A stretch of 64,000 nt of DNA from assembly GCF_900104795.1 (NCBI RefSeq), contig NZ_FNTG01000002.1:124001-188000 (forward strand), read 5' to 3'. Below are positions 1-64,000 of the stretch, piece after piece (within the stretch, counting starts at the first letter, position 1; the number at the start of each line of letters is the position of its first letter). Both the position numbers and the translations under genes were made by a program. Under the pieces are notes generated by a model. That model saw nothing but the letters and a program-made list of their open reading frames with translations, ran no database searches and was not told the origin of the DNA. The stretch is from Burkholderia sp. WP9. Its GTDB lineage: Bacteria; Pseudomonadota; Gammaproteobacteria; Burkholderiales; Burkholderiaceae.

Positions 1-165
1 CAAGCGCTTTCTTTTCAAGTGGGGCTTCATTGCATCGGATTTCGATTTCGACGCATGGGTCGACCCCGCGCCACTTCACGCCGCGCTCGCGCGCCGGCCC
101 GCGCTGGCGGCATTCGCAAACTGAACCCGCTTCTTCACCCCTTTCTTCTCTCACACAACCATACG

Positions 166-1785
166 ATGACCTATGTCACAACGCAGGCGACGCCAAGCCG
201 CCGCGGCGCGCGCCTGTTCAAAGGCGCGCTCGGTCTGGCAGTCACCCTGATCGTTACACTGTTTGCTGCGCACGCGCAGGCGCAGACTCGCGGCGGCACG
301 CTCAATTTCATCGTTACGCCGGAGCCAACCGCGCTCGTGGACCTCGCCACCACGGCGACCAACGTGCTCAAGGTCAGCCCGAAAGTCGTGGAAGGCTTGC
401 TGGAATACGACTTCAAGTTTCAACCGAAAGCTTCGCTCGCCACCTCGTGGGAAGTGAGCGACGACAGCCGCAAATACGTTTTCCATCTGCGCCGCGGCGT
501 GAAATGGCACGACGGCAAGCCCTTCACGTCCGCCGACGTAGCGTATTCGATCCAGACGCTCCGGCAGGTGCACCCGCGCGCCAAGACCACCTTCGCCAAC
601 GTTACCGATGTCGCGACGCCGGACCCTTATACCGTTGTCATCACGCTGTCGAAGCCGGCACCGTATCTGATCAAGGCGTTCTCTTCGTCGGAAACGCCGA
701 TCGTGCCGAAGCATATCTACGAAGGCACCGACGTGCTGACCAACCCCGCGAATAACGCGCCGATCGGAACCGGTCCGTTTCGCTTCGTCAAATGGGTGCG
801 CGGCAGCTATGTCGAATACGTGCGCAACGACGACTACTGGGACAAAGGCAAGCCGTGGCTCGATCGCATTGTCGTCAAGGTGATCAACGATCCGGCCGCC
901 CGCACCGTCGCTTTCGAAGACGGTTCCGTGGACCTGAGCGGCGACTCGCCCGTGCCGCTGTCCGATCTGGAGCGCCTCAAAGCCAACCCGAAGCTCGGAC
1001 TCGAGACTCGCGGCTACGAGTTCCAGGCGGGCGTGGCGCGTATCGAGTTCAACCTCGACAACCCGGTATTGAAGAATCCGAAAGTGCGTCAGGCAATTGC
1101 TTCGGCGCTGGATCGTGAAGTGATTCGCAAGGTGATCTACTACGGCTACGCGACGCCGCTCGCCAGCCCGATCATTCCGTCGAGCCCCTACTACGACCCG
1201 GCGCCCACGCCCTATCCATTCAACGTGGAGCGTGCCAACGCGTTGCTCGACGAAGCGGGCTATCCGCGCAAAGCCGACGGCACGCGTTTCGCCCTTACCG
1301 TCGACCCCTTGCCGATCGGCGATCTGCCAGCGCGCACCGCCGCCTATGTCAAGTCGGCCCTCGCCCGTGTCGGCATTGCCGTCACCGTTCGCAGCCAGGA
1401 TTTGCCTGCTTATCTGAAGCGAATCTACACCGACCGCGATTTCGATTTCTCGATCAATGGCATGAGCAATCTGTTCGATCCGGTGGTTGGTGTGGCACGT
1501 CTCTACACGACCAGCAATTTCCGGCGTGGCGTGCCCTTCACCAACGGCTCCCATTACAGCAATCCGGAGATCGATCAATTGTTCTCGCAGGTCGCCGAAG
1601 AAACCGACAACGCAAAACGCAAGCAACTCTTCTCGCAGATTCAGCGCATTCTCGAACGCGATCTGCCGGACATCAATCTGGTGTCGCCGCAATACCTGAC
1701 CGTCTACTCGCGCGCGGTGCATAACCATACGACCTCGCCGGACGGCGTGTCGTCCAGTTTCGCCGACGTGTGGCTGCAACGCTAA
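166..1785 (+). CDS. ABC transporter substrate-binding protein, family 5 (peptide/glutathione type)
   Basis: A 539-residue periplasmic binding protein of the DppA/OppA/GsiB family (SBP_bac_5), expected to capture a small peptide or similar solute for an ABC importer. The start at 166 (MTYVTTQ) is preferred over an in-frame ATG at 19 because it puts a signal peptide first: basic RRGARLFKG, a hydrophobic stretch, then AHAQA before the mature RGGTLNF. Family hallmarks visible are RGGTLN, the block VKWHDGKPFTSADVAYS and the ANNAPIGTGPF motif. It is clearly paralogous to the SBP at 7758-9362, which belongs to the complete importer downstream; this copy has no transporter genes on its own strand, so it may be an alternative receptor for that importer. 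Ligand is unknown. Confidence 0.9.
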   Translation: MTYVTTQATPSRRGARLFKGALGLAVTLIVTLFAAHAQAQTRGGTLNFIVTPEPTALVDLATTATNVLKVSPKVVEGLLEYDFKFQPKASLATSWEVSDDSRKYVFHLRRGVKWHDGKPFTSADVAYSIQTLRQVHPRAKTTFANVTDVATPDPYTVVITLSKPAPYLIKAFSSSETPIVPKHIYEGTDVLTNPANNAPIGTGPFRFVKWVRGSYVEYVRNDDYWDKGKPWLDRIVVKVINDPAARTVAFEDGSVDLSGDSPVPLSDLERLKANPKLGLETRGYEFQAGVARIEFNLDNPVLKNPKVRQAIASALDREVIRKVIYYGYATPLASPIIPSSPYYDPAPTPYPFNVERANALLDEAGYPRKADGTRFALTVDPLPIGDLPARTAAYVKSALARVGIAVTVRSQDLPAYLKRIYTDRDFDFSINGMSNLFDPVVGVARLYTTSNFRRGVPFTNGSHYSNPEIDQLFSQVAEETDNAKRKQLFSQIQRILERDLPDINLVSPQYLTVYSRAVHNHTTSPDGVSSSFADVWLQR

Positions 1786-1823
1786 CCCTCTCCCGATTCA
1801 CTCTCTCACGGAATTCGACTCAC

Positions 1824-2879
1824 ATGGAATACAGACAACTCGGCCGCAGCGGCATCAAGGTCTCGACGCTGACGCTCGGCACGATGATGTTCGGCGGCCC
1901 CACCGAGGAAGCAAGCGCCGCGCGCATCATCGATCAGGCTCAGGAGCACGGCGTGAATTCGATCGATACGGCGGACGTGTACGCCAAAGGCGAGTCCGAG
2001 CGCGTGGTGGGCCGCAGCATCGCCGCGCAGCGCGAGCGCTGGGTGCTGGCGACCAAATTCGCGAACCCGCTGCAGGACGGCGATATCAACGCGCGTGGCG
2101 CATCGCGCAAGCACATCATACGGGCCGTGGATGCCAGCCTGAAACGCCTCAACACCGACTACATCGACCTGCTCTATATCCACCGCGAAGACCACGAAAC
2201 ACCGGTTGAAGAAACGGTGCGGGCACTCAACGATCTGATCCAGGCCGGCAAGCTGCGTTATTACGGCTTGTCGAATCATCGCGCGTGGAAAATCGCCGAA
2301 TTCAGCCACACTGCGCAGGCGCTCGGACTCGATGCGCCGGTAGCGAGCCAGCCGCTCTACAACATCGCCAACCGCCAGGCCGAGGCTGAGCAATTGACAG
2401 CCGCGCACCGCTACGGACTCGGCGTGATTTCCTATAGCCCACTCGCGCGCGGCGTGTTGACCGGCAAGTACGAACCGGGCTCGACGCCTGGCGCCGATAC
2501 GCGCGCGGGGCGCAGCGACCGGCGTCTGCAGCAGACCGAATGGCGTGCGGAATCACTCGAACTGGCGCGCCGCGTGCGCGAGCATGCGCAAGCGCGGGGG
2601 CTTTCCGCCGGGCAATTCGCACTCGCGTGGGTGCTCAATAGCCGTTACATCAGTTCGACCATTGCGGGCCCGCGCACGGAAGCGCAGTGGCTGGACTACT
2701 TGCCGGCGCTGCGCTACCGCCTGACGGCGGAAGATGAAACGTTCGTCGACTCGCTCGTCACGAGTGGCCATCCGTCCACGCCCGGTTTCAACGATCCGGG
2801 GCATCCGTTCTTCGGGCGAATCCCGCGTCATGGCGCGTCCGAAGAAGAACCCGTGCTCGTTCAGCAGGGATCGCGTTGA
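1824..2879 (+). CDS. Aldo/keto reductase
   Basis: A 351-residue NADPH-dependent aldo/keto reductase (AKR fold, YghZ/YajO-like). It begins MEYRQLGRSGIKVS, the usual N-terminus, so the ATG at 1824 is chosen over upstream in-frame codons. The catalytic tetrad is visible: Asp in SIDTADVY, Tyr four residues on, Lys in VLATKF and His in LLYIHRED. The C-terminal cofactor segment SSTIAGPRTEAQ is present. It follows the SBP gene by 38 bases and is closed by a strong terminator directly after its stop, so it probably shares a transcript with the SBP. The substrate cannot be deduced. Confidence 0.9.
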   Translation: MEYRQLGRSGIKVSTLTLGTMMFGGPTEEASAARIIDQAQEHGVNSIDTADVYAKGESERVVGRSIAAQRERWVLATKFANPLQDGDINARGASRKHIIRAVDASLKRLNTDYIDLLYIHREDHETPVEETVRALNDLIQAGKLRYYGLSNHRAWKIAEFSHTAQALGLDAPVASQPLYNIANRQAEAEQLTAAHRYGLGVISYSPLARGVLTGKYEPGSTPGADTRAGRSDRRLQQTEWRAESLELARRVREHAQARGLSAGQFALAWVLNSRYISSTIAGPRTEAQWLDYLPALRYRLTAEDETFVDSLVTSGHPSTPGFNDPGHPFFGRIPRHGASEEEPVLVQQGSR

Positions 2880-2886
2880 CTTTCCA

Positions 2887-2922
2887 CCGTTGCCAGCTCA
2901 TGCAGTTGGCGACGGTTTTTTT
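2887..2922 (+). terminator. Rho-independent terminator after aldo/keto reductase
   Basis: Nine-base arms CCGTTGCCA (2887-2895) and TGGCGACGG (2907-2915) pair with one G-U wobble around an 11-base loop and are followed by seven T residues. It lies 8 bases after the aldo/keto reductase stop and separates it from the next SBP gene. Confidence 0.85.
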
Positions 2923-3031
2923 CCGCCGGCACGGCAACCGCCTGGCCGGTCTTCGCAAAGCTACCGCGACTGACAATCGCCCGATAGCCCCGCTTCTTCC
3001 AATCACCCCCATTCCCCGCACTTCTATCATC

Positions 3032-3904
3032 ATGTCCCGATCCATTGCAGCACCATCAGCCGTCAGACGGCGTGTCACCGGCGCTTTACTTCTGGCCACC
3101 ACGCTTGCGAGCTTCACCGCGTTCTCCGCCCTCACCGCTTATGCCGCCGACAGCGGCGGCACCGCGCAGGAACTGCGCGTCGGCTTCGTGCCGGGCCCCT
3201 ATGCCGACGAATTCAAGGCAGGTGTCGAGCCGCAATTGCGCAAGAAAGGCTATGCGATCAAATACGTCGAGTTCAGCACCGGCCTCGAAGCGAACCAGGC
3301 TGTCTATCGCGGCGAGATCATCGCCGACGTCATGCAGCACGAGGTCTATCTGAAGTCGTATAACGATCGCAACGGAACGGATCTGGTCGGCGTGGTGCAG
3401 GTTCCCACGCCGCCGATGGGACTCTATTCGAGCAAACACCGTTCACTCGCGGAAGTCAAACCCGGCACTCGCGTCGCGGTACCGAACGATCCGGTCAACC
3501 TCGAACGTGCGCTGAAGATACTCCAGCGGATCGGCTGGATCAGGATCAAACCAAACCCGAATCCCGTCGACGTCACCGAGCGTGACGTGATCGCCAATCC
3601 GGCCGGCATCAAGATCGTTCCGCTGGAATCGGCACAGGCGCCACGCGCCCTTGAAGATGTCGATTACGCCGCGATTCAGGGCAATTTCGCGATCTTCAGC
3701 GGCCACAAACTGACCGATGCGCTCGCGCTCGAAGAGATGACGCCGCCGTATATCAACCAGGTCGTCGTGAAGGCAGCCAACCGCAACGCACGCGCGACTC
3801 AGGATATCGTGCAGGCTTATCAGTCTGCAGACTTCCAGCACGCGATTCGCAGCAATCGCTTCTATGACGGCTTTCGCTTGCCGGCGTACTTCGGCAACGA
3901 GTGA
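3032..3904 (+). CDS. NlpA/MetQ-family substrate-binding protein
   Basis: A 290-residue periplasmic binding protein of the NlpA family, whose best known member MetQ binds methionine. The start at 3032 (MSRSIAAP) gives an N-terminal signal peptide ending TAYA before ADSGG. There is no lipobox cysteine, unlike classical MetQ, so it is probably soluble. Family segments visible are LRVGFVPGPYADEF near the mature N-terminus, DVMQHEVYL, VAVPNDPVNLERAL and the closing domain with YAAIQGNFA. No metN or metI gene is adjacent, so it is an orphan receptor. A terminator upstream means it probably has its own promoter. Ligand specificity is uncertain. Confidence 0.85.
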   Translation: MSRSIAAPSAVRRRVTGALLLATTLASFTAFSALTAYAADSGGTAQELRVGFVPGPYADEFKAGVEPQLRKKGYAIKYVEFSTGLEANQAVYRGEIIADVMQHEVYLKSYNDRNGTDLVGVVQVPTPPMGLYSSKHRSLAEVKPGTRVAVPNDPVNLERALKILQRIGWIRIKPNPNPVDVTERDVIANPAGIKIVPLESAQAPRALEDVDYAAIQGNFAIFSGHKLTDALALEEMTPPYINQVVVKAANRNARATQDIVQAYQSADFQHAIRSNRFYDGFRLPAYFGNE

Positions 3905-3918
3905 GACGGTTTGAAGAA

Positions 3919-3949
3919 TCGCGAGGGCGCCACAAGGCTGCCCTCGCGA
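3919..3949. terminator. Bidirectional hairpin between convergent genes
   Basis: Perfect 10-base arms TCGCGAGGGC (3919-3928) and GCCCTCGCGA (3940-3949) around an 11-base loop, lying between the MetQ-like gene (forward) and the ATPase gene (reverse). No clear T-run follows on either strand. Confidence 0.6.
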
Positions 3950-3960
3950 GGACTCGCACG

Positions 3961-5676
3961 CTATGCGGCCTGCGCGTCGAATGTCCGGCCCGGAATCGCG
4001 TCGAGCAGCGTGCGCGTGTACGGGTGTTGGGGCGCGCGCCAGATGTCCCGATGGTGCCCGCTCTCGACAATGCGCCCCGCCTGCATCACATGCACGCGAT
4101 CGGCGATATAACGCACCACGGAAAGATCGTGCGAGATGAACAGATACGCCAGCCCGAGATCGCGTTTCAGATCGACCAGCAGATTGAGAATCTGCGCCTG
4201 AATCGATACGTCGAGCGCGGACACCGGCTCATCGCAGATCAGCAGATCCGGTTCCAGCACCAATGCCCGCGCTATTCCGATGCGTTGCCGTTGGCCACCC
4301 GAAAATTCATGCGGAAAACGCGCGAGCGCCGAGTTGGGCAAGCCGACCCGATCGAGCATGGTGGCGATGCGTGAGCGGCGTTGCTGGGCGTTGCCAACAC
4401 CATTTACCACCAGCACGGTATCGAGAATGTCCGCGACCGTGCGGCGCGGATTGAGCGACGCGTAAGGGTCCTGAAACACCATCTGCACATGCCGCCGCAA
4501 CGGCCGCAACTCGCGCTCGCCCAACGGCACGAGATCGGTGCCGCGCAAGCGGATGGCGCCGCCGGCGGCCGGCACGAGCCGCAAGATCGCCTTGGACAGC
4601 GTCGATTTCCCGCACCCGGATTCGCCGACAAGACCGACGGTCTCGCCGCGAGCGATCTGCAACGACACGCCGTCCACGGCGCGCAGCGTGCTCTTCCCAT
4701 GGCGTTGCGGGTAGCCGATTCGCAAGTCCCGCAGTTCGAGCAACGGCGCATCGCCGGGCGACGCGGCACGCCCCGTGGCATCCGCGTCCGCCACGTATTG
4801 GCCGGTGCGCACCGAACGCGGCACCACGGCGAAACTCGGCTTGCCATCGTCGCCGATACCGTGACGGATTTCCGGCAGCTTCCACCCGCGATAATGCAGA
4901 TCGTCCGCCAGGTTCAGCGAGGCGCCGAGCAGCCCGCGTGTGTAGGCATGCTGCGGTTGGGTAAAGAGCCGCGCAACCGGCGCCTCCTCGACCTTCTCAC
5001 CCGCCAGCATGACCGCAACACGGTCCGCGTGCTTCGCGACGATGCCGAGATCGTGCGTGATCAGCAGCAGCGACATCGACAACTCGCGCCGCAAACCGTC
5101 GAGCAGTTCGAGAATATGCGCCTGAATGGTGACGTCGAGCGCCGTGGTCGGCTCGTCCGCAATCAACAGGCGCGGCCGGCAGGCCACCGCCATCGCAATC
5201 ATCACCCGTTGGCGCTGGCCGCCGGAAAGCTCGTGCGGATAATCGAACACGCGCCGCTGCGGATCGGGAATCTGCACCAGTTCGAGCAATTCGACCGCGC
5301 GCTTCCATGCCGCGGATTTGGACAGGCTCTCGTGCTGGCGCAATGTCTCGACGATCTGCGCGCCGATCGAAAGCACGGGATTGAGCGAGGTCATCGGCTC
5401 CTGGAAGATCATCGAGATCTGCCGGCCGCGAATGTCCCGGATCTCGCGTGCGGGCAGATCGAGCAGTTCGCGGCCGTCGAAACGCAGGCTGCCTGTCACG
5501 CGCCCCGGCGTGGGCACGAGCCGCATCAACGAAAGCGCCGTTGCTGATTTGCCGCAGCCCGATTCGCCGACCAGCGCCAGCGTCTCGCCTTGCGCGATAT
5601 CGAAACTCAGGCCGCGTACGGCTTGGTGCGCGCCGAAACTGACGCGCAGGTCGCGTACTTCAAGCAGGTTTGCCAC
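3961..5676 (-). CDS. Fused double ATPase of a dipeptide/glutathione-type ABC importer
   Basis: A 571-residue protein with two complete ABC ATPase domains in one chain, like GsiA or fused DppD-DppF. The first domain has Walker [13 protein letters not shown] near residue 38 and signature LSGGQRQRV near 160. The second has [10 protein letters not shown] near residue 350 and signature [15 protein letters not shown] near 465. Each half ends in an oligopeptide-type extension (HAYTRGLL and HPYTRTLL). It is the last gene of the minus-strand unit SBP - permease - permease - ATPase and would power that importer at the inner membrane. Confidence 0.93.
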
Positions 5677-5749
5677 TGTGCATCCTCGAATACGTTGTCA
5701 GCCGCGCGGCAGGCCGCGTAATGCGCCCGCCATTCAGCCGGATAGAGTC

Positions 5750-6721
5750 TCAGGCGCGTTCGCGCAGGCGCGGATTGAGTGCGTCGTTCAGGCCGTCGCC
5801 AAGCAGGTTCAGCGCGAGCACCGCGAGCACGATCGCCGCGCCGGGAACCGCGGTCAGATACCATGCCGTGCGCAGCGAATCGCGGCCGGCGCCGATCATG
5901 CCGCCCCAGCTGACCACGTTGGGGTCCCCCATGCCGAGAAACGATAGCGACGACTCGATCAGGATCGCGCTCGCCACCATCACCGAGGCGGTCACGATCA
6001 CAGGCGGCAAAGCGTTCGGCAGAATCTCGCCGAAGATGATGCGCGCGTTGCTGAACCCCTGGCTGCGTGCGGCGAGCACGAAGTCGGACTGGCGCAGCGA
6101 GCGGAATTCCGCTCGTACGATTCGCGCGACGGTCGGCCAAGAAGCGATCCCGATCGCGAGCGCGATGACCGTCACACTCGGCCGGCCGATCGCGACGATC
6201 ACGATCACCAGCAAAAACGACGGCACCGTCTGGAAGAGTTCTGTGATACGGACCAGCACATCATCGATCACTCCGCCGAAGAAGCCGCCCGTTGCACCGA
6301 CCAGCGTGCCGATCACGAGCCCGATGCCGGCCGACACCGCGCCGATCAGCAGCGACACGCGTGTGCCATGAGCAATGCCCGCGGCCACGTCGCGCCCGAG
6401 TGAGTCGGTGCCGAGCCGATATTGCGTGTCCGTCCCCGGCCATTCGAATGGGGCCGCCACCATATCGAGCGGATCGCCGGGAAACAGATGCCCGGCGCTC
6501 AGCGCGAGCGCGATGAACGCCGCGAGCAGCACCAGCCCGGCGAGCGCCGACGGATTGCGCAGCAGCGCGCGCCAGACGCCGCGCCCCGCTCCCGCGCGCT
6601 CCGGTGCAACGGCCGCATTGCCGCGCCGCAGACCAAACAGCGTACCGGCCAACTGGCGCCGCCATGGCGATGCCGTGGGCTCGGGCGGAGTGGAGATCAA
6701 ATTGGAAGAATCGGAAGCCAT
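5750..6721 (-). CDS. ABC importer permease (DppC/GsiD type)
   Basis: A 323-residue inner-membrane permease of the OppC/DppC/GsiD class. It has a cytoplasmic N-terminal tail, a first transmembrane segment (LAGLVLLAAFIALAL), the N-terminal OppC-type region ending in DSLGRDV, and several further membrane spans. The coupling EAA-like loop is around AARSQGFSNARIIFGEILPNALPPV. It lies 42 bases downstream of the partner permease and 73 bases upstream of the ATPase. The dimer with the GsiC-like protein forms the channel. Confidence 0.92.
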   Translation of the reverse strand: MASDSSNLISTPPEPTASPWRRQLAGTLFGLRRGNAAVAPERAGAGRGVWRALLRNPSALAGLVLLAAFIALALSAGHLFPGDPLDMVAAPFEWPGTDTQYRLGTDSLGRDVAAGIAHGTRVSLLIGAVSAGIGLVIGTLVGATGGFFGGVIDDVLVRITELFQTVPSFLLVIVIVAIGRPSVTVIALAIGIASWPTVARIVRAEFRSLRQSDFVLAARSQGFSNARIIFGEILPNALPPVIVTASVMVASAILIESSLSFLGMGDPNVVSWGGMIGAGRDSLRTAWYLTAVPGAAIVLAVLALNLLGDGLNDALNPRLRERA

Positions 6722-6763
6722 GTCATCCTTCTGGAAGAAAACGAGTGGCGTCTACGCGATCCA

Positions 6764-7744
6764 TCACGCGACGCGCGGGTCGAGCCATGCTTGCAGCAGA
6801 TCGACCAGCACATTGGCGATGATCACGAGCAGCGAAGACAGCAGCAGCACGCCGAGCAGCACGCTGAAATCGCGCGCCATTACGGCGTCGAGCGCGAGTC
6901 GCCCGAGGCCGGGCCAGCTGAACACTGTCTCGGTCACCGCGGCGCCGCCCAGCAACGTACCGAAATGAATCCCGACGATGGTCGTGAGCGGCATCAGCGC
7001 ATTGCGCAGCACATGCCGCACCGTGACACGCCACGGATGCAAGCCCTTGGCCTGCGCGGTACGCACGAAGTCCTGACGCTGCACTTCCAGCATCGCGGCC
7101 CGCGTCAGCCGCGCATAGATCGCGACAAAGAAGGTGGCCAGCGTCGCGGCCGGCAGCAGCACGTGCCGGGCTGCATCGGCGAAATACGCGAAGCCGTGCA
7201 ATTGCACGCCGAGCGTGAGGTTGCCGCCGCTCGGCAACCAGCCCAGGTGTACCGAGAACAGCACGATGGCGAGCAATCCAATCCAGAAACCCGGCGTCGA
7301 ATAGAACAGCAAGGCCAGCACGGAGAGCACACGGTCCGGCCACTTGCCGGCCCAATGTGCCATCACCGCGCCAAGCACCACGCCCGTCACGATCGCGAAC
7401 GACAACGCCACGCCCATCAACAACAGCGTATTGGGCAGGCGCGACAGGATCAACTGCATGACCGGCATGTCGTAGCGCGGTGAATAGCCGAGGCTGAAGT
7501 GGGACAGATGCGTCAGGTACGACCACAATTGATGCAGCACCGGTTGGTCGAGACCGAACTTCGCGCGCAGCACCTGCATGGTTTCCGCGGTCGCCGAACC
7601 GGATTCGCCGGCAAGCACGTCGGCGGCGTCGCCCGGCATCAGCTTCAGCAGGAAGAAGTTCAGGATCACGATGCCGATCATCGTCGGCAATGCCTGCCAT
7701 GCGGTACGCCGGAGAATCGCACCAAAACGCAAACCTCGACTCAT
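6764..7744 (-). CDS. ABC importer permease (DppB/GsiC type)
   Basis: A 326-residue permease of the OppB/DppB/GsiC class. The start MSRGLRFGAILRR at 7744 is chosen; the longer open frame runs back into the SBP gene and is an artefact. The first membrane span is TMIGIVILNFFLLKLMPGD, with LMPGD a family hallmark, followed by FGLDQP and a periplasmic loop. The EAA-like loop is RTAQAKGLHPWRVTVRHVLRNALMPL. It begins 13 bases after the SBP stop, so the two are almost certainly cotranscribed. Confidence 0.93.
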   Translation of the reverse strand: MSRGLRFGAILRRTAWQALPTMIGIVILNFFLLKLMPGDAADVLAGESGSATAETMQVLRAKFGLDQPVLHQLWSYLTHLSHFSLGYSPRYDMPVMQLILSRLPNTLLLMGVALSFAIVTGVVLGAVMAHWAGKWPDRVLSVLALLFYSTPGFWIGLLAIVLFSVHLGWLPSGGNLTLGVQLHGFAYFADAARHVLLPAATLATFFVAIYARLTRAAMLEVQRQDFVRTAQAKGLHPWRVTVRHVLRNALMPLTTIVGIHFGTLLGGAAVTETVFSWPGLGRLALDAVMARDFSVLLGVLLLSSLLVIIANVLVDLLQAWLDPRVA

Positions 7745-7757
7745 CGTGCCGCTCCTG

Positions 7758-9362
7758 TCATGCGCTGAGGTAGACATCCGCGAGATTGCCTTCCAGGCCT
7801 TGCGCGGACACCGTGTGGTTGTGAACGCGCCGGTTCGCAAGCGTGACCATGCGCGGCGCGACCAGGTTGAGGATCGGCAGATCGCGGTACACGATCTGCT
7901 GGAACTGCTGGTACAACACGACGCGTTTGCTTTCGTCGGTTTCGACCGCGCCGCTTTCGAGCAGGCGGTCGACTTCCGGATTGCTGTAATGCGGTGCATT
8001 CGAAAACGGCACACCGGGGCGGATATTCTTCGACCAGTAGAGGCGTTGAACCCCCACGCTCGGGTCGAATAGCGTGTTGACGCCGATGCTCGTGAAATCG
8101 AACTGGCGATCGGCATACACACGCTTCAGGAATGCAGGCAAGTCCTGCGAGCGAACCGTCACGTCGATACCGACACGCGCCAGCGCGGATTTGACATAGT
8201 CGGCCTGGCGCCGGTACATGTCGCCGTACGGCAGGAAGTCGTGCGTCAAACGGAAGCGCACGCCGCCGTCCTTGCGCGGATAGCCCGCGGCGTCGAGCAG
8301 CTTCTCCGCGTTGCCGATATCGAACGCGTACGGTGCGAGTTTTGCGTCGTGATACGGCGAGCCCGGCGTGATCGGCGTGGGCGACAGATCGGCATAGCCG
8401 TAGGCCACCGTGCGCTGCACGACCTGCGGATTGATCGCATGCGCGATGGCCTGGCGCACGCGCACGTCTTTGAGGACCGGATGATCGAGATTGAAGTCGA
8501 TCTCGGCGAGCGGTTCCAGAAATCGATAGCCGCGCGTTTCGACCGCCAGTTGCGGCAGTTGCGTGAGGCGCGGCAGATCCGTGAGCGGCACCGGGTTCTC
8601 GCCGCCCAGATCCAACGCGCCGGTTTCGAATGCGGCCGAGCGCGCGGCGGCGTCGGGAATCACCTTGAATACGAGGCTGTCGATGTACGGCTTGCCCGCG
8701 TCCCAGTAGTCCGGATTGCGCTCATAGACGATATTGGCGCCACGCGTCCACGATTTGAAACGGAACGGTCCGGTGCCGATCGGCGCGTTGTTGTGCGGAT
8801 TGGACAGCGGGTCGCCCTGCGCGTACAGGTGCTTGGGCACGATTGGCGATTCGCCGGCCGAGAGTGCTTTCAACAGATACGGCGCGGGCTTCGACAACTC
8901 GATCACCGCGGTGCGCGCGTCGGGCGTGGCGATGCTTGTCACATTCGCGAACGTGCTGCGGCCCCGTGGATGCACCGATTTGAGCAGATCGATCGAGAAA
9001 GCGACGTCGGCCGAGGTGAACGGCTGGCCGTCGTGCCACTTCACGTTCTGCCGCAGGGTGAAGGTGTACTTCAGGCCGTCCGGACTGACGGACCACGCCG
9101 TGGCCAGTTGCGGCTTCGGGCGCAGGTCGAAGTCATAAGCCAGCAAGCCTTCCAGCACTTTGGAACTCGCGACGAGCGCGGGTCCGGTGGTCTGGAAGAT
9201 CGACACGAGCACCGGCGGCTCCGGATTGATCAACATGTTCAGCGTGCCGCCCCGTTTCGGCGCGCCGGCCTCGCCTTGGGCGAACGCAAGTGCCGGCATG
9301 CCGGCCGCCGCGAGCGCCGCGCCCGATGAAATAAGAAATTCGCGTCGATTCAACCGTGCCAT
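7758..9362 (-). CDS. ABC importer substrate-binding protein, family 5, Tat signal
   Basis: A 534-residue SBP_bac_5 protein heading the importer operon. The start MARLNRREFL at 9362 gives a twin-arginine-like signal (NRREFLISSGAALAAAG...ALAFAQ); upstream in-frame residues look non-coding. The mature part carries KRGGTLN, VKWHDGQPFTSADVAFS and NNAPIGTGPF, and aligns along its length with the SBP at 166-1785. With the two permeases and double ATPase it makes a complete ABC importer of the dipeptide/glutathione class. The real ligand is not evident. Confidence 0.92.
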   Translation of the reverse strand: MARLNRREFLISSGAALAAAGMPALAFAQGEAGAPKRGGTLNMLINPEPPVLVSIFQTTGPALVASSKVLEGLLAYDFDLRPKPQLATAWSVSPDGLKYTFTLRQNVKWHDGQPFTSADVAFSIDLLKSVHPRGRSTFANVTSIATPDARTAVIELSKPAPYLLKALSAGESPIVPKHLYAQGDPLSNPHNNAPIGTGPFRFKSWTRGANIVYERNPDYWDAGKPYIDSLVFKVIPDAAARSAAFETGALDLGGENPVPLTDLPRLTQLPQLAVETRGYRFLEPLAEIDFNLDHPVLKDVRVRQAIAHAINPQVVQRTVAYGYADLSPTPITPGSPYHDAKLAPYAFDIGNAEKLLDAAGYPRKDGGVRFRLTHDFLPYGDMYRRQADYVKSALARVGIDVTVRSQDLPAFLKRVYADRQFDFTSIGVNTLFDPSVGVQRLYWSKNIRPGVPFSNAPHYSNPEVDRLLESGAVETDESKRVVLYQQFQQIVYRDLPILNLVAPRMVTLANRRVHNHTVSAQGLEGNLADVYLSA

Positions 9363-9789
9363 GTAATCCAGATCCTTATGCCGATGTTTCGGCCTTGCCG
9401 GCCGAATAGAGTGTTGTCGTGTCGGCAATGCCGCTGCCGCAGCGCTCACGATAAAGCCGCAGCGTCGGTAAAAGAACCAATCGTTATGTATATGCAAAGC
9501 ATGGTGCGGAGGAAAGGCGCATCGGCGGGACGCCGCCTTTCCTTTTGTTACGTCGTGGCAGCATCGCTGCGCAAGCATACCAATAAGGATTGCGTATCTA
9601 TTGTCGAGAGTTTGCGTTATTGCTAAAGAATCGGTGTTTTAGCGCTCATTCGAGAGAAATAGTCGATATCCATATCGAATTTGATTGTTTGTTTCGTCGA
9701 TTCGTTTTGCTTATCGTTGCTCGCCCGATTCGAGATTTTCCTCGGGCAATCACTTCTCCGACTCGCCCTCAAAAACGATTCAAACAACT
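9363..9789. promoter_or_regulatory. Divergent intergenic region with AT-rich leader and a palindrome
   Basis: The 427 bases between the importer operon (reverse) and the porin gene (forward) must hold both promoters. The half nearest the porin is clearly more AT-rich than surrounding DNA, as is common for porin leaders. A palindrome TCGATAT-CC-ATATCGA lies at 9663-9678 and could be an operator. No open frame with coding character was seen. Confidence 0.45.
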
Positions 9790-11019
9790 ATGAAAAAACT
9801 GCTTTTCGCTTTCAGCGTTTCGTCTCTCATGGTCGGTACGGCCAGTGCTCAAAGCAGCGTCACCCTGTATGGGATCGTGACCGGCAATGTGACCTACTCG
9901 AATAACGCGCAGACGGCTGCAACGCCGTCCTCCGGCAAACCCAAAGGCGGCGCGCAGGTGGCGCAGTTCGATAGCGGATCATCGGGACTCGCGTCGAGTC
10001 GCTGGGGCCTGAAAGGCGTGGAAGATCTGGGAGGCGGATTGAAGGCGCTGTTCCAGCTTGAAAATGGCTTCAGCGTGAACAACGGCGCAATTGGTCAAGG
10101 CGGCACGGAGTTCGGACGCCAGGCGTGGGTCGGTCTGAATGGCGGCCGCTACGGCACGTTCACGTTGGGACGCCAGGGCGACACCTCGGTGGAATTCGTG
10201 TCGCCACTGATCTACGGGTGGTATTGGGGCAACCTCGCGATTCATCCGGCGGACTACGACAATCTGAACTTCACTCACCGCATCAACAATTCGCTGAAGT
10301 ACCTCTCGGATTCGTTCAACGGCTTCCGCTTCGGCGCGCTGTACAGCTTGGGTGGCGTGGCCGGGAACGTCACGCAGAATCAGCTGTGGTCCACCGGCGC
10401 CAGCTATACGGGCGGCGCGTTCGCCATTGCCGCGTCGATCGTCAACGCGCGCAATCCGAACACGTCGCTTTACGGCACCAATGCGAATGCAAGCACCACG
10501 GGCAACAACCTTGGATCCGCGGGTTCGGCAACGACCGCCGAGTCCAATCCGGCGATCGCCGGCTTCGCATCGGCGAACACGCAGCAGACGATTTCCGTGG
10601 CGGCAACCTACACGGCAGGCGGAGCGATTGTCGGTGCGGCCTACTCGACCACCCAATTCCGTGGGCTGGGCTCGAACTCTTCGCCGAATACGCTGCACTA
10701 TAGCGGTTCGACGAGGCTGAGCACCGTCAGTGCGAGCCTGCGCTATCAGGCCACGCCGTTTCTTCGATTCGGCACGTCGTTCGACTATACGGAGGGCGGC
10801 AGCGTGAGCGGAAAAGAGAGCGCCAAATACGAGCAGTTGAACCTTGGTGCGGCGTACTCGCTTTCCAAGGCAACCGACATTTACGTGACCGGCGCTTATC
10901 AACACGCGAGCGGCACCGATTCATTGGGACGGCCGGCGGTCGCGGCAATCGGCTATCTGACACCGTCCACCACCAGCAACCAGGTGGCCGTCTCGGCGGG
11001 TGTCAAGCATCTGTTCTAG
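9790..11019 (+). CDS. Outer-membrane porin (Gram-negative general porin)
   Basis: A 409-residue trimeric beta-barrel porin of the Burkholderia OpcP/Omp38 class. The start MKKLLFAFSVSS gives a signal peptide ending GTASA before QSSVTLYGIVTG, the standard mature N-terminus. Typical blocks are SSRWGLKGVEDLGGGLKALFQLENGF and EFGRQAWVGL with the NGGRYGTFTLGRQ turn; the protein ends in a terminal Phe (GVKHLF), the beta-barrel assembly signal. An extended loop around residues 230-270 (rich in Asn, Ala, Ser, Thr) is probably a surface loop. It forms a diffusion channel for small hydrophilic solutes. Confidence 0.95.
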   Translation: MKKLLFAFSVSSLMVGTASAQSSVTLYGIVTGNVTYSNNAQTAATPSSGKPKGGAQVAQFDSGSSGLASSRWGLKGVEDLGGGLKALFQLENGFSVNNGAIGQGGTEFGRQAWVGLNGGRYGTFTLGRQGDTSVEFVSPLIYGWYWGNLAIHPADYDNLNFTHRINNSLKYLSDSFNGFRFGALYSLGGVAGNVTQNQLWSTGASYTGGAFAIAASIVNARNPNTSLYGTNANASTTGNNLGSAGSATTAESNPAIAGFASANTQQTISVAATYTAGGAIVGAAYSTTQFRGLGSNSSPNTLHYSGSTRLSTVSASLRYQATPFLRFGTSFDYTEGGSVSGKESAKYEQLNLGAAYSLSKATDIYVTGAYQHASGTDSLGRPAVAAIGYLTPSTTSNQVAVSAGVKHLF

Positions 11020-11059
11020 AGCGAAGCAACAGGCCCCGGTCGAGCAACGGCTCGGGGTG

Positions 11060-11095
11060 AATGCCGTTGTCACATCGAAACACGCTAACGGCATT
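11060..11095. terminator. Bidirectional terminator between porin and DUF3088-like gene
   Basis: Perfect 9-base arms AATGCCGTT (11060-11068) and AACGGCATT (11087-11095) around an 18-base loop. It lies in the gap between convergent genes 41 bases after the porin stop. Confidence 0.6.
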
Positions 11096-11125
11096 TACCC
11101 CGGCATACACCCCGCTTCAGCTCCG

Positions 11126-11470
11126 TCAATGCACTTTGGGGAAACCGTGACGCTGCGCGAGTAGATCGAGAATGCGGCGCGTGTCTGTCACGAAGCGCTT
11201 GCTGCCCAACGTCTGGGCATCGGCGGGCGCGGGCTGCTCGTCACCGAGAATCAGTACCGGCAGACTCTGGTGCTCAGCGTCCAGCACCTCGATCACCTCG
11301 GCGCGCGGACGCGCAAACGGCAGGCGGCGAATGTCGAGATGGGCGTTACGCGCGGGATCGCTCGCCAGCAAACCTTCAATCGGCGCTCCGTCCGGGCAGA
11401 TAAAACGCTCGCCCGGATGATCCGGATCCGTAAAGCCCGGCTCCAGTAGTAACAGCAAATCTCGGCTCAT
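11126..11470 (-). CDS. DUF3088-like protein
   Basis: A 114-residue cytosolic protein starting MSRDLLLLLEPGF and ending LAQRHGFPKVH. The pattern (LLLLEPGFTDPDHPGERFICPDG, then EGLLASDP, DIRRLPFARPRAEVIEVL, QSLPVLIL) matches my recollection of the DUF3088 family, which has a thioredoxin-like layout but no assigned function. The start at 11470 is chosen because residues before it are low complexity. It lies 41 bases downstream of the acyl-CoA-dehydrogenase-like gene on the same strand and is probably cotranscribed. No function is proposed. Confidence 0.75.
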   Translation of the reverse strand: MSRDLLLLLEPGFTDPDHPGERFICPDGAPIEGLLASDPARNAHLDIRRLPFARPRAEVIEVLDAEHQSLPVLILGDEQPAPADAQTLGSKRFVTDTRRILDLLAQRHGFPKVH

Positions 11471-11511
11471 AGTGTGCAATGCTCGAAAGGTGGTGAATGG
11501 ATGGCAATCCG

Positions 11512-12729
11512 TTAGAACACGCGTCCTTCGGTCAGATGCGTGGTCACGCCGTTCAACTCGTAGTCGCCGATCACGCGCGCTTTGTGCAGCAGAGGGTTGT
11601 GACTGAAAATGGTGCGCAGATTGCGCCAATGACGGTCGAAATTGTGCGCGCGTCCTGTGGCCGATGCGCCGCCAATCTCGAACAAACGCTCGCCCGCATA
11701 AAGCGCCAGCTTGCTCACCACGAGCTGGGTTTTGGCAGTGGCCAGTGCGCCTTCCAGCACCAGCTCTTCCGCATTCGCCGCGCCGCTGTGGATCGCATTC
11801 GCCGAGCGGTCGAGCGTGCGTGCGTTCGCCGCGACCAGTGCATCGATCGAGAGGCTGTGCGCCGCGAGGTCGCCCACCACCTGCTGCACGAAACCATCCT
11901 CGCGCGCCGAGGGCGCCGGACTATGCAGCACCGGCCGGCCGTATTGCGTCACGTAGCGCCGTGCGTCCGCGAGAATGTTTCGCACGATACCGGCCGCAAC
12001 CGTTACCAGATGCAGCTGTCGCACGGCGCTGCCATGCCGGCCGGCGAGCGTCGTATAGCCGCGTGTCGCTATCTCGTGAGAGAAAACCTGCACGTTGTCG
12101 AGCACGAGGCTGCCGCTCGCCGTCATGCGTTGCCCCATGCCGTCCCAGTCGTCGAGTACCTGCAATCCTTCACGCGACACGGGAATCACGATCGACACTT
12201 TTTCGTCGTTCTCGTTCTGCACGTTGATCCGCGCATAGTCGGCGAACGCGGTGCCGGTCGAGTAGTACTTTCTGCCTGTCACACGAAAGTGCTCGCCGTC
12301 GCGCACCAGCTTCGTCACGATTTCGCCCGGCCTCGCCGTCCCCAGTTCCGTGGACGCACCGCCAAAGATCGCCCCTTGCCGTATGCGCTCGATCTGCGTC
12401 TCGTTGAAGGCGGAACGCGGCGACAGCAGCAGTTGCTCGGTCTGGTCGAAGTGAATCCGCAGTGCGTGCGCGACATTCGATTCATGCGCGCCCAACGTGG
12501 CGATCACCTCGAAGAGGTCTTCCAACGTTCCGCCCAAACCGCCCCACTCGACCGGAAAACGGAGCACCCCCAGGCCGGAGTCGCGAAACAGCCTGAAGCC
12601 GTCGAATGGCAACTCGCGCCGCACCTCACGTTGCGCGGCGTCTTCGCCAATCGCCTGAGCCAGCGCGGGTAACCCGGCGAGTGCCGCGTCGAGCCTCGCA
12701 CGCGCCGTGGTGTCCTGAGAGACCTGCAT
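11512..12729 (-). CDS. Acyl-CoA dehydrogenase-fold flavin enzyme (DszC/SfnB-like)
   Basis: A 405-residue protein with the acyl-CoA dehydrogenase fold, closer in character to the DszC / SfnB subgroup (FMN-dependent monooxygenases and sulfur-acquisition proteins) than to true beta-oxidation dehydrogenases. Segments visible: VLRFPVEWGGLGGTLEDLFEVIATLGAHESNVAHALRIH, the middle beta domain GGASTELGTARPG...FRVTGRKYYSTGTAFADY, and the C-terminal helical domain with GRAHNFDRHWRNLRTIFSHNP, typical of this subgroup. It is followed by a DUF3088-like gene. A role in organosulfur use is plausible by family but not shown by the local context. Confidence 0.8.
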   Translation of the reverse strand: MQVSQDTTARARLDAALAGLPALAQAIGEDAAQREVRRELPFDGFRLFRDSGLGVLRFPVEWGGLGGTLEDLFEVIATLGAHESNVAHALRIHFDQTEQLLLSPRSAFNETQIERIRQGAIFGGASTELGTARPGEIVTKLVRDGEHFRVTGRKYYSTGTAFADYARINVQNENDEKVSIVIPVSREGLQVLDDWDGMGQRMTASGSLVLDNVQVFSHEIATRGYTTLAGRHGSAVRQLHLVTVAAGIVRNILADARRYVTQYGRPVLHSPAPSAREDGFVQQVVGDLAAHSLSIDALVAANARTLDRSANAIHSGAANAEELVLEGALATAKTQLVVSKLALYAGERLFEIGGASATGRAHNFDRHWRNLRTIFSHNPLLHKARVIGDYELNGVTTHLTEGRVF

Positions 12730-13019
12730 GCCTTGATTCCTTGTAAAAGCGCACGGATCGCATTCGATCCGACTGTTTGAGTTGGGAAGATGGACCGGCG
12801 CGCCAATAAGACATGCCGCTGTGACGAATCAGTATAGGGACACGGCTCTCCGCACAAAACCAGCGAATCAAGCTATGAATATGCGCGATTGTGAAATGCG
12901 AATTGCGGATAAGGATCGATGAATCCGTTATTGGAGCAACGGGCGCCGCATTTCTATACTCGATCCCGGTCAGCACTCACCAACGACGAGTGCCAGAATT
13001 CAACCGTGGAAATGGAACC
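12730..13019. other. Intergenic region upstream of groES
   Basis: The 290 bases between the divergent flavin-enzyme gene and groES. I looked for a heat-shock sigma-32 promoter and for a CIRCE (HrcA) inverted repeat and saw no convincing copy of either, which suggests that this chaperonin operon is not the main heat-shock copy. No coding frame is supported. Confidence 0.35.
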
Positions 13020-13310
13020 ATGAGCCTACGTCCCTTGCATGACCGCCTGATCGTCAAGCGTCTCGACCAGGAAACCAAAACCGCTTCAGGCATTGTCATT
13101 CCGGAAAGCGCCGCGGAAAAACCCGATCAGGGCGAAGTGATCGCCATCGGACCGGGCAAGCGCGATAGCGACGGCAAACGCATTGAACCCGATCTGAAAG
13201 TCGGCGAGCGCGTGCTGTTCGGCAAATATGCCGGGCAGTCGGTCAAGGTCGACGGTAATGAACTGCTCGTGCTGCGCGAAGAAGATGTCGTCGCAGTCGT
13301 CACTCAATAA
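13020..13310 (+). CDS. groES: Co-chaperonin GroES
   Basis: A 96-residue GroES of normal length starting [14 protein letters not shown]. The conserved mobile-loop region ([16 protein letters not shown]) and the roof and core segments ([52 protein letters not shown]) are present. The heptameric ring caps the GroEL folding chamber in the cytosol. It precedes groEL by 18 bases in one operon. Confidence 0.97.
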
Positions 13311-14969
<1,659 letters not shown>

Positions 14970-15015
14970 CGACTCACCGCTTGCGCCTGGCACCAGGCAA
15001 TTAGCGCGGTAAACA

Positions 15016-15058
15016 CGGGCCGGTACTCGCTTTCCAGCGAGCCGGCCCGATCTGTTTT
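15016..15058 (+). terminator. Rho-independent terminator of groES-groEL
   Basis: Long hairpin: outer arms CGGGCCGG (15016-15023) and CCGGCCCG (15042-15049), inner arms CTCGCT (15026-15031) and AGCGAG (15036-15041), a TTCC loop and a two-base TA bulge, followed by a T-rich ATCTGTTTT. It lies 46 bases after the groEL stop. Confidence 0.88.
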
Positions 15059-15298
15059 CCACTTTCCTCGCACATGTATGGCAGACGCCGAACCATGCCC
15101 ATCGCTACGTCATCGCAATCCTGCATGCGGCTCGCGCTGGAATGTTTTGGTGCACGCATCCCGCGCTGGTTGCGAGTCCACATACTAATTCAGCATTTCT
15201 ACAACAAACTAGATATTGCGGTGCAGCAAAATGCACTAAACTCAGCGTAGAAGTATGCAATTCGCACTCACGGTCATGTTGCGACGGAGGAATGTGCC

Positions 15299-15526
15299 AT
15301 GACGACTTATGAGGCTTTACACGTACCAAACACGGCTGTTCTGCATGTCTTCGAGCAGGACGGCGGCTGGCATTGGGGCATCACCACGCCGCGTGCGGCC
15401 GGATCCGGATTCAAGGTGGTGGCGTTCAGCACGGAAACCTTTCCGATTGAGGAAGCAGCGCGCAGCGATGGCGATCGGGCACTGCGCTGCCTGTCAGGCG
15501 CCGACGTTCACGAGTCGACCCATTGA
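15299..15526 (+). CDS. Small hypothetical protein
   Basis: A 75-residue protein (MTTYEALHVPNTAVLHVFEQDGG...) with a good ribosome-binding site GGAGG about 7 bases before the ATG, which supports translation. It is soluble, with aromatic and acidic residues and no signal peptide, membrane segment or metal-binding motif. The segment GGWHWGITTPRAAGSGFKVVAFS looks like a small beta-sheet domain. I do not recognise the family. It stands alone behind a 249-base non-coding stretch after the groEL terminator. Confidence 0.6.
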   Translation: MTTYEALHVPNTAVLHVFEQDGGWHWGITTPRAAGSGFKVVAFSTETFPIEEAARSDGDRALRCLSGADVHESTH

Positions 15527-15569
15527 CGACGCCGCCCGCGTGACATCGGCCGGCGCTATCGTTCACTGA

Positions 15570-17630
15570 TCACAAGTCCAGCGTTACACCAGCTTGCGCA
15601 CCGGGATCGCAGGCAACCGGATGCGCCATGCAAATCAGCGCAGCACCGCGTTCGATCTGCGCCTCCACTTCGCCGTCGTACTCAACCTTTCCCGCCAACA
15701 CACGCGTCGAACATGTGCCGCACATACCCGAGCGGCAACTCGACGGCGCGTTGATGCCGTGCGCCTCGGCAAGCTCCAGCAAGCTGCCGTCGCGCGGCAG
15801 CCATTGAATCGTACGCGCCGAACGCGCAAAGCTCACCTGCACACCGTCAGTGCCTTGCGCCGGCGCTTCCTGTGCCTTCGTCCCCTCGCTGGCGCGCGTG
15901 CGCTTCACGGTCGCCGGGCCGAACGCTTCGAAGCGAATCCGTTCATCCGCGACGTTCAGTCCACGCAGCCCTTCATACAGGTCCTGCATGAACTGCTCGG
16001 GCCCGCATAGATAGAAGTCGTAGTCGTCGAAGGGCAGCGCGCGTTTCAGCGCGTCGATGCCGATCCGTCCGGGCGATACGCCGTCAGTCGGCACAGATGC
16101 GGCGCTATCGAAGAGATGCAGGGAAACTGCCGGATTACGCGCCGCGATCTCCTTCAGATCCGCACTGAAAGGTCGTTCACGATCACTGCGCGCACCGTGA
16201 AAGAAGAAGAGTCGCCTCGCTTTCGCGCCGTCGTCGCGCGACGCGGCCGACGCATGCCGGAGCATGGCCATCATCGGTGTGATGCCGATACCCGCCGAGA
16301 TAAAAACAGCGGGCCGCGGGCTCTCTTCTGCATAGGTGAAGGTGCCGCGCGGCTTCATCGCTTCGATCTGCATGCCGGCAACCAGATGCTCGTGCAACCA
16401 GTTCGAGGCAACCCCTTCGCGCTTCACGCTGATTCGATACCGCAACGGATTGTGCGCATCGGAAAGCGTGTAGGTTCGCATCAGCGGTGTGTCGAGAGCC
16501 GGCACAGGCAGGCGGATCGGCAAAAACTGCCCCGCTTTGTACGGCGGCAGCGGTGTGCCGTCGATCGATTCGAAGTAGAAGGAACGAATCGACGGTGTCT
16601 CGTCGGCCACTGCCGCAACCGTCAGCTTGTGCCAGGGCGACGCAGCAACCGGCTTACGCACTGCCGCCGCAAACTGCGGCGCAAACTCCACATCGGACCA
16701 GCGAAACGGCAATGCGCCCCGGCTGCGCCGCACTTCCCGCACGTGAAAACGCACGAGCCGTTGCGCGCCTTCGAACGCCGCCAGCTCCGCGCCGTCCCAG
16801 ACGATTTCCGCAACTGCGGCGACATACACCAGATCGCCGGTCGCGAAGTCGATGAACAGCAACCCCGCGCGTGGATCGTGGATCAGGTTGCCGATCGTAT
16901 TGAAGAAGTTGTTGCCGCTGTAGTCGGGCGTGGTCAGCGTGTGCTCATCCTTGATACGAACGAACCCCGGCGGCCCGCCGCGATGCGACACGTCGACGCC
17001 GCGAGCGAGACCCGCGTTCTCTTCGAGATTCGCGCTCGCGATGAAAAACGTGTCGGCTCCCGCCAGCAGCTCACGGTCGGCGTCGCTGAGTTGCGTTGCT
17101 ATTTCCGGCGGCACCGAAGGCCCGGACACGCCCTGCTCCACCCAGCTCGGCACACGGCTCTGAATGTACTTCGCGCAGTTGCCGAAGCTCTGACGAACCT
17201 CGACGGTCAGCGCGGCTCCGTCCACCGATGTCACCACGCCGTTGATCCGGTTGCGGCGCCGGGTCTTCGGCTGCAGTCCAAGGCCGCCGATCATGGCCCC
17301 CTTCTGCCAGCGGTCCGCCAGCGGATCACCGGCCAGCACGCCACCTTCGATCCGCAGCGTCCGCGCATCCGGCGAGCTTACGAAACCCGGCGCGCCTGCG
17401 CGCACCGTCGCCCATGGCTGGCCGTGGGCGTCGACACCGCCGAACACCATGAACGGCTGTTCGGCGAAGAACTGGCGGTGCTGGTCCGGCATGGAGCGGC
17501 GAATGCCGCGGCGGCCCGACGAATCCGCCTGGCTTGTCACCCCCGCACGCTGCTGGGCGGCGAGTTCGGCTGTGTGAAACGGCGAGGCGTCGGCGCCCCA
17601 ACTATTCAGAGGAATAAACGTGGACATCAT
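15570..17630 (-). CDS. PNPOx-like / ferredoxin-reductase / 2Fe-2S fusion oxidoreductase
   Basis: A 686-residue three-part protein. Residues about 1-340 form a pyridoxamine-phosphate-oxidase-like split-barrel (flavin binding). Residues about 345-580 form a ferredoxin-NADP reductase module with the FAD motif MRTYTLSD, the NAD site FISAGIGITPMMAML and the C-terminal FYLCGPEQFM. Residues about 600-686 form a plant-type 2Fe-2S ferredoxin with CRSGMCGTC and a later Cys in LICMAHP. It is a single-chain electron-transfer chain from NAD(P)H to flavin or heme-type acceptors. A good GGAG site precedes the tandem ATGs at 17630. It ends 30 bases downstream of a GST gene on the same strand. Confidence 0.88.
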   Translation of the reverse strand: MMSTFIPLNSWGADASPFHTAELAAQQRAGVTSQADSSGRRGIRRSMPDQHRQFFAEQPFMVFGGVDAHGQPWATVRAGAPGFVSSPDARTLRIEGGVLAGDPLADRWQKGAMIGGLGLQPKTRRRNRINGVVTSVDGAALTVEVRQSFGNCAKYIQSRVPSWVEQGVSGPSVPPEIATQLSDADRELLAGADTFFIASANLEENAGLARGVDVSHRGGPPGFVRIKDEHTLTTPDYSGNNFFNTIGNLIHDPRAGLLFIDFATGDLVYVAAVAEIVWDGAELAAFEGAQRLVRFHVREVRRSRGALPFRWSDVEFAPQFAAAVRKPVAASPWHKLTVAAVADETPSIRSFYFESIDGTPLPPYKAGQFLPIRLPVPALDTPLMRTYTLSDAHNPLRYRISVKREGVASNWLHEHLVAGMQIEAMKPRGTFTYAEESPRPAVFISAGIGITPMMAMLRHASAASRDDGAKARRLFFFHGARSDRERPFSADLKEIAARNPAVSLHLFDSAASVPTDGVSPGRIGIDALKRALPFDDYDFYLCGPEQFMQDLYEGLRGLNVADERIRFEAFGPATVKRTRASEGTKAQEAPAQGTDGVQVSFARSARTIQWLPRDGSLLELAEAHGINAPSSCRSGMCGTCSTRVLAGKVEYDGEVEAQIERGAALICMAHPVACDPGAQAGVTLDL

Positions 17631-17660
17631 CGGACTCCGTTGACGTCAAAAATCAGCCGC

Positions 17661-18302
17661 TCATCCGGCGAGCAGTCCGGCCTTCGTCGACGGCATGGCG
17701 ACAAACCGCGGCAACGCTTCGACGCGGCGCAACCACGCACGAATGTTCGGGTACGGTTCGAGCGACACGCCGCCTTCCGGTGCATGTGCGATATAAGTGT
17801 GCGCGGCAATGTCGGCAATCGTCACCTGATTGCCCGCGGCGAACGCCTTGTCCGTGAGTTCGCTTTCGAGCACGTTGAACAGCTTCACGGCAATTTTCTT
17901 CGCGCTCTCATGATCGAGCGGCGCGCCGAACACGGTAACGAGCCGCGCGGCACATGGCCCGTAAGCGATCTGGCCGGCGGCGAGCGACAGCCAGCGCTGT
18001 ACGGTGGCCGCGCCGAGCGGGTCTTCCGGCAGCCACGAGGCGTCGCCGTAACGCTTTGCCAGATACACGAGAATCGCGTTCGAATCGAACAGCGTGAGAT
18101 CGCCGTCCTGGATCGTCGGCACCTGCCCGAACGGGTTGAGCGCCAGATACGCGGGCTTGCGGTTATCACCGGCTTTCATGTCCAGTTCGACCACTTCGAA
18201 CGGCAGGTCGAGCAGGGTCAGAAAGAGCTTCACCCGATGGCCGTGGCCGGAAAGCAGCGTTGTATACAGGCGGATCGGTTGGGCGGGTCGCGCAGCGGGC
18301 AT
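17661..18302 (-). CDS. Glutathione S-transferase
   Basis: A 213-residue cytosolic GST. The N-terminal thioredoxin-like domain (RLYTTLLSGHGHRVKLFLTLLDLPFEVVELD, NPFGQVPTIQDGDLTLFDSNAILVYLA) has the cis-Pro VPTI and the glutathione-binding DSNAI, and is followed by the helical domain with VTIADIAAHTYI. The ATG at 18302 has GGAG about 7 bases upstream; an in-frame ATG at 18314 would add four residues. It faces a LysR gene across 110 bases and is followed by the PNPOx fusion, so the two enzymes are probably coregulated by that LysR protein. Confidence 0.88.
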   Translation of the reverse strand: MPAARPAQPIRLYTTLLSGHGHRVKLFLTLLDLPFEVVELDMKAGDNRKPAYLALNPFGQVPTIQDGDLTLFDSNAILVYLAKRYGDASWLPEDPLGAATVQRWLSLAAGQIAYGPCAARLVTVFGAPLDHESAKKIAVKLFNVLESELTDKAFAAGNQVTIADIAAHTYIAHAPEGGVSLEPYPNIRAWLRRVEALPRFVAMPSTKAGLLAG

Positions 18303-18412
18303 AACAGGCTCCATCGAGCAGGAAGGGATGGAACGAGCATAATGCGCACGAACGCCTTTGCAGAAGCCCGATAATCCGGGAAACACAGTCAATCGAAGAT
18401 GGACAATCCACC

Positions 18413-19339
18413 ATGGCCGACGTACGCGACGTAAACCTGAACCGCCTGGCGATCTTCGTCGCGGTCGTCGAGGCCGGCTCGCTGACCGCCGCGGCAGCGC
18501 GTCTGAGCCTCGCCAAAACCATGGTCAGCACGCACATGCAGCGGCTCGAGGCCGAGGTGGGCGCGAGCCTGCTGGTCCGCACGACGCGGCGGCTAGGCTT
18601 GACGGAAGCGGGCCGCGCGTTTTACGACGCCAGCGTGAAGATCCTGCGCGCCACGGAAGAAGCACTGACGGCGATCGGCGGAGAATCGGCGCCTGTGCGC
18701 GGCACCTTGCGCGTGAGCTCACCGATCGACTACGGCTCGCTTGCCGTCGCGCCGGCGCTCGTCGAACTGCGCCGCGCGAATCCGCAGCTCAATGTCGAAT
18801 TGCTGTGCACCGACCAATATGTGGATCTCATCGCGGACGGCATCGACGTGGCAATCCGCCTCGGCCGGCTGGCCGACTCCAATTACCGGGCGGTGAAGCT
18901 CGGCAGCTTCGTCAAGTGGATCGTAGCGAGTCCGGAGTTCGTCGAAATATGGGGCGAGCCGCAAACGCCCGCTGAGCTGTCGGCGATGCCCTACTGCGCG
19001 TTGACGGTCTTGCCGCACCCATTGACGCTCGAGCTGCGGCGCAGCAATGGCAAGAGCACAGACGACGGCGACGCCGAAAGCGTGCGCTGCGAAAACGCGT
19101 TTCTTGTGAACACGGCCAACGCGTGCCGCTCGGCGACGCTTGCCGGCGGCGGATTCGGCCTGTTGACTGATTTCTCGATCGACGCCGATGTCGCCGCGGG
19201 CCGGTTGATCCGCCTGTTGCCCGAATGGGCGACCGAGCCTGCTAGCATTCAGGCGGTGTTTCCGCCCACCAGCCATCCGCCGGCCAAAGTGCGGGCGCTG
19301 ATCGAAACGTTCAAGAAACAGCTCGAACGGCCATCGTAA
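18413..19339 (+). CDS. LysR-family transcriptional regulator
   Basis: A 308-residue LysR regulator. The winged helix-turn-helix lies at residues about 7-65 (LNRLAIFVAVVEAGSLTAAAARLSLAKTMVSTHMQRLEAEVGASLLVRTTRRLGLTEAG), then the effector-binding domain starts at GTLRVSSPIDYG. It is divergent from the GST/PNPOx-fusion pair, the classic arrangement for a LysR regulator with its target, so it probably controls them and itself. The inducer is unknown. Confidence 0.92.
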   Translation: MADVRDVNLNRLAIFVAVVEAGSLTAAAARLSLAKTMVSTHMQRLEAEVGASLLVRTTRRLGLTEAGRAFYDASVKILRATEEALTAIGGESAPVRGTLRVSSPIDYGSLAVAPALVELRRANPQLNVELLCTDQYVDLIADGIDVAIRLGRLADSNYRAVKLGSFVKWIVASPEFVEIWGEPQTPAELSAMPYCALTVLPHPLTLELRRSNGKSTDDGDAESVRCENAFLVNTANACRSATLAGGGFGLLTDFSIDADVAAGRLIRLLPEWATEPASIQAVFPPTSHPPAKVRALIETFKKQLERPS

Positions 19340-19342
19340 TGA

Positions 19343-19377
19343 CACGGGCGGTTCCCGTGACACACGGAAAGCCGCCC
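19343..19377. terminator. Bidirectional terminator between LysR and porin
   Basis: Two alternative hairpins share this gap between convergent genes: CACGGG-N5-CCCGTG (19343-19359) and GGCGGGC-type arms GGGCGG (19346-19351) with CCGCCC (19372-19377), the latter followed by TTT. Confidence 0.5.
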
Positions 19378-19388
19378 TTTGCCACCGG

Positions 19389-20537
19389 TCAGAACGAATG
19401 ACGCATGCCGATCCGCACGTCGCTCTGCGTGTTCGACGAAGACGGCGTGAAGCTATAGCCGATCACCGCGTTCACGCCATCCGACGCGCGCAGATAGTCG
19501 CCGGAAATATAGACGTCCGTGCGCTTGGACAACAGGTAATGCAGGCCGAGCGAGCCCTGGTTCCAGTGGTTGCCTTCGAACCGTGTGTGTTGATATCCGC
19601 CGTACAGCATCAACGCCGGGGTGAACGTATAAGAAGCGCCAACCTCATAGACCTGCATATGCGAGGTCTCGCCGAGCCCCTTGATCGTGGTGTAAGTGAA
19701 GTCGCCGCTCAGCATGACCTTGCCGATCGTATAGGCCGCACCCACGGCAAACGCCCCTTGCTTGTCGACCGGAAACGCCGACGAGCTGTACAGGTCCGTT
19801 ACCGCGCCGGTCGCGGGATCGACGGACACGGTCGGCTTGCCGAGGAACGTGCGCGTGCCGATCATCGCGTACGGGTCGAATGCGTAGATGCCGTACGGAT
19901 TGTTCAATTGCGTATAGGCCGCGCCCATGTTGAAGTCGCTGTGCTCGTAACGCGCACCCACGCTCCATGCGCTCTTGTTGTGAAAGTCGCCCGCGGTATT
20001 GCCGAACGAATACATGCCGCCGAACGAGAAGCCTGCGTAGTCGTTGGAGAGAAACTTGACCGAATTCGGCAGCCGGTCGCCGTTCATCCGGTCGAAGTCG
20101 CCCTGATGGATCGCATAACCGCTCGCCCACGACGAGATGTTATAGAGGTAGACAAACTCCTCGGTCATGTCGAGCTGATTACCGAGCGAGAGCGTACCCC
20201 AGTTGCTCTTCAGGCCGACATATGCCTGGCGGCCGAACAACGCGCCGCCGAATCCGAGTTGCCCGTTGCCCACGTGAAAACCCGACTCGAGTACGAACAC
20301 GGCCTGCAAGCCGCCGCCGAGATCTTCGACGCCCTTGAAACCGATCCGGTTACCGTACGAAATACCGTCGTCGAATTTGAACTGGTTGGCGCCACCGGCA
20401 TTGTTCACGTAGGTGATGCCGGCATCCAGAATGCCGTACAGTGTGACGCTGCTTTGCGCATGGGCGGCCATCGGCGCACAGATAGCGCTTGCCGCGATAG
20501 CGAGTCCCGAAAGGCTGACGGCATTGCTCTTCTTCAT
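19389..20537 (-). CDS. Outer-membrane porin (Gram-negative general porin)
   Basis: A 382-residue porin. The signal peptide (MKKSNAVSLSGLAIAASAICAPMAAHA) precedes QSSVTLYGILDAGITYV. Typical blocks follow: NRIGFKGVEDLGGGLQAVFVLESGF, FGRQAYVGLKSNWGTLSLGNQ, and repeated barrel strands to the terminal Phe of IGMRHSF. It differs clearly from the porin at 9790-11019 in its loops. It precedes the choline-uptake genes on the same strand order but lies downstream of choX with 268 bases between, so it probably has its own promoter. Confidence 0.95.
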   Translation of the reverse strand: MKKSNAVSLSGLAIAASAICAPMAAHAQSSVTLYGILDAGITYVNNAGGANQFKFDDGISYGNRIGFKGVEDLGGGLQAVFVLESGFHVGNGQLGFGGALFGRQAYVGLKSNWGTLSLGNQLDMTEEFVYLYNISSWASGYAIHQGDFDRMNGDRLPNSVKFLSNDYAGFSFGGMYSFGNTAGDFHNKSAWSVGARYEHSDFNMGAAYTQLNNPYGIYAFDPYAMIGTRTFLGKPTVSVDPATGAVTDLYSSSAFPVDKQGAFAVGAAYTIGKVMLSGDFTYTTIKGLGETSHMQVYEVGASYTFTPALMLYGGYQHTRFEGNHWNQGSLGLHYLLSKRTDVYISGDYLRASDGVNAVIGYSFTPSSSNTQSDVRIGMRHSF

Positions 20538-20805
20538 CTAATTCTCCCCTGCTCTTTGCCTGCGTATTTCGTTGGATAAAGCGATCCCTGCTGCGCGCTG
20601 TTGACCAGCGCGCGGCGCTTCTCGCATGACGGGCAGTTCGAAACCGGCTGAGACCGAGTAAAACGGATTGAAGCTATCTGCGATGCATGTAATGACCAGT
20701 CACATTCACATCGCCGGATCAAGAATACGAGTCCAGATTTAGGAGGATTCGACCGGAAGCGACATAAATCTGTCGCCTGGCGACTTCATGGTTAGGAATG
20801 CGCTG
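20538..20805. promoter_or_regulatory. Region between choX-like gene and porin with nested palindromes
   Basis: Contains the porin promoter (reverse strand). Two overlapping palindromes lie at the choX end: GCGACA-TAAATC-TGTCGC (20759-20776) and GTCGCC-T-GGCGAC (20772-20784). Only one can form at a time; together they could act as a terminator for choX or an operator. No coding frame is supported. Confidence 0.4.
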
Positions 20806-21756
20806 TTATTTCATGCCGAGCGCCGTTTGCACGGCTTGCAAACCATTGGCGCCGCTCGCCGTGTTCACGCCGTCGAGCCACGACTTCAACAATTCAGGGT
20901 GACGCTTGAGCGCTTCGGTCGCGGCAGCGTTCACAGGGGTCTTCTTTTCCAGTACTTCGGTGATCACGCCGTTTTCCAGATCGACATTGAAGGTGAGCTG
21001 CCTGAACAGCTTGCCGACGTTCGGACACTGCTCGGCATAGCCGCTGCGCGCCACCGTATTGACCGTGGCGCCGCCGTAGTTGGGCCCGAAGTACCTGTCG
21101 CCGCCATCAAGGTAAGTGAGCTTGAACCTGGTGTTCATCAAGTGCGGTTCCCACGCAAGAAAGACAATCCATTTCTTCTCGCGCACTGCCCGCTCCACCT
21201 GCGTGAGCATGCCGGTCTCGCTCGACTCGACGAGCTTCCAGTTGCCGAGGCCGAACGCCTTGTCGTCGACCATCTTCTTGATGTTCTGATTGGCCGGTGC
21301 GCCAGGTTCGATGCCATAGATCTTGCTATCGAACTTGTCGGCGTTCTTTGCCAGATCCGTGAAAGAATGGATGCCGGCCGCCGCCACATAATCGGGTACG
21401 GCCAGCGTGAACTTGGCGTTGCTCAGATTCGGATGCACAACCTCGATCGACTTTTCTTCCTCGAACGGTTTGACGACCGGCGCCTGCGCGGGCATCCAGT
21501 TGCCGAGAAACACGTCGATCTGCCCTTTCTTCAAGCCTTGATATGTGATCGGCACCGACAGGTTCGCCACGCTCTGCTTATAGCCCAGCGCCTTCAACAG
21601 TACGCCGGTGATCGCATTGGTGGCGTCGATGTCGGTCCATCCGGGCCCCGCCATGTTGACTTGCGTGCACGACTGCGGCTCGGCGGCCAACGCGAATGTG
21701 GCCGACGCGCAAAGCAGCGCCACGCCGGTTACCGCCTGTTTGAAGAGCTTTTTCAT
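20806..21756 (-). CDS. Choline-type ABC transporter substrate-binding protein
   Basis: A 316-residue periplasmic binding protein of the OpuAC/ProX superfamily, ChoX-like. Signal peptide MKKLFKQAVTGVALLCASATFALA; mature start AEPQSCTQVNMAGPGWTDIDATNAI. Trp and Tyr residues suited to an aromatic cage for a trimethylammonium group occur in GPGWTDID, GNWMPA, LAWEPHLM and FGPNYGG. It follows betC by 51 bases on the same strand, so choline or choline sulfate uptake is the likely job. No permease or ATPase gene is nearby. A homologous SBP starts off the right edge of the window. Confidence 0.88.
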   Translation of the reverse strand: MKKLFKQAVTGVALLCASATFALAAEPQSCTQVNMAGPGWTDIDATNAITGVLLKALGYKQSVANLSVPITYQGLKKGQIDVFLGNWMPAQAPVVKPFEEEKSIEVVHPNLSNAKFTLAVPDYVAAAGIHSFTDLAKNADKFDSKIYGIEPGAPANQNIKKMVDDKAFGLGNWKLVESSETGMLTQVERAVREKKWIVFLAWEPHLMNTRFKLTYLDGGDRYFGPNYGGATVNTVARSGYAEQCPNVGKLFRQLTFNVDLENGVITEVLEKKTPVNAAATEALKRHPELLKSWLDGVNTASGANGLQAVQTALGMK

Positions 21757-21807
21757 TATGTCGGCTTCCTGTTCGTGAGGTGGGGTGGATCGTTAGCAGA
21801 GTGGGAA

Positions 21808-23346
21808 TCAACGCACGACGGCGGGAAAACGCGCCATCGCTTCGAGCGTATCCAGATCGATGTGATTGCGCATATAGCGCTGGCTCGCATCGACATGCGG
21901 CTGCCAGTCCCACGACGCGACCGTGCCCTGTGTCGTGGAAGCGAAATGAAAATGACGCCGCCGCTGGCTTTGCAACACTTCGTTGTGCAGCGCGGCGAGA
22001 TCCCAGCGTTGCGCGATCTCCTCACGCAACGCCGCGACCTGTGCCGCGTATTCGCTGCGCGCGGCAAGATTCTCCCGCTCCAGCGGGTCCGCTGCGACGT
22101 CGTAAAGTTGATCGGGATCCGCTGGCGTATGAATGAATTTGAAGCGGCCGCGCCGCACCATCACGATCGGCGCAATCGCACCTTCCGCCAGATATTCGCC
22201 AATGGCTTCATCGTGACCATCTTGGCGGCCCTGCAGATGCGGCACGAGGCTCTGTCCATCGAGCGAATCGGGCCACATGGCCGGCGATTCGCCGCGCGCC
22301 AGTTCGACCAGCGTGGGCAGCAGATCGAGATGCGAAACGGATGCCCGCACGCGATGCGCGTCGAATTGCTGCGGCGCGTGCACGATCAGCGGAACGCGGC
22401 AGCCACCTTCGAAGAAGGTCATCTTGTACCAGAGGCCCCGCTCTCCGAGCATCTCGCCGTGGTCGGAGGTTACGACGATCATCGTGTCTTTCGCGAGTCC
22501 CGACTGTTCGAGCGCTTCGAGGATCGCGCCGAACTGGTCGTCGACGTAGGAGATTGCGCCGTAGTAGGCTCGGCGCGCATTGCGAATCTGCTGATCCGTG
22601 GGCGGCGTGCGGTCGGTTTCGCATACATGGCGCAGGCGCTTCGAATGCGGATCGGCGTCTTCGATTGAATCGCGAAACGCGGGCATGTCGATGTCTTCGT
22701 CGCGATACAGGTCCCAGTACTTTTTTGGAATCGCATACGGGTCGTGCGGATGGGTTAGCGAGGCGACCATGCAGAATGGTCTTGCATCTTTTCCGGCATG
22801 ACGTTCGCGTGCGATGTCGAAGAGTTTCTGGCGCGTGGTGAACGTGACTTCGTCATCGAAATCGAGTTGGTTGGTGCGCACGCACGGGCCCGCATCGATC
22901 ACGGAGCTCATGTTGTGATACCACGTGGGGCGCGCTTCGAAATGCGCCCAGTCGGGCGTCCAGCCAAAGTCGGCAGGATAGATGTCGGTGGTGAGCCGCT
23001 CTTCGAAGCCATGCAACTGATCGGCGCCGCAGAAATGCATCTTGCCGGACAGAATGGTGCGATATCCTTCGGCGCGAAGATAGTGCGCGAACGTCAGCGT
23101 TTGCGACGGAAATTCCGCTGCATTGTCATAGGCGCCGATTGCCGACGGCAGCTTGCCCGACAGGAAGGAAAACCGCGATGGCGCACATAGCGGACTCGCG
23201 CAATAGGCGGATTCGAATACCACGCCTTGCTTGGCGAGCCGGTCGAGATTGGGGGTCCTGGTCAGACGGTGTCCGTATGCGGCCAACGCGAACGGCGTCA
23301 TCTGGTCAGCCATCAGGATGAGGATATTCTTTTTGCTCTCAAGCAT
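21808..23346 (-). CDS. betC: Choline sulfatase
   Basis: A 512-residue arylsulfatase-superfamily enzyme that hydrolyses choline-O-sulfate to choline and sulfate in the cytosol. The sulfatase signature C-A-P-S-R is at residues 54-58, where Cys54 would be converted to formylglycine; metal ligand Asp14 sits in LMADQ, and the second metal-site segment is VTSDHGEMLGERG. The C-terminus has the choline-sulfatase-specific extension (SQRYMRNHIDLDTLEAMARFPAVVR). A GAGG site precedes the ATG. It is divergent from a LysR regulator and heads a betC-choX-like unit. Confidence 0.95.
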   Translation of the reverse strand: MLESKKNILILMADQMTPFALAAYGHRLTRTPNLDRLAKQGVVFESAYCASPLCAPSRFSFLSGKLPSAIGAYDNAAEFPSQTLTFAHYLRAEGYRTILSGKMHFCGADQLHGFEERLTTDIYPADFGWTPDWAHFEARPTWYHNMSSVIDAGPCVRTNQLDFDDEVTFTTRQKLFDIARERHAGKDARPFCMVASLTHPHDPYAIPKKYWDLYRDEDIDMPAFRDSIEDADPHSKRLRHVCETDRTPPTDQQIRNARRAYYGAISYVDDQFGAILEALEQSGLAKDTMIVVTSDHGEMLGERGLWYKMTFFEGGCRVPLIVHAPQQFDAHRVRASVSHLDLLPTLVELARGESPAMWPDSLDGQSLVPHLQGRQDGHDEAIGEYLAEGAIAPIVMVRRGRFKFIHTPADPDQLYDVAADPLERENLAARSEYAAQVAALREEIAQRWDLAALHNEVLQSQRRRHFHFASTTQGTVASWDWQPHVDASQRYMRNHIDLDTLEAMARFPAVVR

Positions 23347-23508
23347 GGGGGCGTGCCTCGAATAGAATCACAAGTGTCGGTGCAAATGCCGCCGTTGTTG
23401 CAACGGCAAACGCGCGGCCCGATGCCGGGCCCGGCATGCGCACCACTATTGCCGTCCAATTCGCGACTGTGAAGACGGCAAATCGTTATGTGCCTATAAG
23501 GGGTTGTT
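23347..23508. promoter_or_regulatory. betC/LysR divergent control region with two palindromes
   Basis: This 162-base divergent gap holds GCCGTTG-TTG-CAACGGC (23391-23407) and a perfect 16-base palindrome ATGCCGGGCCCGGCAT (23422-23437). Their placement suggests operator sites for the adjacent LysR protein controlling betC and itself. Binding is an inference. Confidence 0.5.
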
Positions 23509-24423
23509 ATGCCGAGGCAGGATCGCTTGCCGCCAATGCAGGCGCTGGCCATGTTCGAATCCGCTGCGCGTCTGGCCAGCTTCACGGCTGCCGCGCGCGA
23601 GATGGGTTCGACACAGCCGGCTGTCAGCCAGCGCGTCGTGCAGCTTGAAGAAGCGCTGGGCACCCCGCTCTTCGAGCGCGGCCATCGCGGCGTTACGCTC
23701 ACGGAAGACGGTGAGCGGTTGTTCGAAGCGGTGCGCCACGCGCTCGACACGATTCGCCTCGCCACCAGCGAAATCCGCGCGCGGCGCATGCCGCAAACCC
23801 TCACGCTCTCCACCGATTTCGGCTTCGCCACCTATTGGCTGATGCCACGTTTATCGCAGTTCAAGGCGCTGATGCCGGACGTCGACGTGAAGATCATCAC
23901 CTCTCAGAACGTGTTCGATCCTTCGCACGATCAGGCGGACATTGCCATTGCATTCGGCGACGAACACGCCGACTGGAGCGCGCGCGGCGTGGTCAAACTG
24001 TTTCCCGAGCGCGTCACGCCGGTGTGCAGCCCCGCCTTTGCCGCGGCACACCCGTCGCTGCGTACGCCGTCCGAGCTGCTGCACCTCCCGTTGCTGCATC
24101 TCGAACCGACCCAGCCGGCGCGCTGGCTGTCCTGGACCGACTGGTTCGCCGCGCACGCGCTGGATGCGCCGCCCGCGCATCGCGGCATCACGTTCAACAG
24201 TTTTACGCTCGTGGCCCATGCGGCGATCATGGGCCAGGGCGTCGCGCTCGGCTGGGCGCCGCTCGTCGACGAACTGCTTGCAACGGGGCAACTCGTCGAA
24301 CTGTTCGAGCCGCCGGTCGTCACCGAGCGCGGCTATCTGCTCGTCACGCAGCGCGCGGCGACGCCCGCTGTTAGCGCCTTTCGCCAATGGCTGCTCGGCG
24401 AATGCGGACTCGACGCCGACTGA
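23509..24423 (+). CDS. LysR-family regulator of choline sulfate use
   Basis: A 304-residue LysR regulator with the N-terminal winged helix (LPPMQALAMFESAARLASFTAAAREMGSTQPAVSQRVVQLEEALGTPLFERGHRGVTLTEDG) and an effector domain from LTLSTDFGFATYWLMPRL. It is divergent from betC with shared palindromes and matches the choline-sulfate-utilisation transcription factor group by context. Likely ligand is choline or choline sulfate. An AGGGG lies about 9 bases before the ATG. Confidence 0.88.
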   Translation: MPRQDRLPPMQALAMFESAARLASFTAAAREMGSTQPAVSQRVVQLEEALGTPLFERGHRGVTLTEDGERLFEAVRHALDTIRLATSEIRARRMPQTLTLSTDFGFATYWLMPRLSQFKALMPDVDVKIITSQNVFDPSHDQADIAIAFGDEHADWSARGVVKLFPERVTPVCSPAFAAAHPSLRTPSELLHLPLLHLEPTQPARWLSWTDWFAAHALDAPPAHRGITFNSFTLVAHAAIMGQGVALGWAPLVDELLATGQLVELFEPPVVTERGYLLVTQRAATPAVSAFRQWLLGECGLDAD

Positions 24424-24560
24424 GCACCGCCCCCGAATCTGGCGCTCCCGTTCCAGCGCGACGGCGTTTAGCTTCTATCCGCGCATGCGCCTGATTTGAT
24501 CTACTGCGATGATGCATGCCGCGCCCCGTGGCATCGCCCTATCATCCAAGTGGAGAGCGC

Positions 24561-25436
24561 ATGTCCGCCGATTCCCGCCCCGATCAACTGGTTCTCACCG
24601 TCGCGTGTCCGAGCGCGGCGGGCCAGGTCGCCGCCGTTGTCGGCTTTCTCGACCGGCATCATTGCTATATCGACGAACTGACCGTTTTCGACGACGACCT
24701 GAGTGAACGCTTTTTCGTGCGCTGCGTGTTCCACGGCGTGGACAGCAGCGAGACGCTGCATGCCGCGGGCCTCAAGCGCGAATTCGAGCCGATCGCCGAG
24801 CGCTTCCGCATGACATGGGCCATGCACGACGTCGGCACGCGGCCGAAAGTCCTGATCATGGTGTCGAAACTCGAACACTGTCTCGCCGATCTGCTGTTCC
24901 GCTGGCGCATGGGCGAGCTAAAAATGGACATTGTCGGCATCGGTTCGAATCATCGCGATCTCGAACCCTTGGCGCAGCAGCATGGCCTGCCCTTCCACCA
25001 TCTGCCGATCACCGCCGATACGAAGCCGCAACAGGAAGCGCGCCTGCTCGATCTGTTCGAGACATCGGGCGCGGAGTTGATGATTCTCGCGCGCTATATG
25101 CAGATTCTGTCCGGGGAAACGAGCCGTGCGCTCGCGGCACGCGCGATCAATATCCACCATTCTTTCCTGCCCGGCTTCAAGGGTGCGAAACCGTATCACC
25201 AGGCGCATGCGCGCGGCGTCAAACTGATCGGCGCCACCGCGCACTTTGTCACTGACGATCTCGACGAGGGTCCGATCATCGAACAGGTGGTGGAGCGCGT
25301 CGATCATTCGTATAGCCCGGAGCGCCTGCTTGCCACCGGGCGCGACGTCGAATGCATCACGCTGGCGCGGGCCGTCAAGGCGTTTATCGAGCGGCGGGTG
25401 TTTATCAACGGCGATCGGACCGTTGTGCTGCAATAA
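24561..25436 (+). CDS. purU: Formyltetrahydrofolate deformylase
   Basis: A 291-residue PurU that hydrolyses 10-formyl-THF to formate and THF. N-terminal ACT domain (residues about 10-90, VACPSAAGQVAAVVGFLDRHHCYIDELTVFDD) and a formyltransferase domain with catalytic segments HHSFLPGFKGAKPYHQA and HFVTDDLDEGPIIEQ. The start at 24561 follows a GGAGAG site; upstream in-frame residues are discarded. In betaine catabolism the sarcosine oxidase reaction loads THF with one-carbon units, and PurU relieves that pool. A terminator follows. Confidence 0.95.
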   Translation: MSADSRPDQLVLTVACPSAAGQVAAVVGFLDRHHCYIDELTVFDDDLSERFFVRCVFHGVDSSETLHAAGLKREFEPIAERFRMTWAMHDVGTRPKVLIMVSKLEHCLADLLFRWRMGELKMDIVGIGSNHRDLEPLAQQHGLPFHHLPITADTKPQQEARLLDLFETSGAELMILARYMQILSGETSRALAARAINIHHSFLPGFKGAKPYHQAHARGVKLIGATAHFVTDDLDEGPIIEQVVERVDHSYSPERLLATGRDVECITLARAVKAFIERRVFINGDRTVVLQ

Positions 25437-25442
25437 ACGAAA

Positions 25443-25461
25443 ACGCCGCTGAAAGCGGCGT
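25443..25461 (+). terminator. Terminator of purU
   Basis: Perfect 8-base arms ACGCCGCT (25443-25450) and AGCGGCGT (25454-25461) with a GAA loop, followed by CTCTCT. It lies 6 bases after the purU stop. Confidence 0.75.
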
Positions 25462-25473
25462 CTCTCTGAAAGC

Positions 25474-25494
25474 TGCCGCTTCACCGAAGCGGCA
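25474..25494 (-). terminator. Terminator of the proX-like gene
   Basis: Perfect 9-base arms TGCCGCTTC (25474-25482) and GAAGCGGCA (25486-25494) with a 3-base loop, downstream of the minus-strand SBP gene and followed on that strand by GCTTTC. Confidence 0.65.
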
Positions 25495-25517
25495 ACACGT
25501 TCACACTAAGCGCGTAA

Positions 25518-26375
25518 TCACTTCACCCAGCTATCCACGCGATCACCGTGCGCGCTGATCCACGCATCCGCGGCAGCAGTCGGCTTCTCGCCGTTTTGCG
25601 TGGCCAGCATCACGCTGTCGATCTCACCCGGCTTCCATTGGAACTTCTTGAGGAACGCGACAACCGTCGGCGCCTTCTTCTCGAGGTCAGGATTCACGAC
25701 GCTATCCACGTGCTCCGCTTCGCCGAACACCTTCTTCGGATCTTCGAGGAATTTGAGCTTGTACTTCGCGAACATCCAGTGCGGCTTCCAGCCCGTCACG
25801 ATAATCGGCTTGCTCGCCGCTTCCGAGCGCGCCAGTTCGGCGGTCATCGCGCTGCCCGAGCTCGGCATCAGCGTGTAATCGAGTCCGTAGGCCTTGATCG
25901 CCTCGCTGGTTTTCTGCATCACGCCCGCGCCGGCGTCGATCCCGACGATGCGGGAGCCGAACTCCGTCTTCTTCGCCTCCAGATCGCCCACGCTCTTCAC
26001 GTCGGCGTTTTCTGGCACGATCAGGCCGATCTTCGCATCGTTGAAGTTCGGACCGAGGTCGACCACCTTGTCCTTGAAGTTGTTCCAGTACGCGCCGTGC
26101 GTGACCGGCAGCCACGCGGACAGCGTCGCATCGAGGTCACCGCGCGCCACGCCTTGCCACATCACGCCGGCTGCGACCGGCACGAGTTGCACCTGGTAGC
26201 CCAGACGCTTTTCGATCACGCGCGCGGCCACGTTCGAGGTCGCGACGCTGTCGTCCCAGCCTTCCACGTAACCGATCTTGATAGTCGGCTTGGTATCGGC
26301 CGACACACTCACGCTGCTTGCCGTCAGCGCCGCGCTCAATGCGCTCAACACGAATATCTTTTTGATCAGTCTCAT
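25518..26375 (-). CDS. Glycine betaine-type ABC transporter substrate-binding protein (ProX-like)
   Basis: A 285-residue OpuAC/ProX-family periplasmic protein. The start at 26375 (MRLIKKIFVLSALSAALTASSVSVSA) follows a GGGAGAAC site and gives a clean signal peptide. Mature start DTKPTIKIGYVEGWDDSVATSNVAARVIEKRLGY; Trp residues in VEGWDD, VMWQGV, LSAWLPVTHGAYW and GWKPHWMF could form the quaternary-ammonium cage. It is the last gene of the collinear run from glyA. Betaine or a related compound is the likely ligand; no permease or ATPase is present. Confidence 0.9.
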   Translation of the reverse strand: MRLIKKIFVLSALSAALTASSVSVSADTKPTIKIGYVEGWDDSVATSNVAARVIEKRLGYQVQLVPVAAGVMWQGVARGDLDATLSAWLPVTHGAYWNNFKDKVVDLGPNFNDAKIGLIVPENADVKSVGDLEAKKTEFGSRIVGIDAGAGVMQKTSEAIKAYGLDYTLMPSSGSAMTAELARSEAASKPIIVTGWKPHWMFAKYKLKFLEDPKKVFGEAEHVDSVVNPDLEKKAPTVVAFLKKFQWKPGEIDSVMLATQNGEKPTAAADAWISAHGDRVDSWVK

Positions 26376-26510
26376 CGCCGTTCTCCCGTTTGCCGTCACA
26401 ACAACCCAATGAGCATTTAGAATCGCCAGCCAGAATTGCCAGGTAGCGTTGTTTTCCGACATCCAGTTGTCCGCACGCGACTTCGGCCACTGGGGGCCGT
26501 CCTTCTCGTC

Positions 26511-27770
26511 TTACTTATCCACGACCAGATCGGTCAACGGCTTGCTGCAGCACAACAGCACCATGCCCTGATCGATCTCACGCTGGCGAATGCCGCCTGC
26601 GTGTTTCATCGCGACTTCCCCCGATACCAGCTTGACCTTGCAGGTGCCGCACATACCCTGAGTACACGACGCGGGCAGCCGCACGCCCGCTTTCTTCGCG
26701 GCGTCGAGCACGTGCTGGCCACTGCCGCATTCGATCTCGCGATTGCTCTTGGCGAAACTCACCTTGAAGCGGGTTTCCGTTTCTATGGAAGCGGGCGCCG
26801 GTGCGAGCGCGGGCGTGAAGCCCGGCGCCTGTTCGCGCGCCTCGATAAAGCTCTCGGCCGTGACCGGCGCGCTCGCGTTCAGCAACGCGTCCGCCACGTG
26901 AGCGGTGGTCAACTGCGCGGCCACTTCGCCCACGGTCTCGAACGAGAAACTTTCCTCGTGGTAGTGACTGCGATCGAAACCGCCCTCGTCCAGCAGATTG
27001 CGCACCGCTTGCATGTACGGCGCGGGTCCGCAGGTAAAGATCTCACGTTCCAGAAAGTCCGGCGCGATGAGCTTGAGCAGCGGCAATGTCAGAAAACCGG
27101 TCACACCTGGCCAGTTCGTGCGCGCGCCGAGCCGTTCGCAAACAAACGCGGTGCGGAAATGCGCCTGATTCGACGCGATCAGGTCGAGTTCGCGCGCGAA
27201 GATAATGTCGTCCGGTGTGCGGGCGCTATGCACGAACACGATGTCGCTATCTTCACCGAGTTCATGATGCGCGCGGCTCATCGACATCAGCGGCGTAATA
27301 CCCGAGCCCGCCGATAAAAACAGGAATTTACGCGCCGGGTGCCGCGCGCAGGTGAATTCGCCCGCCGGCCCGAGCACGCGAACCTCGGCGCCCGCGTGCA
27401 GATTGTCATGCAGCCAGTTCGACACCTTGCCGCCCGGCACGCGCTTGACCGTGATCGAGATCGTATGCGGACGCGTGGGCGGCGAAGAGATCGTATAGCA
27501 GCGATTGATCGACTCGCCGTCTATCTCCAGTTCCAGCGTAATGAACTGCCCCGGCTCGAATACGAACGCCCGTCCGGACGGCGCGCGAAAGAAAAAGCTC
27601 TTTACGTCGTGCGTTTCCTGGCGGACCTGGCAGCACACCAGCGTGTCGTCGGTGTCGCTGTTCCAGCGCGCCGGCAACGCTTCCCAGAAACGCGGCTGCG
27701 TGACCCGGCTGGCAGCGTGGTCCGCGGCCGGCTGGGTGCTGAGCTGAAACGTCGCCTGATCGCGCATCAT
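26511..27770 (-). CDS. gbcB: Glycine betaine demethylase, reductase component
   Basis: A 419-residue NAD(P)H ferredoxin reductase feeding electrons to the GbcA oxygenase. FAD/NAD module at residues about 40-280 with the motif INRCYTISSPPT, FLSAGSGITPLMSM and FTCGPAPYM, then a 2Fe-2S domain near the C-terminus with CTQGMCGTC and a later Cys in LLCCSKP. A GGAG site precedes tandem ATGs at 27770. The gene lies 33 bases after gbcA; the pair makes the betaine demethylase that converts glycine betaine to dimethylglycine and formaldehyde. Confidence 0.96.
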   Translation of the reverse strand: MMRDQATFQLSTQPAADHAASRVTQPRFWEALPARWNSDTDDTLVCCQVRQETHDVKSFFFRAPSGRAFVFEPGQFITLELEIDGESINRCYTISSPPTRPHTISITVKRVPGGKVSNWLHDNLHAGAEVRVLGPAGEFTCARHPARKFLFLSAGSGITPLMSMSRAHHELGEDSDIVFVHSARTPDDIIFARELDLIASNQAHFRTAFVCERLGARTNWPGVTGFLTLPLLKLIAPDFLEREIFTCGPAPYMQAVRNLLDEGGFDRSHYHEESFSFETVGEVAAQLTTAHVADALLNASAPVTAESFIEAREQAPGFTPALAPAPASIETETRFKVSFAKSNREIECGSGQHVLDAAKKAGVRLPASCTQGMCGTCKVKLVSGEVAMKHAGGIRQREIDQGMVLLCCSKPLTDLVVDK

Positions 27771-27803
27771 TGTTTTCTCCGACTCCTGGTTGCGGTGCCG
27801 CGC

Positions 27804-29117
27804 TCAGCGCATGAAAGACACGACTTTTTCGCCGTGCGAAGCCGGCGTGGTTTCGCCTGCTTCATGGGTTTGGGGCGCATTGCTGTAATCCGCCAGGCGG
27901 CCGATGTACCACTCGCAGAACTTCTCGACGAGGCCTTCCGTGAACGGCGAATACGGACCCGGCTCATAAGCGCTGCTCGTCGCGCCGCGTTGCGAGTACT
28001 CGACGAGTGCGCGATCCTGATCGTTCGTCGCGCGCCACACAGCCGTGAGGTTGTTCACGTCGTAATCGATGCCTTCGCGCGCATCCTTGTGAACGAGCCA
28101 CTTGGTGCGCACCAGCGTCTTGCCCGCCGAGAGCGGAATCACCGAGAAGCTGACAATATGATCGCTCATGAAGTGATGCCACGAATTAGGCTGCGTCCAG
28201 AACGACAGGCCGCCGAGATCGGCCTGCTCGAAGCCGCCGAGCAGTTTCTTCGAGGCCACTTTCGCGTCGAGCGTCTGCGATTCGCCGTCGCGATCGAGCG
28301 GCAGGCGTTGAGTGCGAAAACCGGTGACCAGATCGGCAAGCCGTTCGATTTCCGCGGAAGGCAACTGCATCGCTTCCCATTGCGCGGTGCGGCGAGCCAC
28401 GGTCTCTTCGAACGCGGCCATGCCCTCTTCATTGGCCGGCGTGCGCTGATAACCGAAACCGTATTCGTACAGCGAAATGGTCAACTCGGGATGGTTCGCG
28501 ACGCAGTGATAGCACTCGCGATTGTTTTCCATCGTGAGTTTCCAGTTGCCCTCTTCGACAATGTCGATCGAGGCCGCGATCTTGCAGTTGGCCAGATCGT
28601 GCGGCAACAGATACGGTTCCATCGCCGCGCGCACCACGGCGAAGTCCGCTGGCGGGTTGTCCGCGAGGCAAATGAAAATCAGGCCGGCCAGATTCTCGAG
28701 ATGCACGGACTTCAGGCTATGTTTGCAGCGGTCGAACTGGTCGCCCATGTGTTCGGCGAACATCAGATCGCCGTTCAGGTTATACGTCCAGCTGTGATAC
28801 GGGCAGACGATATTGCCGAGCGAGCCTTTGTCGGTATTGCACAGGCGCGCGCCGCGATGGCGGCAGACGTTGTGAAACGCCCTCACCTGCATATCGTCGT
28901 CGCGCACGATCAGGATCGAATCGTTGCCGATCTCCACGGTGATGTAGTCGCCCGGCTCCGGCACGTCCGGTTCCACCGCGACCTGAATCCAGTGTTGCCG
29001 GAAGATCGCCTCCATGTCGAGCGCGAAAATATTCTCGCTCGTATAGAAAGGCGCTTCCAACGTGTGATTCTTCTTACGGCGTTCGATCATTGCGCGAACG
29101 TCTGCCGAAACTTTCAT
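27804..29117 (-). CDS. gbcA: Glycine betaine demethylase, Rieske oxygenase component
   Basis: A 437-residue Rieske-type ring-hydroxylating-family oxygenase. The Rieske cluster ligands are Cys85, His87, Cys105 and His108 (CRHRG... and CPYH); the mononuclear iron site has His204 and His209 in ECYHCVANH. It hydroxylates a methyl of glycine betaine, releasing formaldehyde and dimethylglycine. A GGAG site precedes the ATG at 29117. It sits 73 bases after etfB in the same collinear run and directly ahead of gbcB. Confidence 0.96.
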   Translation of the reverse strand: MKVSADVRAMIERRKKNHTLEAPFYTSENIFALDMEAIFRQHWIQVAVEPDVPEPGDYITVEIGNDSILIVRDDDMQVRAFHNVCRHRGARLCNTDKGSLGNIVCPYHSWTYNLNGDLMFAEHMGDQFDRCKHSLKSVHLENLAGLIFICLADNPPADFAVVRAAMEPYLLPHDLANCKIAASIDIVEEGNWKLTMENNRECYHCVANHPELTISLYEYGFGYQRTPANEEGMAAFEETVARRTAQWEAMQLPSAEIERLADLVTGFRTQRLPLDRDGESQTLDAKVASKKLLGGFEQADLGGLSFWTQPNSWHHFMSDHIVSFSVIPLSAGKTLVRTKWLVHKDAREGIDYDVNNLTAVWRATNDQDRALVEYSQRGATSSAYEPGPYSPFTEGLVEKFCEWYIGRLADYSNAPQTHEAGETTPASHGEKVVSFMR

Positions 29118-29190
29118 TGTGTGCTCCGTTGCATGTCACGTCTGGCGCCGCGCCAGGCCCTCCTGGTCGCATGCTGGCCCGAACCGGAAA

Positions 29191-29967
29191 TCAGTAATCC
29201 ACGAGTTGATGCTCGCGCAAATACGCGAGAATGACTTGTGCTTTTTCGACGGAACTCCCTTCAATTACGACGCTGCCGCCTCGGCTCTCGGTCGTCGTGG
29301 CAGACAGCATGCGGGCGTGGCCGGAACGCTTTTCGGCGGCGGCAAGCCGCACCGGTTTGGCGGCTGCCGGGCGGATAGTCCAGGCAAGCTCGTCGGCGCT
29401 GCCGGCGGCTTGCGCGGCGACCGGGCGGATCGTGCCTTCGCGCAACCGTGCGTAGGCGTACGTGGGAGCGGCGTTGGCCAGCGGGTGCACGGCGATCAGC
29501 GCGGGCAACCGCACCTCCACGCGGCGGCGCAACCCCTTCGGCATGAACTGGCGCACTTCCGCACAACCGTCGCGCAACGTCACGTCGACAGCCGCGCCGA
29601 CCAGCGCAATATCCAGCGCATTGGCGACGCGATACGGCAGCATGCCGCTGTCGAACGCGCCTTCCGCGCGCGTGCCGGTCAGAACGAGGTCGTAGCCACG
29701 CAGCCGCGCGGCTAGCGGAGCGGCTGCGTCCGCCTGGATTTCAGGTGTCGTGGCTATTTCAAGCACTTCGACCGAACGTGCGCCGAGTGCCAGATACTCC
29801 TTCAACGCAGGGTTCGACGGATCGCCCGCATGCAGCACGTCGAGCGTCGCGTTGTGTTTTCTGGCGAGCGAGAGCGCCATGGTCAGCGCGGCGGCATCGT
29901 TGCGGCTGTAGCGCGCCGTGCCGCTCACCGGATGACGACCCACGGAAACGAGGACGGCAATCTTCAT
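29191..29967 (-). CDS. etfB: Electron-transfer flavoprotein beta-type subunit (dgc-associated)
   Basis: A 258-residue ETF beta-like protein (MKIAVLVSVGRHPVSG..., then ARKHNATLDVLHAGDP and LVLTGTRAEGAFDSGMLPYRVANAL). Its ATG overlaps the etfA stop as ATGA (29964-29967), so translation is coupled. With the alpha-type subunit it should carry electrons from DgcA to DgcB or the quinone pool during dimethylglycine demethylation. Its C-terminal part, with EGSSVEKAQVILAYLREHQLV, is longer than housekeeping EtfB would need. Confidence 0.93.
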   Translation of the reverse strand: MKIAVLVSVGRHPVSGTARYSRNDAAALTMALSLARKHNATLDVLHAGDPSNPALKEYLALGARSVEVLEIATTPEIQADAAAPLAARLRGYDLVLTGTRAEGAFDSGMLPYRVANALDIALVGAAVDVTLRDGCAEVRQFMPKGLRRRVEVRLPALIAVHPLANAAPTYAYARLREGTIRPVAAQAAGSADELAWTIRPAAAKPVRLAAAEKRSGHARMLSATTTESRGGSVVIEGSSVEKAQVILAYLREHQLVDY

Positions 29968-31133
29968 GCGAGCGCTCCTTCGTTGACAGCCGTTGAATTC
30001 AGCAGCGCCGCACCGGTTCCGCGCGCAGTGCGCGCCGCGGCCGCTGCTTCGTTGAGCGCCGCGATGGTTTCCTGCGCGTCCGCGATCACTGTCAGGTTCG
30101 CGCGCTTGGCGATCGGCGCGCTCGCGTCGAGATTCACCGCGATCACATGCCGGCAGTCCTTGATCCCTTGCAGATGCTGGACCGCGCCGGAAATGCCGAA
30201 GGCGATATACACACTCGCTTCGACGGTCTTGCCGGTCGCACCGATCTGTTTGTCGCGGGTGAACTTGCCGTCGTCCACGGCCACACGGCTCGCGCCGATG
30301 GCCGCGCCCAGCGTGGCCGCCAGACGCTCGAACGCCGGCACGTCGCGCACGCCGTTGCCCGCCGAAACGATGAAATCCGCTTCTTCGAGCGCCAGTTGCG
30401 CGGCGTCGATTTCCTCGATGCCGAGATCGCGCACCGCGCCTTGCGCTGCTGCGGCGTCGCCGTCGAAGCGCCACATGACTCGCTCGCCCGCGCCGACGAA
30501 CGGCAGCTTCGGATCGACCGCGTTGGGCGCGAGCAGCACTACCTCGGGCAACGTGCGCGCGGCATACGCTGTATTCGCCTGAACATAGGCCGCCACATGC
30601 GCGGCGTCGATCTCGACGACATGCGTGGCGACGCTCGCATTCGCTGCGGCTGCGTAACGGCGGCCAAGGTCGCCGTCGCCGGTTGCGTTATCGGGGAGGA
30701 AAACATGCGCCGGCGCGTAAGCCGCGACGCACGCGGCCAGCGCATTCAATTCGTCCAGCGGCGCGAAGGTGCGGCGGTCGAACATCGGCAATTCGATCAG
30801 TTTGTCGGCGCCGAGCGCTGCGGCGTCGCCGCTGAACTCGCCGAAGACCAGCAACACCACCTCGGTCGTTGCGTCCGCAATCAGGGCGGCGCCGGCCAAT
30901 ACCTGGCGCGCGTGATCGTCCAGCGCGCCACGGTCCGCGTGGGCGGCCACCAGCATCACACGCTGAGGCGTCGCCGTGGTGCGGCGCGGTTTGGCCTGTT
31001 CGCGATGCGAGGCGCCGTGCGCGGTGAATTCCAGTGAGCCCGCCACACCCGTCACACCGAGGGTGATACGCCTGAGTCCGTCTGCCGTGATCGTGAACGG
31101 ACGGCGCGGGTCGATTCGTTTGAGAGAGTTCAT
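29964..31133 (-). CDS. etfA: Electron-transfer flavoprotein alpha-type subunit (dgc-associated)
   Basis: A 389-residue ETF alpha-like protein. The start at 31133 (MNSLKRIDPRRPFTITADGLRR) is chosen; upstream residues come from another frame of dgcB. The FAD domain at the C-terminal half has VVSAGNGVRD-like sequence (SAGNGVRDVPAFERLAATLGAAIGASRVAVDDG) and QIGATGKTVEASVYIAFGISGAVQHLQGI, the ETF alpha signature. It starts 4 bases after the dgcB stop and overlaps etfB, so all are one operon. Confidence 0.94.
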   Translation of the reverse strand: MNSLKRIDPRRPFTITADGLRRITLGVTGVAGSLEFTAHGASHREQAKPRRTTATPQRVMLVAAHADRGALDDHARQVLAGAALIADATTEVVLLVFGEFSGDAAALGADKLIELPMFDRRTFAPLDELNALAACVAAYAPAHVFLPDNATGDGDLGRRYAAAANASVATHVVEIDAAHVAAYVQANTAYAARTLPEVVLLAPNAVDPKLPFVGAGERVMWRFDGDAAAAQGAVRDLGIEEIDAAQLALEEADFIVSAGNGVRDVPAFERLAATLGAAIGASRVAVDDGKFTRDKQIGATGKTVEASVYIAFGISGAVQHLQGIKDCRHVIAVNLDASAPIAKRANLTVIADAQETIAALNEAAAAARTARGTGAALLNSTAVNEGALA

Positions 31134-31137
31134 CGCG

Positions 31138-33051
31138 TTACTCCAGCGCCGCAGCAACCAGTTCGGCGACGTCCAGCACTTCCGGACGCGGCCCCACAAC
31201 GCCTTCGAGCATCGCTGTGCAATTCGGGCAGCCGACCGCGACGATCTCCGCACCGACGGTTTTCGCGTCGTCGATACGAATGTCGGGAATGCGCCGCTTG
31301 CCCGGAATATCGGTGAGGGGCGCCCCGCCGCCACCGCCGCAGCAGCGTCCGCGCATGCCATTGCGCTCCATCTCCACGACCTTGATTCCGATGGTCTTCA
31401 GCAAGCGGCGCGGCGCCTCCGTTTCACCGTTATAGCGGCCCAGATAGCACGGGTCGTGATACGTGATCTTGCGATCCGCAAACGCGGCCACCGCACGCGG
31501 CGTGAGCTTCCCGCTCGCGACCAGTTGCTCGATCAGCGCCGTGTGATGCTGCACCTCGTAGAAACCGCCCAGCGCGCGATATTCGTTGCGCAGGCTGTGC
31601 AGCACGTGCGGGTCCGCGGTGACGATCTTGCGGAACGAGTACTGCGAGAGCGTGCCGATCAGCTTGTGCGCGAGCTGCTGGAAGGTCGCTTCGTCGCCGA
31701 GACGGCGGGCAGTGTCGCCCGTATCGGTTTCCACGCCGCCCAGCACCGCATAGTCGATGCCCGCGCGATTGAGCACCTTGACCAAAGCGCGCAGCGTGCG
31801 CTGATAGCGCATGTCGAACGCGCCTTCGCCGGCGATCAGCAACACGTCCACCGGACGGCCCGGTTGCGCGACCTGCACTTGCAGATCGACGGCCCAGTCG
31901 TAACGCGCGCCGATGTCGTAGCCGTTCGAACTGCCCGTCTCGCGCAGATTCGCGAGCGTGATCGGCCCCTTGCCCGGCACGCTGCCTTCAACCAGCGTCT
32001 GATTGCGGCGCATATCCACAATCGCGTCCACATGCTCGATCAGCATCGGGCACTCCTGCACGCAAGCGCGGCAGGTCGTGCAGGACCACAGCGTGTCCGC
32101 TTCGATCAGGCTGGAGATCAGCGGCTTGCCCGGCGCACCGGCGTGCTTGCCGACCGGAATGCCCGGCGTGGGACTGCCCGCGTATTCGGCGTCCGTGCCG
32201 CCCACCATGCCCGTGACGAGGTCTTGAATCAGCTTCTTCGGATTGAGCGGCTGACCCGCGGCGAACGCGGGACAGGCTGCTTCGCACTTGCCGCACTGCA
32301 CGCACGCATCGAAACTGAGCAACTGGTTCCAGCGAAACTCGACCGGCTTGCCGACGCCGTATTCCTTCGCGTCGAGCAGCGGTGCTTTCAATGCGGTAGG
32401 CGGCACCACGTCCGCGTCATTGCGCTCGGCAAAACGCTCCTGACGCGGATGAAACGCGAGATGCAGCAACCCGGCGAGCGCATGCTTCATCGGGCCGCCG
32501 CGCGCCGCGCCGAACGTCATCGCAAACGCGCCCACCGCGATCAGCAGCGCGACGATGACGGCGAGCGCACCGGACATCGCGGAAGCCGGCAGCGCGATGA
32601 ACAGCACCAGACCGAGCGCAAACGACCCGAGCAGCAGCGGCAGATGATCCCATGGCCCGCGCGAGAGCCGCGCCGGCACCGCTTTCGCGCCGTGGCGGCG
32701 GCGCCAGACGAACACCGCGCCGACCAGCATGACGAGCGCGGCCAGAAAGATCAGCTTGTCCAGCCACGGCGAGTAAATAGCCAGCCCGTAGTTGACGAAC
32801 ACCAGCGCCATCGCGAGAATCGCGCCGCCCGCGGTCGCCACGTGCGTTTTGGCGATGTACGGATCGCGCGCCACCACATGATGCAGGTCCACGAAATAGC
32901 GCTTGGGAATCGCCAGCAGATTGGTCCAGCCGTAAGCGCCCGCCGCCGTGGCGCGGCCTTCGCGCCAATACGCGGCGCGCTTGACGAGCGCGAACGCCAG
33001 ACCAGCCACCGACAACCACAACAGGACGGTGATGACAAACACGGGGCTCAT
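31138..33051 (-). CDS. dgcB: Dimethylglycine catabolism iron-sulfur protein
   Basis: A 637-residue membrane-anchored (Fe-S)-binding oxidoreductase. Several N-terminal membrane spans (MSPVFVITVLLWLSVAGLAFALV, then others through residue about 190) precede a dicluster region with CVQCGKCEAACP and CTTCRACVQECP, and a C-terminal CCG-type region with DPCYLGRYN and RGRCCGGGGGAP plus GCPNCTAML. It would pass electrons from DgcA/ETF to quinone. The start at 33051 follows AGGA and is 2 bases from the dgcA stop. Confidence 0.94.
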   Translation of the reverse strand: MSPVFVITVLLWLSVAGLAFALVKRAAYWREGRATAAGAYGWTNLLAIPKRYFVDLHHVVARDPYIAKTHVATAGGAILAMALVFVNYGLAIYSPWLDKLIFLAALVMLVGAVFVWRRRHGAKAVPARLSRGPWDHLPLLLGSFALGLVLFIALPASAMSGALAVIVALLIAVGAFAMTFGAARGGPMKHALAGLLHLAFHPRQERFAERNDADVVPPTALKAPLLDAKEYGVGKPVEFRWNQLLSFDACVQCGKCEAACPAFAAGQPLNPKKLIQDLVTGMVGGTDAEYAGSPTPGIPVGKHAGAPGKPLISSLIEADTLWSCTTCRACVQECPMLIEHVDAIVDMRRNQTLVEGSVPGKGPITLANLRETGSSNGYDIGARYDWAVDLQVQVAQPGRPVDVLLIAGEGAFDMRYQRTLRALVKVLNRAGIDYAVLGGVETDTGDTARRLGDEATFQQLAHKLIGTLSQYSFRKIVTADPHVLHSLRNEYRALGGFYEVQHHTALIEQLVASGKLTPRAVAAFADRKITYHDPCYLGRYNGETEAPRRLLKTIGIKVVEMERNGMRGRCCGGGGGAPLTDIPGKRRIPDIRIDDAKTVGAEIVAVGCPNCTAMLEGVVGPRPEVLDVAELVAAALE

Positions 33052-33053
33052 CG

Positions 33054-35117
33054 TCAGAAATCCTTGCAAAGGCGCAGCGCGTCGTAGATCGCGCCGTGAA
33101 TGTTGTGCATGGAAATGCAGTCGCCGACGCGGAACAGAAGGAAGCGGCCATTGCCGAGTTCTTCGCTCAAAGACGGTTGCGGCTCGGAGGCGAACAGCTT
33201 ATGCACGTCGACCTGGCCGCGATTGACCGATTCCGGCTTGAGCTTCCAGTACAACTCGTCGTTCGGCGTGCTGCCGTTTTCGATCACCACCTGATCGACC
33301 GCGCGCTCTTCCTGCTCTTCGGTGTACTCGTTGCGGATCACGGCGATCTTCTTGCCGTCTTCCTCGTAGACCTTGTCGAGCCAGTAGTTCGGCGTATGGA
33401 TCACGCCTTGCGCGTACAGACGCCGGTAGAAAATCGGGAACGTGGTGCCGCCCACGTCGTCGGCCACTTTCACGTCCGGCGTCACGATCTCGACATTCGA
33501 GCCGCGGCTCGACATGAAATCGGCCACGCCCGCGCCGGCATGCGTGCTGACGCCGTCGTACACCAGCACGTTCTTGCCCGGCTCCACCTTGCCCGACAAC
33601 ACGTCCCACGAACTGACGGCGAGACCTTCGTCGACGCCCCACGCCGCGACTTGCGACGTGAACGACGAGCCGCCCGTGGCGAGCACGACGATGTCCGGCT
33701 TCTCGGCCATGATGGTCTGCTCGTCGGCGGCGACACCGAGACGCCGGTCCACGCCGAGGCGCTTGGTCTCCATGTCGAACCAGCGCACGATGCCCGCCAT
33801 CTGTTCGCGCTGCGGCGCTTTCGCGGCCAGCATGATCTGGCCGCCCACGTAGTCGTTCTTCTCGAACAGCACCACGTCGTGACCGCGCGACTTCGCCACG
33901 CGTGCCGCTTCGAGTCCCGCCGGACCCGCGCCGACCACGACCACCTTGCGCTTCGGCCCACGCGTTTTGGCGATCACGTGCGGCATCGTTTCTTCGCGCG
34001 AGGTCGCGGCGTTCTGCACGCACAGCACGTCGAGCCCGTTGTATTGACGGTCGATGCAATAATTCGCGCCGACGCACTGTTTGATTTCGTCCTCGCGGCC
34101 ATCGCGGATCTTGATGACCATATGCGGATCGGCAATCTGCGCGCGCGTCATGCCGACCAGATCGACCATGCCGCTGGCGAGCAGGCGCTCGGCCTGGCCC
34201 GCGTCGCGAATGCTTTGCGCGTGCATGACGGGCAGCTTGACCACCGATTTGATACCGGCCGCGAGATGCACGAACGGCTCGGGCGGCAGCGCCATGGGCG
34301 GCATGCAGTTGGCAAGCGTGTTGTGCGTGTCCGCACCCGAACCGATCACGCCGAGGTAGTCGATCAGGCCGGTTTCGCTCATGGCCTGAGCGATCTCTTT
34401 CAGTTGCTCGTGATCGAGCCCGTCTTCATGGAACTCGTCGCCGCACATGCGCAAGCCGACGCAGAAGTCCGCGCCTACCGCTTCACGCACGGCCTTCAAT
34501 ACTTCAGTGCCGAAACGCAGGCGGTTTTCCAGCGAACCGCCCCATTCGTCGGTACGGAAGTTGGTGCGCGGGCTCCAGAACTGGTCGATCAGATGCTGGT
34601 GCGCGGCCGAGATTTCGACGCCGTCCATGCCCGCATCTTTCACGCGCTTCGCCGCGGCCGCGAAATCGCTGATGATGCGGCGAATTTCCTCGACCTCGAT
34701 GATCTTCGCATTGCCGCGGTGCACCGGCTCCCGCACGCCGGACGGCGACATCAGATGCGGCCAATGCTCGCCGTGAAACGCCGAGCGGCGTCCCATATGC
34801 GTGGCCTGGATCATGATCTTCGCGCCATGCGTGTGCATCGCTTCGGCGAGCCGCGCAAGCGGGTCGATGATCTTGTCGGTCGACAGATTCACCGACTTCC
34901 ACCAGCCTTGCGGGCTGTCGATCGACACCGGGCTCGAACCGCCGCACACAGCAAGGCCGACGCCGCCCTTGGCCTTCTCCTCGTAGTAACGGATATAACG
35001 GTCGCCAGGCAGTCCGCCCGGTTCCGCATAGACCTCCGCGTGCGCGGTGCTGACGATACGGTTGCGCAAAGTCAGCTTGTTCAGCGTGAGAGGCTTGAAA
35101 AGGTTCGGGTAACGCAT
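33054..35117 (-). CDS. dgcA: Dimethylglycine catabolism flavoprotein (OYE-family dehydrogenase)
   Basis: A 687-residue two-domain flavoprotein of the trimethylamine-dehydrogenase/old-yellow-enzyme family. N-terminal FMN barrel (LFKPLTLNKLTLRNRIVSTAH..., AAHQHLIDQFWSPRTNFRTDEWGG) and C-terminal NAD/FAD-like domain (VVVVGAGPAGLEAARVAKSRG). Fe-S ligand-type cysteines are Cys348, Cys354 and Cys366 (CVGANYC...C); the position of a fourth, Ala351, is not Cys. It demethylates dimethylglycine to sarcosine. The start at 35117 is chosen over the long upstream open frame. Confidence 0.93.
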   Translation of the reverse strand: MRYPNLFKPLTLNKLTLRNRIVSTAHAEVYAEPGGLPGDRYIRYYEEKAKGGVGLAVCGGSSPVSIDSPQGWWKSVNLSTDKIIDPLARLAEAMHTHGAKIMIQATHMGRRSAFHGEHWPHLMSPSGVREPVHRGNAKIIEVEEIRRIISDFAAAAKRVKDAGMDGVEISAAHQHLIDQFWSPRTNFRTDEWGGSLENRLRFGTEVLKAVREAVGADFCVGLRMCGDEFHEDGLDHEQLKEIAQAMSETGLIDYLGVIGSGADTHNTLANCMPPMALPPEPFVHLAAGIKSVVKLPVMHAQSIRDAGQAERLLASGMVDLVGMTRAQIADPHMVIKIRDGREDEIKQCVGANYCIDRQYNGLDVLCVQNAATSREETMPHVIAKTRGPKRKVVVVGAGPAGLEAARVAKSRGHDVVLFEKNDYVGGQIMLAAKAPQREQMAGIVRWFDMETKRLGVDRRLGVAADEQTIMAEKPDIVVLATGGSSFTSQVAAWGVDEGLAVSSWDVLSGKVEPGKNVLVYDGVSTHAGAGVADFMSSRGSNVEIVTPDVKVADDVGGTTFPIFYRRLYAQGVIHTPNYWLDKVYEEDGKKIAVIRNEYTEEQEERAVDQVVIENGSTPNDELYWKLKPESVNRGQVDVHKLFASEPQPSLSEELGNGRFLLFRVGDCISMHNIHGAIYDALRLCKDF

Positions 35118-35202
35118 CGCGATCGACCTCGGAATGAATTGCTTGTTGCGCTGTGCCGTGCGCCGTGGTGGAAGCCGTTTATCTGTGTGCTTACGGTTGC
35201 GC

Positions 35203-35739
35203 TTACGATGCGAGCGGCGACACTTCGAACACACAGTGTTCGTGGCCTTCAGCGGCGCATTGCGCTTCTCTGGAATGCGATGGCGGGCCCTTGCGCGAGG
35301 CGTCCGGCGCGGTATCGTTGACCCAGTCCATCGCGCCCGCGAACCAGCCGGCGAACATGTAGCAAAGCTTGCCGACCTTGCCCGGCTGCGCCAGCACGAA
35401 CGAAGAGTGATGCAGTTCGATGCGCGCACGCGAGCTCGACGGATCGGCTTCGGTGATCGTGAAGATGCCCCAGCCGCGTTGCGACAGACGCTTCAGGTAA
35501 TGCTCGAACACCGCCATGCCCGCCATGCCGTGCTGCTTCGCTTCCTTGTCGCACCAGAAATACGCGGACTTGTAGCCGGCCTTGTAGAGAATCTCGGCAT
35601 ACGTATCGAGTCCGAGGGCTTCTTCCACAGCGGTGTGGTTGTTCGTGAAGAAGTGACGCGGTACGTACAGCATCGGCAGCGCGTCGGTGGTCCAGACGCC
35701 GGTATTTGCGTCGACGTCGATAGGCAGTTGGGGTTGCAT
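35203..35739 (-). CDS. V4R-like (DUF5943-type) protein of the dgc operon
   Basis: A 178-residue cytosolic protein ending with EAQCAAEGHEHCVFEV, the Cys-x6-Cys pattern typical of the 4-vinyl reductase (V4R) small-molecule-binding domain; the body (NNHTAVEEALGLDTYAEILYKAGYKSAYFWCDKEAKQHGM...) fits that domain. A homologue occupies the same place in pseudomonad dgc operons, next to the dipeptidase and dgcA. Its role is unassigned; a sensor or folate/metal-binding helper is possible. A GGAG site precedes the ATG. Confidence 0.8.
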   Translation of the reverse strand: MQPQLPIDVDANTGVWTTDALPMLYVPRHFFTNNHTAVEEALGLDTYAEILYKAGYKSAYFWCDKEAKQHGMAGMAVFEHYLKRLSQRGWGIFTITEADPSSSRARIELHHSSFVLAQPGKVGKLCYMFAGWFAGAMDWVNDTAPDASRKGPPSHSREAQCAAEGHEHCVFEVSPLAS

Positions 35740-35788
35740 GTGGAGGCTCCGTTTTTATCTGTGGGATAGGTGTCGATTCAGGCAGCGG

Positions 35789-36760
35789 TCAAACCTTCCA
35801 GACTTCGCCGAATACCCGTACCCAGTTTTCGCCCATGATCTTCTTGATGCGCGTTTCGCTCCAGCCGGCGCGTTCCATCGCGGCCGTCAGGTTCGGAAAC
35901 TCGCCGATCGTGCGAATGCCTTCCGGATTCACGACCTTGCCGAAGTTCGTCAACTGGCGATAGCGGCCCTTGTCGTGCGTGATCCAGTCGAAGAATTCCG
36001 TGCTGTAGCCTTGCGTGAAATCCGTGCCGATGCCGACCTGGTCTTCGCCGATCAGGTTCACCACGTACTCGATCGCTTCGATATAGTCTTCAACGGTCGC
36101 GTCCGGACCGCGCTTGAGGAACGGCGCGAACATCGTCACGCCGACGAAACCGCCCGCGTCCGCGATCTCTTTCAGTTGCTCGTCGCTCTTGTTGCGCGGA
36201 TGTTCTTTCAGGCCCGACGGGCAGCAATGCGAATAGCACACGGGCTTGTTCGAAGCCGCGATCGCTTCGGAAGAAGTCTTGCCGCCCACGTGCGAGAGAT
36301 CGACCATGATGCCGACGCGGTTCATCTCCTGGATCACCTCGCGGCCATAGCCCGACAGACCGCCATCGCGCTCATAGCAACCGGTGCCCACCAGGTTCTG
36401 CGTGTTGTAGCAAAGCTGCACCACGTTCACGCCGAGGTCCTTGAATGCCTCGATATAACCGAGGTTGTCCTCGAAAGCATGCGCGTTCTGGAAGCCGAAA
36501 ATGATGCCCGTCTTGTTCTCTTTCTTCGCGCGCAAGATGTCGTCGGTCGTGCGCACGAGCGTCAGGATCTCGCCGTATTCGCGAATCTGCTGCTTCATCT
36601 CGGCAATGTTATCGACAGTCTTCTGGAAGCTTTCCCAGACCGAGACCGTGCAGTTCACCGCGGTCACGCCGCCCTTGCGCATATCCTCGAACACCGAGCG
36701 CTCGAACTTCGAAATGTTCAGACCGTCGATGATGATGCTGTTTTCGTGCAAAGTGCTCAT
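35789..36760 (-). CDS. Renal-dipeptidase-like hydrolase (family M19)
   Basis: A 323-residue amidohydrolase-fold zinc dipeptidase. The metal-site pattern is partly visible: IDGLNISKFERS in place of the usual HNDTP, plus MVDLSHVGGKTSSEAI and YSHCCPSGLKEHPRNKSDE. It precedes the V4R-like gene by 49 bases and follows glyA by 18 bases in the collinear run. A homologue is conserved in the pseudomonad cluster. The first metal-binding segment is altered relative to true membrane dipeptidases, so the substrate may differ and could be a betaine-derived amide. Confidence 0.85.
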   Translation of the reverse strand: MSTLHENSIIIDGLNISKFERSVFEDMRKGGVTAVNCTVSVWESFQKTVDNIAEMKQQIREYGEILTLVRTTDDILRAKKENKTGIIFGFQNAHAFEDNLGYIEAFKDLGVNVVQLCYNTQNLVGTGCYERDGGLSGYGREVIQEMNRVGIMVDLSHVGGKTSSEAIAASNKPVCYSHCCPSGLKEHPRNKSDEQLKEIADAGGFVGVTMFAPFLKRGPDATVEDYIEAIEYVVNLIGEDQVGIGTDFTQGYSTEFFDWITHDKGRYRQLTNFGKVVNPEGIRTIGEFPNLTAAMERAGWSETRIKKIMGENWVRVFGEVWKV

Positions 36761-36778
36761 CGTTTGCTCCAGGCGTGC

Positions 36779-38053
36779 TTAGTAGATGGGAAAGCGTTCG
36801 CACAGCGCGAAAATCTCGCGGCGTACGCGTTGTTCAGTTGCGGCATGGCCTTCCGGGTGATCGCGCAGCGCATCGAGCACCTCGACGATCAGACGCCCGA
36901 CTTCGCGGAATTCGCTCACGCCGAAGCCGCGCGTCGTGCCCGCGGGCGTGCCGAGGCGAATGCCGGAGGTGATCGTGGGCTTCTCGGTATCGAAGGGAAT
37001 GCCGTTCTTGTTGCAGGTAATGCCCGCGCGCTCCAGCGCCTGCTCGACCTGATTGCCCTTGAGGCCCTTCGGCCGCAGATCGACCAGCAACAGATGGTTG
37101 TCGGTGCCGCCCGTCACCAGATCCACGCCGCCGGCCTTCAGCACCTCGCCGAGCGTCTGCGCGTTGGCGAGCACGCTGTCGATATAGGTCTTGAAGCCGG
37201 GTTGCAGTGCTTCGCCGAATGCAACCGCCTTGCCGGCGATCACGTGCATCAGCGGGCCGCCCTGCAAGCCCGGGAACACGGCCGAGTTGATTTTCCTGGC
37301 AATGTCTTCGTCATTCGTCAGCACAAAGCCGCCGCGCGGGCCGCGCAGTGTCTTGTGCGTGGTCGAGGTGACCACATGCGCATGCTCGACCGGATTCTGA
37401 TGACGCCCCGCCGCGATCACGCCGGCGATATGCGCCATATCCACCATCAATTTGGCGCCCACGCCGTCGGCGATCGCGCGCAGCCGTGCAAAGTCCAGCG
37501 CCCGCGGATAAGCCGAGAAGCCGGCGATCAGCAACGCGGGTTTGTGCTGCTGCGCGAGTTCCTCGATCTGCTCGTAATTGATCAGCATCGTGTCGCGATT
37601 GACACCGTACTGCACCGCGTTGAACCATTTGCCCGACATGGCCGGCTTGGCGCCGTGCGTGAGGTGGCCGCCCGCGTCGAGCGACATGCCAAGCACCGTG
37701 TCGCCCGGCTTCACCAGCGCGAGCATCACCGCGCCGTTGGCCTGCGCGCCGGAATGCGGCTGCACGTTGGCGAACTTCGCGTTGAACAACTGCTTGATGC
37801 GATCGAGCGCGAGCGTTTCGATCACGTCGGCGTATTCGCAACCGCCGTAGTAACGCTTGCCCGGATAGCCTTCCGCATATTTGTTGGTCAGCACCGAGCC
37901 CTGTGCTTCGAGCACCGCGCGCGACACGATGTTTTCCGACGCGATCAGTTCGACTTGCGACTGCTGGCGCTCGAGCTCTTTCAAAATAGCGCCGCGCACC
38001 GCCGGATCGCGCGTGGCCAGCGATTCTTCGAAGAAAGGATTCGGGTTCGACAT
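36779..38053 (-). CDS. glyA: Serine hydroxymethyltransferase
   Basis: A 424-residue PLP enzyme interconverting glycine plus methylene-THF with serine plus THF. The PLP lysine lies in [51 protein letters not shown] is the family N-terminal block. It is the first gene of the minus-strand betaine run. Here it would turn the glycine made by sarcosine oxidase into serine for SdaA. It is probably a dedicated catabolic copy, since a housekeeping glyA is usually elsewhere. Confidence 0.96.
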
Positions 38054-38496
38054 GGAAGGTCCGTGGAGTCGTTGACGGAAGGCCGGAAGCCGCGCCTGGG
38101 ACTCGCTTCGCCCCTGCTGCTACCGGTGTGCATTGCGTCTATTCTTGACGCTCGCCCCGCGCGTCAATTTATGAATTCAGACGCGTTCTTTGCCTTTTCC
38201 GCCATAAGCGTCCTTTTTTCACAAGTCTGCCCTTGCCCGCGTTCTACCGATTGCCGCACGAGCGTGCTTTGCGGCGGATCATGCTGCACTGCACCTGACC
38301 TTCGTGCGCAATTCGGGTGCGCCAATGAACCCTGCCAGCGCCGTTCTGGTGCCGTTTGGTTAGCTATCCGACTGGAATGATGGGTAACCAGGGGTTTAGC
38401 CTGATGGCACGGTAGTTGCCCTAGTCCTCAGAATTACAGAAGTCGCTGCTCCCCACGGCGACGCGACATTACAGATTCGAAGGAATCATTCCTCCC
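38054..38496. promoter_or_regulatory. glyA/gbdR divergent control region
   Basis: The 443 bases hold the glyA-side promoter (a TTGACG box reading reverse) with inverted repeat TGACGC-N9-GCGTCA at 38146-38166, and the gbdR-side sigma-54 promoter listed separately. No coding frame is supported. The TGACGC arms might be a GbdR half-site pair, but I cannot confirm it. Confidence 0.55.
38405..38420 (+). promoter_or_regulatory. Sigma-54 (-24/-12) promoter of gbdR
   Basis: TGGCACGGTAGTTGCC has GG and GC separated by exactly 10 bases and matches the sigma-54 consensus TGGCACG-N4-TTGC. It predicts a start near 38431 and a leader of about 66 bases before the gbdR ATG at 38497, with an AAGGA site. This links gbdR to nitrogen or carbon-nitrogen control (RpoN with an enhancer-binding protein). 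Confidence 0.78.
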
Positions 38497-39492
38497 ATGT
38501 CCACCGATCGCACGGCATCGTTGTCGCATTTCGCATTCATGCCGGTTCCCAACTTCACCATGATTGCGTTCACTAACGCGATCGAAGTCCTGCGCATGGC
38601 GAACTATCTGACCGGCCAAACGCTTTACCGCTGGTCGATCGTGAGTCCGGAAGGCGGTCCGGTCATGGCGAGCAACGGCTTGTCGGTCGATACGGGACCG
38701 GTGGAATGCGTCGGTCAGCCCGATATCGTGTTCGTGGTCGGCGGCATCGACGTGCAGCATGCGACCACGCCCGCCCATCTTTCCGCGCTGCGCCGCTTTG
38801 CCCGTATGGGCAGCGTGCTCGGCAGCCTGTGCACCGGCACGTATGCGTTGGCGCGCGCCGGTCTGCTGGCCGGGTATGCGTGCGCGATTCACTGGGAGAA
38901 CATGTCGGCGCTCAAGGAAGAGTTTCCCGACACGCGCTTTCTGAAAGAACTGTTCGTGATCGATCGCGATCGCGTCACATGCACTGGCGGCGTCGCGCCG
39001 CTCGATATGATGCTGAACCTGATCGCGCCGCGCGTCGGCACTGCGCGCGTCACGCAGATCGCCGAGCAGTTCATTGTCGAACATGTGCGCGACACCAGCG
39101 CGCAACAGAAAATGCCGCTAGTGGCGCGGCTCGGCTCGGCCAACAAGTCGCTTTTCGAAGTGATCGCGCTGATGGAGAACAACATCGAAGAGCCGCTCTC
39201 ACGCGAAGAACTCGCGCGGCTCGCCGGTATGTCGCAGCGGCAATTGCAGCGGTTGTTCCGCGAACATCTGGGGATGACGCCGACGCATTACTATCTGACG
39301 CTGCGTTTGCGGCGCGCGCGCGAGTTGCTGTTGCAAACCGACATGTCGATCATGCACATCACGATGGCATGCGGCTTCCAGTCGGCCTGCCACTTTTCGA
39401 AGAGCTACCGCGATGCGTTCGGCACGGCGCCGACGCGAGAACGACGCAAGCAGGCGCCGTCGCTGGCGGTGGCGCCGGTGCTGGCGGCTTGA
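38497..39492 (+). CDS. gbdR: Glycine betaine-responsive GlxA/AraC-family activator
   Basis: A 331-residue regulator with an N-terminal DJ-1/PfpI-like sensory domain (residues about 10-185; GSLCTGTYALARAGLLAG around the nucleophile-elbow position) and a C-terminal AraC helix-turn-helix (LSREELARLAGMSQRQLQRLFREHLGMTPTHYYLTLRLRRARELLLQTDMSIMHITMACGFQSACHFSKSYRDAFG). GbdR of Pseudomonas activates choline/betaine genes in response to betaine and dimethylglycine. It is divergent from glyA and the dgc/gbc run. Confidence 0.92.
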   Translation: MSTDRTASLSHFAFMPVPNFTMIAFTNAIEVLRMANYLTGQTLYRWSIVSPEGGPVMASNGLSVDTGPVECVGQPDIVFVVGGIDVQHATTPAHLSALRRFARMGSVLGSLCTGTYALARAGLLAGYACAIHWENMSALKEEFPDTRFLKELFVIDRDRVTCTGGVAPLDMMLNLIAPRVGTARVTQIAEQFIVEHVRDTSAQQKMPLVARLGSANKSLFEVIALMENNIEEPLSREELARLAGMSQRQLQRLFREHLGMTPTHYYLTLRLRRARELLLQTDMSIMHITMACGFQSACHFSKSYRDAFGTAPTRERRKQAPSLAVAPVLAA

Positions 39493-39512
39493 GGCGGCGG
39501 CGTTTCCGTCAG

Positions 39513-39541
39513 CGGTGCGCACTCAGTACATCAGCGCACCG
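39513..39541. terminator. Bidirectional hairpin after gbdR
   Basis: Perfect 8-base arms CGGTGCGC (39513-39520) and GCGCACCG (39534-39541) around a 13-base loop, between gbdR and the convergent glycosyltransferase-like gene. Confidence 0.55.
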
Positions 39542-39577
39542 TCCATTCAGCGGATGACGGAACGCAGGCCGCAATTG

Positions 39578-40993
39578 TCATAGCGCGGCCAGCCACGCCA
39601 CTGCATCCCGCACGACGGGATTCCAGTCGCCCTCCCGCGTTTGCCGCAACTGCGTCGCGCTTTCGACCCAGTTGGACGTGCTTCCCGAATGGCCCCAACG
39701 CCAGTCGCCGGACGTGTTGACCGGCACGCAAGTCAGTTTGCCCATCATCGCGGCAAGATTGGCCACGGCCGAATCAACCGCGAACACAGCGTCCAGTTCG
39801 CCGATGCATGCGGCGGTGTCATCGAAAAGGTGGATGCCGGGCAGATAGCGCTCGACCGAAGCGGCCGGCGTGCCTGCTGCCGCCTCGGCAAGCGGATGAT
39901 GCAGATTCACGAAACAGATTCGCCCGGTCAGCACGGGATCCGTCACGAGCCGGTTGAGCGCATCGAGCGGCAGGCTGCGTCGCGCAGCCCAGCACCGCAT
40001 TGAGCTGCCGACATTGGACAGGTGGCGCTGGCCACAGTCCCAGAACAACCCGACGAGCTTCTTTCCGCGATGTTGCGCGCGCAACTGTTGCGCCCACTCT
40101 GCCGCAATCTGCCGCTTCGCTGGCGGAGCCCGTAGATACGCCTGAAACCGGTATGGGCGAGTCGCCTGCGCGGCGCGCAACACCGGCAAATGCAATAGCG
40201 TCGCGTATAAGTGCGGCGCGAATGCTTCCACTTGAGCGCGCACCGCGTCGGGCAGTGGGCCATGGGTCTGCAACGGACGCGCCGCGCTGACGACTTCGCA
40301 GTCGGGCAAGGACGCCTGCATGAGCGCATAGATCTGCGGGTCACAGGTAATCATCACCTGCGCACCGGCAGCGCGCCAGTCCGCCACGCAGGCGCCCAGC
40401 AGAAAGTTGTCGCCAAAACCGAGTTGGTGCACGACGAGCACCCGCCGGCCGCGCGGATCGGATTCGCCGTCCCACGCCGGGATGCCGGCCGGACGATAAC
40501 TGCCGGCATCGCCAGAATCGTTGCGCCGGGTCCAGTGCTTAAAGCCACGCGGGTCGCCTGCTTTGAGCATCGCCTCGCCGAGAAGCTGTTCCGCGGTTGC
40601 CAGGACATTGGGCGTGCTCGTTGCCACCGGCCGTCGCGCCTCATCCAGCAACTGGATCGCGTGAGCGAAATGGCCGGCCATCATCAGGCTGTAGCCGAGT
40701 CGCAGTTGGGCGAGCGCGGGATTATCCGCCATCGACGGGGCATGCGTTCTCGTCTCGACCGCCTCGGCATGCCGCCCCTGCAGATCCAGCGCAAACGCGC
40801 GCATGGCAAAAAAATGTTGGTCCTGAGTACCGAGGGCCAGCGCGCGGTCAGCCCAGTCAAGGAGTTCGTCCTCGCGCTCGAGTGCGATCAGCACATCACA
40901 TATCTCGCGCAGAATCGCCAGGTTGTGAGGCTCGTGCTCATGACGCACGCATGCGTTTCGCAGTTGCCGCTCCAGATCGTTGGTCGGCGTCAC
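39578..40993 (-). CDS. TPR protein with glycosyltransferase family-9-like domain
   Basis: A 471-residue protein. Residues about 1-150 are helical repeats of TPR type (ILREICDVLIALEREDELLDWADRALALGTQDQHFFAMRAFALDLQGRHAEAVE...LRLGYSLMMAGHFAHAIQLLDEA). From about 195 a heptosyltransferase-like half follows: VLVVHQLGFGDNFLLGACVADWRAAGAQVMIT, then KKLVGLFWDCGQRH and a late DAVFAVDSAVANLAAMMGKLTCVPVN typical of GT9 sugar-nucleotide sites. The GTG at 40993 overlaps the stop of the preceding gene as GTGA, so translation is coupled and this start is preferred over longer frames. Acceptor and sugar are unknown. Confidence 0.75.
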   Translation of the reverse strand: MTPTNDLERQLRNACVRHEHEPHNLAILREICDVLIALEREDELLDWADRALALGTQDQHFFAMRAFALDLQGRHAEAVETRTHAPSMADNPALAQLRLGYSLMMAGHFAHAIQLLDEARRPVATSTPNVLATAEQLLGEAMLKAGDPRGFKHWTRRNDSGDAGSYRPAGIPAWDGESDPRGRRVLVVHQLGFGDNFLLGACVADWRAAGAQVMITCDPQIYALMQASLPDCEVVSAARPLQTHGPLPDAVRAQVEAFAPHLYATLLHLPVLRAAQATRPYRFQAYLRAPPAKRQIAAEWAQQLRAQHRGKKLVGLFWDCGQRHLSNVGSSMRCWAARRSLPLDALNRLVTDPVLTGRICFVNLHHPLAEAAAGTPAASVERYLPGIHLFDDTAACIGELDAVFAVDSAVANLAAMMGKLTCVPVNTSGDWRWGHSGSTSNWVESATQLRQTREGDWNPVVRDAVAWLAAL

Positions 40994-41871
40994 TCGCACA
41001 ATCCATCGCAAGCATTCTTCACCACGCTTTCGCACAGGCCGACGTATTGCAGCGCGGCCTCCGCGGTCAGCCCTATCACCATCATGTTCCGCACGAACTC
41101 CTGGGTGCTCCATAGACGCCGGTAACGCTCGTACATCACCTTTACGCAGTCGAATTTGCGCTGATCGCAATAGATCTTCAATAGCATCAGGACCTCGTTG
41201 GAGCTGTAGGTCCCGATGTCCAGCTTACGCACCATATCCATCAGCATCTCGTCGCCGACGTGCCGCCACATGTTGAACACGGCGTGAAAACCGAATGTCG
41301 GCCCTTCCGGCAGCACATGCTCATAAGCAAAGCGGGTCGCGACTTCCTCGGGCGCAAACCGGATGCCGTATCCGCTTTCGAGCAAGGGCCGATATACGCG
41401 GCAGATCAGGTCGTCCTCATTGACGCCGGGAAGGAATTCGAACCGCTCGTCCGCCAGCGCCTGCAACAGCTTTGTCGAACGCAGCGAGAACCCGCCGTTG
41501 CCCACGTTCATGCCATCGCGGTGGAACGGCCATTTCGCACCGATGTAGTCGTAGTCGAAAAATGTATCACTCCACGCCGCGGGGTCCAGCACATAACCGT
41601 CCCATTGAACGACGAGTACCCACGGTGTGGTCACATGGCCGAGCAGATGCTTGACCATGAAAGCCGAATAGTCTTCTTTGGACTGCAGGCGGGGAATCAG
41701 CACGGTACGTACAGAGGTGGGTACGGTCTCGTGAGTGAAGAGGATCGCGTCGGCAAAGTTGCACCGGGCCGCTGAGATCTCGAGCGCGCGCGCGGCGAAT
41801 ACGGGATTGATCGAATCCGCCGCACAAAGCGTCACACTGCGCAGATTCAGGGGGGAAGCGTTACTGCTCAT
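40990..41871 (-). CDS. DUF5672-type glycosyltransferase-like protein
   Basis: A 293-residue cytosolic protein beginning MSSNASPLNLRSVTLCAADSINPVFAARALEISA. The block ...VLVVQWDGYVLDPAAWSDTFFDYDYIGAKWPFHRDGMNVGNGGFSLRSTKLL matches the DUF5672 pattern: VVQWDGYV as the nucleotide-sugar/metal region and GNGGFSLRS as the acceptor-site block. It precedes the TPR/GT9-like protein with a 4-base overlap, so the two are one functional unit. Function in surface polysaccharide or protein glycosylation is an inference. The start choice is moderate because no clear ribosome-binding site is seen. Confidence 0.78.
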   Translation of the reverse strand: MSSNASPLNLRSVTLCAADSINPVFAARALEISAARCNFADAILFTHETVPTSVRTVLIPRLQSKEDYSAFMVKHLLGHVTTPWVLVVQWDGYVLDPAAWSDTFFDYDYIGAKWPFHRDGMNVGNGGFSLRSTKLLQALADERFEFLPGVNEDDLICRVYRPLLESGYGIRFAPEEVATRFAYEHVLPEGPTFGFHAVFNMWRHVGDEMLMDMVRKLDIGTYSSNEVLMLLKIYCDQRKFDCVKVMYERYRRLWSTQEFVRNMMVIGLTAEAALQYVGLCESVVKNACDGLCE

Positions 41872-42124
41872 CAGGACTATTCGGCCAATCGGTGCTTTAT
41901 CGGTCTGCGCAATGCGCAAAGGGTTTCCCTCAGCAAAGCTGAATGGGCGCAACCCTCACGCTACGACTCGCGCCAGTCATCGGGCCGCTTCGTACCAAAG
42001 CTTTCAACTGCGACCGTTGCTCGCAGTTGCCCGACGACCGAGCACGCCTCGTCGCGAATAGCGTGATCCTATACAAAGTTCACGCAAACCGAAGGATGAC
42101 ACGATGTCGCTGACGAAGGCTCGC

Positions 42125-43324
42125 CTACGCCGCGTTCAACAACCCATGCGGGTCGATCACGAACTTCTTCGGTGCACCGCCATCGAATTGGCGATAACCA
42201 TCGGGCGCCTGGTCGAGCGACACCACCGTCACGTTGACGATATCCGCAATCGGCAAGCGGTCCCACAAGATCGCCTGCATCAGGTTCTGGTTGTACTTCA
42301 TCACAGGCGTCTGTCCGGTATGGAACGAATGCGACTTGGCCCAGCCCAGACCGAAACGGATGCTCAGGCTGCCTTTGCGCGCGGCGGCATCGGCGGCGCC
42401 GGGGTCGTCGGTCACGTAAAGGCCCGGAATGCCGATCGCGCCCGCAGCCCGCGTGATTTCCATCAGCGAATTGAGCACGGTGGCCGGCGCTTCCTCATGC
42501 GAGCCGCTGCTGCCGTGGCCGTGTGCTTCGAAGCCGACGCAGTCCACCGCGCAATCCACTTCGGGCCGGCCAAGAATCTGTTCGATCTGCTCGCCCAGCG
42601 TGGCGTCCTTCGACAGATCCACGGTCTGGAAACCCATCTTGCGCGCATGCGCGAGACGCTCCTCGTTCATATCGCCGACGATCGTGCAGGCCGCGCCCAA
42701 CAAGCGCGCCGAAGCGGCCGCCGCCATCCCCACCGGCCCCGCGCCCGCGATATAGACGGTCGCGCCGGGCTTCACGCCGGCCATCACCGCGCCGTGATAG
42801 CCGGTCGGCAGAATGTCGGAGAGGCACGTGAGATCGCGGATTTTCGACAGCGCCTGCGCGCGGTCGGGGAATTTCAGCAGATTGAAGTCGGCGTACGGCA
42901 CCATCACGTATTCGGCCTGGCCGCCGATCCAGCCGCCCATGTCCACATAACCATAAGCACCGCCGGCACGCGAAGGATTCACGTTCAGGCACACGCCGGT
43001 ATGTTGGGCCTTGCAGGTCGGGCAGCGTCCGCAGGCCACGTTGAACGGCACCGAAACGAGATCGCCGATCTTCAGCGTTTCCACGTCGCGGCCAATCTCG
43101 ATCACCTCGCCGGTAATCTCGTGGCCGAGCACGAGGCCGACCTCGGCGGTCGTGCGGCCGCGCACCATATGCTGATCGGAGCCGCAAATATTGGTGCTCA
43201 CTACCTTCAGGATCACGCCGTGGCCGATCGAACGGCCGCGCGGATCGACCATCTTCGGATAGTCGATCGACTGCACTTCCACCTTGCCCTGCCCTAGATA
43301 CACGACGCCACGATTGCTGCTCAT
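42125..43324 (-). CDS. fdhA: Glutathione-independent formaldehyde dehydrogenase
   Basis: A 399-residue zinc-dependent medium-chain dehydrogenase with tightly bound NAD. Catalytic zinc site in NICGSDQHMVRGRT and GHEITGEV; structural zinc cysteines CGRCPTCKAQHTGVC; NAD site VYIAGAGPVGMAAAASARLLGA. It oxidises formaldehyde released by betaine, dimethylglycine and sarcosine demethylation to formate. It is divergent from betI. A homologous gene closes the pseudomonad sox operon; here it is separate but still inside the cluster. Confidence 0.94.
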   Translation of the reverse strand: MSSNRGVVYLGQGKVEVQSIDYPKMVDPRGRSIGHGVILKVVSTNICGSDQHMVRGRTTAEVGLVLGHEITGEVIEIGRDVETLKIGDLVSVPFNVACGRCPTCKAQHTGVCLNVNPSRAGGAYGYVDMGGWIGGQAEYVMVPYADFNLLKFPDRAQALSKIRDLTCLSDILPTGYHGAVMAGVKPGATVYIAGAGPVGMAAAASARLLGAACTIVGDMNEERLAHARKMGFQTVDLSKDATLGEQIEQILGRPEVDCAVDCVGFEAHGHGSSGSHEEAPATVLNSLMEITRAAGAIGIPGLYVTDDPGAADAAARKGSLSIRFGLGWAKSHSFHTGQTPVMKYNQNLMQAILWDRLPIADIVNVTVVSLDQAPDGYRQFDGGAPKKFVIDPHGLLNAA

Positions 43325-43607
43325 TGTCTGTCTCCATGTCTTGTGAGCGGCGTGCCCGGTTCAGTGCGGCACGCCGTTCAACGAGCGTAGCGCCCGCTGA
43401 ACGAAGCGCATGTGCCGAACGCGACATGGGTTTGGCCGGAACCGACACGACCGGCGCAACCCGTATCGATGTTGATGCAACCCGTTTTTTATTGATTGAC
43501 CGTTCAATATAAAAAACCTACCATAGCCACTCGAATTCACTCAGGCGGATCGTGTTTTCGTCTTGCGCAGTCCGCCCGAAGCTCATGCCAGCAATAGCGC
43601 CCGCACC
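43325..43607. promoter_or_regulatory. fdhA/betI divergent control region with BetI-like operator
   Basis: The 283-base gap contains ATTGACCGTTCAAT (43495-43508), a 14-base imperfect palindrome with 5-base arms ATTGA/TCAAT in an AT-rich setting with a TATAAA just downstream (43507-43514). This is the expected style of a BetI/TetR operator over the betI-betB-betA promoter. Binding is an inference. Confidence 0.6.
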
Positions 43608-44195
43608 ATGCCCAAACTTGGAATGCGCGAAATCCGCCGCGCGCAACTGATCGACGCCACGCTCCTCACCATCGACCAGACCGGTCTCGCGGGAACCACG
43701 CTGGCTTCGGTCGCGCAGCGCGCGAGCATTTCCACCGGCATCGTCAGCCACTATTTCGGCGACAAGGACGGTTTGCTCGAAGCCACCATGCGGCACGTGC
43801 TGCGCGATTTGTGGCAAGCCACCTCGCGCCGGCGCCGGGCGGCCAAGGCGGATCCGCGTTCTAAATTACGCGCCGTGGTCGCCGCGAATTTCGACGCCGA
43901 GCAGACCAGCGGCCCGGTCATGAAAACCTGGCTGGCGTTCTGGACCGAGAGCATGCACAAGCCGCAATTGCGCCGGCTGCAATACGTGAACACGCGCCGC
44001 CTGAATTCGAACCTGTGCGCGGATTTTTCCAAGGCCATGCCGCGTGCCGCGGCGCGGCGCGCGGCGAGCGGCCTCGCCGCCCTGATCGACGGACTGTGGC
44101 TGCGCGGCGCGCTCTCGGGCGAGCCGTTCGACACTCGCGCAGCGCTGCGCGTGGCCAACGACTATATCGATCTGGTCCTCGCATCGCGCGATTAA
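43608..44195 (+). CDS. betI: Choline-responsive TetR-family repressor
   Basis: A 195-residue BetI. TetR helix-turn-helix at residues about 8-55 ([54 protein letters not shown]). The effector domain carries the usual LKAVV-type segment and [21 protein letters not shown] block. It starts at 43608 ([13 protein letters not shown]), the conserved BetI start, not the upstream open frame at 43563. It precedes betB by 42 bases. Choline relieves repression in this family. Confidence 0.95.
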
Positions 44196-44237
44196 GGACG
44201 CGGGCAGATCGGCGACATCTTCAGAAAGGAGCAAGTC

Positions 44238-45707
44238 ATGGCGGTATTCGCAACGCAACGCCTCTATATCGGCGGCGCTTACGTCGACGCAACCAGCGGC
44301 GAAACCTTCGAGACGCACGATCCCGCCACCGGCGAGACGCTCGCGAGCGTGCAGCAGGCCTCGGCGGCCGACGTCGATCGCGCGGTGCAATCCGCGCGGG
44401 ACGGGCAACGCGAATGGGCCGCGCTCACGGCCATGCAGCGTTCGCGCATTCTGCGCCGCGCGGTCGAGATTCTGCGCGAGCGCAACGACGAACTCGCCGC
44501 GCTCGAAACGCGCGATACGGGCAAGCCGATTGCCGAAACCCGCGCGGTGGATATCGTCACCGGCGCGGACGTGATCGAGTATTACGCGGGGCTCGCCACT
44601 GCCATAGAGGGTCAGCAGATTCCGCTACGGCCCACCTCGTTTGTTTATACGCGGCGCGAGCCGCTTGGCGTTTGCGCGGGCATCGGCGCATGGAACTACC
44701 CGATCCAGATCGCCTGCTGGAAGTCGGCGCCCGCGCTCGCGGCCGGCAATGCGATGATCTTCAAGCCGAGCGAGATCACACCGTTGTCGGCGCTGAAGCT
44801 CGCCGAGATCTATACCGAAGCCGGCGTGCCCGCGGGCGTGTTCAACGTCGTGCAAGGCGACGGACGAGTCGGCGCGATGCTCGCCGCGCATCCGGACATC
44901 GAGAAAATTTCGTTCACCGGCGGCGTTGAAACGGGTAAGAAGGTGATGTCGCTCGCCGGCGCCTCGTCGCTGAAAGAAGTGACAATGGAACTCGGCGGCA
45001 AATCTCCGCTGCTCGTATTCGACGACGCCAACCTCGAACGCGCCGCCGACATCGCGATGAGCGCCAACTTCTTCAGCTCCGGCCAGGTCTGCACCAACGG
45101 CACACGCGTGTTCGTGCAACGTGGCGTGCTGGAACGGTTCGAGAAACTGGTTCTGGAACGCGTCGAACGCATTCGCGTGGGCGCGCCCACCGACGCCGAC
45201 ACCAACTTCGGCCCGCTCGTGAGCGCCGCGCAATTGCAGAAAGTGCTGGACTATATCGAAAGCGGCAAGCAGGAAGGCGCGCGGCTCGTGGCGGGCGGCA
45301 AGCGCCTCACCGAAGGGCATTTCGGCAATGGCCAGTATGTCGAACCGACCGTATTCACCGGCTGCCATGACGACATGCGCATCGTGCGCGAGGAAATCTT
45401 CGGCCCAGTCATGAGCATTCTCGTTTTCGACGACGAAGACGAGGCGATCGCGCGCGCGAACCACACCGCGTATGGCCTCGCCGCGGGCGTCGTGACCGAG
45501 AACCTGGCGCGCGCGCATCGCGTGATTCATCGTCTGGAAGCGGGGATCTGCTGGATCAACACCTGGGGCGAGTCGCCTGCGGAAATGCCGGTGGGCGGCT
45601 ACAAGCAATCGGGTGTGGGCCGCGAAAACGGCATCACCACGCTCGAGCACTACACGCGCATCAAGTCCGTGCAGGTCGAACTCGGCCCGTATCAACCGGT
45701 GTTCTAA
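44238..45707 (+). CDS. betB: Betaine aldehyde dehydrogenase
   Basis: A 489-residue NAD(P)-dependent aldehyde dehydrogenase converting betaine aldehyde to glycine betaine. Catalytic Glu in [14 protein letters not shown] and catalytic Cys in [19 protein letters not shown] site [13 protein letters not shown]-terminal substrate region and full length normal for BetB. An AGGAG site precedes the ATG. It sits between betI and betA in the usual bet order. Confidence 0.97.
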
Positions 45708-45719
45708 GGAGGCAGGACG

Positions 45720-47405
45720 ATGGCTGCGAACGAATACGACTACATTATCGTGGGCGCGGGTTCGGCGGGCAACGTGCTCGCCTCGCGCCTCACCGAAGAC
45801 GCGGACGTGACCGTGCTCCTGCTCGAAGCGGGCGGCCCTGACTACCGCTTCGACTTCCGCACGCAGATGCCGGCCGCCCTCGCCTATCCGCTGCAAGGGC
45901 GCCGCTACAACTGGGCGTACGAAACGGACCCCGAGCCGCATATGAACAACCGCCGCATGGAATGCGGGCGCGGCAAGGGGCTCGGTGGATCGTCGCTGAT
46001 CAACGGCATGTGCTATATCCGCGGCAACGCGCTCGATTACGACGGCTGGGCTGCGCAGGCCGGCCTGGAAAACTGGACCTATCTGGATTGCCTGCCGTAT
46101 TTCCGCAAGGCCGAGACGCGCGATGTGGGCGCCAACGCGTACCACGGCGGCGACGGCCCGGTGCATGTGACCACGAGCAAGCCCGGCAACAACCCACTCT
46201 TCGCCGCGATGGTCGAAGCCGGTGTGCAGGCAGGCTTTCCGCGCACCGACGATCTGAACGGCTATCAGCAGGAAGGCTTCGGCCCGATGGATCGCACGGT
46301 CACGGCGAATGGCCGGCGCGCCAGCACGGCGCGCGGCTATCTGGATCGCGCGAAGGCGCGGCCGAATCTGACCATCGTCACGCATGCCGTGACGGATCGT
46401 GTCCTGTTCGCCGGCAAGCGCGCGATCGGCGTCGCGTATCTGCATCAGGGCAACGCGGTGAATGCGCACGCGCGCCGCGAGGTGCTGGTGTGCAGCGGCG
46501 CGATTGCTTCGCCGCAATTGCTGCAGCGCTCGGGCGTGGGCCGCTCCACGTGGCTGCGCGAACTCGATGTGCCGCTCGTTCACGATCTGCCGGGTGTGGG
46601 CGAGAACCTGCAGGATCATCTGGAGATGTATATCCAGTACGAGTGCAAGGAGCCGGTCTCGCTGTACCCGGCTTTGCAGTGGTGGAATCAACCGGCTATC
46701 GGACTTGAATGGATGCTGAACGGCACGGGTATCGGCGCGAGCAACCAGTTCGAAGCAGGCGGTTTCATCCGCACGCGCGACGACGATCTGTGGCCGAACA
46801 TCCAGTATCACTTTCTACCCGTTGCGATCAACTACAACGGCTCGAACGCGATCAAGATGCACGGCTTCCAGGCGCACGTCGGTTCGATGCGTTCGCCAAG
46901 CCGTGGCCGCGTGAAGCTCACGTCGCGTGATCCGAACGCGCATCCGAGCATCCTGTTCAACTACATGGCCGATCCGCTCGACTGGCGCGAATTCCGCGAC
47001 GGCATTCGCATCACGCGCGAGATCATGCGGCAACCGGCTCTCGATCGTTATCGGGGCCGCGAACTGAATCCCGGTGCCGAGCTGACTACCGACGAACAGC
47101 TCGACACTTTCGTGCGGATGCGGGCCGAGACGGCGTTTCATCCGTCGTGTTCATGCAAGATGGGCTACGACGACATGGCCGTGGTCGACAACGAGGGCCG
47201 CGTGCACGGCATCCAGGGATTGCGCGTGGTGGATGCGTCGATCATGCCGCGCATCACCACCGGCAATCTGAATGCGCCGACCATCATGCTGGCGGAAAAG
47301 ATCGCCGACCGGATTCGCAAACGCGAGGCGTTGGCGCGGGTGGATACGCCCTATTTCGTGGCAAACGGCGTAGCGTCCCGCAAACGGGAGAGCGCGACGG
47401 TTTGA
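45720..47405 (+). CDS. betA: Choline dehydrogenase
   Basis: A 561-residue GMC-family FAD enzyme oxidising choline to betaine aldehyde at the membrane. ADP-binding motif [22 protein letters not shown] at the N-terminus; GMC signatures [19 protein letters not shown] and [16 protein letters not shown]-terminal active-site region [12 protein letters not shown] and [28 protein letters not shown]. It starts 12 bases after betB, with a GGAGG site, completing betI-betB-betA. Confidence 0.97.
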
Positions 47406-47527
47406 CGCCGAAGCCCGCCTGCAAGATTTTCTTTACCCTCGCGCAACTTATACTCGATTGTCAGCGCGGCGCAAAAGCCGGATAGTGCGGCTTCATCCGC
47501 AGACAGACAATCAAGGAAACGCGAGCG

Positions 47528-48697
47528 ATGAAGTTCAAAGCCCTCAGCCTCACGGCGGCCCTTTTCTTTACCCTGTGCGCGACCGCTCCGGCGAGTCGCG
47601 CAGCCGGCGATACGCAAGACAGCATTCAACAGACAGTCGACGCAGCGATCCGCCCGCTCATGGCTAAGGATGGCATTCATGGCATGGCGGTCGGCATCGT
47701 TGTCGGGGGCAAGCCTTATGTGTACAACTACGGCGTGGCGTCGACGGAAACCGGCAAGCCCGTGACGCGCGACACGCTGTTCGAACTCGGCTCGATCAGC
47801 AAGACCTTCACGGCGACACTGGCTTCGTATGCGCAGGTCAGTGGCGATCTTTCGCTGTCGGATACGACGAGCAAATATCTGCCCATTCTCCAGGGCAGTC
47901 CGTTCGGCAACGTGAAGCTTGTCAATCTGGGCACGCATACGCCGGGCGGTCTGCCGTTGCAGGTGCCGGACGAGATCCATAACGACGATGAACTCATGCA
48001 GTATTTCAAGGCATGGCAGCCGAGTTGCGTGCCGGGCACATGCCGGACTTACACCAATCCCGGTATCGGCACGCTCGGCCTGATCACGGCAAAGAGCATG
48101 GGCCAGGATTTCACATCGCTGATGGAACAGCGACTGTTTCCAGCACTGGGGCTGAAGAACAGCTATATCGACGTTCCGCAAGCGCGAATGCCGGATTACG
48201 CGCAGGGCTATAAGAAGGATGGCGCGCCGATCCGCATGGCGCCCGGCGTGCTATCCGCGCAAGCGTACGGTGTGAAATCCACCGCCGCTGATATCACGCG
48301 CTTTCTGCAAGCGAACATGAACCAGTTCCAATTCGATGCGAAGTTGCAGCGCGCGATCACGCAGACGCACACCGGCTACTTCAAGGCAGGTGTGATGACT
48401 CAGGATCTGATCTGGGAGCAATACGCGTATCCGGTCGCGTTGAAGACGTTGCTGGCGGGCAATTCGTCGACAATGGCTTTAAAGGCGACGCCTGCCATGG
48501 AAATCAAGCCGCCGCTCGCGCCGCGACAGGATGTCTGGATCAACAAGACCGGTTCGACCAATGGGTTCGGCGCGTATGTGGCTTTCGTTCCGGAGAAGCA
48601 GTTAGGCATTGTCATGCTCGCCAACAAAAACTTTCCGATGGAGGACCGGGTGGCCGTGGCTCATAAGATTCTGACGCTGCTTGCTGGGGCGCGTTGA
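47528..48697 (+). CDS. Class C beta-lactamase (AmpC-type)
   Basis: A 389-residue serine hydrolase of the AmpC family. Signal peptide MKFKALSLTAALFFTLCATAPASRAA. Active-site motif GSISKTF with Ser89 and Lys92; the second motif Tyr-Thr-Asn in YTNPGIGTL near residue 176 (class C usually has Tyr-Ala/Ser-Asn); KTG motif in INKTGSTNGFG near residue 338. It is separated from betA by 122 bases. A good -10-like TATACT lies in the gap at 47448-47453. Hydrolysis of beta-lactams in the periplasm is the likely activity, but it could act on other amides or esters. Confidence 0.85.
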   Translation: MKFKALSLTAALFFTLCATAPASRAAGDTQDSIQQTVDAAIRPLMAKDGIHGMAVGIVVGGKPYVYNYGVASTETGKPVTRDTLFELGSISKTFTATLASYAQVSGDLSLSDTTSKYLPILQGSPFGNVKLVNLGTHTPGGLPLQVPDEIHNDDELMQYFKAWQPSCVPGTCRTYTNPGIGTLGLITAKSMGQDFTSLMEQRLFPALGLKNSYIDVPQARMPDYAQGYKKDGAPIRMAPGVLSAQAYGVKSTAADITRFLQANMNQFQFDAKLQRAITQTHTGYFKAGVMTQDLIWEQYAYPVALKTLLAGNSSTMALKATPAMEIKPPLAPRQDVWINKTGSTNGFGAYVAFVPEKQLGIVMLANKNFPMEDRVAVAHKILTLLAGAR

Positions 48698-48736
48698 ATA
48701 ACGAAGTGGACATGGCGGGCGACAAGGACAAAATGC

Positions 48737-48763
48737 GGATGAGCACCGCCGTGGCACTCATCC
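48737..48763. terminator. Terminator after the beta-lactamase gene
   Basis: Arms GGATGAG (48737-48743) and CTCATCC (48757-48763), with a 13-base loop, followed by TCTTT; it lies 39 bases after the beta-lactamase stop and faces the convergent MFS gene. Confidence 0.65.
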
Positions 48764-48835
48764 TCTTTACATGACCGTGTCGCGTTCGGATGGAACGGCG
48801 TCATGGTGCGCGCGCCGTCCGCAAGAAGTGAACCT

Positions 48836-50254
48836 TCAATCCCGCACTGGACTCAACACCCCACGCGCATCCGTCTCAACCGCCTCCGACACCAGCGTCT
48901 CCAGCGCCAGCCCACGCGTTTCGATACCGAGAATCCAGACCGCCGCCGCTGCGATCACGAAGCACATCGCGCCGAGCGAGAAGACACCGCCCTGGCCGAA
49001 CATCGGCAACACCACGCCCACCACGTAAGGTCCGATCAACGAACCCACGCGGCCGATCGCCGACGCGAAGCCCGAACCCGTCGCACGCGCACCGGTTCCG
49101 TAAAGCTCGGGCGTATAGGTGTACAACACCGCCCACATCGCGAACAGGAAGAACTGCATCGCCAGCCCCGCACAGATCAGCAAGGTCGGCGTCTGCGCGT
49201 GCAGCGCGGTTTGCCCATATACGTAAGCCATCACCGCGCTGCCCGCGAGCGACGCAATGCAGGTCGGCTTACGCCCCCAGCGTTCCACCAGCCACGCCGC
49301 GCAAATAAACCCCGGAATGCCGCCGAGCGAAATCAGCACCGTGTACAGCACCGACTTGGTCACCGCGAAGCCGGCCTGCTGCATCAACGCGCCCAGCCAC
49401 GACGTCAGCCCATAAAAACCGAGCAGCGCGAAGAACCACAGCGTCCACACCATGATCGTGCGGCGCCGGTATGCGAGGCTCCAGATCTCACGAAACGCGC
49501 CCATGCTCTTCGCGGCAGGCGGCTCGGCGAGCATGGCCGGTGCGCGCAACTGGCTCAGGCCGGCCGCTTTCATCACCTTCACTTCGACTTCGGCGAGTAT
49601 CTTGTCCGCTTCGTCGAGGCGGCCGCGATGCTCCAGCCAACGCGGCGATTCCGGCACCACGCGGCGCACGATCAGCACGAATACCGCAGGAATGGCGAGC
49701 AGCGCGAACTCGGTGCGCCAGCCGAACGTCGGCAGCACGAAGTACGACACCACGCCCGCGGTAATGAAGCCGAGCGGCCAGAACCCGTCCATCAACGCAA
49801 TCAGGCGGCCGCGCGAGGCAGCCGGCACGAACTCCGACAGCAACGTCTGCGCAATGGGAAACTCCATCCCCATGCCGAAGCCGAGCAGCACGCGATAAAA
49901 GATCAGCGCTTCGACGCTTTGCGCCGTGGAACACAGATACGATGCGAGCCCCCATAGCACCATGCTCCATTGAAACACTGGCCGGCGTCCGAAGCGATCC
50001 GCCAGCAATCCCGCAATCGCCGCGCCGATCACCATGCCGAAGAAGCTCGCGCTGGCCACGAGCCCAGCCGTCGCGCTCGATAAGCCGAATTCCGTCCTGA
50101 TCGAGCCGAGCACGAAAGTCATCGTGCCGAGATCGACGGAATCGAAAAAGAACGCAATGGCGATGATGATGAAAATGGTCCGGTGATAACCGGAGAACGG
50201 CAGTCGTTCGAGTCGGGCGGCTGCGCTCGCGCGAGGCTGATAAGCGGTAGACAT
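48836..50254 (-). CDS. MFS transporter (metabolite:H+ symporter type)
   Basis: A 472-residue membrane carrier with twelve predicted spans. MFS signatures are visible between spans 2 and 3 (GLLADRFGRRPVFQWSM) and around spans 4-5 (GFGMGMEFPIAQTLLSEFVPAASRGRLIAL), the sequence shape of the SV2/niacin/aromatic-acid:proton symporter group. AGGGG lies near the ATG at 50254. It is the last gene of the minus-strand sox run but 142 bases after the small gene, so cotranscription is uncertain. Substrate is unknown; a link to sarcosine, betaine or folate-related compounds is possible by position. Confidence 0.88.
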   Translation of the reverse strand: MSTAYQPRASAAARLERLPFSGYHRTIFIIIAIAFFFDSVDLGTMTFVLGSIRTEFGLSSATAGLVASASFFGMVIGAAIAGLLADRFGRRPVFQWSMVLWGLASYLCSTAQSVEALIFYRVLLGFGMGMEFPIAQTLLSEFVPAASRGRLIALMDGFWPLGFITAGVVSYFVLPTFGWRTEFALLAIPAVFVLIVRRVVPESPRWLEHRGRLDEADKILAEVEVKVMKAAGLSQLRAPAMLAEPPAAKSMGAFREIWSLAYRRRTIMVWTLWFFALLGFYGLTSWLGALMQQAGFAVTKSVLYTVLISLGGIPGFICAAWLVERWGRKPTCIASLAGSAVMAYVYGQTALHAQTPTLLICAGLAMQFFLFAMWAVLYTYTPELYGTGARATGSGFASAIGRVGSLIGPYVVGVVLPMFGQGGVFSLGAMCFVIAAAAVWILGIETRGLALETLVSEAVETDARGVLSPVRD

Positions 50255-50396
50255 GTCATCCCCTGGTTGATGCGGCGGCTGCCGCGTGGGTGCTGCGAGG
50301 AGATTTCAGTAGACGCCGACATAAATCGGCCACATAGAAGAAATACGTCATCGGGATGGAACGGGGGCGTCGTTCCATCCACGTGCGTCTCGAACG

Positions 50397-50660
50397 CTAC
50401 GTCCGCAAACGCGAGCGCGCGGCACCGGCAATGCGCGCAAGCGTGTCCGCACTCAACCGCGCGGCGATCTTTTCGACGTATTCGTGATGACGCGCCTGCA
50501 GCGGCGCGCCGAGTTGCTGGGCAAGCAGATAACGGATCAGCGCGATGCGCCGGTGCCGCAGCACGATGCTCTGATCGAGCAGCGCGAGCGCGGCGTGCGC
50601 ATCGCCCTCGTGGCACGCGCGCTCGGTGAGGCGCGCGGTGGCTAGACGTGTCGACGTCAT
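50397..50660 (-). CDS. Small helical protein linked to the sox operon
   Basis: An 87-residue protein (MTSTRLATARLTERACHEGDAHAALALLDQSIVLRHRRIALIRYLLAQQLGAPLQARHHEYVEKIAARLSADTLARIAGAARSR...) that looks all-helical and Ala/Arg/Leu-rich. The ATG at 50660 is chosen; an in-frame TTG three codons upstream would add residues. It sits 58 bases after soxG and before the MFS gene. I do not recognise the family. It might be a small assembly or regulatory protein, but position is the only hint. Confidence 0.55.
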   Translation of the reverse strand: MTSTRLATARLTERACHEGDAHAALALLDQSIVLRHRRIALIRYLLAQQLGAPLQARHHEYVEKIAARLSADTLARIAGAARSRLRT

Positions 50661-50718
50661 GTCGGTCAATCAGCGCGAAAAAGGCGCGAGCGGTTCGGCA
50701 TCGACCGCCCGCCGCGCC

Positions 50719-51375
50719 TTACGACATCAGCGGCTCGGCCGCGTCGAGCATGATCTTGACGAAGTAGTCCGCAAAACTGCGGCGCACGACCAGGTCAAAA
50801 CTGCTCGCGCCGGTGGGCAGCAATGTCATCGATGCCTTGAAGAAGTGACTCTGCGCGCACTGTCCCTCGCCGAATAGTTTGGGATGCAGATCGAGCGGAC
50901 AACCGCGCGACAGCACTTCACGCGTGCGCGTGCCGCTGATTTCGAGCACCGTATAGCCGCTGCCGATATCCACCGCCGACGCGAACACGCCTGCGAACGC
51001 CGCCCCGAGCTTGGCCTGCAACGGCGCGGTACGCGTCGCGTCGTGGGCGGCGGCCGAGCGCACCAGCCACTCGTCCGGGCCGAGCCACATCACGTCGTAG
51101 CCGTTGCCGCGGACCACCGTGTTGGCCTTTTCAGGCGGACGGCAGCCGACCACGCTTTCGAAAGCGCGCACGAACGCCGCGTCACGTGTATCGCCGCGCA
51201 CATTCACGAGTTCCAGAAACGGCCGCTCGTTCAACCTGAACGCCGCGGATGCCGTCGCCTGATGTTTCTTCAGCAGCGCATCCGCGCCCACCAGCGGCGA
51301 CTCCTGCCACACACCGGTCTGTTTGCCGACAGCGCGATCCACGACCGACGCCGTCCCTCTCGTTTCATTCCACAT
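50719..51375 (-). CDS. soxG: Sarcosine oxidase subunit gamma
   Basis: A 218-residue SoxG-type subunit. The start at 51375 (MWNETRGTASVVDRAVG) follows an AAGGAG site and overlaps the soxA stop by 11 bases, so translation is coupled. GGVGSGYTVLEI-like segments (VDIGSGYTVLEISGTRTREVLSRGCPLDLHPKLFGEGQCAQSHF) match the folate-domain-related core of the subunit. It forms part of the alpha-beta-gamma-delta tetramer. Confidence 0.92.
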   Translation of the reverse strand: MWNETRGTASVVDRAVGKQTGVWQESPLVGADALLKKHQATASAAFRLNERPFLELVNVRGDTRDAAFVRAFESVVGCRPPEKANTVVRGNGYDVMWLGPDEWLVRSAAAHDATRTAPLQAKLGAAFAGVFASAVDIGSGYTVLEISGTRTREVLSRGCPLDLHPKLFGEGQCAQSHFFKASMTLLPTGASSFDLVVRRSFADYFVKIMLDAAEPLMS

Positions 51376-54367
51376 GTTGACGTGCTCCTTCGCTGTCGTA
51401 GAACACCGAACTGGTGACCTTCGCTGCAATCTGTTTGCCGCTGGAAAGCGGAATCGTGACCGTCTCGCCGATCTTGTCGAGACCGCCCTTCACCACCGCC
51501 ATCGCGATCGAGCGCTTCAGGATCGGGCTGTAGTAGCTCGACGTGACGTGGCCGAGCATCGCCGCCGTCTCGCCCTGGAACGGACCGGCGACGATCTGCG
51601 AACCTTCGGGTATCACGAACGACGGGTCGTCCGAGAGCAAGCCGACCAGTTGCTTGCGCCCCGCCTTCGCCGTATCCGAGCGGGTCAGCGAACGCTTGCC
51701 GAGAAAGTCCTTCGACTTCGCGACGAGTCCGCCCATGCCGAGGTCATACGGCGTCATCGAACCGTCCGTATCCTGGCCGACGATGATGTAGCCCTTCTCC
51801 GCGCGCAGCACGTGCATGGTTTCGGTGCCGTACGGCGTGATGTCGAATTCCGCGCCCGCGGCCATCAGCGCCTCCCACACCGCGCGCCCGACGTTGGCCG
51901 GCACGTTCACTTCATAGGCGAGCTCGCCCGAGAAGCTGATGCGCATCACGCGCGAGGCCGCGCCGGCCACCGTGCCTTCGCGATAGCTCATGAACGGGAA
52001 TGCCGCGTTCGCGAAGTCGATGTCGTGGCAAACCTTCTGCAGTACCTTGCGGCTGTTCGGACCGACCACGGCGAAGGTCGCCCAATGGTCCGTCACCGAC
52101 GCGAGCCGCACGCGCATGTCCGGCCATTCTGTCTGCAGCCAGCGTTCGAGCCAGGTCAGCACACGTGCCGCGCCGCCGGTGGTGGTCGTCATCATGTAGT
52201 GCTGGTCGGCGAGGCGCACGGTCACGCCGTCGTCGAAGATCATGCCGTTTTCGTCGAGCATCAGGCCGTAGCGGCACTTGCCGACTTCCAGCTTGCTCCA
52301 CGGATTCGTATAGACCCAGTTCAGCAGCTTCGCCGAATCGGGGCCCTGAATGTCGATCTTGCCGAGCGTCGAGGCGTCGAGAATGCCGACGCTCGTGCGC
52401 ACCGCGAGAGACTCGCGCGCCACTGCCGAGTGAAGATCTTCGCCAGCCTTCGGGTAGTACCACGGACGCTTCCAGTTGCCCACGTCCTCGAACGCCGCGC
52501 CGTTTTCCACGTGCCATTCGTGTACCGCCGTCTTGCGCACAGGATCGAGAAACTCGCCCAGCTCGCGGCCGGCAAACGTGCCGAACGTGACGGGTGTGTA
52601 GTTCGGCCGGAACGTCGTCGTGCCGGTCTCGGGAATCGTCTTGCCGAGCGCCTGCGCGAGAATCGCCATGCCGTTGATGTTGCCGAGCTTGCCCTGGTCC
52701 GTGCCGAAGCCCATCGCGGTATAGCGTTTGACGTGTTCGACCGATTCGAAGCCTTCGCGCGCCGCGAGGAAAATATCCGCGGCCGACACGTCGTTCTGGA
52801 AGTCGATGAACTGCTTCGGCCCGCGCGTGGCCAGTTCGCGGCCGCCGACCAGCCACAGCGGCTGCATCTTTGCTTCCGTGATCTCGGCCACCTGCACCGG
52901 ATTCGGCCGCGCGACGATAAAGCCCGCCGCGCGCGCCGCCTCGATGCCGGCGTCGACCGCAAAGCGGATGCCCTGGCCCAGCGTGAAGTCGCCCGCACAC
53001 GCGCCGACGCTCGTTTCCGCCTGCATCGCCTTGCCCGGCACGAAGCAGGCCTTCTCGTCATGCCAGTGCGCCTTGCCGCCTGATTGCGCGAACAGATGCA
53101 GCACGGGGCTCCAGCCGCCGGACATGGCGAGCAGATCGCACGAGAGTTCGCCCTGCTTCGCACCGACCTGTCCGTTCGAATACGACGCCAGGTCAACCGA
53201 CGCCACGCGCAGTTTGCCGTGCGCGGCCGTGATCACCACGCCATTCATGACCTTGACGCCGTAGCGCCGTGCCAGCGCGGGCAGCGTGCCCTTCGATTCG
53301 CTCACACGCGGATCGACCACCGTTACCTGGGCGCCGGCTGCTTTCAGATCGAGCGCGCATTGATAGCCGTCGTCATTGTTCGTGAAGACCACTGCGTTGC
53401 GGCCCGGCAGCACCGCATAGCGATGCAGGTAGGTCGACACGGCCGACGCCAGCATCACGCCCGGCAGATCGTTGTTGCCGAACACAATGGGCCGTTCATG
53501 CGCGCCGGTCGCGAGAATCACGCGTTTCGCGCGGATCTTCCACATCAGTTCGCGCGTGCCTTTGCGCTGCGATACCGGCAGATGCTCGGTGAGCCGCTGT
53601 GTCACCGTCACGAGATTGTGGTCCTGATAACCGAACGCCGTGCTGCGGCACAGGATTTTCACGTCGGGCATCTGACGCAGTTCGTCTTCGATCTTCTGCA
53701 CCCAGTGCAGCGCAGGCTTGCCGTCGATCTCCGCACGGCACGACAGCAGCGAGCCGCCGAGTTCCGGCTGATCGTCGACCAACGTCACGCGCGCGCCGGA
53801 CAATGCCGCGGCGTGCGCCGCCGCGAGCCCGGTCGGGCCACCGCCCACCACCAGCACGTCGCAATGCGCAAAGCACTTGTCGTAGCGGTCCGCGTCGGTG
53901 TGTTCCGGCGCCTTGCCGAGACCGGCCGCGTCGCGGATCACTTCTTCGTACTTCGGCCAGAATTTGCGCGGCCACATGAAGGTCTTGTAATAGAAGCCCG
54001 CCGGAATGAAGCGCGCGATCTTCTGGTTGACCGCCATGCGGTCTTTCTCGATGCTCGGCTTCGCGTTCACGCTGGTGGCGACGAGTCCCTGGTACAACTC
54101 GACTTCGGTCGCACGGGCATTCGGCACTGTGTACGCGCCGGTTTCCAGTTGCACCACGGCATTCGGCTCTTCCACACCCGCCGTGACGATGCCGCGCGGC
54201 CGGTGATACTTCCAGCTACGCGCGACGAAATGCTCGCCGTTTGCGAGCAGCGCCGAGGCCAGCGTGTCGCCTTGATAGCCCTGGTACTGGCGGCCGTTGA
54301 ACGTGAACGTCAGCGGCATGGCGCGATTGATGCGTCCGCCGTTGGGGAGTCGGTCTTTCTGGCTCAT
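51365..54367 (-). CDS. soxA: Sarcosine oxidase subunit alpha
   Basis: A 1000-residue alpha subunit. N-terminal small-ferredoxin-like fold (GDTLASALLANGEHFVARSWKYHRPRGIVTAG), NAD/FAD domain with VLVVGGGPTGLAAAHAAALSGARVTLVDD near residue 170, and C-terminal GcvT-like folate domain (RTSVGILDASTLGKIDIQGPDSAKLLNWVYTNPWSKLEVGKCRYGLMLDENGMIFDDGV). It carries the folate site that receives the one-carbon unit from sarcosine. It overlaps soxD by ATGA and soxG by 11 bases. Confidence 0.95.
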   Translation of the reverse strand: MSQKDRLPNGGRINRAMPLTFTFNGRQYQGYQGDTLASALLANGEHFVARSWKYHRPRGIVTAGVEEPNAVVQLETGAYTVPNARATEVELYQGLVATSVNAKPSIEKDRMAVNQKIARFIPAGFYYKTFMWPRKFWPKYEEVIRDAAGLGKAPEHTDADRYDKCFAHCDVLVVGGGPTGLAAAHAAALSGARVTLVDDQPELGGSLLSCRAEIDGKPALHWVQKIEDELRQMPDVKILCRSTAFGYQDHNLVTVTQRLTEHLPVSQRKGTRELMWKIRAKRVILATGAHERPIVFGNNDLPGVMLASAVSTYLHRYAVLPGRNAVVFTNNDDGYQCALDLKAAGAQVTVVDPRVSESKGTLPALARRYGVKVMNGVVITAAHGKLRVASVDLASYSNGQVGAKQGELSCDLLAMSGGWSPVLHLFAQSGGKAHWHDEKACFVPGKAMQAETSVGACAGDFTLGQGIRFAVDAGIEAARAAGFIVARPNPVQVAEITEAKMQPLWLVGGRELATRGPKQFIDFQNDVSAADIFLAAREGFESVEHVKRYTAMGFGTDQGKLGNINGMAILAQALGKTIPETGTTTFRPNYTPVTFGTFAGRELGEFLDPVRKTAVHEWHVENGAAFEDVGNWKRPWYYPKAGEDLHSAVARESLAVRTSVGILDASTLGKIDIQGPDSAKLLNWVYTNPWSKLEVGKCRYGLMLDENGMIFDDGVTVRLADQHYMMTTTTGGAARVLTWLERWLQTEWPDMRVRLASVTDHWATFAVVGPNSRKVLQKVCHDIDFANAAFPFMSYREGTVAGAASRVMRISFSGELAYEVNVPANVGRAVWEALMAAGAEFDITPYGTETMHVLRAEKGYIIVGQDTDGSMTPYDLGMGGLVAKSKDFLGKRSLTRSDTAKAGRKQLVGLLSDDPSFVIPEGSQIVAGPFQGETAAMLGHVTSSYYSPILKRSIAMAVVKGGLDKIGETVTIPLSSGKQIAAKVTSSVFYDSEGARQHVE

Positions 54368-54714
54368 GATGCCTTGCCCTCTTGTGCCTGGTTCGGTGCC
54401 TGGTTCGGTGCCTTGTCTTGTGCTTTAGCCTCGTTGCTGTCCATCGCGAGCAGCGGTCGCTCGAACGTCTCGTAGCCCTGGATCTCGTAGCTCACCGTGT
54501 CGCGCTGCGCCTTGAACCAGCGGCGGCAGCCTTGCGTGTGCAGCCATTGCTCGCGATGCACGCCGCGCGGGTTCTTGCGCATGAACAGGTAGTCGCCCCA
54601 TTCCTTGTCGGTGAGTTTGTCGGTGTCGAGCGGACGGGCAATATCCGCTTCGCCGCCGCAGGAAAATTCGGTTTCGGCGCGTGGCCCGCACCACGGGCAT
54701 TCGATCAATAGCAT
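54364..54714 (-). CDS. soxD: Sarcosine oxidase subunit delta
   Basis: A 116-residue zinc-binding delta subunit starting MLLIECPWCGPRAETEFSCGGEADIARP, with Cys6, Cys9 and a later Cys ligand; the rest (KLTDKEWGDYLFMRKNPRGVHREQWLHTQGCRRWFKAQRDTVSYEI) is the typical body. It carries an extra C-terminal tail of about 25 residues (AKAQDKAPNQAPNQAQEG...) built on an in-frame 12-base DNA repeat. Its stop overlaps soxA start by ATGA. Confidence 0.93.
   Translation of the reverse strand: MLLIECPWCGPRAETEFSCGGEADIARPLDTDKLTDKEWGDYLFMRKNPRGVHREQWLHTQGCRRWFKAQRDTVSYEIQGYETFERPLLAMDSNEAKAQDKAPNQAPNQAQEGKAS
54385..54413. repeat. 12-base tandem repeat in soxD
   Basis: TGCCTGGTTCGG occurs twice exactly (54385-54396 and 54397-54408) plus a partial third copy. 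On the coding strand this encodes the Ala-Pro-Asn-Gln repeat. It is a multiple of three so copy changes stay in frame. Confidence 0.8.
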
Positions 54715-54743
54715 TTCTTGGTTCCTCGTCGCAGTGCGTGGCG

Positions 54744-55988
54744 TTAGTGGGCGACGGCGGCGGCGCCGTGCTCGTCGATCAGGTGGCCGGTATAGAAACG
54801 GTCCAGCGAGAATGGCGCATTCAACGGATGCGGTTCATCCTTCGCGATGGTGTGCGCATAGGCCCATCCCGAACCCGGCGTCGCCTTGAAGCCACCCGTG
54901 CCCCAGCCGCAATTGAAATACAGCCCTTTCACGTCGGTCTTGCTGATGATCGGGCACGCATCCGGCGAGACATCCACAATGCCGCCCCACTGCCGGTTCA
55001 TCCGCACCCGCGAGAACACCGGGAACATTTCGACGATCGCTTCGAGCGTGCCCTCGATAATCTGGAAACTGCCGCGCTGACCGAAACCCGTGTACTGGTC
55101 CACGCCCGCGCCGATCACCAGATCGCCCTTGTCCGACTGGCTGATATACGCGTGCACCGCGTTCGACATCACGACCGTATTGACCACCGGCTTGATCGGC
55201 TCCGACACCAGCGCCTGCAACGGGTGGCTCTCCAGCGGCAGCCGCACGCCGGCCATGTCGGCGAGCGTGGAGGTATTGCCCGCCGCCACCACCGCGACTT
55301 TCTTCGCCTTGATGAAGCCCTTCGTGGTGTCCACGCCCACCACCTGGCTGCCGTTGCGGCGAATGCCCGTGACCTGGCAGTTCTGCACGATATCCACACC
55401 GGCCTGATCCGCGCCGCGCGCGAAACCCCAGGCCACCGCATCGTGACGCGCCACGCCGCCGCGGCGCTGGATCGAAGCGCCGAGCACCGGATAGCGGCTG
55501 TTGAGATTGATGGTCGGCTCGATTTCCTTGATCTGCTCGGGCGTGAGGAATTCGGCGTCCACGCCGTTCAGCCGGTTCGCATTCACGCGGCGCTCGGTGT
55601 CGCGCACGTCCTGCAACGTGTGCGCAAGGTTCATCACGCCGCGCTGGCTGAACATGACGTTGTAGTTCAGGTCCTGCGAGAGCCCTTCCCACAGCTTCAT
55701 CGCTTTTTCGTAGAGCGCGGCCGACTCGTCCCACAGGTAGTTCGAGCGCACGATGGTCGTATTGCGCGCCGTATTGCCGCCGCCGATCCAGCCCTTCTCC
55801 AGCACGGCGACGTTGCGTACGCCATGTTCCTTCGCCAGGTAATACGCGGTGGCGAGACCATGCCCGCCGCCGCCGACGATCACGACGTCGTATTCACGTT
55901 TGGGCTCGGGGCTCTTCCACTGTCGCTCCCAGTTCTCGTGATACGACATCCCGTTGCGCAACAGGCTGAATATCGAATAGCGGCTCAT
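54744..55988 (-). CDS. soxB: Sarcosine oxidase subunit beta
   Basis: A 414-residue FAD/FMN subunit of heterotetrameric sarcosine oxidase. FAD motif [53 protein letters not shown]; the later [18 protein letters not shown] block completes the flavin site. It demethylates sarcosine to glycine with oxygen. The start at 55988 ([30 protein letters not shown]) is the family start. It lies 45 bases after sdaA and leads soxB-soxD-soxA-soxG. Confidence 0.95.
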
Positions 55989-56032
55989 CGTCTGTCCTTG
56001 GTGGGTACTCGTGCTTAATGCTTCGTTGCTGT

Positions 56033-57427
<1,395 letters not shown>

Positions 57428-57675
57428 GGCGTACCTTGTGCGTTGCGATGCCTTGGGTGGATTTGCTGCTATTGCACCGCACGTCAATTTGAATCGATAG
57501 AATAAAAACGGCATGACAGTGGGATAGTGGCGTCAAGCCGGCCGCCGGCAAAGGGCGGCGACGTATTTGCGAAGACTTTTGACGCATTTGCGAAGGGCGC
57601 CGCGCTTGCGGCTGGCGATCGCCGCCATCCCTGGTGCTATGCTTGATCCCACCCTTTTCCTTGCTGGCTGCATGC
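57428..57675. promoter_or_regulatory. sdaA-sox / GlxA-like divergent region with two direct repeats
   Basis: The gap carries GACGTATTTGCGAAG (57560-57574) and GACGCATTTGCGAAG (57581-57595): 14 of 15 identical and 21 bases apart start to start, exactly two helical turns on one face of DNA. Direct repeats at this pitch are the hallmark of AraC-family operators, fitting the adjacent GbdR-like regulator or GbdR itself controlling sdaA-sox and the regulator. Confidence 0.65.
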
Positions 57676-58758
57676 ATGAATTCCGCTGAACCGCTTCCCC
57701 CTCAATCGATCGACGGCACCTCGAAGCAGCGCATCCGCTTCGGCATCATCCTGCTGCCGAACTTCACGCTGACGGCGTTTTCGGGTTTCGTCGACCTGCT
57801 GCGCCTGTCCGCGGATGAAGGCGATTTCAGCAAACCCGTGCGCTGTTCGTGGAGCGTGATAGGGGAAACCCTTGCTCCGGTGCGTGCGAGTTGTGGCATT
57901 CAGATCACCCCGTGGGAAACCTTCGACACCGCCGAGCCGTTCGATTACGTGGTGGTGGTGGGCGGCCTGCTGCATTCCGGGCCTGCCACGAACGAAGCGA
58001 CCCTCGCCTTCATTCGCAGCGCCGCCGCCACGAATGCGACGCTCGTTGGCATGTGCACGGGCGTGTTTTCGTTGATGCGCGCGGGCGTGCTGGAGGGACA
58101 CCGCATCTGCGTAAGCTGGTTTCACTACTGGGATTTCATCGAACGTTTTCCGTCGGTGAACGAGGAGGCGCTGGTCGCCGACCGGCTGTTCGTGATCGAC
58201 CGCCGGCGCATTACGTGTTCAGGCGGACGCGCGTCGATCGACGTCGCCGCCGCGATTCTGCTGCGGCATTTCGAAACCGCCACGGTGCAGAAGGCGCTGC
58301 GTATTCTGCTTGTGGACGACATGCAGAAAGGTAACGCGCCGCAGCCGCATCCACCGGGACTCGCGCCGGCCGCGCATCCGAAAGTGAAGCGCGCGATTCT
58401 GCTGATGGAACAGCACGTGGGCCGGTCGTTGTCGCTCGACGAACTTGCGGGCAAGCTCGATCTGTCGCCGCGTCAGTTGGAGCGGCTTTTCAAGGCGCAA
58501 ACAGGTAAGGCGCCGCAGGCTTATGCGAAGCAGGTGCGTTTGCGCACCGCCGCATGGCTGCTCACGAGTTCGGATAAGACGGTGGCCGATATTGCGTCGA
58601 GTTGCGGGTTTTCCGATGCTTCGCATCTGGGGCGGGAGTTTCGCAAGCAGTTCGGTTTACCGCCGATGATGTATCGCGAGCAGCGCGGCACGGCGGCGGA
58701 GGCGGTGGATAGTGGGGATTATGAGGAGACGTTTCCGGGGCGGGCGCGGGCGATTTGA
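57676..58758 (+). CDS. GlxA/AraC-family regulator (SouR/GbdR-like)
   Basis: A 360-residue GbdR-related regulator with an N-terminal DJ-1/PfpI-like domain (IRFGIILLPNFTLTAFSGFVDLLRLSADEGDFSK..., MCTGVFSLMRAGVLEGHRICVSWFHYWDFIE) and a C-terminal AraC helix-turn-helix (LSLDELAGKLDLSPRQLERLFKAQTGKAPQAYAKQVRLRTAAWLLTSSDKTVADIASSCGFSDASHLGREFRKQFGLPP). Divergent from sdaA-sox, it is a candidate sarcosine-responsive regulator like SouR, or a carnitine/betaine regulator. The start at 57676 removes an unlikely N-terminal extension. Confidence 0.87.
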   Translation: MNSAEPLPPQSIDGTSKQRIRFGIILLPNFTLTAFSGFVDLLRLSADEGDFSKPVRCSWSVIGETLAPVRASCGIQITPWETFDTAEPFDYVVVVGGLLHSGPATNEATLAFIRSAAATNATLVGMCTGVFSLMRAGVLEGHRICVSWFHYWDFIERFPSVNEEALVADRLFVIDRRRITCSGGRASIDVAAAILLRHFETATVQKALRILLVDDMQKGNAPQPHPPGLAPAAHPKVKRAILLMEQHVGRSLSLDELAGKLDLSPRQLERLFKAQTGKAPQAYAKQVRLRTAAWLLTSSDKTVADIASSCGFSDASHLGREFRKQFGLPPMMYREQRGTAAEAVDSGDYEETFPGRARAI

Positions 58759-58898
58759 GGGGGGTGAGAGCGGGCCGGACAAGAATTTGCCAGCCGAATG
58801 ACAGGATTCATCCAGTCGGCAGGTTTGAAGGCTAAAGCAGCGGGCCGGAATGTTGCCGCACAAGTTGCGGTCACTGGGCCATCCCGCAAGTCAACCGA

Positions 58899-59414
58899 CT
58901 ACAGTTCTATCCGGAAGCGCTCTGGCGGTTGTAGAAAAAATGGATAGAAGTGCCTCGCACACTCCATGATATCGGCTGGGCCATAAAAGACGCCGACATC
59001 CCATGATCGATCGCCAAAGGCAATCCACTCACCTTCCACCGGCATGATGGCATAGTGCCGATGATTCACACCCAGTGCATCCGCGGGACTTCCGCCCGGA
59101 TCTTCCATCATGAAGTGAAAGAACTCGTCGTCCGAGTTCTCACAACGATGAATGAAGCCGGGATACTTTCCAAAATGATGGTGGAAATAACCGAACGGAT
59201 CGGGCTTCAAAATCAGCGTCACAAATTCGGTACTACTCCGGAACGCAAGCAGCGCCTGTACAAGCTCAAAGAATTTTTGCGTTGAGATATCGATCGGGTC
59301 GAAGTACAGCAACTCGTCGCGCGGGACGCCGACGAGAGCGCGCACACCCTGCCTCGCGCGCTTCCAGAGAAGCGTGAACTCCGTCAAATCATGGATGTAA
59401 TCTAATCTACTCAT
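58899..59414 (-). CDS. Unrecognised array protein, paralogue 1 (immunity-like)
   Basis: A 171-residue soluble protein without signal peptide or membrane span, starting MSRLDYIHDLTEFTLLWKRA. Shared with its three neighbours are the motif order FxxLWxRA, PDPxxYFxxHFxxYP, DPGxSPADAxxxN, YAxxPxxGxWxxxGD and a Pro/Phe-rich C-terminus. Acidic overall, in keeping with an immunity or antitoxin protein, but the family is not recognised and no toxin gene lies in the window. It is nearest the GlxA-like gene (convergent). Confidence 0.75.
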   Translation of the reverse strand: MSRLDYIHDLTEFTLLWKRARQGVRALVGVPRDELLYFDPIDISTQKFFELVQALLAFRSSTEFVTLILKPDPFGYFHHHFGKYPGFIHRCENSDDEFFHFMMEDPGGSPADALGVNHRHYAIMPVEGEWIAFGDRSWDVGVFYGPADIMECARHFYPFFLQPPERFRIEL

Positions 59415-59613
59415 TGGTTACCACATCGATGCCTATCAGATTGGATATTGAGCGTTCCCTCTTTGGCTGAGGAGGGAAAGTATTCCGCGGTTGAGGCGCC
59501 GTTGTTCGAACAGCCGCCAGGGAATCAATCCCGTATTGTCGGCGCGCGATTAGATGCCGCACGGTCTTTCGCTGCGAAGTGCAGCATTCAGCAGGCAAGC
59601 AGGCAAGAGCCTC

Positions 59614-60138
59614 CTAGTCAACGATTTTGAAATCGACCCCAGGTCGCAAAATGTCACCTGATAGTGTCGTGCGGGCAAATTCATTGGCGTCTGCTGTTCC
59701 AAGGAACGCCGCAGCCTCCTTCGAATCATCCCCGCAGGCTAGCCATTGCCCAGATCGAGGCAAGATCGCATAAGCCCAGGTGTTAAATGCTAGCGCGTCC
59801 GCAGGACTGCCGCCCGGGTCGGCCTGCAACATGGCACAGTAGTCGGCTTCAATGTCTGTCGGCTGAAAGATGATCGCGGGATACCTCGAAAAGTGGTTGA
59901 AGAAGTATCCGACCGGATCTGGGCGCAATCCTACAAAAGCAAAATCGTCCGTGTCTTGGTTCGTGAATCTAAGCAGGGCTCTAACGAACTGATAGAAGTG
60001 GCGTGTCGTAACGATCGACGAGGCCAAATACACGACGTTATCTTGTGGCGCGTGCTTGAGTAGCCGCACGCCCGCAGTGGCGCGTGCCCAGAGATCTTGA
60101 AACTCAGCTGGGTTGTCGACGAAGATTCGCTTTTCCAT
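59614..60138 (-). CDS. Unrecognised array protein, paralogue 2 (divergent)
   Basis: A 174-residue member of the same family (MEKRIFVDNPAEFQDLWARATAGVRLL...RPDPVGYFFNHFSRYPAIIF...ADPGGSPADALAFNTWAYAILPRSGQWLACGDD). It is the most divergent copy: the N-terminus lacks the D-Y/F-I pattern and the C-terminal half lacks the FYPFFLQP tail. The key middle motifs are kept. It shares strand and spacing with the array and no function is proposed. Confidence 0.7.
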   Translation of the reverse strand: MEKRIFVDNPAEFQDLWARATAGVRLLKHAPQDNVVYLASSIVTTRHFYQFVRALLRFTNQDTDDFAFVGLRPDPVGYFFNHFSRYPAIIFQPTDIEADYCAMLQADPGGSPADALAFNTWAYAILPRSGQWLACGDDSKEAAAFLGTADANEFARTTLSGDILRPGVDFKIVD

Positions 60139-60287
60139 TTCACTTCAACCTGATCCTGTACGTGACGCAACCGTCCTGCGATTAGCCAAATCGGGCCTCG
60201 AACGCGCTTTGAATTCCGCCGTTCGCTGGGTATCGCTGACGCCAAGACGCCACGTGTTTACGCGTTGAGCGACCGCCTCCAGTGGAA

Positions 60288-60321
60288 GCGTGTGTCCCGA
60301 CCTGTTGTCCGGGACACGCGC
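60288..60321. terminator. Intergenic hairpin within the array
   Basis: Arms GTGTCCCG (60292-60299) and CGGGACAC (60310-60317) extended by GCGT/GCGC with one wobble, a 12-pair stem and 10-base loop, in the gap after the interrupted paralogue. No T-run, so it may be a processing or attenuation structure rather than a strong terminator. Confidence 0.45.
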
Positions 60322-60638
60322 GCTACTTCCGTAATCGGACGTAACGACGACGATGGCGATTCAATAAAAGATTTACGCTGGATTCTCGTAAAACGCGAAA
60401 CGCTGCTTAGCAAATTGCATGACGTCCGGGGGACCGCTGAGAACACCAGTTCCGCCAACCCATCCTCGATCGGCATAACAGAACCATTCGCCCGATGGTG
60501 GCAAGACGACGTATTGCTCCGAATAAAATCCAATCGCGTCAGCTGGACTGTCACCAGGGTCCATCATCAGTATGTCAAAAAAATCCTCGTTCGTATGACG
60601 AGATTCAACTATGAACCCCGGATACTTGCCAAAGTGCA

Positions 60639-60647
60639 TATTGAAGT
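60639..60647. repeat. Target-site duplication, left
   Basis: TATTGAAGT at the left junction, repeated exactly at 62112-62120. Nine bases is the duplication length of the IS50 group. Confidence 0.92.
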
Positions 60648-60671
60648 CATCTCTTTATACACAACTCGACA

Positions 60672-60710
60672 CTTGCGGCAAGGATGGTGGAGTAAAAAAT
60701 TAGCCGCAAG
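60672..60710. repeat. Internal inverted repeat at the IS left end
   Basis: Perfect 8-base arms CTTGCGGC (60672-60679) and GCCGCAAG (60703-60710) upstream of the transposase. In IS10/IS50 similar fold-back in read-through RNA protects against transposase expression from outside promoters; the same role here is an inference. Confidence 0.6.
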
Positions 60711-60757
60711 GGGGTTGTTAACTGTGCGGATTTCGCGTTTACTCTCGGATTTTCAGC

Positions 60758-62104
60758 ATGAAGATCCGAGACGACGCAGGAGCATGGGTGGACGAGGAAT
60801 TTGAGACGCTGGATCTGGGTGATCCACGGCGAGACCGGCGCGCGAAGGAGCTGGTCAAACGGTTCGCCAGCCGACCCACGGCTAGCATTCCGGGCGCGTG
60901 CGAAGGCTGGTCAGAGACGATCGCTGCATATCGCTTTTTGGGCAATGAGCACATCGACTGGCGCGACATGATGCAGCCGCATTGGGACCGTACCACGGCA
61001 CGCATGGGGCAGTTGCCGGTGGTGCTGTGCATTGCCGATACGACAGAGCTGAACTTTAACGGTCAGGATATCGAAGGGGCTGGCCCGCTCTGTTATGAAG
61101 CACAGGTGGGCATGTATCTTCACGCGACCTATGCGGTGACACCGGATCGGGAGCCGCTGGGTGTGATGAACGCATGGATGTGGGCGCGCGAACCACGCGA
61201 TGCAAACGGCAAGCGTGGGGGCGTTAAGGAAAGTGCGCGGTGGATCGAAAGCTATGAGATCGTGGCCGAACAGGCACGGGCCCTGCCTGACACGCGGCTG
61301 GTGTATGTGGCCGATCGTGAAGGCGACATCGCCGCGCTCATGCAGCGTGCGCAGGAACTGGGTGAACCGGCGGACTGGCTGATGCGCTCGCAACACAATC
61401 GCGCGCTCAAGGGCGAAGCAAGTTTGTGGGAGACGGTGCACGCCAGCAGGGTACTCGGCCACATCAGCTTCGTGCTGCCCGGGCGCAGCGGCCAGAAGGC
61501 GCGTGAAGTGAGGCAGGAACTGCGTAGCCAGCGCGTCACGCTGCCCGGGCGTGCCGGTGTCAAGCTCACCTGCGTCGAGGCGTATGAAGTGGATGCGCCA
61601 GCGGGTGTGAAGCCCGTTATCTGGCGTCTTGTGACCAACCGCGAAGCAGGTGATGCGCATGCCCTCATCGAACTCGTTGACTGGTACCGCGCGAGGTGGG
61701 AAATAGAAATGTTCTTCAACGTCCTGAAGAACGCCTGCGGGGTCGAGGCACTGCAACTCTCACAGATGGAGCGGGTAGAAAAGGCGCTCGTGCTGTACAT
61801 GGTCGTATCGTGGCGTATCGCGCGGCTCATGCGTGTGGGCAGGACCTGTCCGGAGTTGGACGCGTCGCTGTTCTTTGCGGCTGACGAGATACACGGCGCC
61901 CATGTGCTCTGTAAGAAAGCGCGTCCCAAAAAACCGCCGACGCTCAACCAGATGATACGGATGGTCGGCTCACTGGGCGGATTTCTCGGGCGCAAGAACG
62001 ACGGCGAACCAGGCGCGAAGACGCTATGGATTGGCATGCAGCGAGTTATGGATGCTGTGATCACCATACAGATCTTGCGCGACGGCTATGACACTTCTGT
62101 ATAA
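60758..62104 (+). CDS. IS4-family transposase
   Basis: A 448-residue DDE transposase resembling Tn5/IS50. Catalytic acidic residues fit Asp94 (LCIADTTELNF), Asp186 (YVADREGD) and Glu317; the IS4 signature Y-x2-R-x3-E-x6-K is Tyr310, Arg313, Glu317 and Lys324 (YRARWEIEMFFNVLK). These positions are close to the Tn5 D97, D188, E326. The start at 60758 and stop at 62104 lie within the inverted repeats. It appears intact and could be active. Confidence 0.95.
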   Translation: MKIRDDAGAWVDEEFETLDLGDPRRDRRAKELVKRFASRPTASIPGACEGWSETIAAYRFLGNEHIDWRDMMQPHWDRTTARMGQLPVVLCIADTTELNFNGQDIEGAGPLCYEAQVGMYLHATYAVTPDREPLGVMNAWMWAREPRDANGKRGGVKESARWIESYEIVAEQARALPDTRLVYVADREGDIAALMQRAQELGEPADWLMRSQHNRALKGEASLWETVHASRVLGHISFVLPGRSGQKAREVRQELRSQRVTLPGRAGVKLTCVEAYEVDAPAGVKPVIWRLVTNREAGDAHALIELVDWYRARWEIEMFFNVLKNACGVEALQLSQMERVEKALVLYMVVSWRIARLMRVGRTCPELDASLFFAADEIHGAHVLCKKARPKKPPTLNQMIRMVGSLGGFLGRKNDGEPGAKTLWIGMQRVMDAVITIQILRDGYDTSV

Positions 62105-62111
62105 CGAGATG

Positions 62112-62120
62112 TATTGAAGT
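62112..62120. repeat. Target-site duplication, right
   Basis: TATTGAAGT directly after the right inverted repeat, identical to 60639-60647. Confidence 0.92.
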
Positions 62121-62489
62121 AGCTGAACGGATCTGGGTTAATAACGACCACAGCGAACTCACCGGTTCCGTGGAACACCGCAATGCTTCGGATAAGGTTG
62201 AGAAAAACCTCCGTAGCAATGTTAGAAGAGTCGAAGCGCAAAAGCTTCGAGGCCGGGGTCACTGCCGCTCGCTCCATACATGCGCATGCACGTTGCCAAA
62301 GCAGCGTGAATGTCTCAAGGTCATTGATGTAATCAATGTTGCTCATAAACTGCTCAAGCGGATTTTGACAGTTGCGCTTTTCGAACCCGCAGGAATCTTG
62401 CGTAGCCTCAGGCGGTAAACGTGGCATGCGGAAACGACGCGGATTGTTACGGCGTTTCCGCCCTGCCTGACCTTGCGATCTAACGCAAG

Positions 62490-63005
62490 CTATTCAACAA
62501 CGCTGAACCCTTCACCGGGTTGGAGAAAAAACGGATAAAAGCTTCGGGCAAACGCAAGGATATTAGGCGGCCCTGTCAGTACGCCCATTTCCCGTTTTCT
62601 GTCCGCGTACATGAACCATGTTCCAGGTGCCGGCAGAACCGCATACCGCTCAGAATTGGCCCATAAACAATCCGCCGGACTGTCGCCCGGATCCCGTTGC
62701 CAGGATTCAAAAAAATCGTCATCGGATTGCTCCGCGCGATGCACGAAGCCGGGGTATGTGTGGAAGTGAAAATTAAAATAACTGAAGGGGTCAGGCTTCA
62801 GTACCAAGCTGACGAAATCGCGCCCACCTTCGTGGGCCAGCAACGCTAGTACAAGTTCAAAAAATTTCTGTGTGGATATATCAACAGAGTCAAAATAGAG
62901 TAGCTCGGCCGGCGAGGCTGACGCCAACTCTTGCACGCGCGTGCTCGCACGCTCCCACAGCGGATAAAAGGTCGCCGAATCTGAAATGAAGTCTGGCTTG
63001 GTCAT
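62490..63005 (-). CDS. Unrecognised array protein, paralogue 4 (immunity-like)
   Basis: A 171-residue copy (MTKPDFISDSATFYPLWERASTRVQELA...LKPDPFSYFNFHFHTYPGFVHRAEQSDDDFFESWQRDPGDSPADCLWANSERYAVLPAPGTWFMYADRKREMGVLTGPPNI...FYPFFLQPGEGF) most similar to paralogue 1, with the same YFDxxDISTQKFFELV segment. The start at 63005 matches the family N-terminus; a longer frame up to 63095 is not supported. It is the upstream-most gene of the array on its strand, and the array probably starts near it. Confidence 0.75.
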   Translation of the reverse strand: MTKPDFISDSATFYPLWERASTRVQELASASPAELLYFDSVDISTQKFFELVLALLAHEGGRDFVSLVLKPDPFSYFNFHFHTYPGFVHRAEQSDDDFFESWQRDPGDSPADCLWANSERYAVLPAPGTWFMYADRKREMGVLTGPPNILAFARSFYPFFLQPGEGFSVVE

Positions 63006-63498
63006 GACGGAAGGCGGCTTACCGGTGCCAACTGGGCGAACCCGGCTTCGCGCCGGTGGCTGCCCACACCGCATTGCAATCAGCCGCGTTCGCACCGAAC
63101 GCCAACATGAGCAGCATGAATGCGGCCAACAGGCGGGTCACCATTGCGCCCGGACTCTCTTTAATTCTGTTTCTTATCATCGTCGTCCTTATCGGTTGTA
63201 CTTGGATTTAGCCCAAGCACCCTATAAGGACTGCAACAATCAAAAAATCCGACAACTCCTAAAACTGACGTATCCACACACGGAATCTAATGCGAGTCGA
63301 TAAACACCGACACGCGCCGTAGGAACTCTGAAGCGCAACTATCAGACAAGATCCAATCGCGATGCAGAAACGGCCGTCTGCCGGCAACACACGAGACCAC
63401 CGCCCGCGGGCTAAACGAACAGAAAACAAAAAAACAAAGCGACGTATAAGGCACCCCAAAATACTGCCCCATCCGCCGCCCCATTCTCAAACCCAACC
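63006..63498. other. Non-coding accessory boundary region
   Basis: The 493 bases between the array and the next SBP gene. The forward frame from 63008 to 63211 stays open and ends with a single membrane-span-like stretch (SLILFLIIVVLIGCTWI, ending at 63211); it has no ribosome-binding site and could be the decayed 3' end of a lost gene. An A-rich run (63420-63440) lies downstream of the SBP gene on its strand. No gene is firmly supported. Confidence 0.35.
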
Positions 63499-64000
63499 TC
63501 ACTTCCCCGCTACATAAGCCTTCACAGCCGGCAACCCATCCTTCCCGTCATACGTCTTCACTCCTGCGAGCCATTTGTCGAGCACCGCCGGATTCGCCTT
63601 CAGCCATTCGCGCGCGGCCTTGTTCGGGTCGGTCTTGTTCATGATCGGCAGCATGACGTGATTCTCGATATCGGTCGTGAACTGCAGATTCGACACCAGC
63701 TTCGCCACATTCGGGCAACGCGCCGAATAATCGCTCGGCGTGACCGTCAACACTTTGGCTTCGCCATAATTCGGTCCGAACACATCGTCACCGCCAGACA
63801 GATAATCGATCTTCATCTGCACGTTCATCGGATGCGGTTCCCAGCCCAGAAACACGATCGGTTTGTTCGCGCGGATCGCACGGTTCACCTCGACCAGCAT
63901 GCCCGCCTCGCTCGACTCGACAAGTTTGAATTTGCCGAGACCGTACTGATTGCTGTCGATCATCTTCTTGATCAACGCATTGCCGTCATTGCCCGGCTCG
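63499..64000 (-). CDS. Choline-type ABC transporter substrate-binding protein (partial)
   Basis: The C-terminal 166 or so residues of a third OpuAC-family binding protein; the gene continues past the right edge. It aligns with the SBP at 20806-21756 through EPGNDGN...IKKMIDSNQYGLGKFKLVESSEAGMLVEVNRAIRANKPIVFLGWEPHPMNVQMKIDYLSGGDDVFGPNYGEA and on to the Pro/Lys-rich end. It is orphaned from transporter genes in the window, as are the other two. Confidence 0.9.
   Translation of the reverse strand, partial: EPGNDGNALIKKMIDSNQYGLGKFKLVESSEAGMLVEVNRAIRANKPIVFLGWEPHPMNVQMKIDYLSGGDDVFGPNYGEAKVLTVTPSDYSARCPNVAKLVSNLQFTTDIENHVMLPIMNKTDPNKAAREWLKANPAVLDKWLAGVKTYDGKDGLPAVKAYVAGK

Follow-up and report, generated by a model that had tools for sequence, protein, structure and literature searches.

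The stretch from position 58,899 to 63,005 of the window (the 64,000 nucleotides of Burkholderia sp. WP9 DNA that were analysed) most likely carries orphan immunity genes, all of a single undescribed family, which would guard against the C-terminal tip of an Rhs toxin. From the sequence comparisons, we put the probability of this whole explanation at about 0.85. The immunity reading, which had been proposed in the first-pass annotation, is strongly supported by the linkage of the family to a toxin tip, by a co-variation of tip and immunity protein that is independent of the Rhs core, and by the recurrence of the pair on other carriers. The toxin relics in the window, the matching toxin types of two of them and the deletion of the toxin gene would make the locus an orphan immunity (polyimmunity) array. 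The most likely role of each protein is to bind, in the cytoplasm, the ∼90-residue C-terminal tip of an Rhs toxin; through this binding the cell would be protected from any siblings or neighbours in which the toxin is still made. If so, a soil bacterium keeps a row of probable antidote genes, with the cognate toxin gene gone except for fragments.

The array consists, as previously described, of tandem, co-oriented and diverged paralogues on the minus strand that share one order of motifs. It is real, but the four genes announced turned out to be three intact ones and one split by an IS4/Tn5-type insertion. Gene 1 (P0001, 171 aa; 58899..59414), gene 2 (P0002, 174 aa; 59614..60138) and gene 4 (P0003, 171 aa; 62490..63005) are intact, and gene 3 is found as a C-terminal part (60373..60647) and an N-terminal part (62112..62346), all on the minus strand. 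With P0001 as the sole query, the other copies were matched with E values of 1.3e-57, 1.4e-34, 7.5e-23 and 1.2e-15, far from chance. P0002 is the most diverged copy, as had been noted, since it shares 39% identity with P0001, compared with 53% for P0003. With pI values of 4.68-5.41, the intact copies are acidic, also as expected.

The insertion, on which the first-pass annotation was silent, cuts the third copy within its PDPxxYFxxHFxxYP motif. It is a 1464-bp IS4-family, Tn5-type element (60648..62111, plus strand) that is present in the genome as four identical, full-length copies. It encodes a 448-aa transposase of the Tn5 type (60758..62104, plus strand; Dimer_Tnp_Tn5, E = 1.3e-30), has imperfect terminal inverted repeats of ∼19 bp, and is flanked by a 9-bp target-site duplication (tattgaagt, at 60639..60647 and 62112..62120). 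Gene 3 follows the common motif order, with deviations in two motifs (DPGDSPADAIGFY, and YV instead of YA).

The family was not recognized by the libraries searched. No Pfam match to the window proteins was obtained up to E = 10, and NCBIfam gave a single chance match (9.1 bits, where the cut-off is 800). When Pfam was run over 25 immunity members and 12 tips, the best E values were 0.0057 (one member, RGI1) and 0.021 (one member), respectively. The suggested search of SUKH/Imm and other modelled immunity families thus found no match above the curated cut-offs of Pfam and NCBIfam, although a distant relation to such families could exist. The defence-module alternative fared no better, as P0001-P0003 matched no PADLOC anti-phage defence family, and PHROGs returned only a chance match for P0002 (E = 0.5). 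A phage origin was rejected for lack of a P0001 match among 50,697 phage records (E up to 0.1). The toxin-immunity pair is without precedent in these libraries, as neither partner matched a described family. The predicted folds gave no trustworthy match, as might be expected if an unrelated metabolic or regulatory family lay beside Rhs genes by chance. A metabolic or regulatory identity was rejected, since no family was matched in Pfam or NCBIfam, nor in PADLOC or PHROGs; the family is moreover linked to one toxin tip in three phyla and co-varies with it, so that we regard a chance neighbourhood as having a negligible probability.

The first-pass annotation had named as a test the presence of variable toxin C-termini beside homologues. 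We surveyed 34 family sites in 29 Paraburkholderia-type genomes, and such C-termini were found: in the 150 bp upstream of the first family gene, 22 of the 34 sites had a complete tip, 4 had a truncated one and 8 had none. The tip profile drew on 10 of the 34 sites and one Leptospira tip; at the 24 sites outside this training set the counts were 12, 4 and 8, respectively. Of the 22 sites with a complete tip, 5 gave a core match in two pieces, which may mean a broken toxin gene. Later genes of arrays were mostly without a tip within this distance (22 of 29). The protein encoded upstream in relatives is an Rhs polymorphic toxin, with Pfam RHS_repeat and DUF6531 in 7 of 7 and YD repeats in 4 of 4. 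Homologues were often multi-copy, and not always single as a refutation of the immunity reading would have required.

Tip and immunity protein vary together. Over 23 unique pairs the correlation was r = 0.67, a value reached by none of 2000 permutations, a count that overstates independence because the pairs are related sequences. For the 20 pairs with a long core, r was 0.70 between tip and immunity protein and 0.18 between core and immunity protein, and the partial correlation was 0.68. The direct adjacency of family genes and Rhs genes would also suit chaperones or loading factors of Rhs toxins. Such proteins, however, would not be expected to follow the tip rather than the core (0.70 versus 0.18), to accompany the same tip on other carriers, to be encoded downstream of the toxin, or to be retained where the toxin is lost, as in the window and in P. 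xenovorans LB400. We consider a chaperone role very improbable.

No intact toxin gene is visible in the array, as first stated, yet each of the four window genes has in front of it a remnant of a toxin: a leader, a piece of the core or the end of a tip. Between the genes lie such relics, with no intact toxin or tip. Before gene 1, a tip-end relic (59435..59497, minus strand) is 80% identical across 75 nt to the 3′ end of the toxin at sites L035/L055 (E = 4e-11). Its tip score was reached by 0 of 300 shuffles, and its match to the tip profile was weak (E = 0.017). Gene 2 is preceded by an Rhs core relic (60171..60229, minus strand; 79.7% identity with the core of the L040 toxin across 59 nt, E = 8e-9) with a core score reached by 0 of 60 shuffles. 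A candidate five-residue tip end, RIRLK, may lie at 60143-60157, also before gene 2. The tip-end relic before gene 3 (62346..62393, minus strand) is 91% identical over 46 nt to an LB400 relic (E = 7e-13); it ends in a TGA that overlaps the gene 3 ATG, and 0 of 300 shuffles reached its tip score. Upstream of gene 4, the suspected decayed cargo proved real: 63019..63180 (minus strand) belongs to a deleted Rhs toxin gene and is its leader, which looks by eye like a signal peptide and runs into a stop 13 nt before gene 4. The tip scores before genes 2 and 4 were not above chance (reached by 216 and 49 of 300 shuffles, respectively), so that a match of toxin type is not demonstrable for these two genes. 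In the stretch after gene 1 neither tip nor core signal was detected, and one short match to the LB400 flank was found (E = 0.004).

These relics bear on how the array arose. It probably grew as one toxin tip after another was displaced, with loss of the toxin as the last step: at each replacement the older immunity gene would have been left downstream while its own tip decayed. Since all members belong to one family, immunity genes multiplied by local tandem duplication and divergence would give a similar array, and 5 of 43 members of multi-copy arrays were indeed nearest to a neighbour in the same array. The other 38 of 43 were nearest to a gene at another site, a count in which orthologous sites in other genomes were taken as other sites, so that old local duplications could be hidden in it. 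The window copies are 39-53% alike among themselves, compared with 70-91% to genes elsewhere (nearest immunity proteins: 70.5% for P0002, at site L081, and 91.2% for P0003, at site L079). In addition, two relics are most like the toxin whose immunity gene is the nearest relative of the gene behind the relic; they are of different toxin types, each suited to that gene. Other sites likewise had relics between their genes (6 of 29 later genes). These results make local duplication quite unlikely and argue for tip displacement. As the history of the array can be read from the relics between its genes, the displacement model is checkable gene by gene.

A final deletion would have removed the current toxin. 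The Rhs carrier of the tip appears to start with a signal-peptide-like leader, and in a relative (G084) the same chromosomal site holds an intact toxin and one immunity gene; positions 63029..63349 of the window (minus strand) match the upstream region and leader of that toxin gene (78% over 321 nt, E = 6e-71). The WP9 genome has no intact toxin that carries this tip. The related array of LB400 bears a deletion scar unlike that of the window, so that the weapon may have been lost, and the shield kept, on two occasions.

The remaining genes may be expressed and used. Gene 1 has an LB400 orthologue that is 84% identical, and dN/dS relative to the LB400 orthologues was 0.16 for this gene and 0.13 for a second intact one, which indicates constraint, though constraint that may date from before the toxin was lost. 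A decaying remnant without present function, in which the immunity genes have simply not yet been lost, would be in keeping with the IS-split gene 3 and the stub of it that is all LB400 retains, with the fragments held by several relatives, and with the failure of a consensus scan of 58700-63600 to find a promoter-like site (0 found, 2.6 expected). Three of the four genes, however, are intact, two with the low dN/dS values given above, and they have stayed so while the adjacent toxin parts shrank to fragments. Mere decay is thus possible but unlikely. Rfam gave no match at gathering thresholds between 58500 and 64000.

Tip displacement that leaves orphan immunity genes is a known process. Homogeneous polyimmunity loci, as described by Zhang et al. 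(2012; PMC3482391), are thought to guard against the toxins of other strains and contain no intervening toxin genes or cassettes. The window array resembles them in its same-strand tandem paralogues of one immunity family (gene 3 being IS-split) with no intact toxin gene between; it differs in its toxin relics and in a family that matched no Pfam or NCBIfam model. An orphan rhs-CT/rhsI module of the kind produced by Rhs C-terminal displacement (Jackson 2009, PMC2935791; Koskiniemi 2014, PMC3967940) would have a displaced tip that still codes for a toxin domain, whereas the window tips are relics of ∼20 codons or fewer and their main gene has been deleted. One relative (L072) does have a displaced tip that is complete and accompanied by its immunity gene. 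Orphan cdiA-CT/cdiI modules (Poole et al. 2011; PMC3150448) have tip fragments in front of the immunity genes, as here, and production of an orphan immunity protein was demonstrated; the carrier here is Rhs, not CdiA, and the tip and immunity families fall outside the models searched. In Vibrio cholerae T6SS arrays, according to the account in Kirchberger (2017; PMC5361080), effectors are replaced and old immunity genes kept in the 3′ region; unlike there, a non-systematic look noticed no type VI gene by the window array or the Rhs toxins. CdiI of the CDI complex of E. coli A0 34/86 (PDB 5t86 chain I) also counts among the closest known systems. Literature searches on a Leptospira Rhs polymorphic toxin and on 5T86 with CdiI returned nothing, from which we do not claim that nothing is in print.

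The same tip-immunity pair was found on other carriers, in Leptospira plasmids, Emticicia, Pedobacter and Caballeronia, and the tip linkage of the family spans three phyla. In a phylum sample of 398 genomes, the immunity family was detected once, in the WP9 genome itself, and the tip in none, by a search that had no positive control. The analysis gives the pair a clear sequence signature in several phyla. A broader picture is offered tentatively: a new tip-immunity pair of at least three phyla would ride on leader-bearing Rhs proteins with no type VI gene noticed alongside, its displacement in Paraburkholderia would leave readable fossils, and some lineages, perhaps independently, would have shed the weapon yet kept a shield of multiple specificities. 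The 23 unique natural pairs provide material for testing tip-immunity recognition. That the toxin is a metal-independent nuclease is a guess that we regard as less likely than not. One of the toxins, P0005, matched phrog_10385 (function unknown) across part of its repeats (E = 1.5e-8).

The four tandem genes that the first-pass annotation had read as immunity-like belong to an undescribed family and form an orphan immunity array: the toxin gene has been lost by deletion, and the immunity function is predicted. The array consists of three intact minus-strand genes, gene 1 (58899-59414), gene 2 (59614-60138) and gene 4 (62490-63005), and one split copy, gene 3, which is interrupted by a 1464-bp IS4-family, Tn5-type element (60648-62111) with a 9-bp target duplication and a transposase carrying Tn5 domains. 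Since the strain's own genome holds four identical full-length copies of this element (and one partial relative at 69%), a recent transposition is probable. Searches of this genome with P0001, the protein of gene 1 (E up to 0.1), and with a 25-sequence profile (E up to 1e-4) returned no additional family member.

Pfam searches with the window proteins were empty even at E 10, and NCBIfam returned one chance match. The family is patchy across the genus: counting the own genome, 11 of 146 genomes were positive with P0001 and 30 of 144 with a 16-sequence profile, with up to nine matches in a single genome. In a phylum sample, the 25-sequence profile detected it in 1 of 398 genomes, the own genome. 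A scan of genome contigs yielded 20 family loci, 14 in Paraburkholderia and 6 in Emticicia, Mucilaginibacter, Pedobacter and Acidobacteriota, and among plasmid records nine from Leptospira carried homologues at 24-26% identity.

In loci from relatives (L031-L040), the end of a toxin protein overlaps the first family gene by 1 to 4 bases. This upstream protein (about 770-880 residues in the longest open frame) has a signal-peptide-like start, as judged by eye, followed by DUF6531 and RHS/YD repeats, and its last ~90 residues, the tip, gave no convincing family match (best E 0.021, 12 tips searched). We then scored 34 sites in 29 of the 30 genomes positive with the 16-sequence profile, the weakest (G176, E 5e-4) being excluded. 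Within 150 bp upstream of the first copy the tip was complete at 22/34 sites, truncated at 4/34 and absent at 8/34, ten of these sites matching by construction because the tip profile was built from them and one Leptospira tip; at the remaining 24 sites the counts were 12, 4 and 8. Upstream of later copies, a complete tip was found in 1/29 cases, a truncated one in 6/29 and none in 22/29. The Rhs core preceding the tip was matched in two pieces at 5 of the 22 complete-tip sites, and therefore a complete tip does not equal an intact toxin gene. Inside the array of L072, which has nine full-length family members, positions 8435-9657 hold a displaced core piece with a complete tip plus the matching immunity gene, and this state would be an earlier stage of the displacement process proposed for the window. 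At three other loci (L041-L043) a different tip (LSHTFRHLD...) is attached to the core. Behind it come a gene of another small family (MSRPLAPHEYKLLDFLLE...) and then members of the window family, making a second candidate toxin-immunity pair in mixed arrays.

Tip and immunity distances were correlated (r 0.67 over 23 unique pairs of related sequences; none of 2000 permutations gave so high a value). Among the 20 pairs whose core was long, the values were 0.70 for tip-immunity, 0.18 for core-immunity, 0.22 for core-tip and 0.68 for the partial tip-immunity correlation. The pair is also present in Emticicia, Pedobacter and Caballeronia, and in two Leptospira loci (L050, L051) an RHS- or SpvB/TcaC-annotated protein with the same tip at its end is followed after 4 bp by the immunity homologue. 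In L050, on a Leptospira weilii plasmid, RHS genes are densely packed and every one has a small gene behind it; one is annotated as polymorphic toxin type 10. Family members without a recognised tip occur in the Mucilaginibacter and Acidobacteriota loci and in L071; the Mucilaginibacter member (L067:4839-5453) lies directly behind a 633-aa exported-looking protein that likewise has no recognised tip.

The structural model of the immunity protein was confident (pLDDT 90.8, pTM 0.87) and that of the tip moderate, and neither had a trustworthy PDB match. In 26 aligned tips the invariant residues were S, N, T, V, F, two G, K, R, A and a final KIRL, and some acidic positions were kept in 85% or more. 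Because His, Asp and Cys are never invariant in this alignment, His- or Cys-based and many metal-dependent mechanisms may be somewhat less likely.

Remnants of the toxin gene lie between the window genes. Before gene 4, where the first-pass annotation had suspected decayed cargo, the stretch aligns (78% over 321 nt, E 6e-71) with the leader and upstream sequence of the intact toxin of G084, a relative with one immunity gene at the same chromosomal site. The leader's frame extends from 63180 and closes with a stop at 63019, 13 nt ahead of gene 4. Surviving tip ends precede gene 1 (80% over 75 nt, E 4e-11) and gene 3 (91% over 46 nt to a relic of P. xenovorans LB400, E 7e-13), the latter with its stop still overlapping the gene 3 start codon, and a core piece precedes gene 2 (79.7% over 59 nt, E 8e-9). 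The tip scores before genes 1 and 3 were reached by 0 of 300 shuffles each; for genes 2 and 4 the score of the preceding core piece was reached by 0 of 60 each. For genes 1 and 3, the site of the relic's best tip match among the 23 pairs was also that of the closest immunity gene (L035, tied with L031 at 72.9%, and L080, respectively), and the relic-tip and immunity rankings agreed (Spearman 0.77 and 0.64). The corresponding correlations were not significant for genes 2 and 4 (0.25 and 0.37), whose relics have no tip above chance.

When the own genome was searched with the G084 toxin, no intact toxin bearing this tip emerged; the matches were the leader relic, a second relic (C1:1084292-1084528) and one other Rhs gene. 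This Rhs gene (C2:1405647-1407569; L048:5231-7594) differs in its tip and is followed by a 96-aa gene; C1 (L049:5188-5834) carries a related gene of this type in broken form.

Systems of this kind, and the history proposed here, are already described in passages of Jackson 2009 (PMC2935791), Poole 2011 (PMC3150448), Zhang 2012 (PMC3482391), Koskiniemi 2014 (PMC3967940) and Kirchberger 2017 (PMC5361080), and a report on Serratia (PMC10539506) includes a demonstration of protection by an Rhs orphan immunity protein. Judged by the libraries searched, what is new is the tip-immunity pair, together with the toxin relics found between the array's genes.

The closest relative of multi-copy array members was at another site in 38 of 43 cases and a neighbour in the own array in 5, a count that speaks against recent local duplication only, because a locus shared with another genome is scored as a different site. 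The gap between the flanking genes (57634-58758 and 63499-63975) is a recurrent insertion site. In 15 of 23 loci these genes are adjacent (gaps of 7-426 bp) and have no family member between them, a share that is not a frequency because the loci were selected among the best matches, with the known occupied sites added; the family occupies five (the window, G084, LB400, G150 and G151), and three hold other cargo, among them L109 with a VgrG-type cluster by eye. LB400 retains orthologues of genes 1 and 4 (84% and 87%) and a stub of gene 3, and its scar at the former toxin position differs from that of the window: there were two separate toxin losses, or a single one that was later reworked. The dN/dS values against the LB400 orthologues (0.16 and 0.13) show constraint, part of which may be older than the toxin loss. 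A small frame (VGGLYLLLEPLW...; L052:3920-4150 and L039:6352-6609) is present in LB400 at the deletion scar and in L039 ahead of the toxin.
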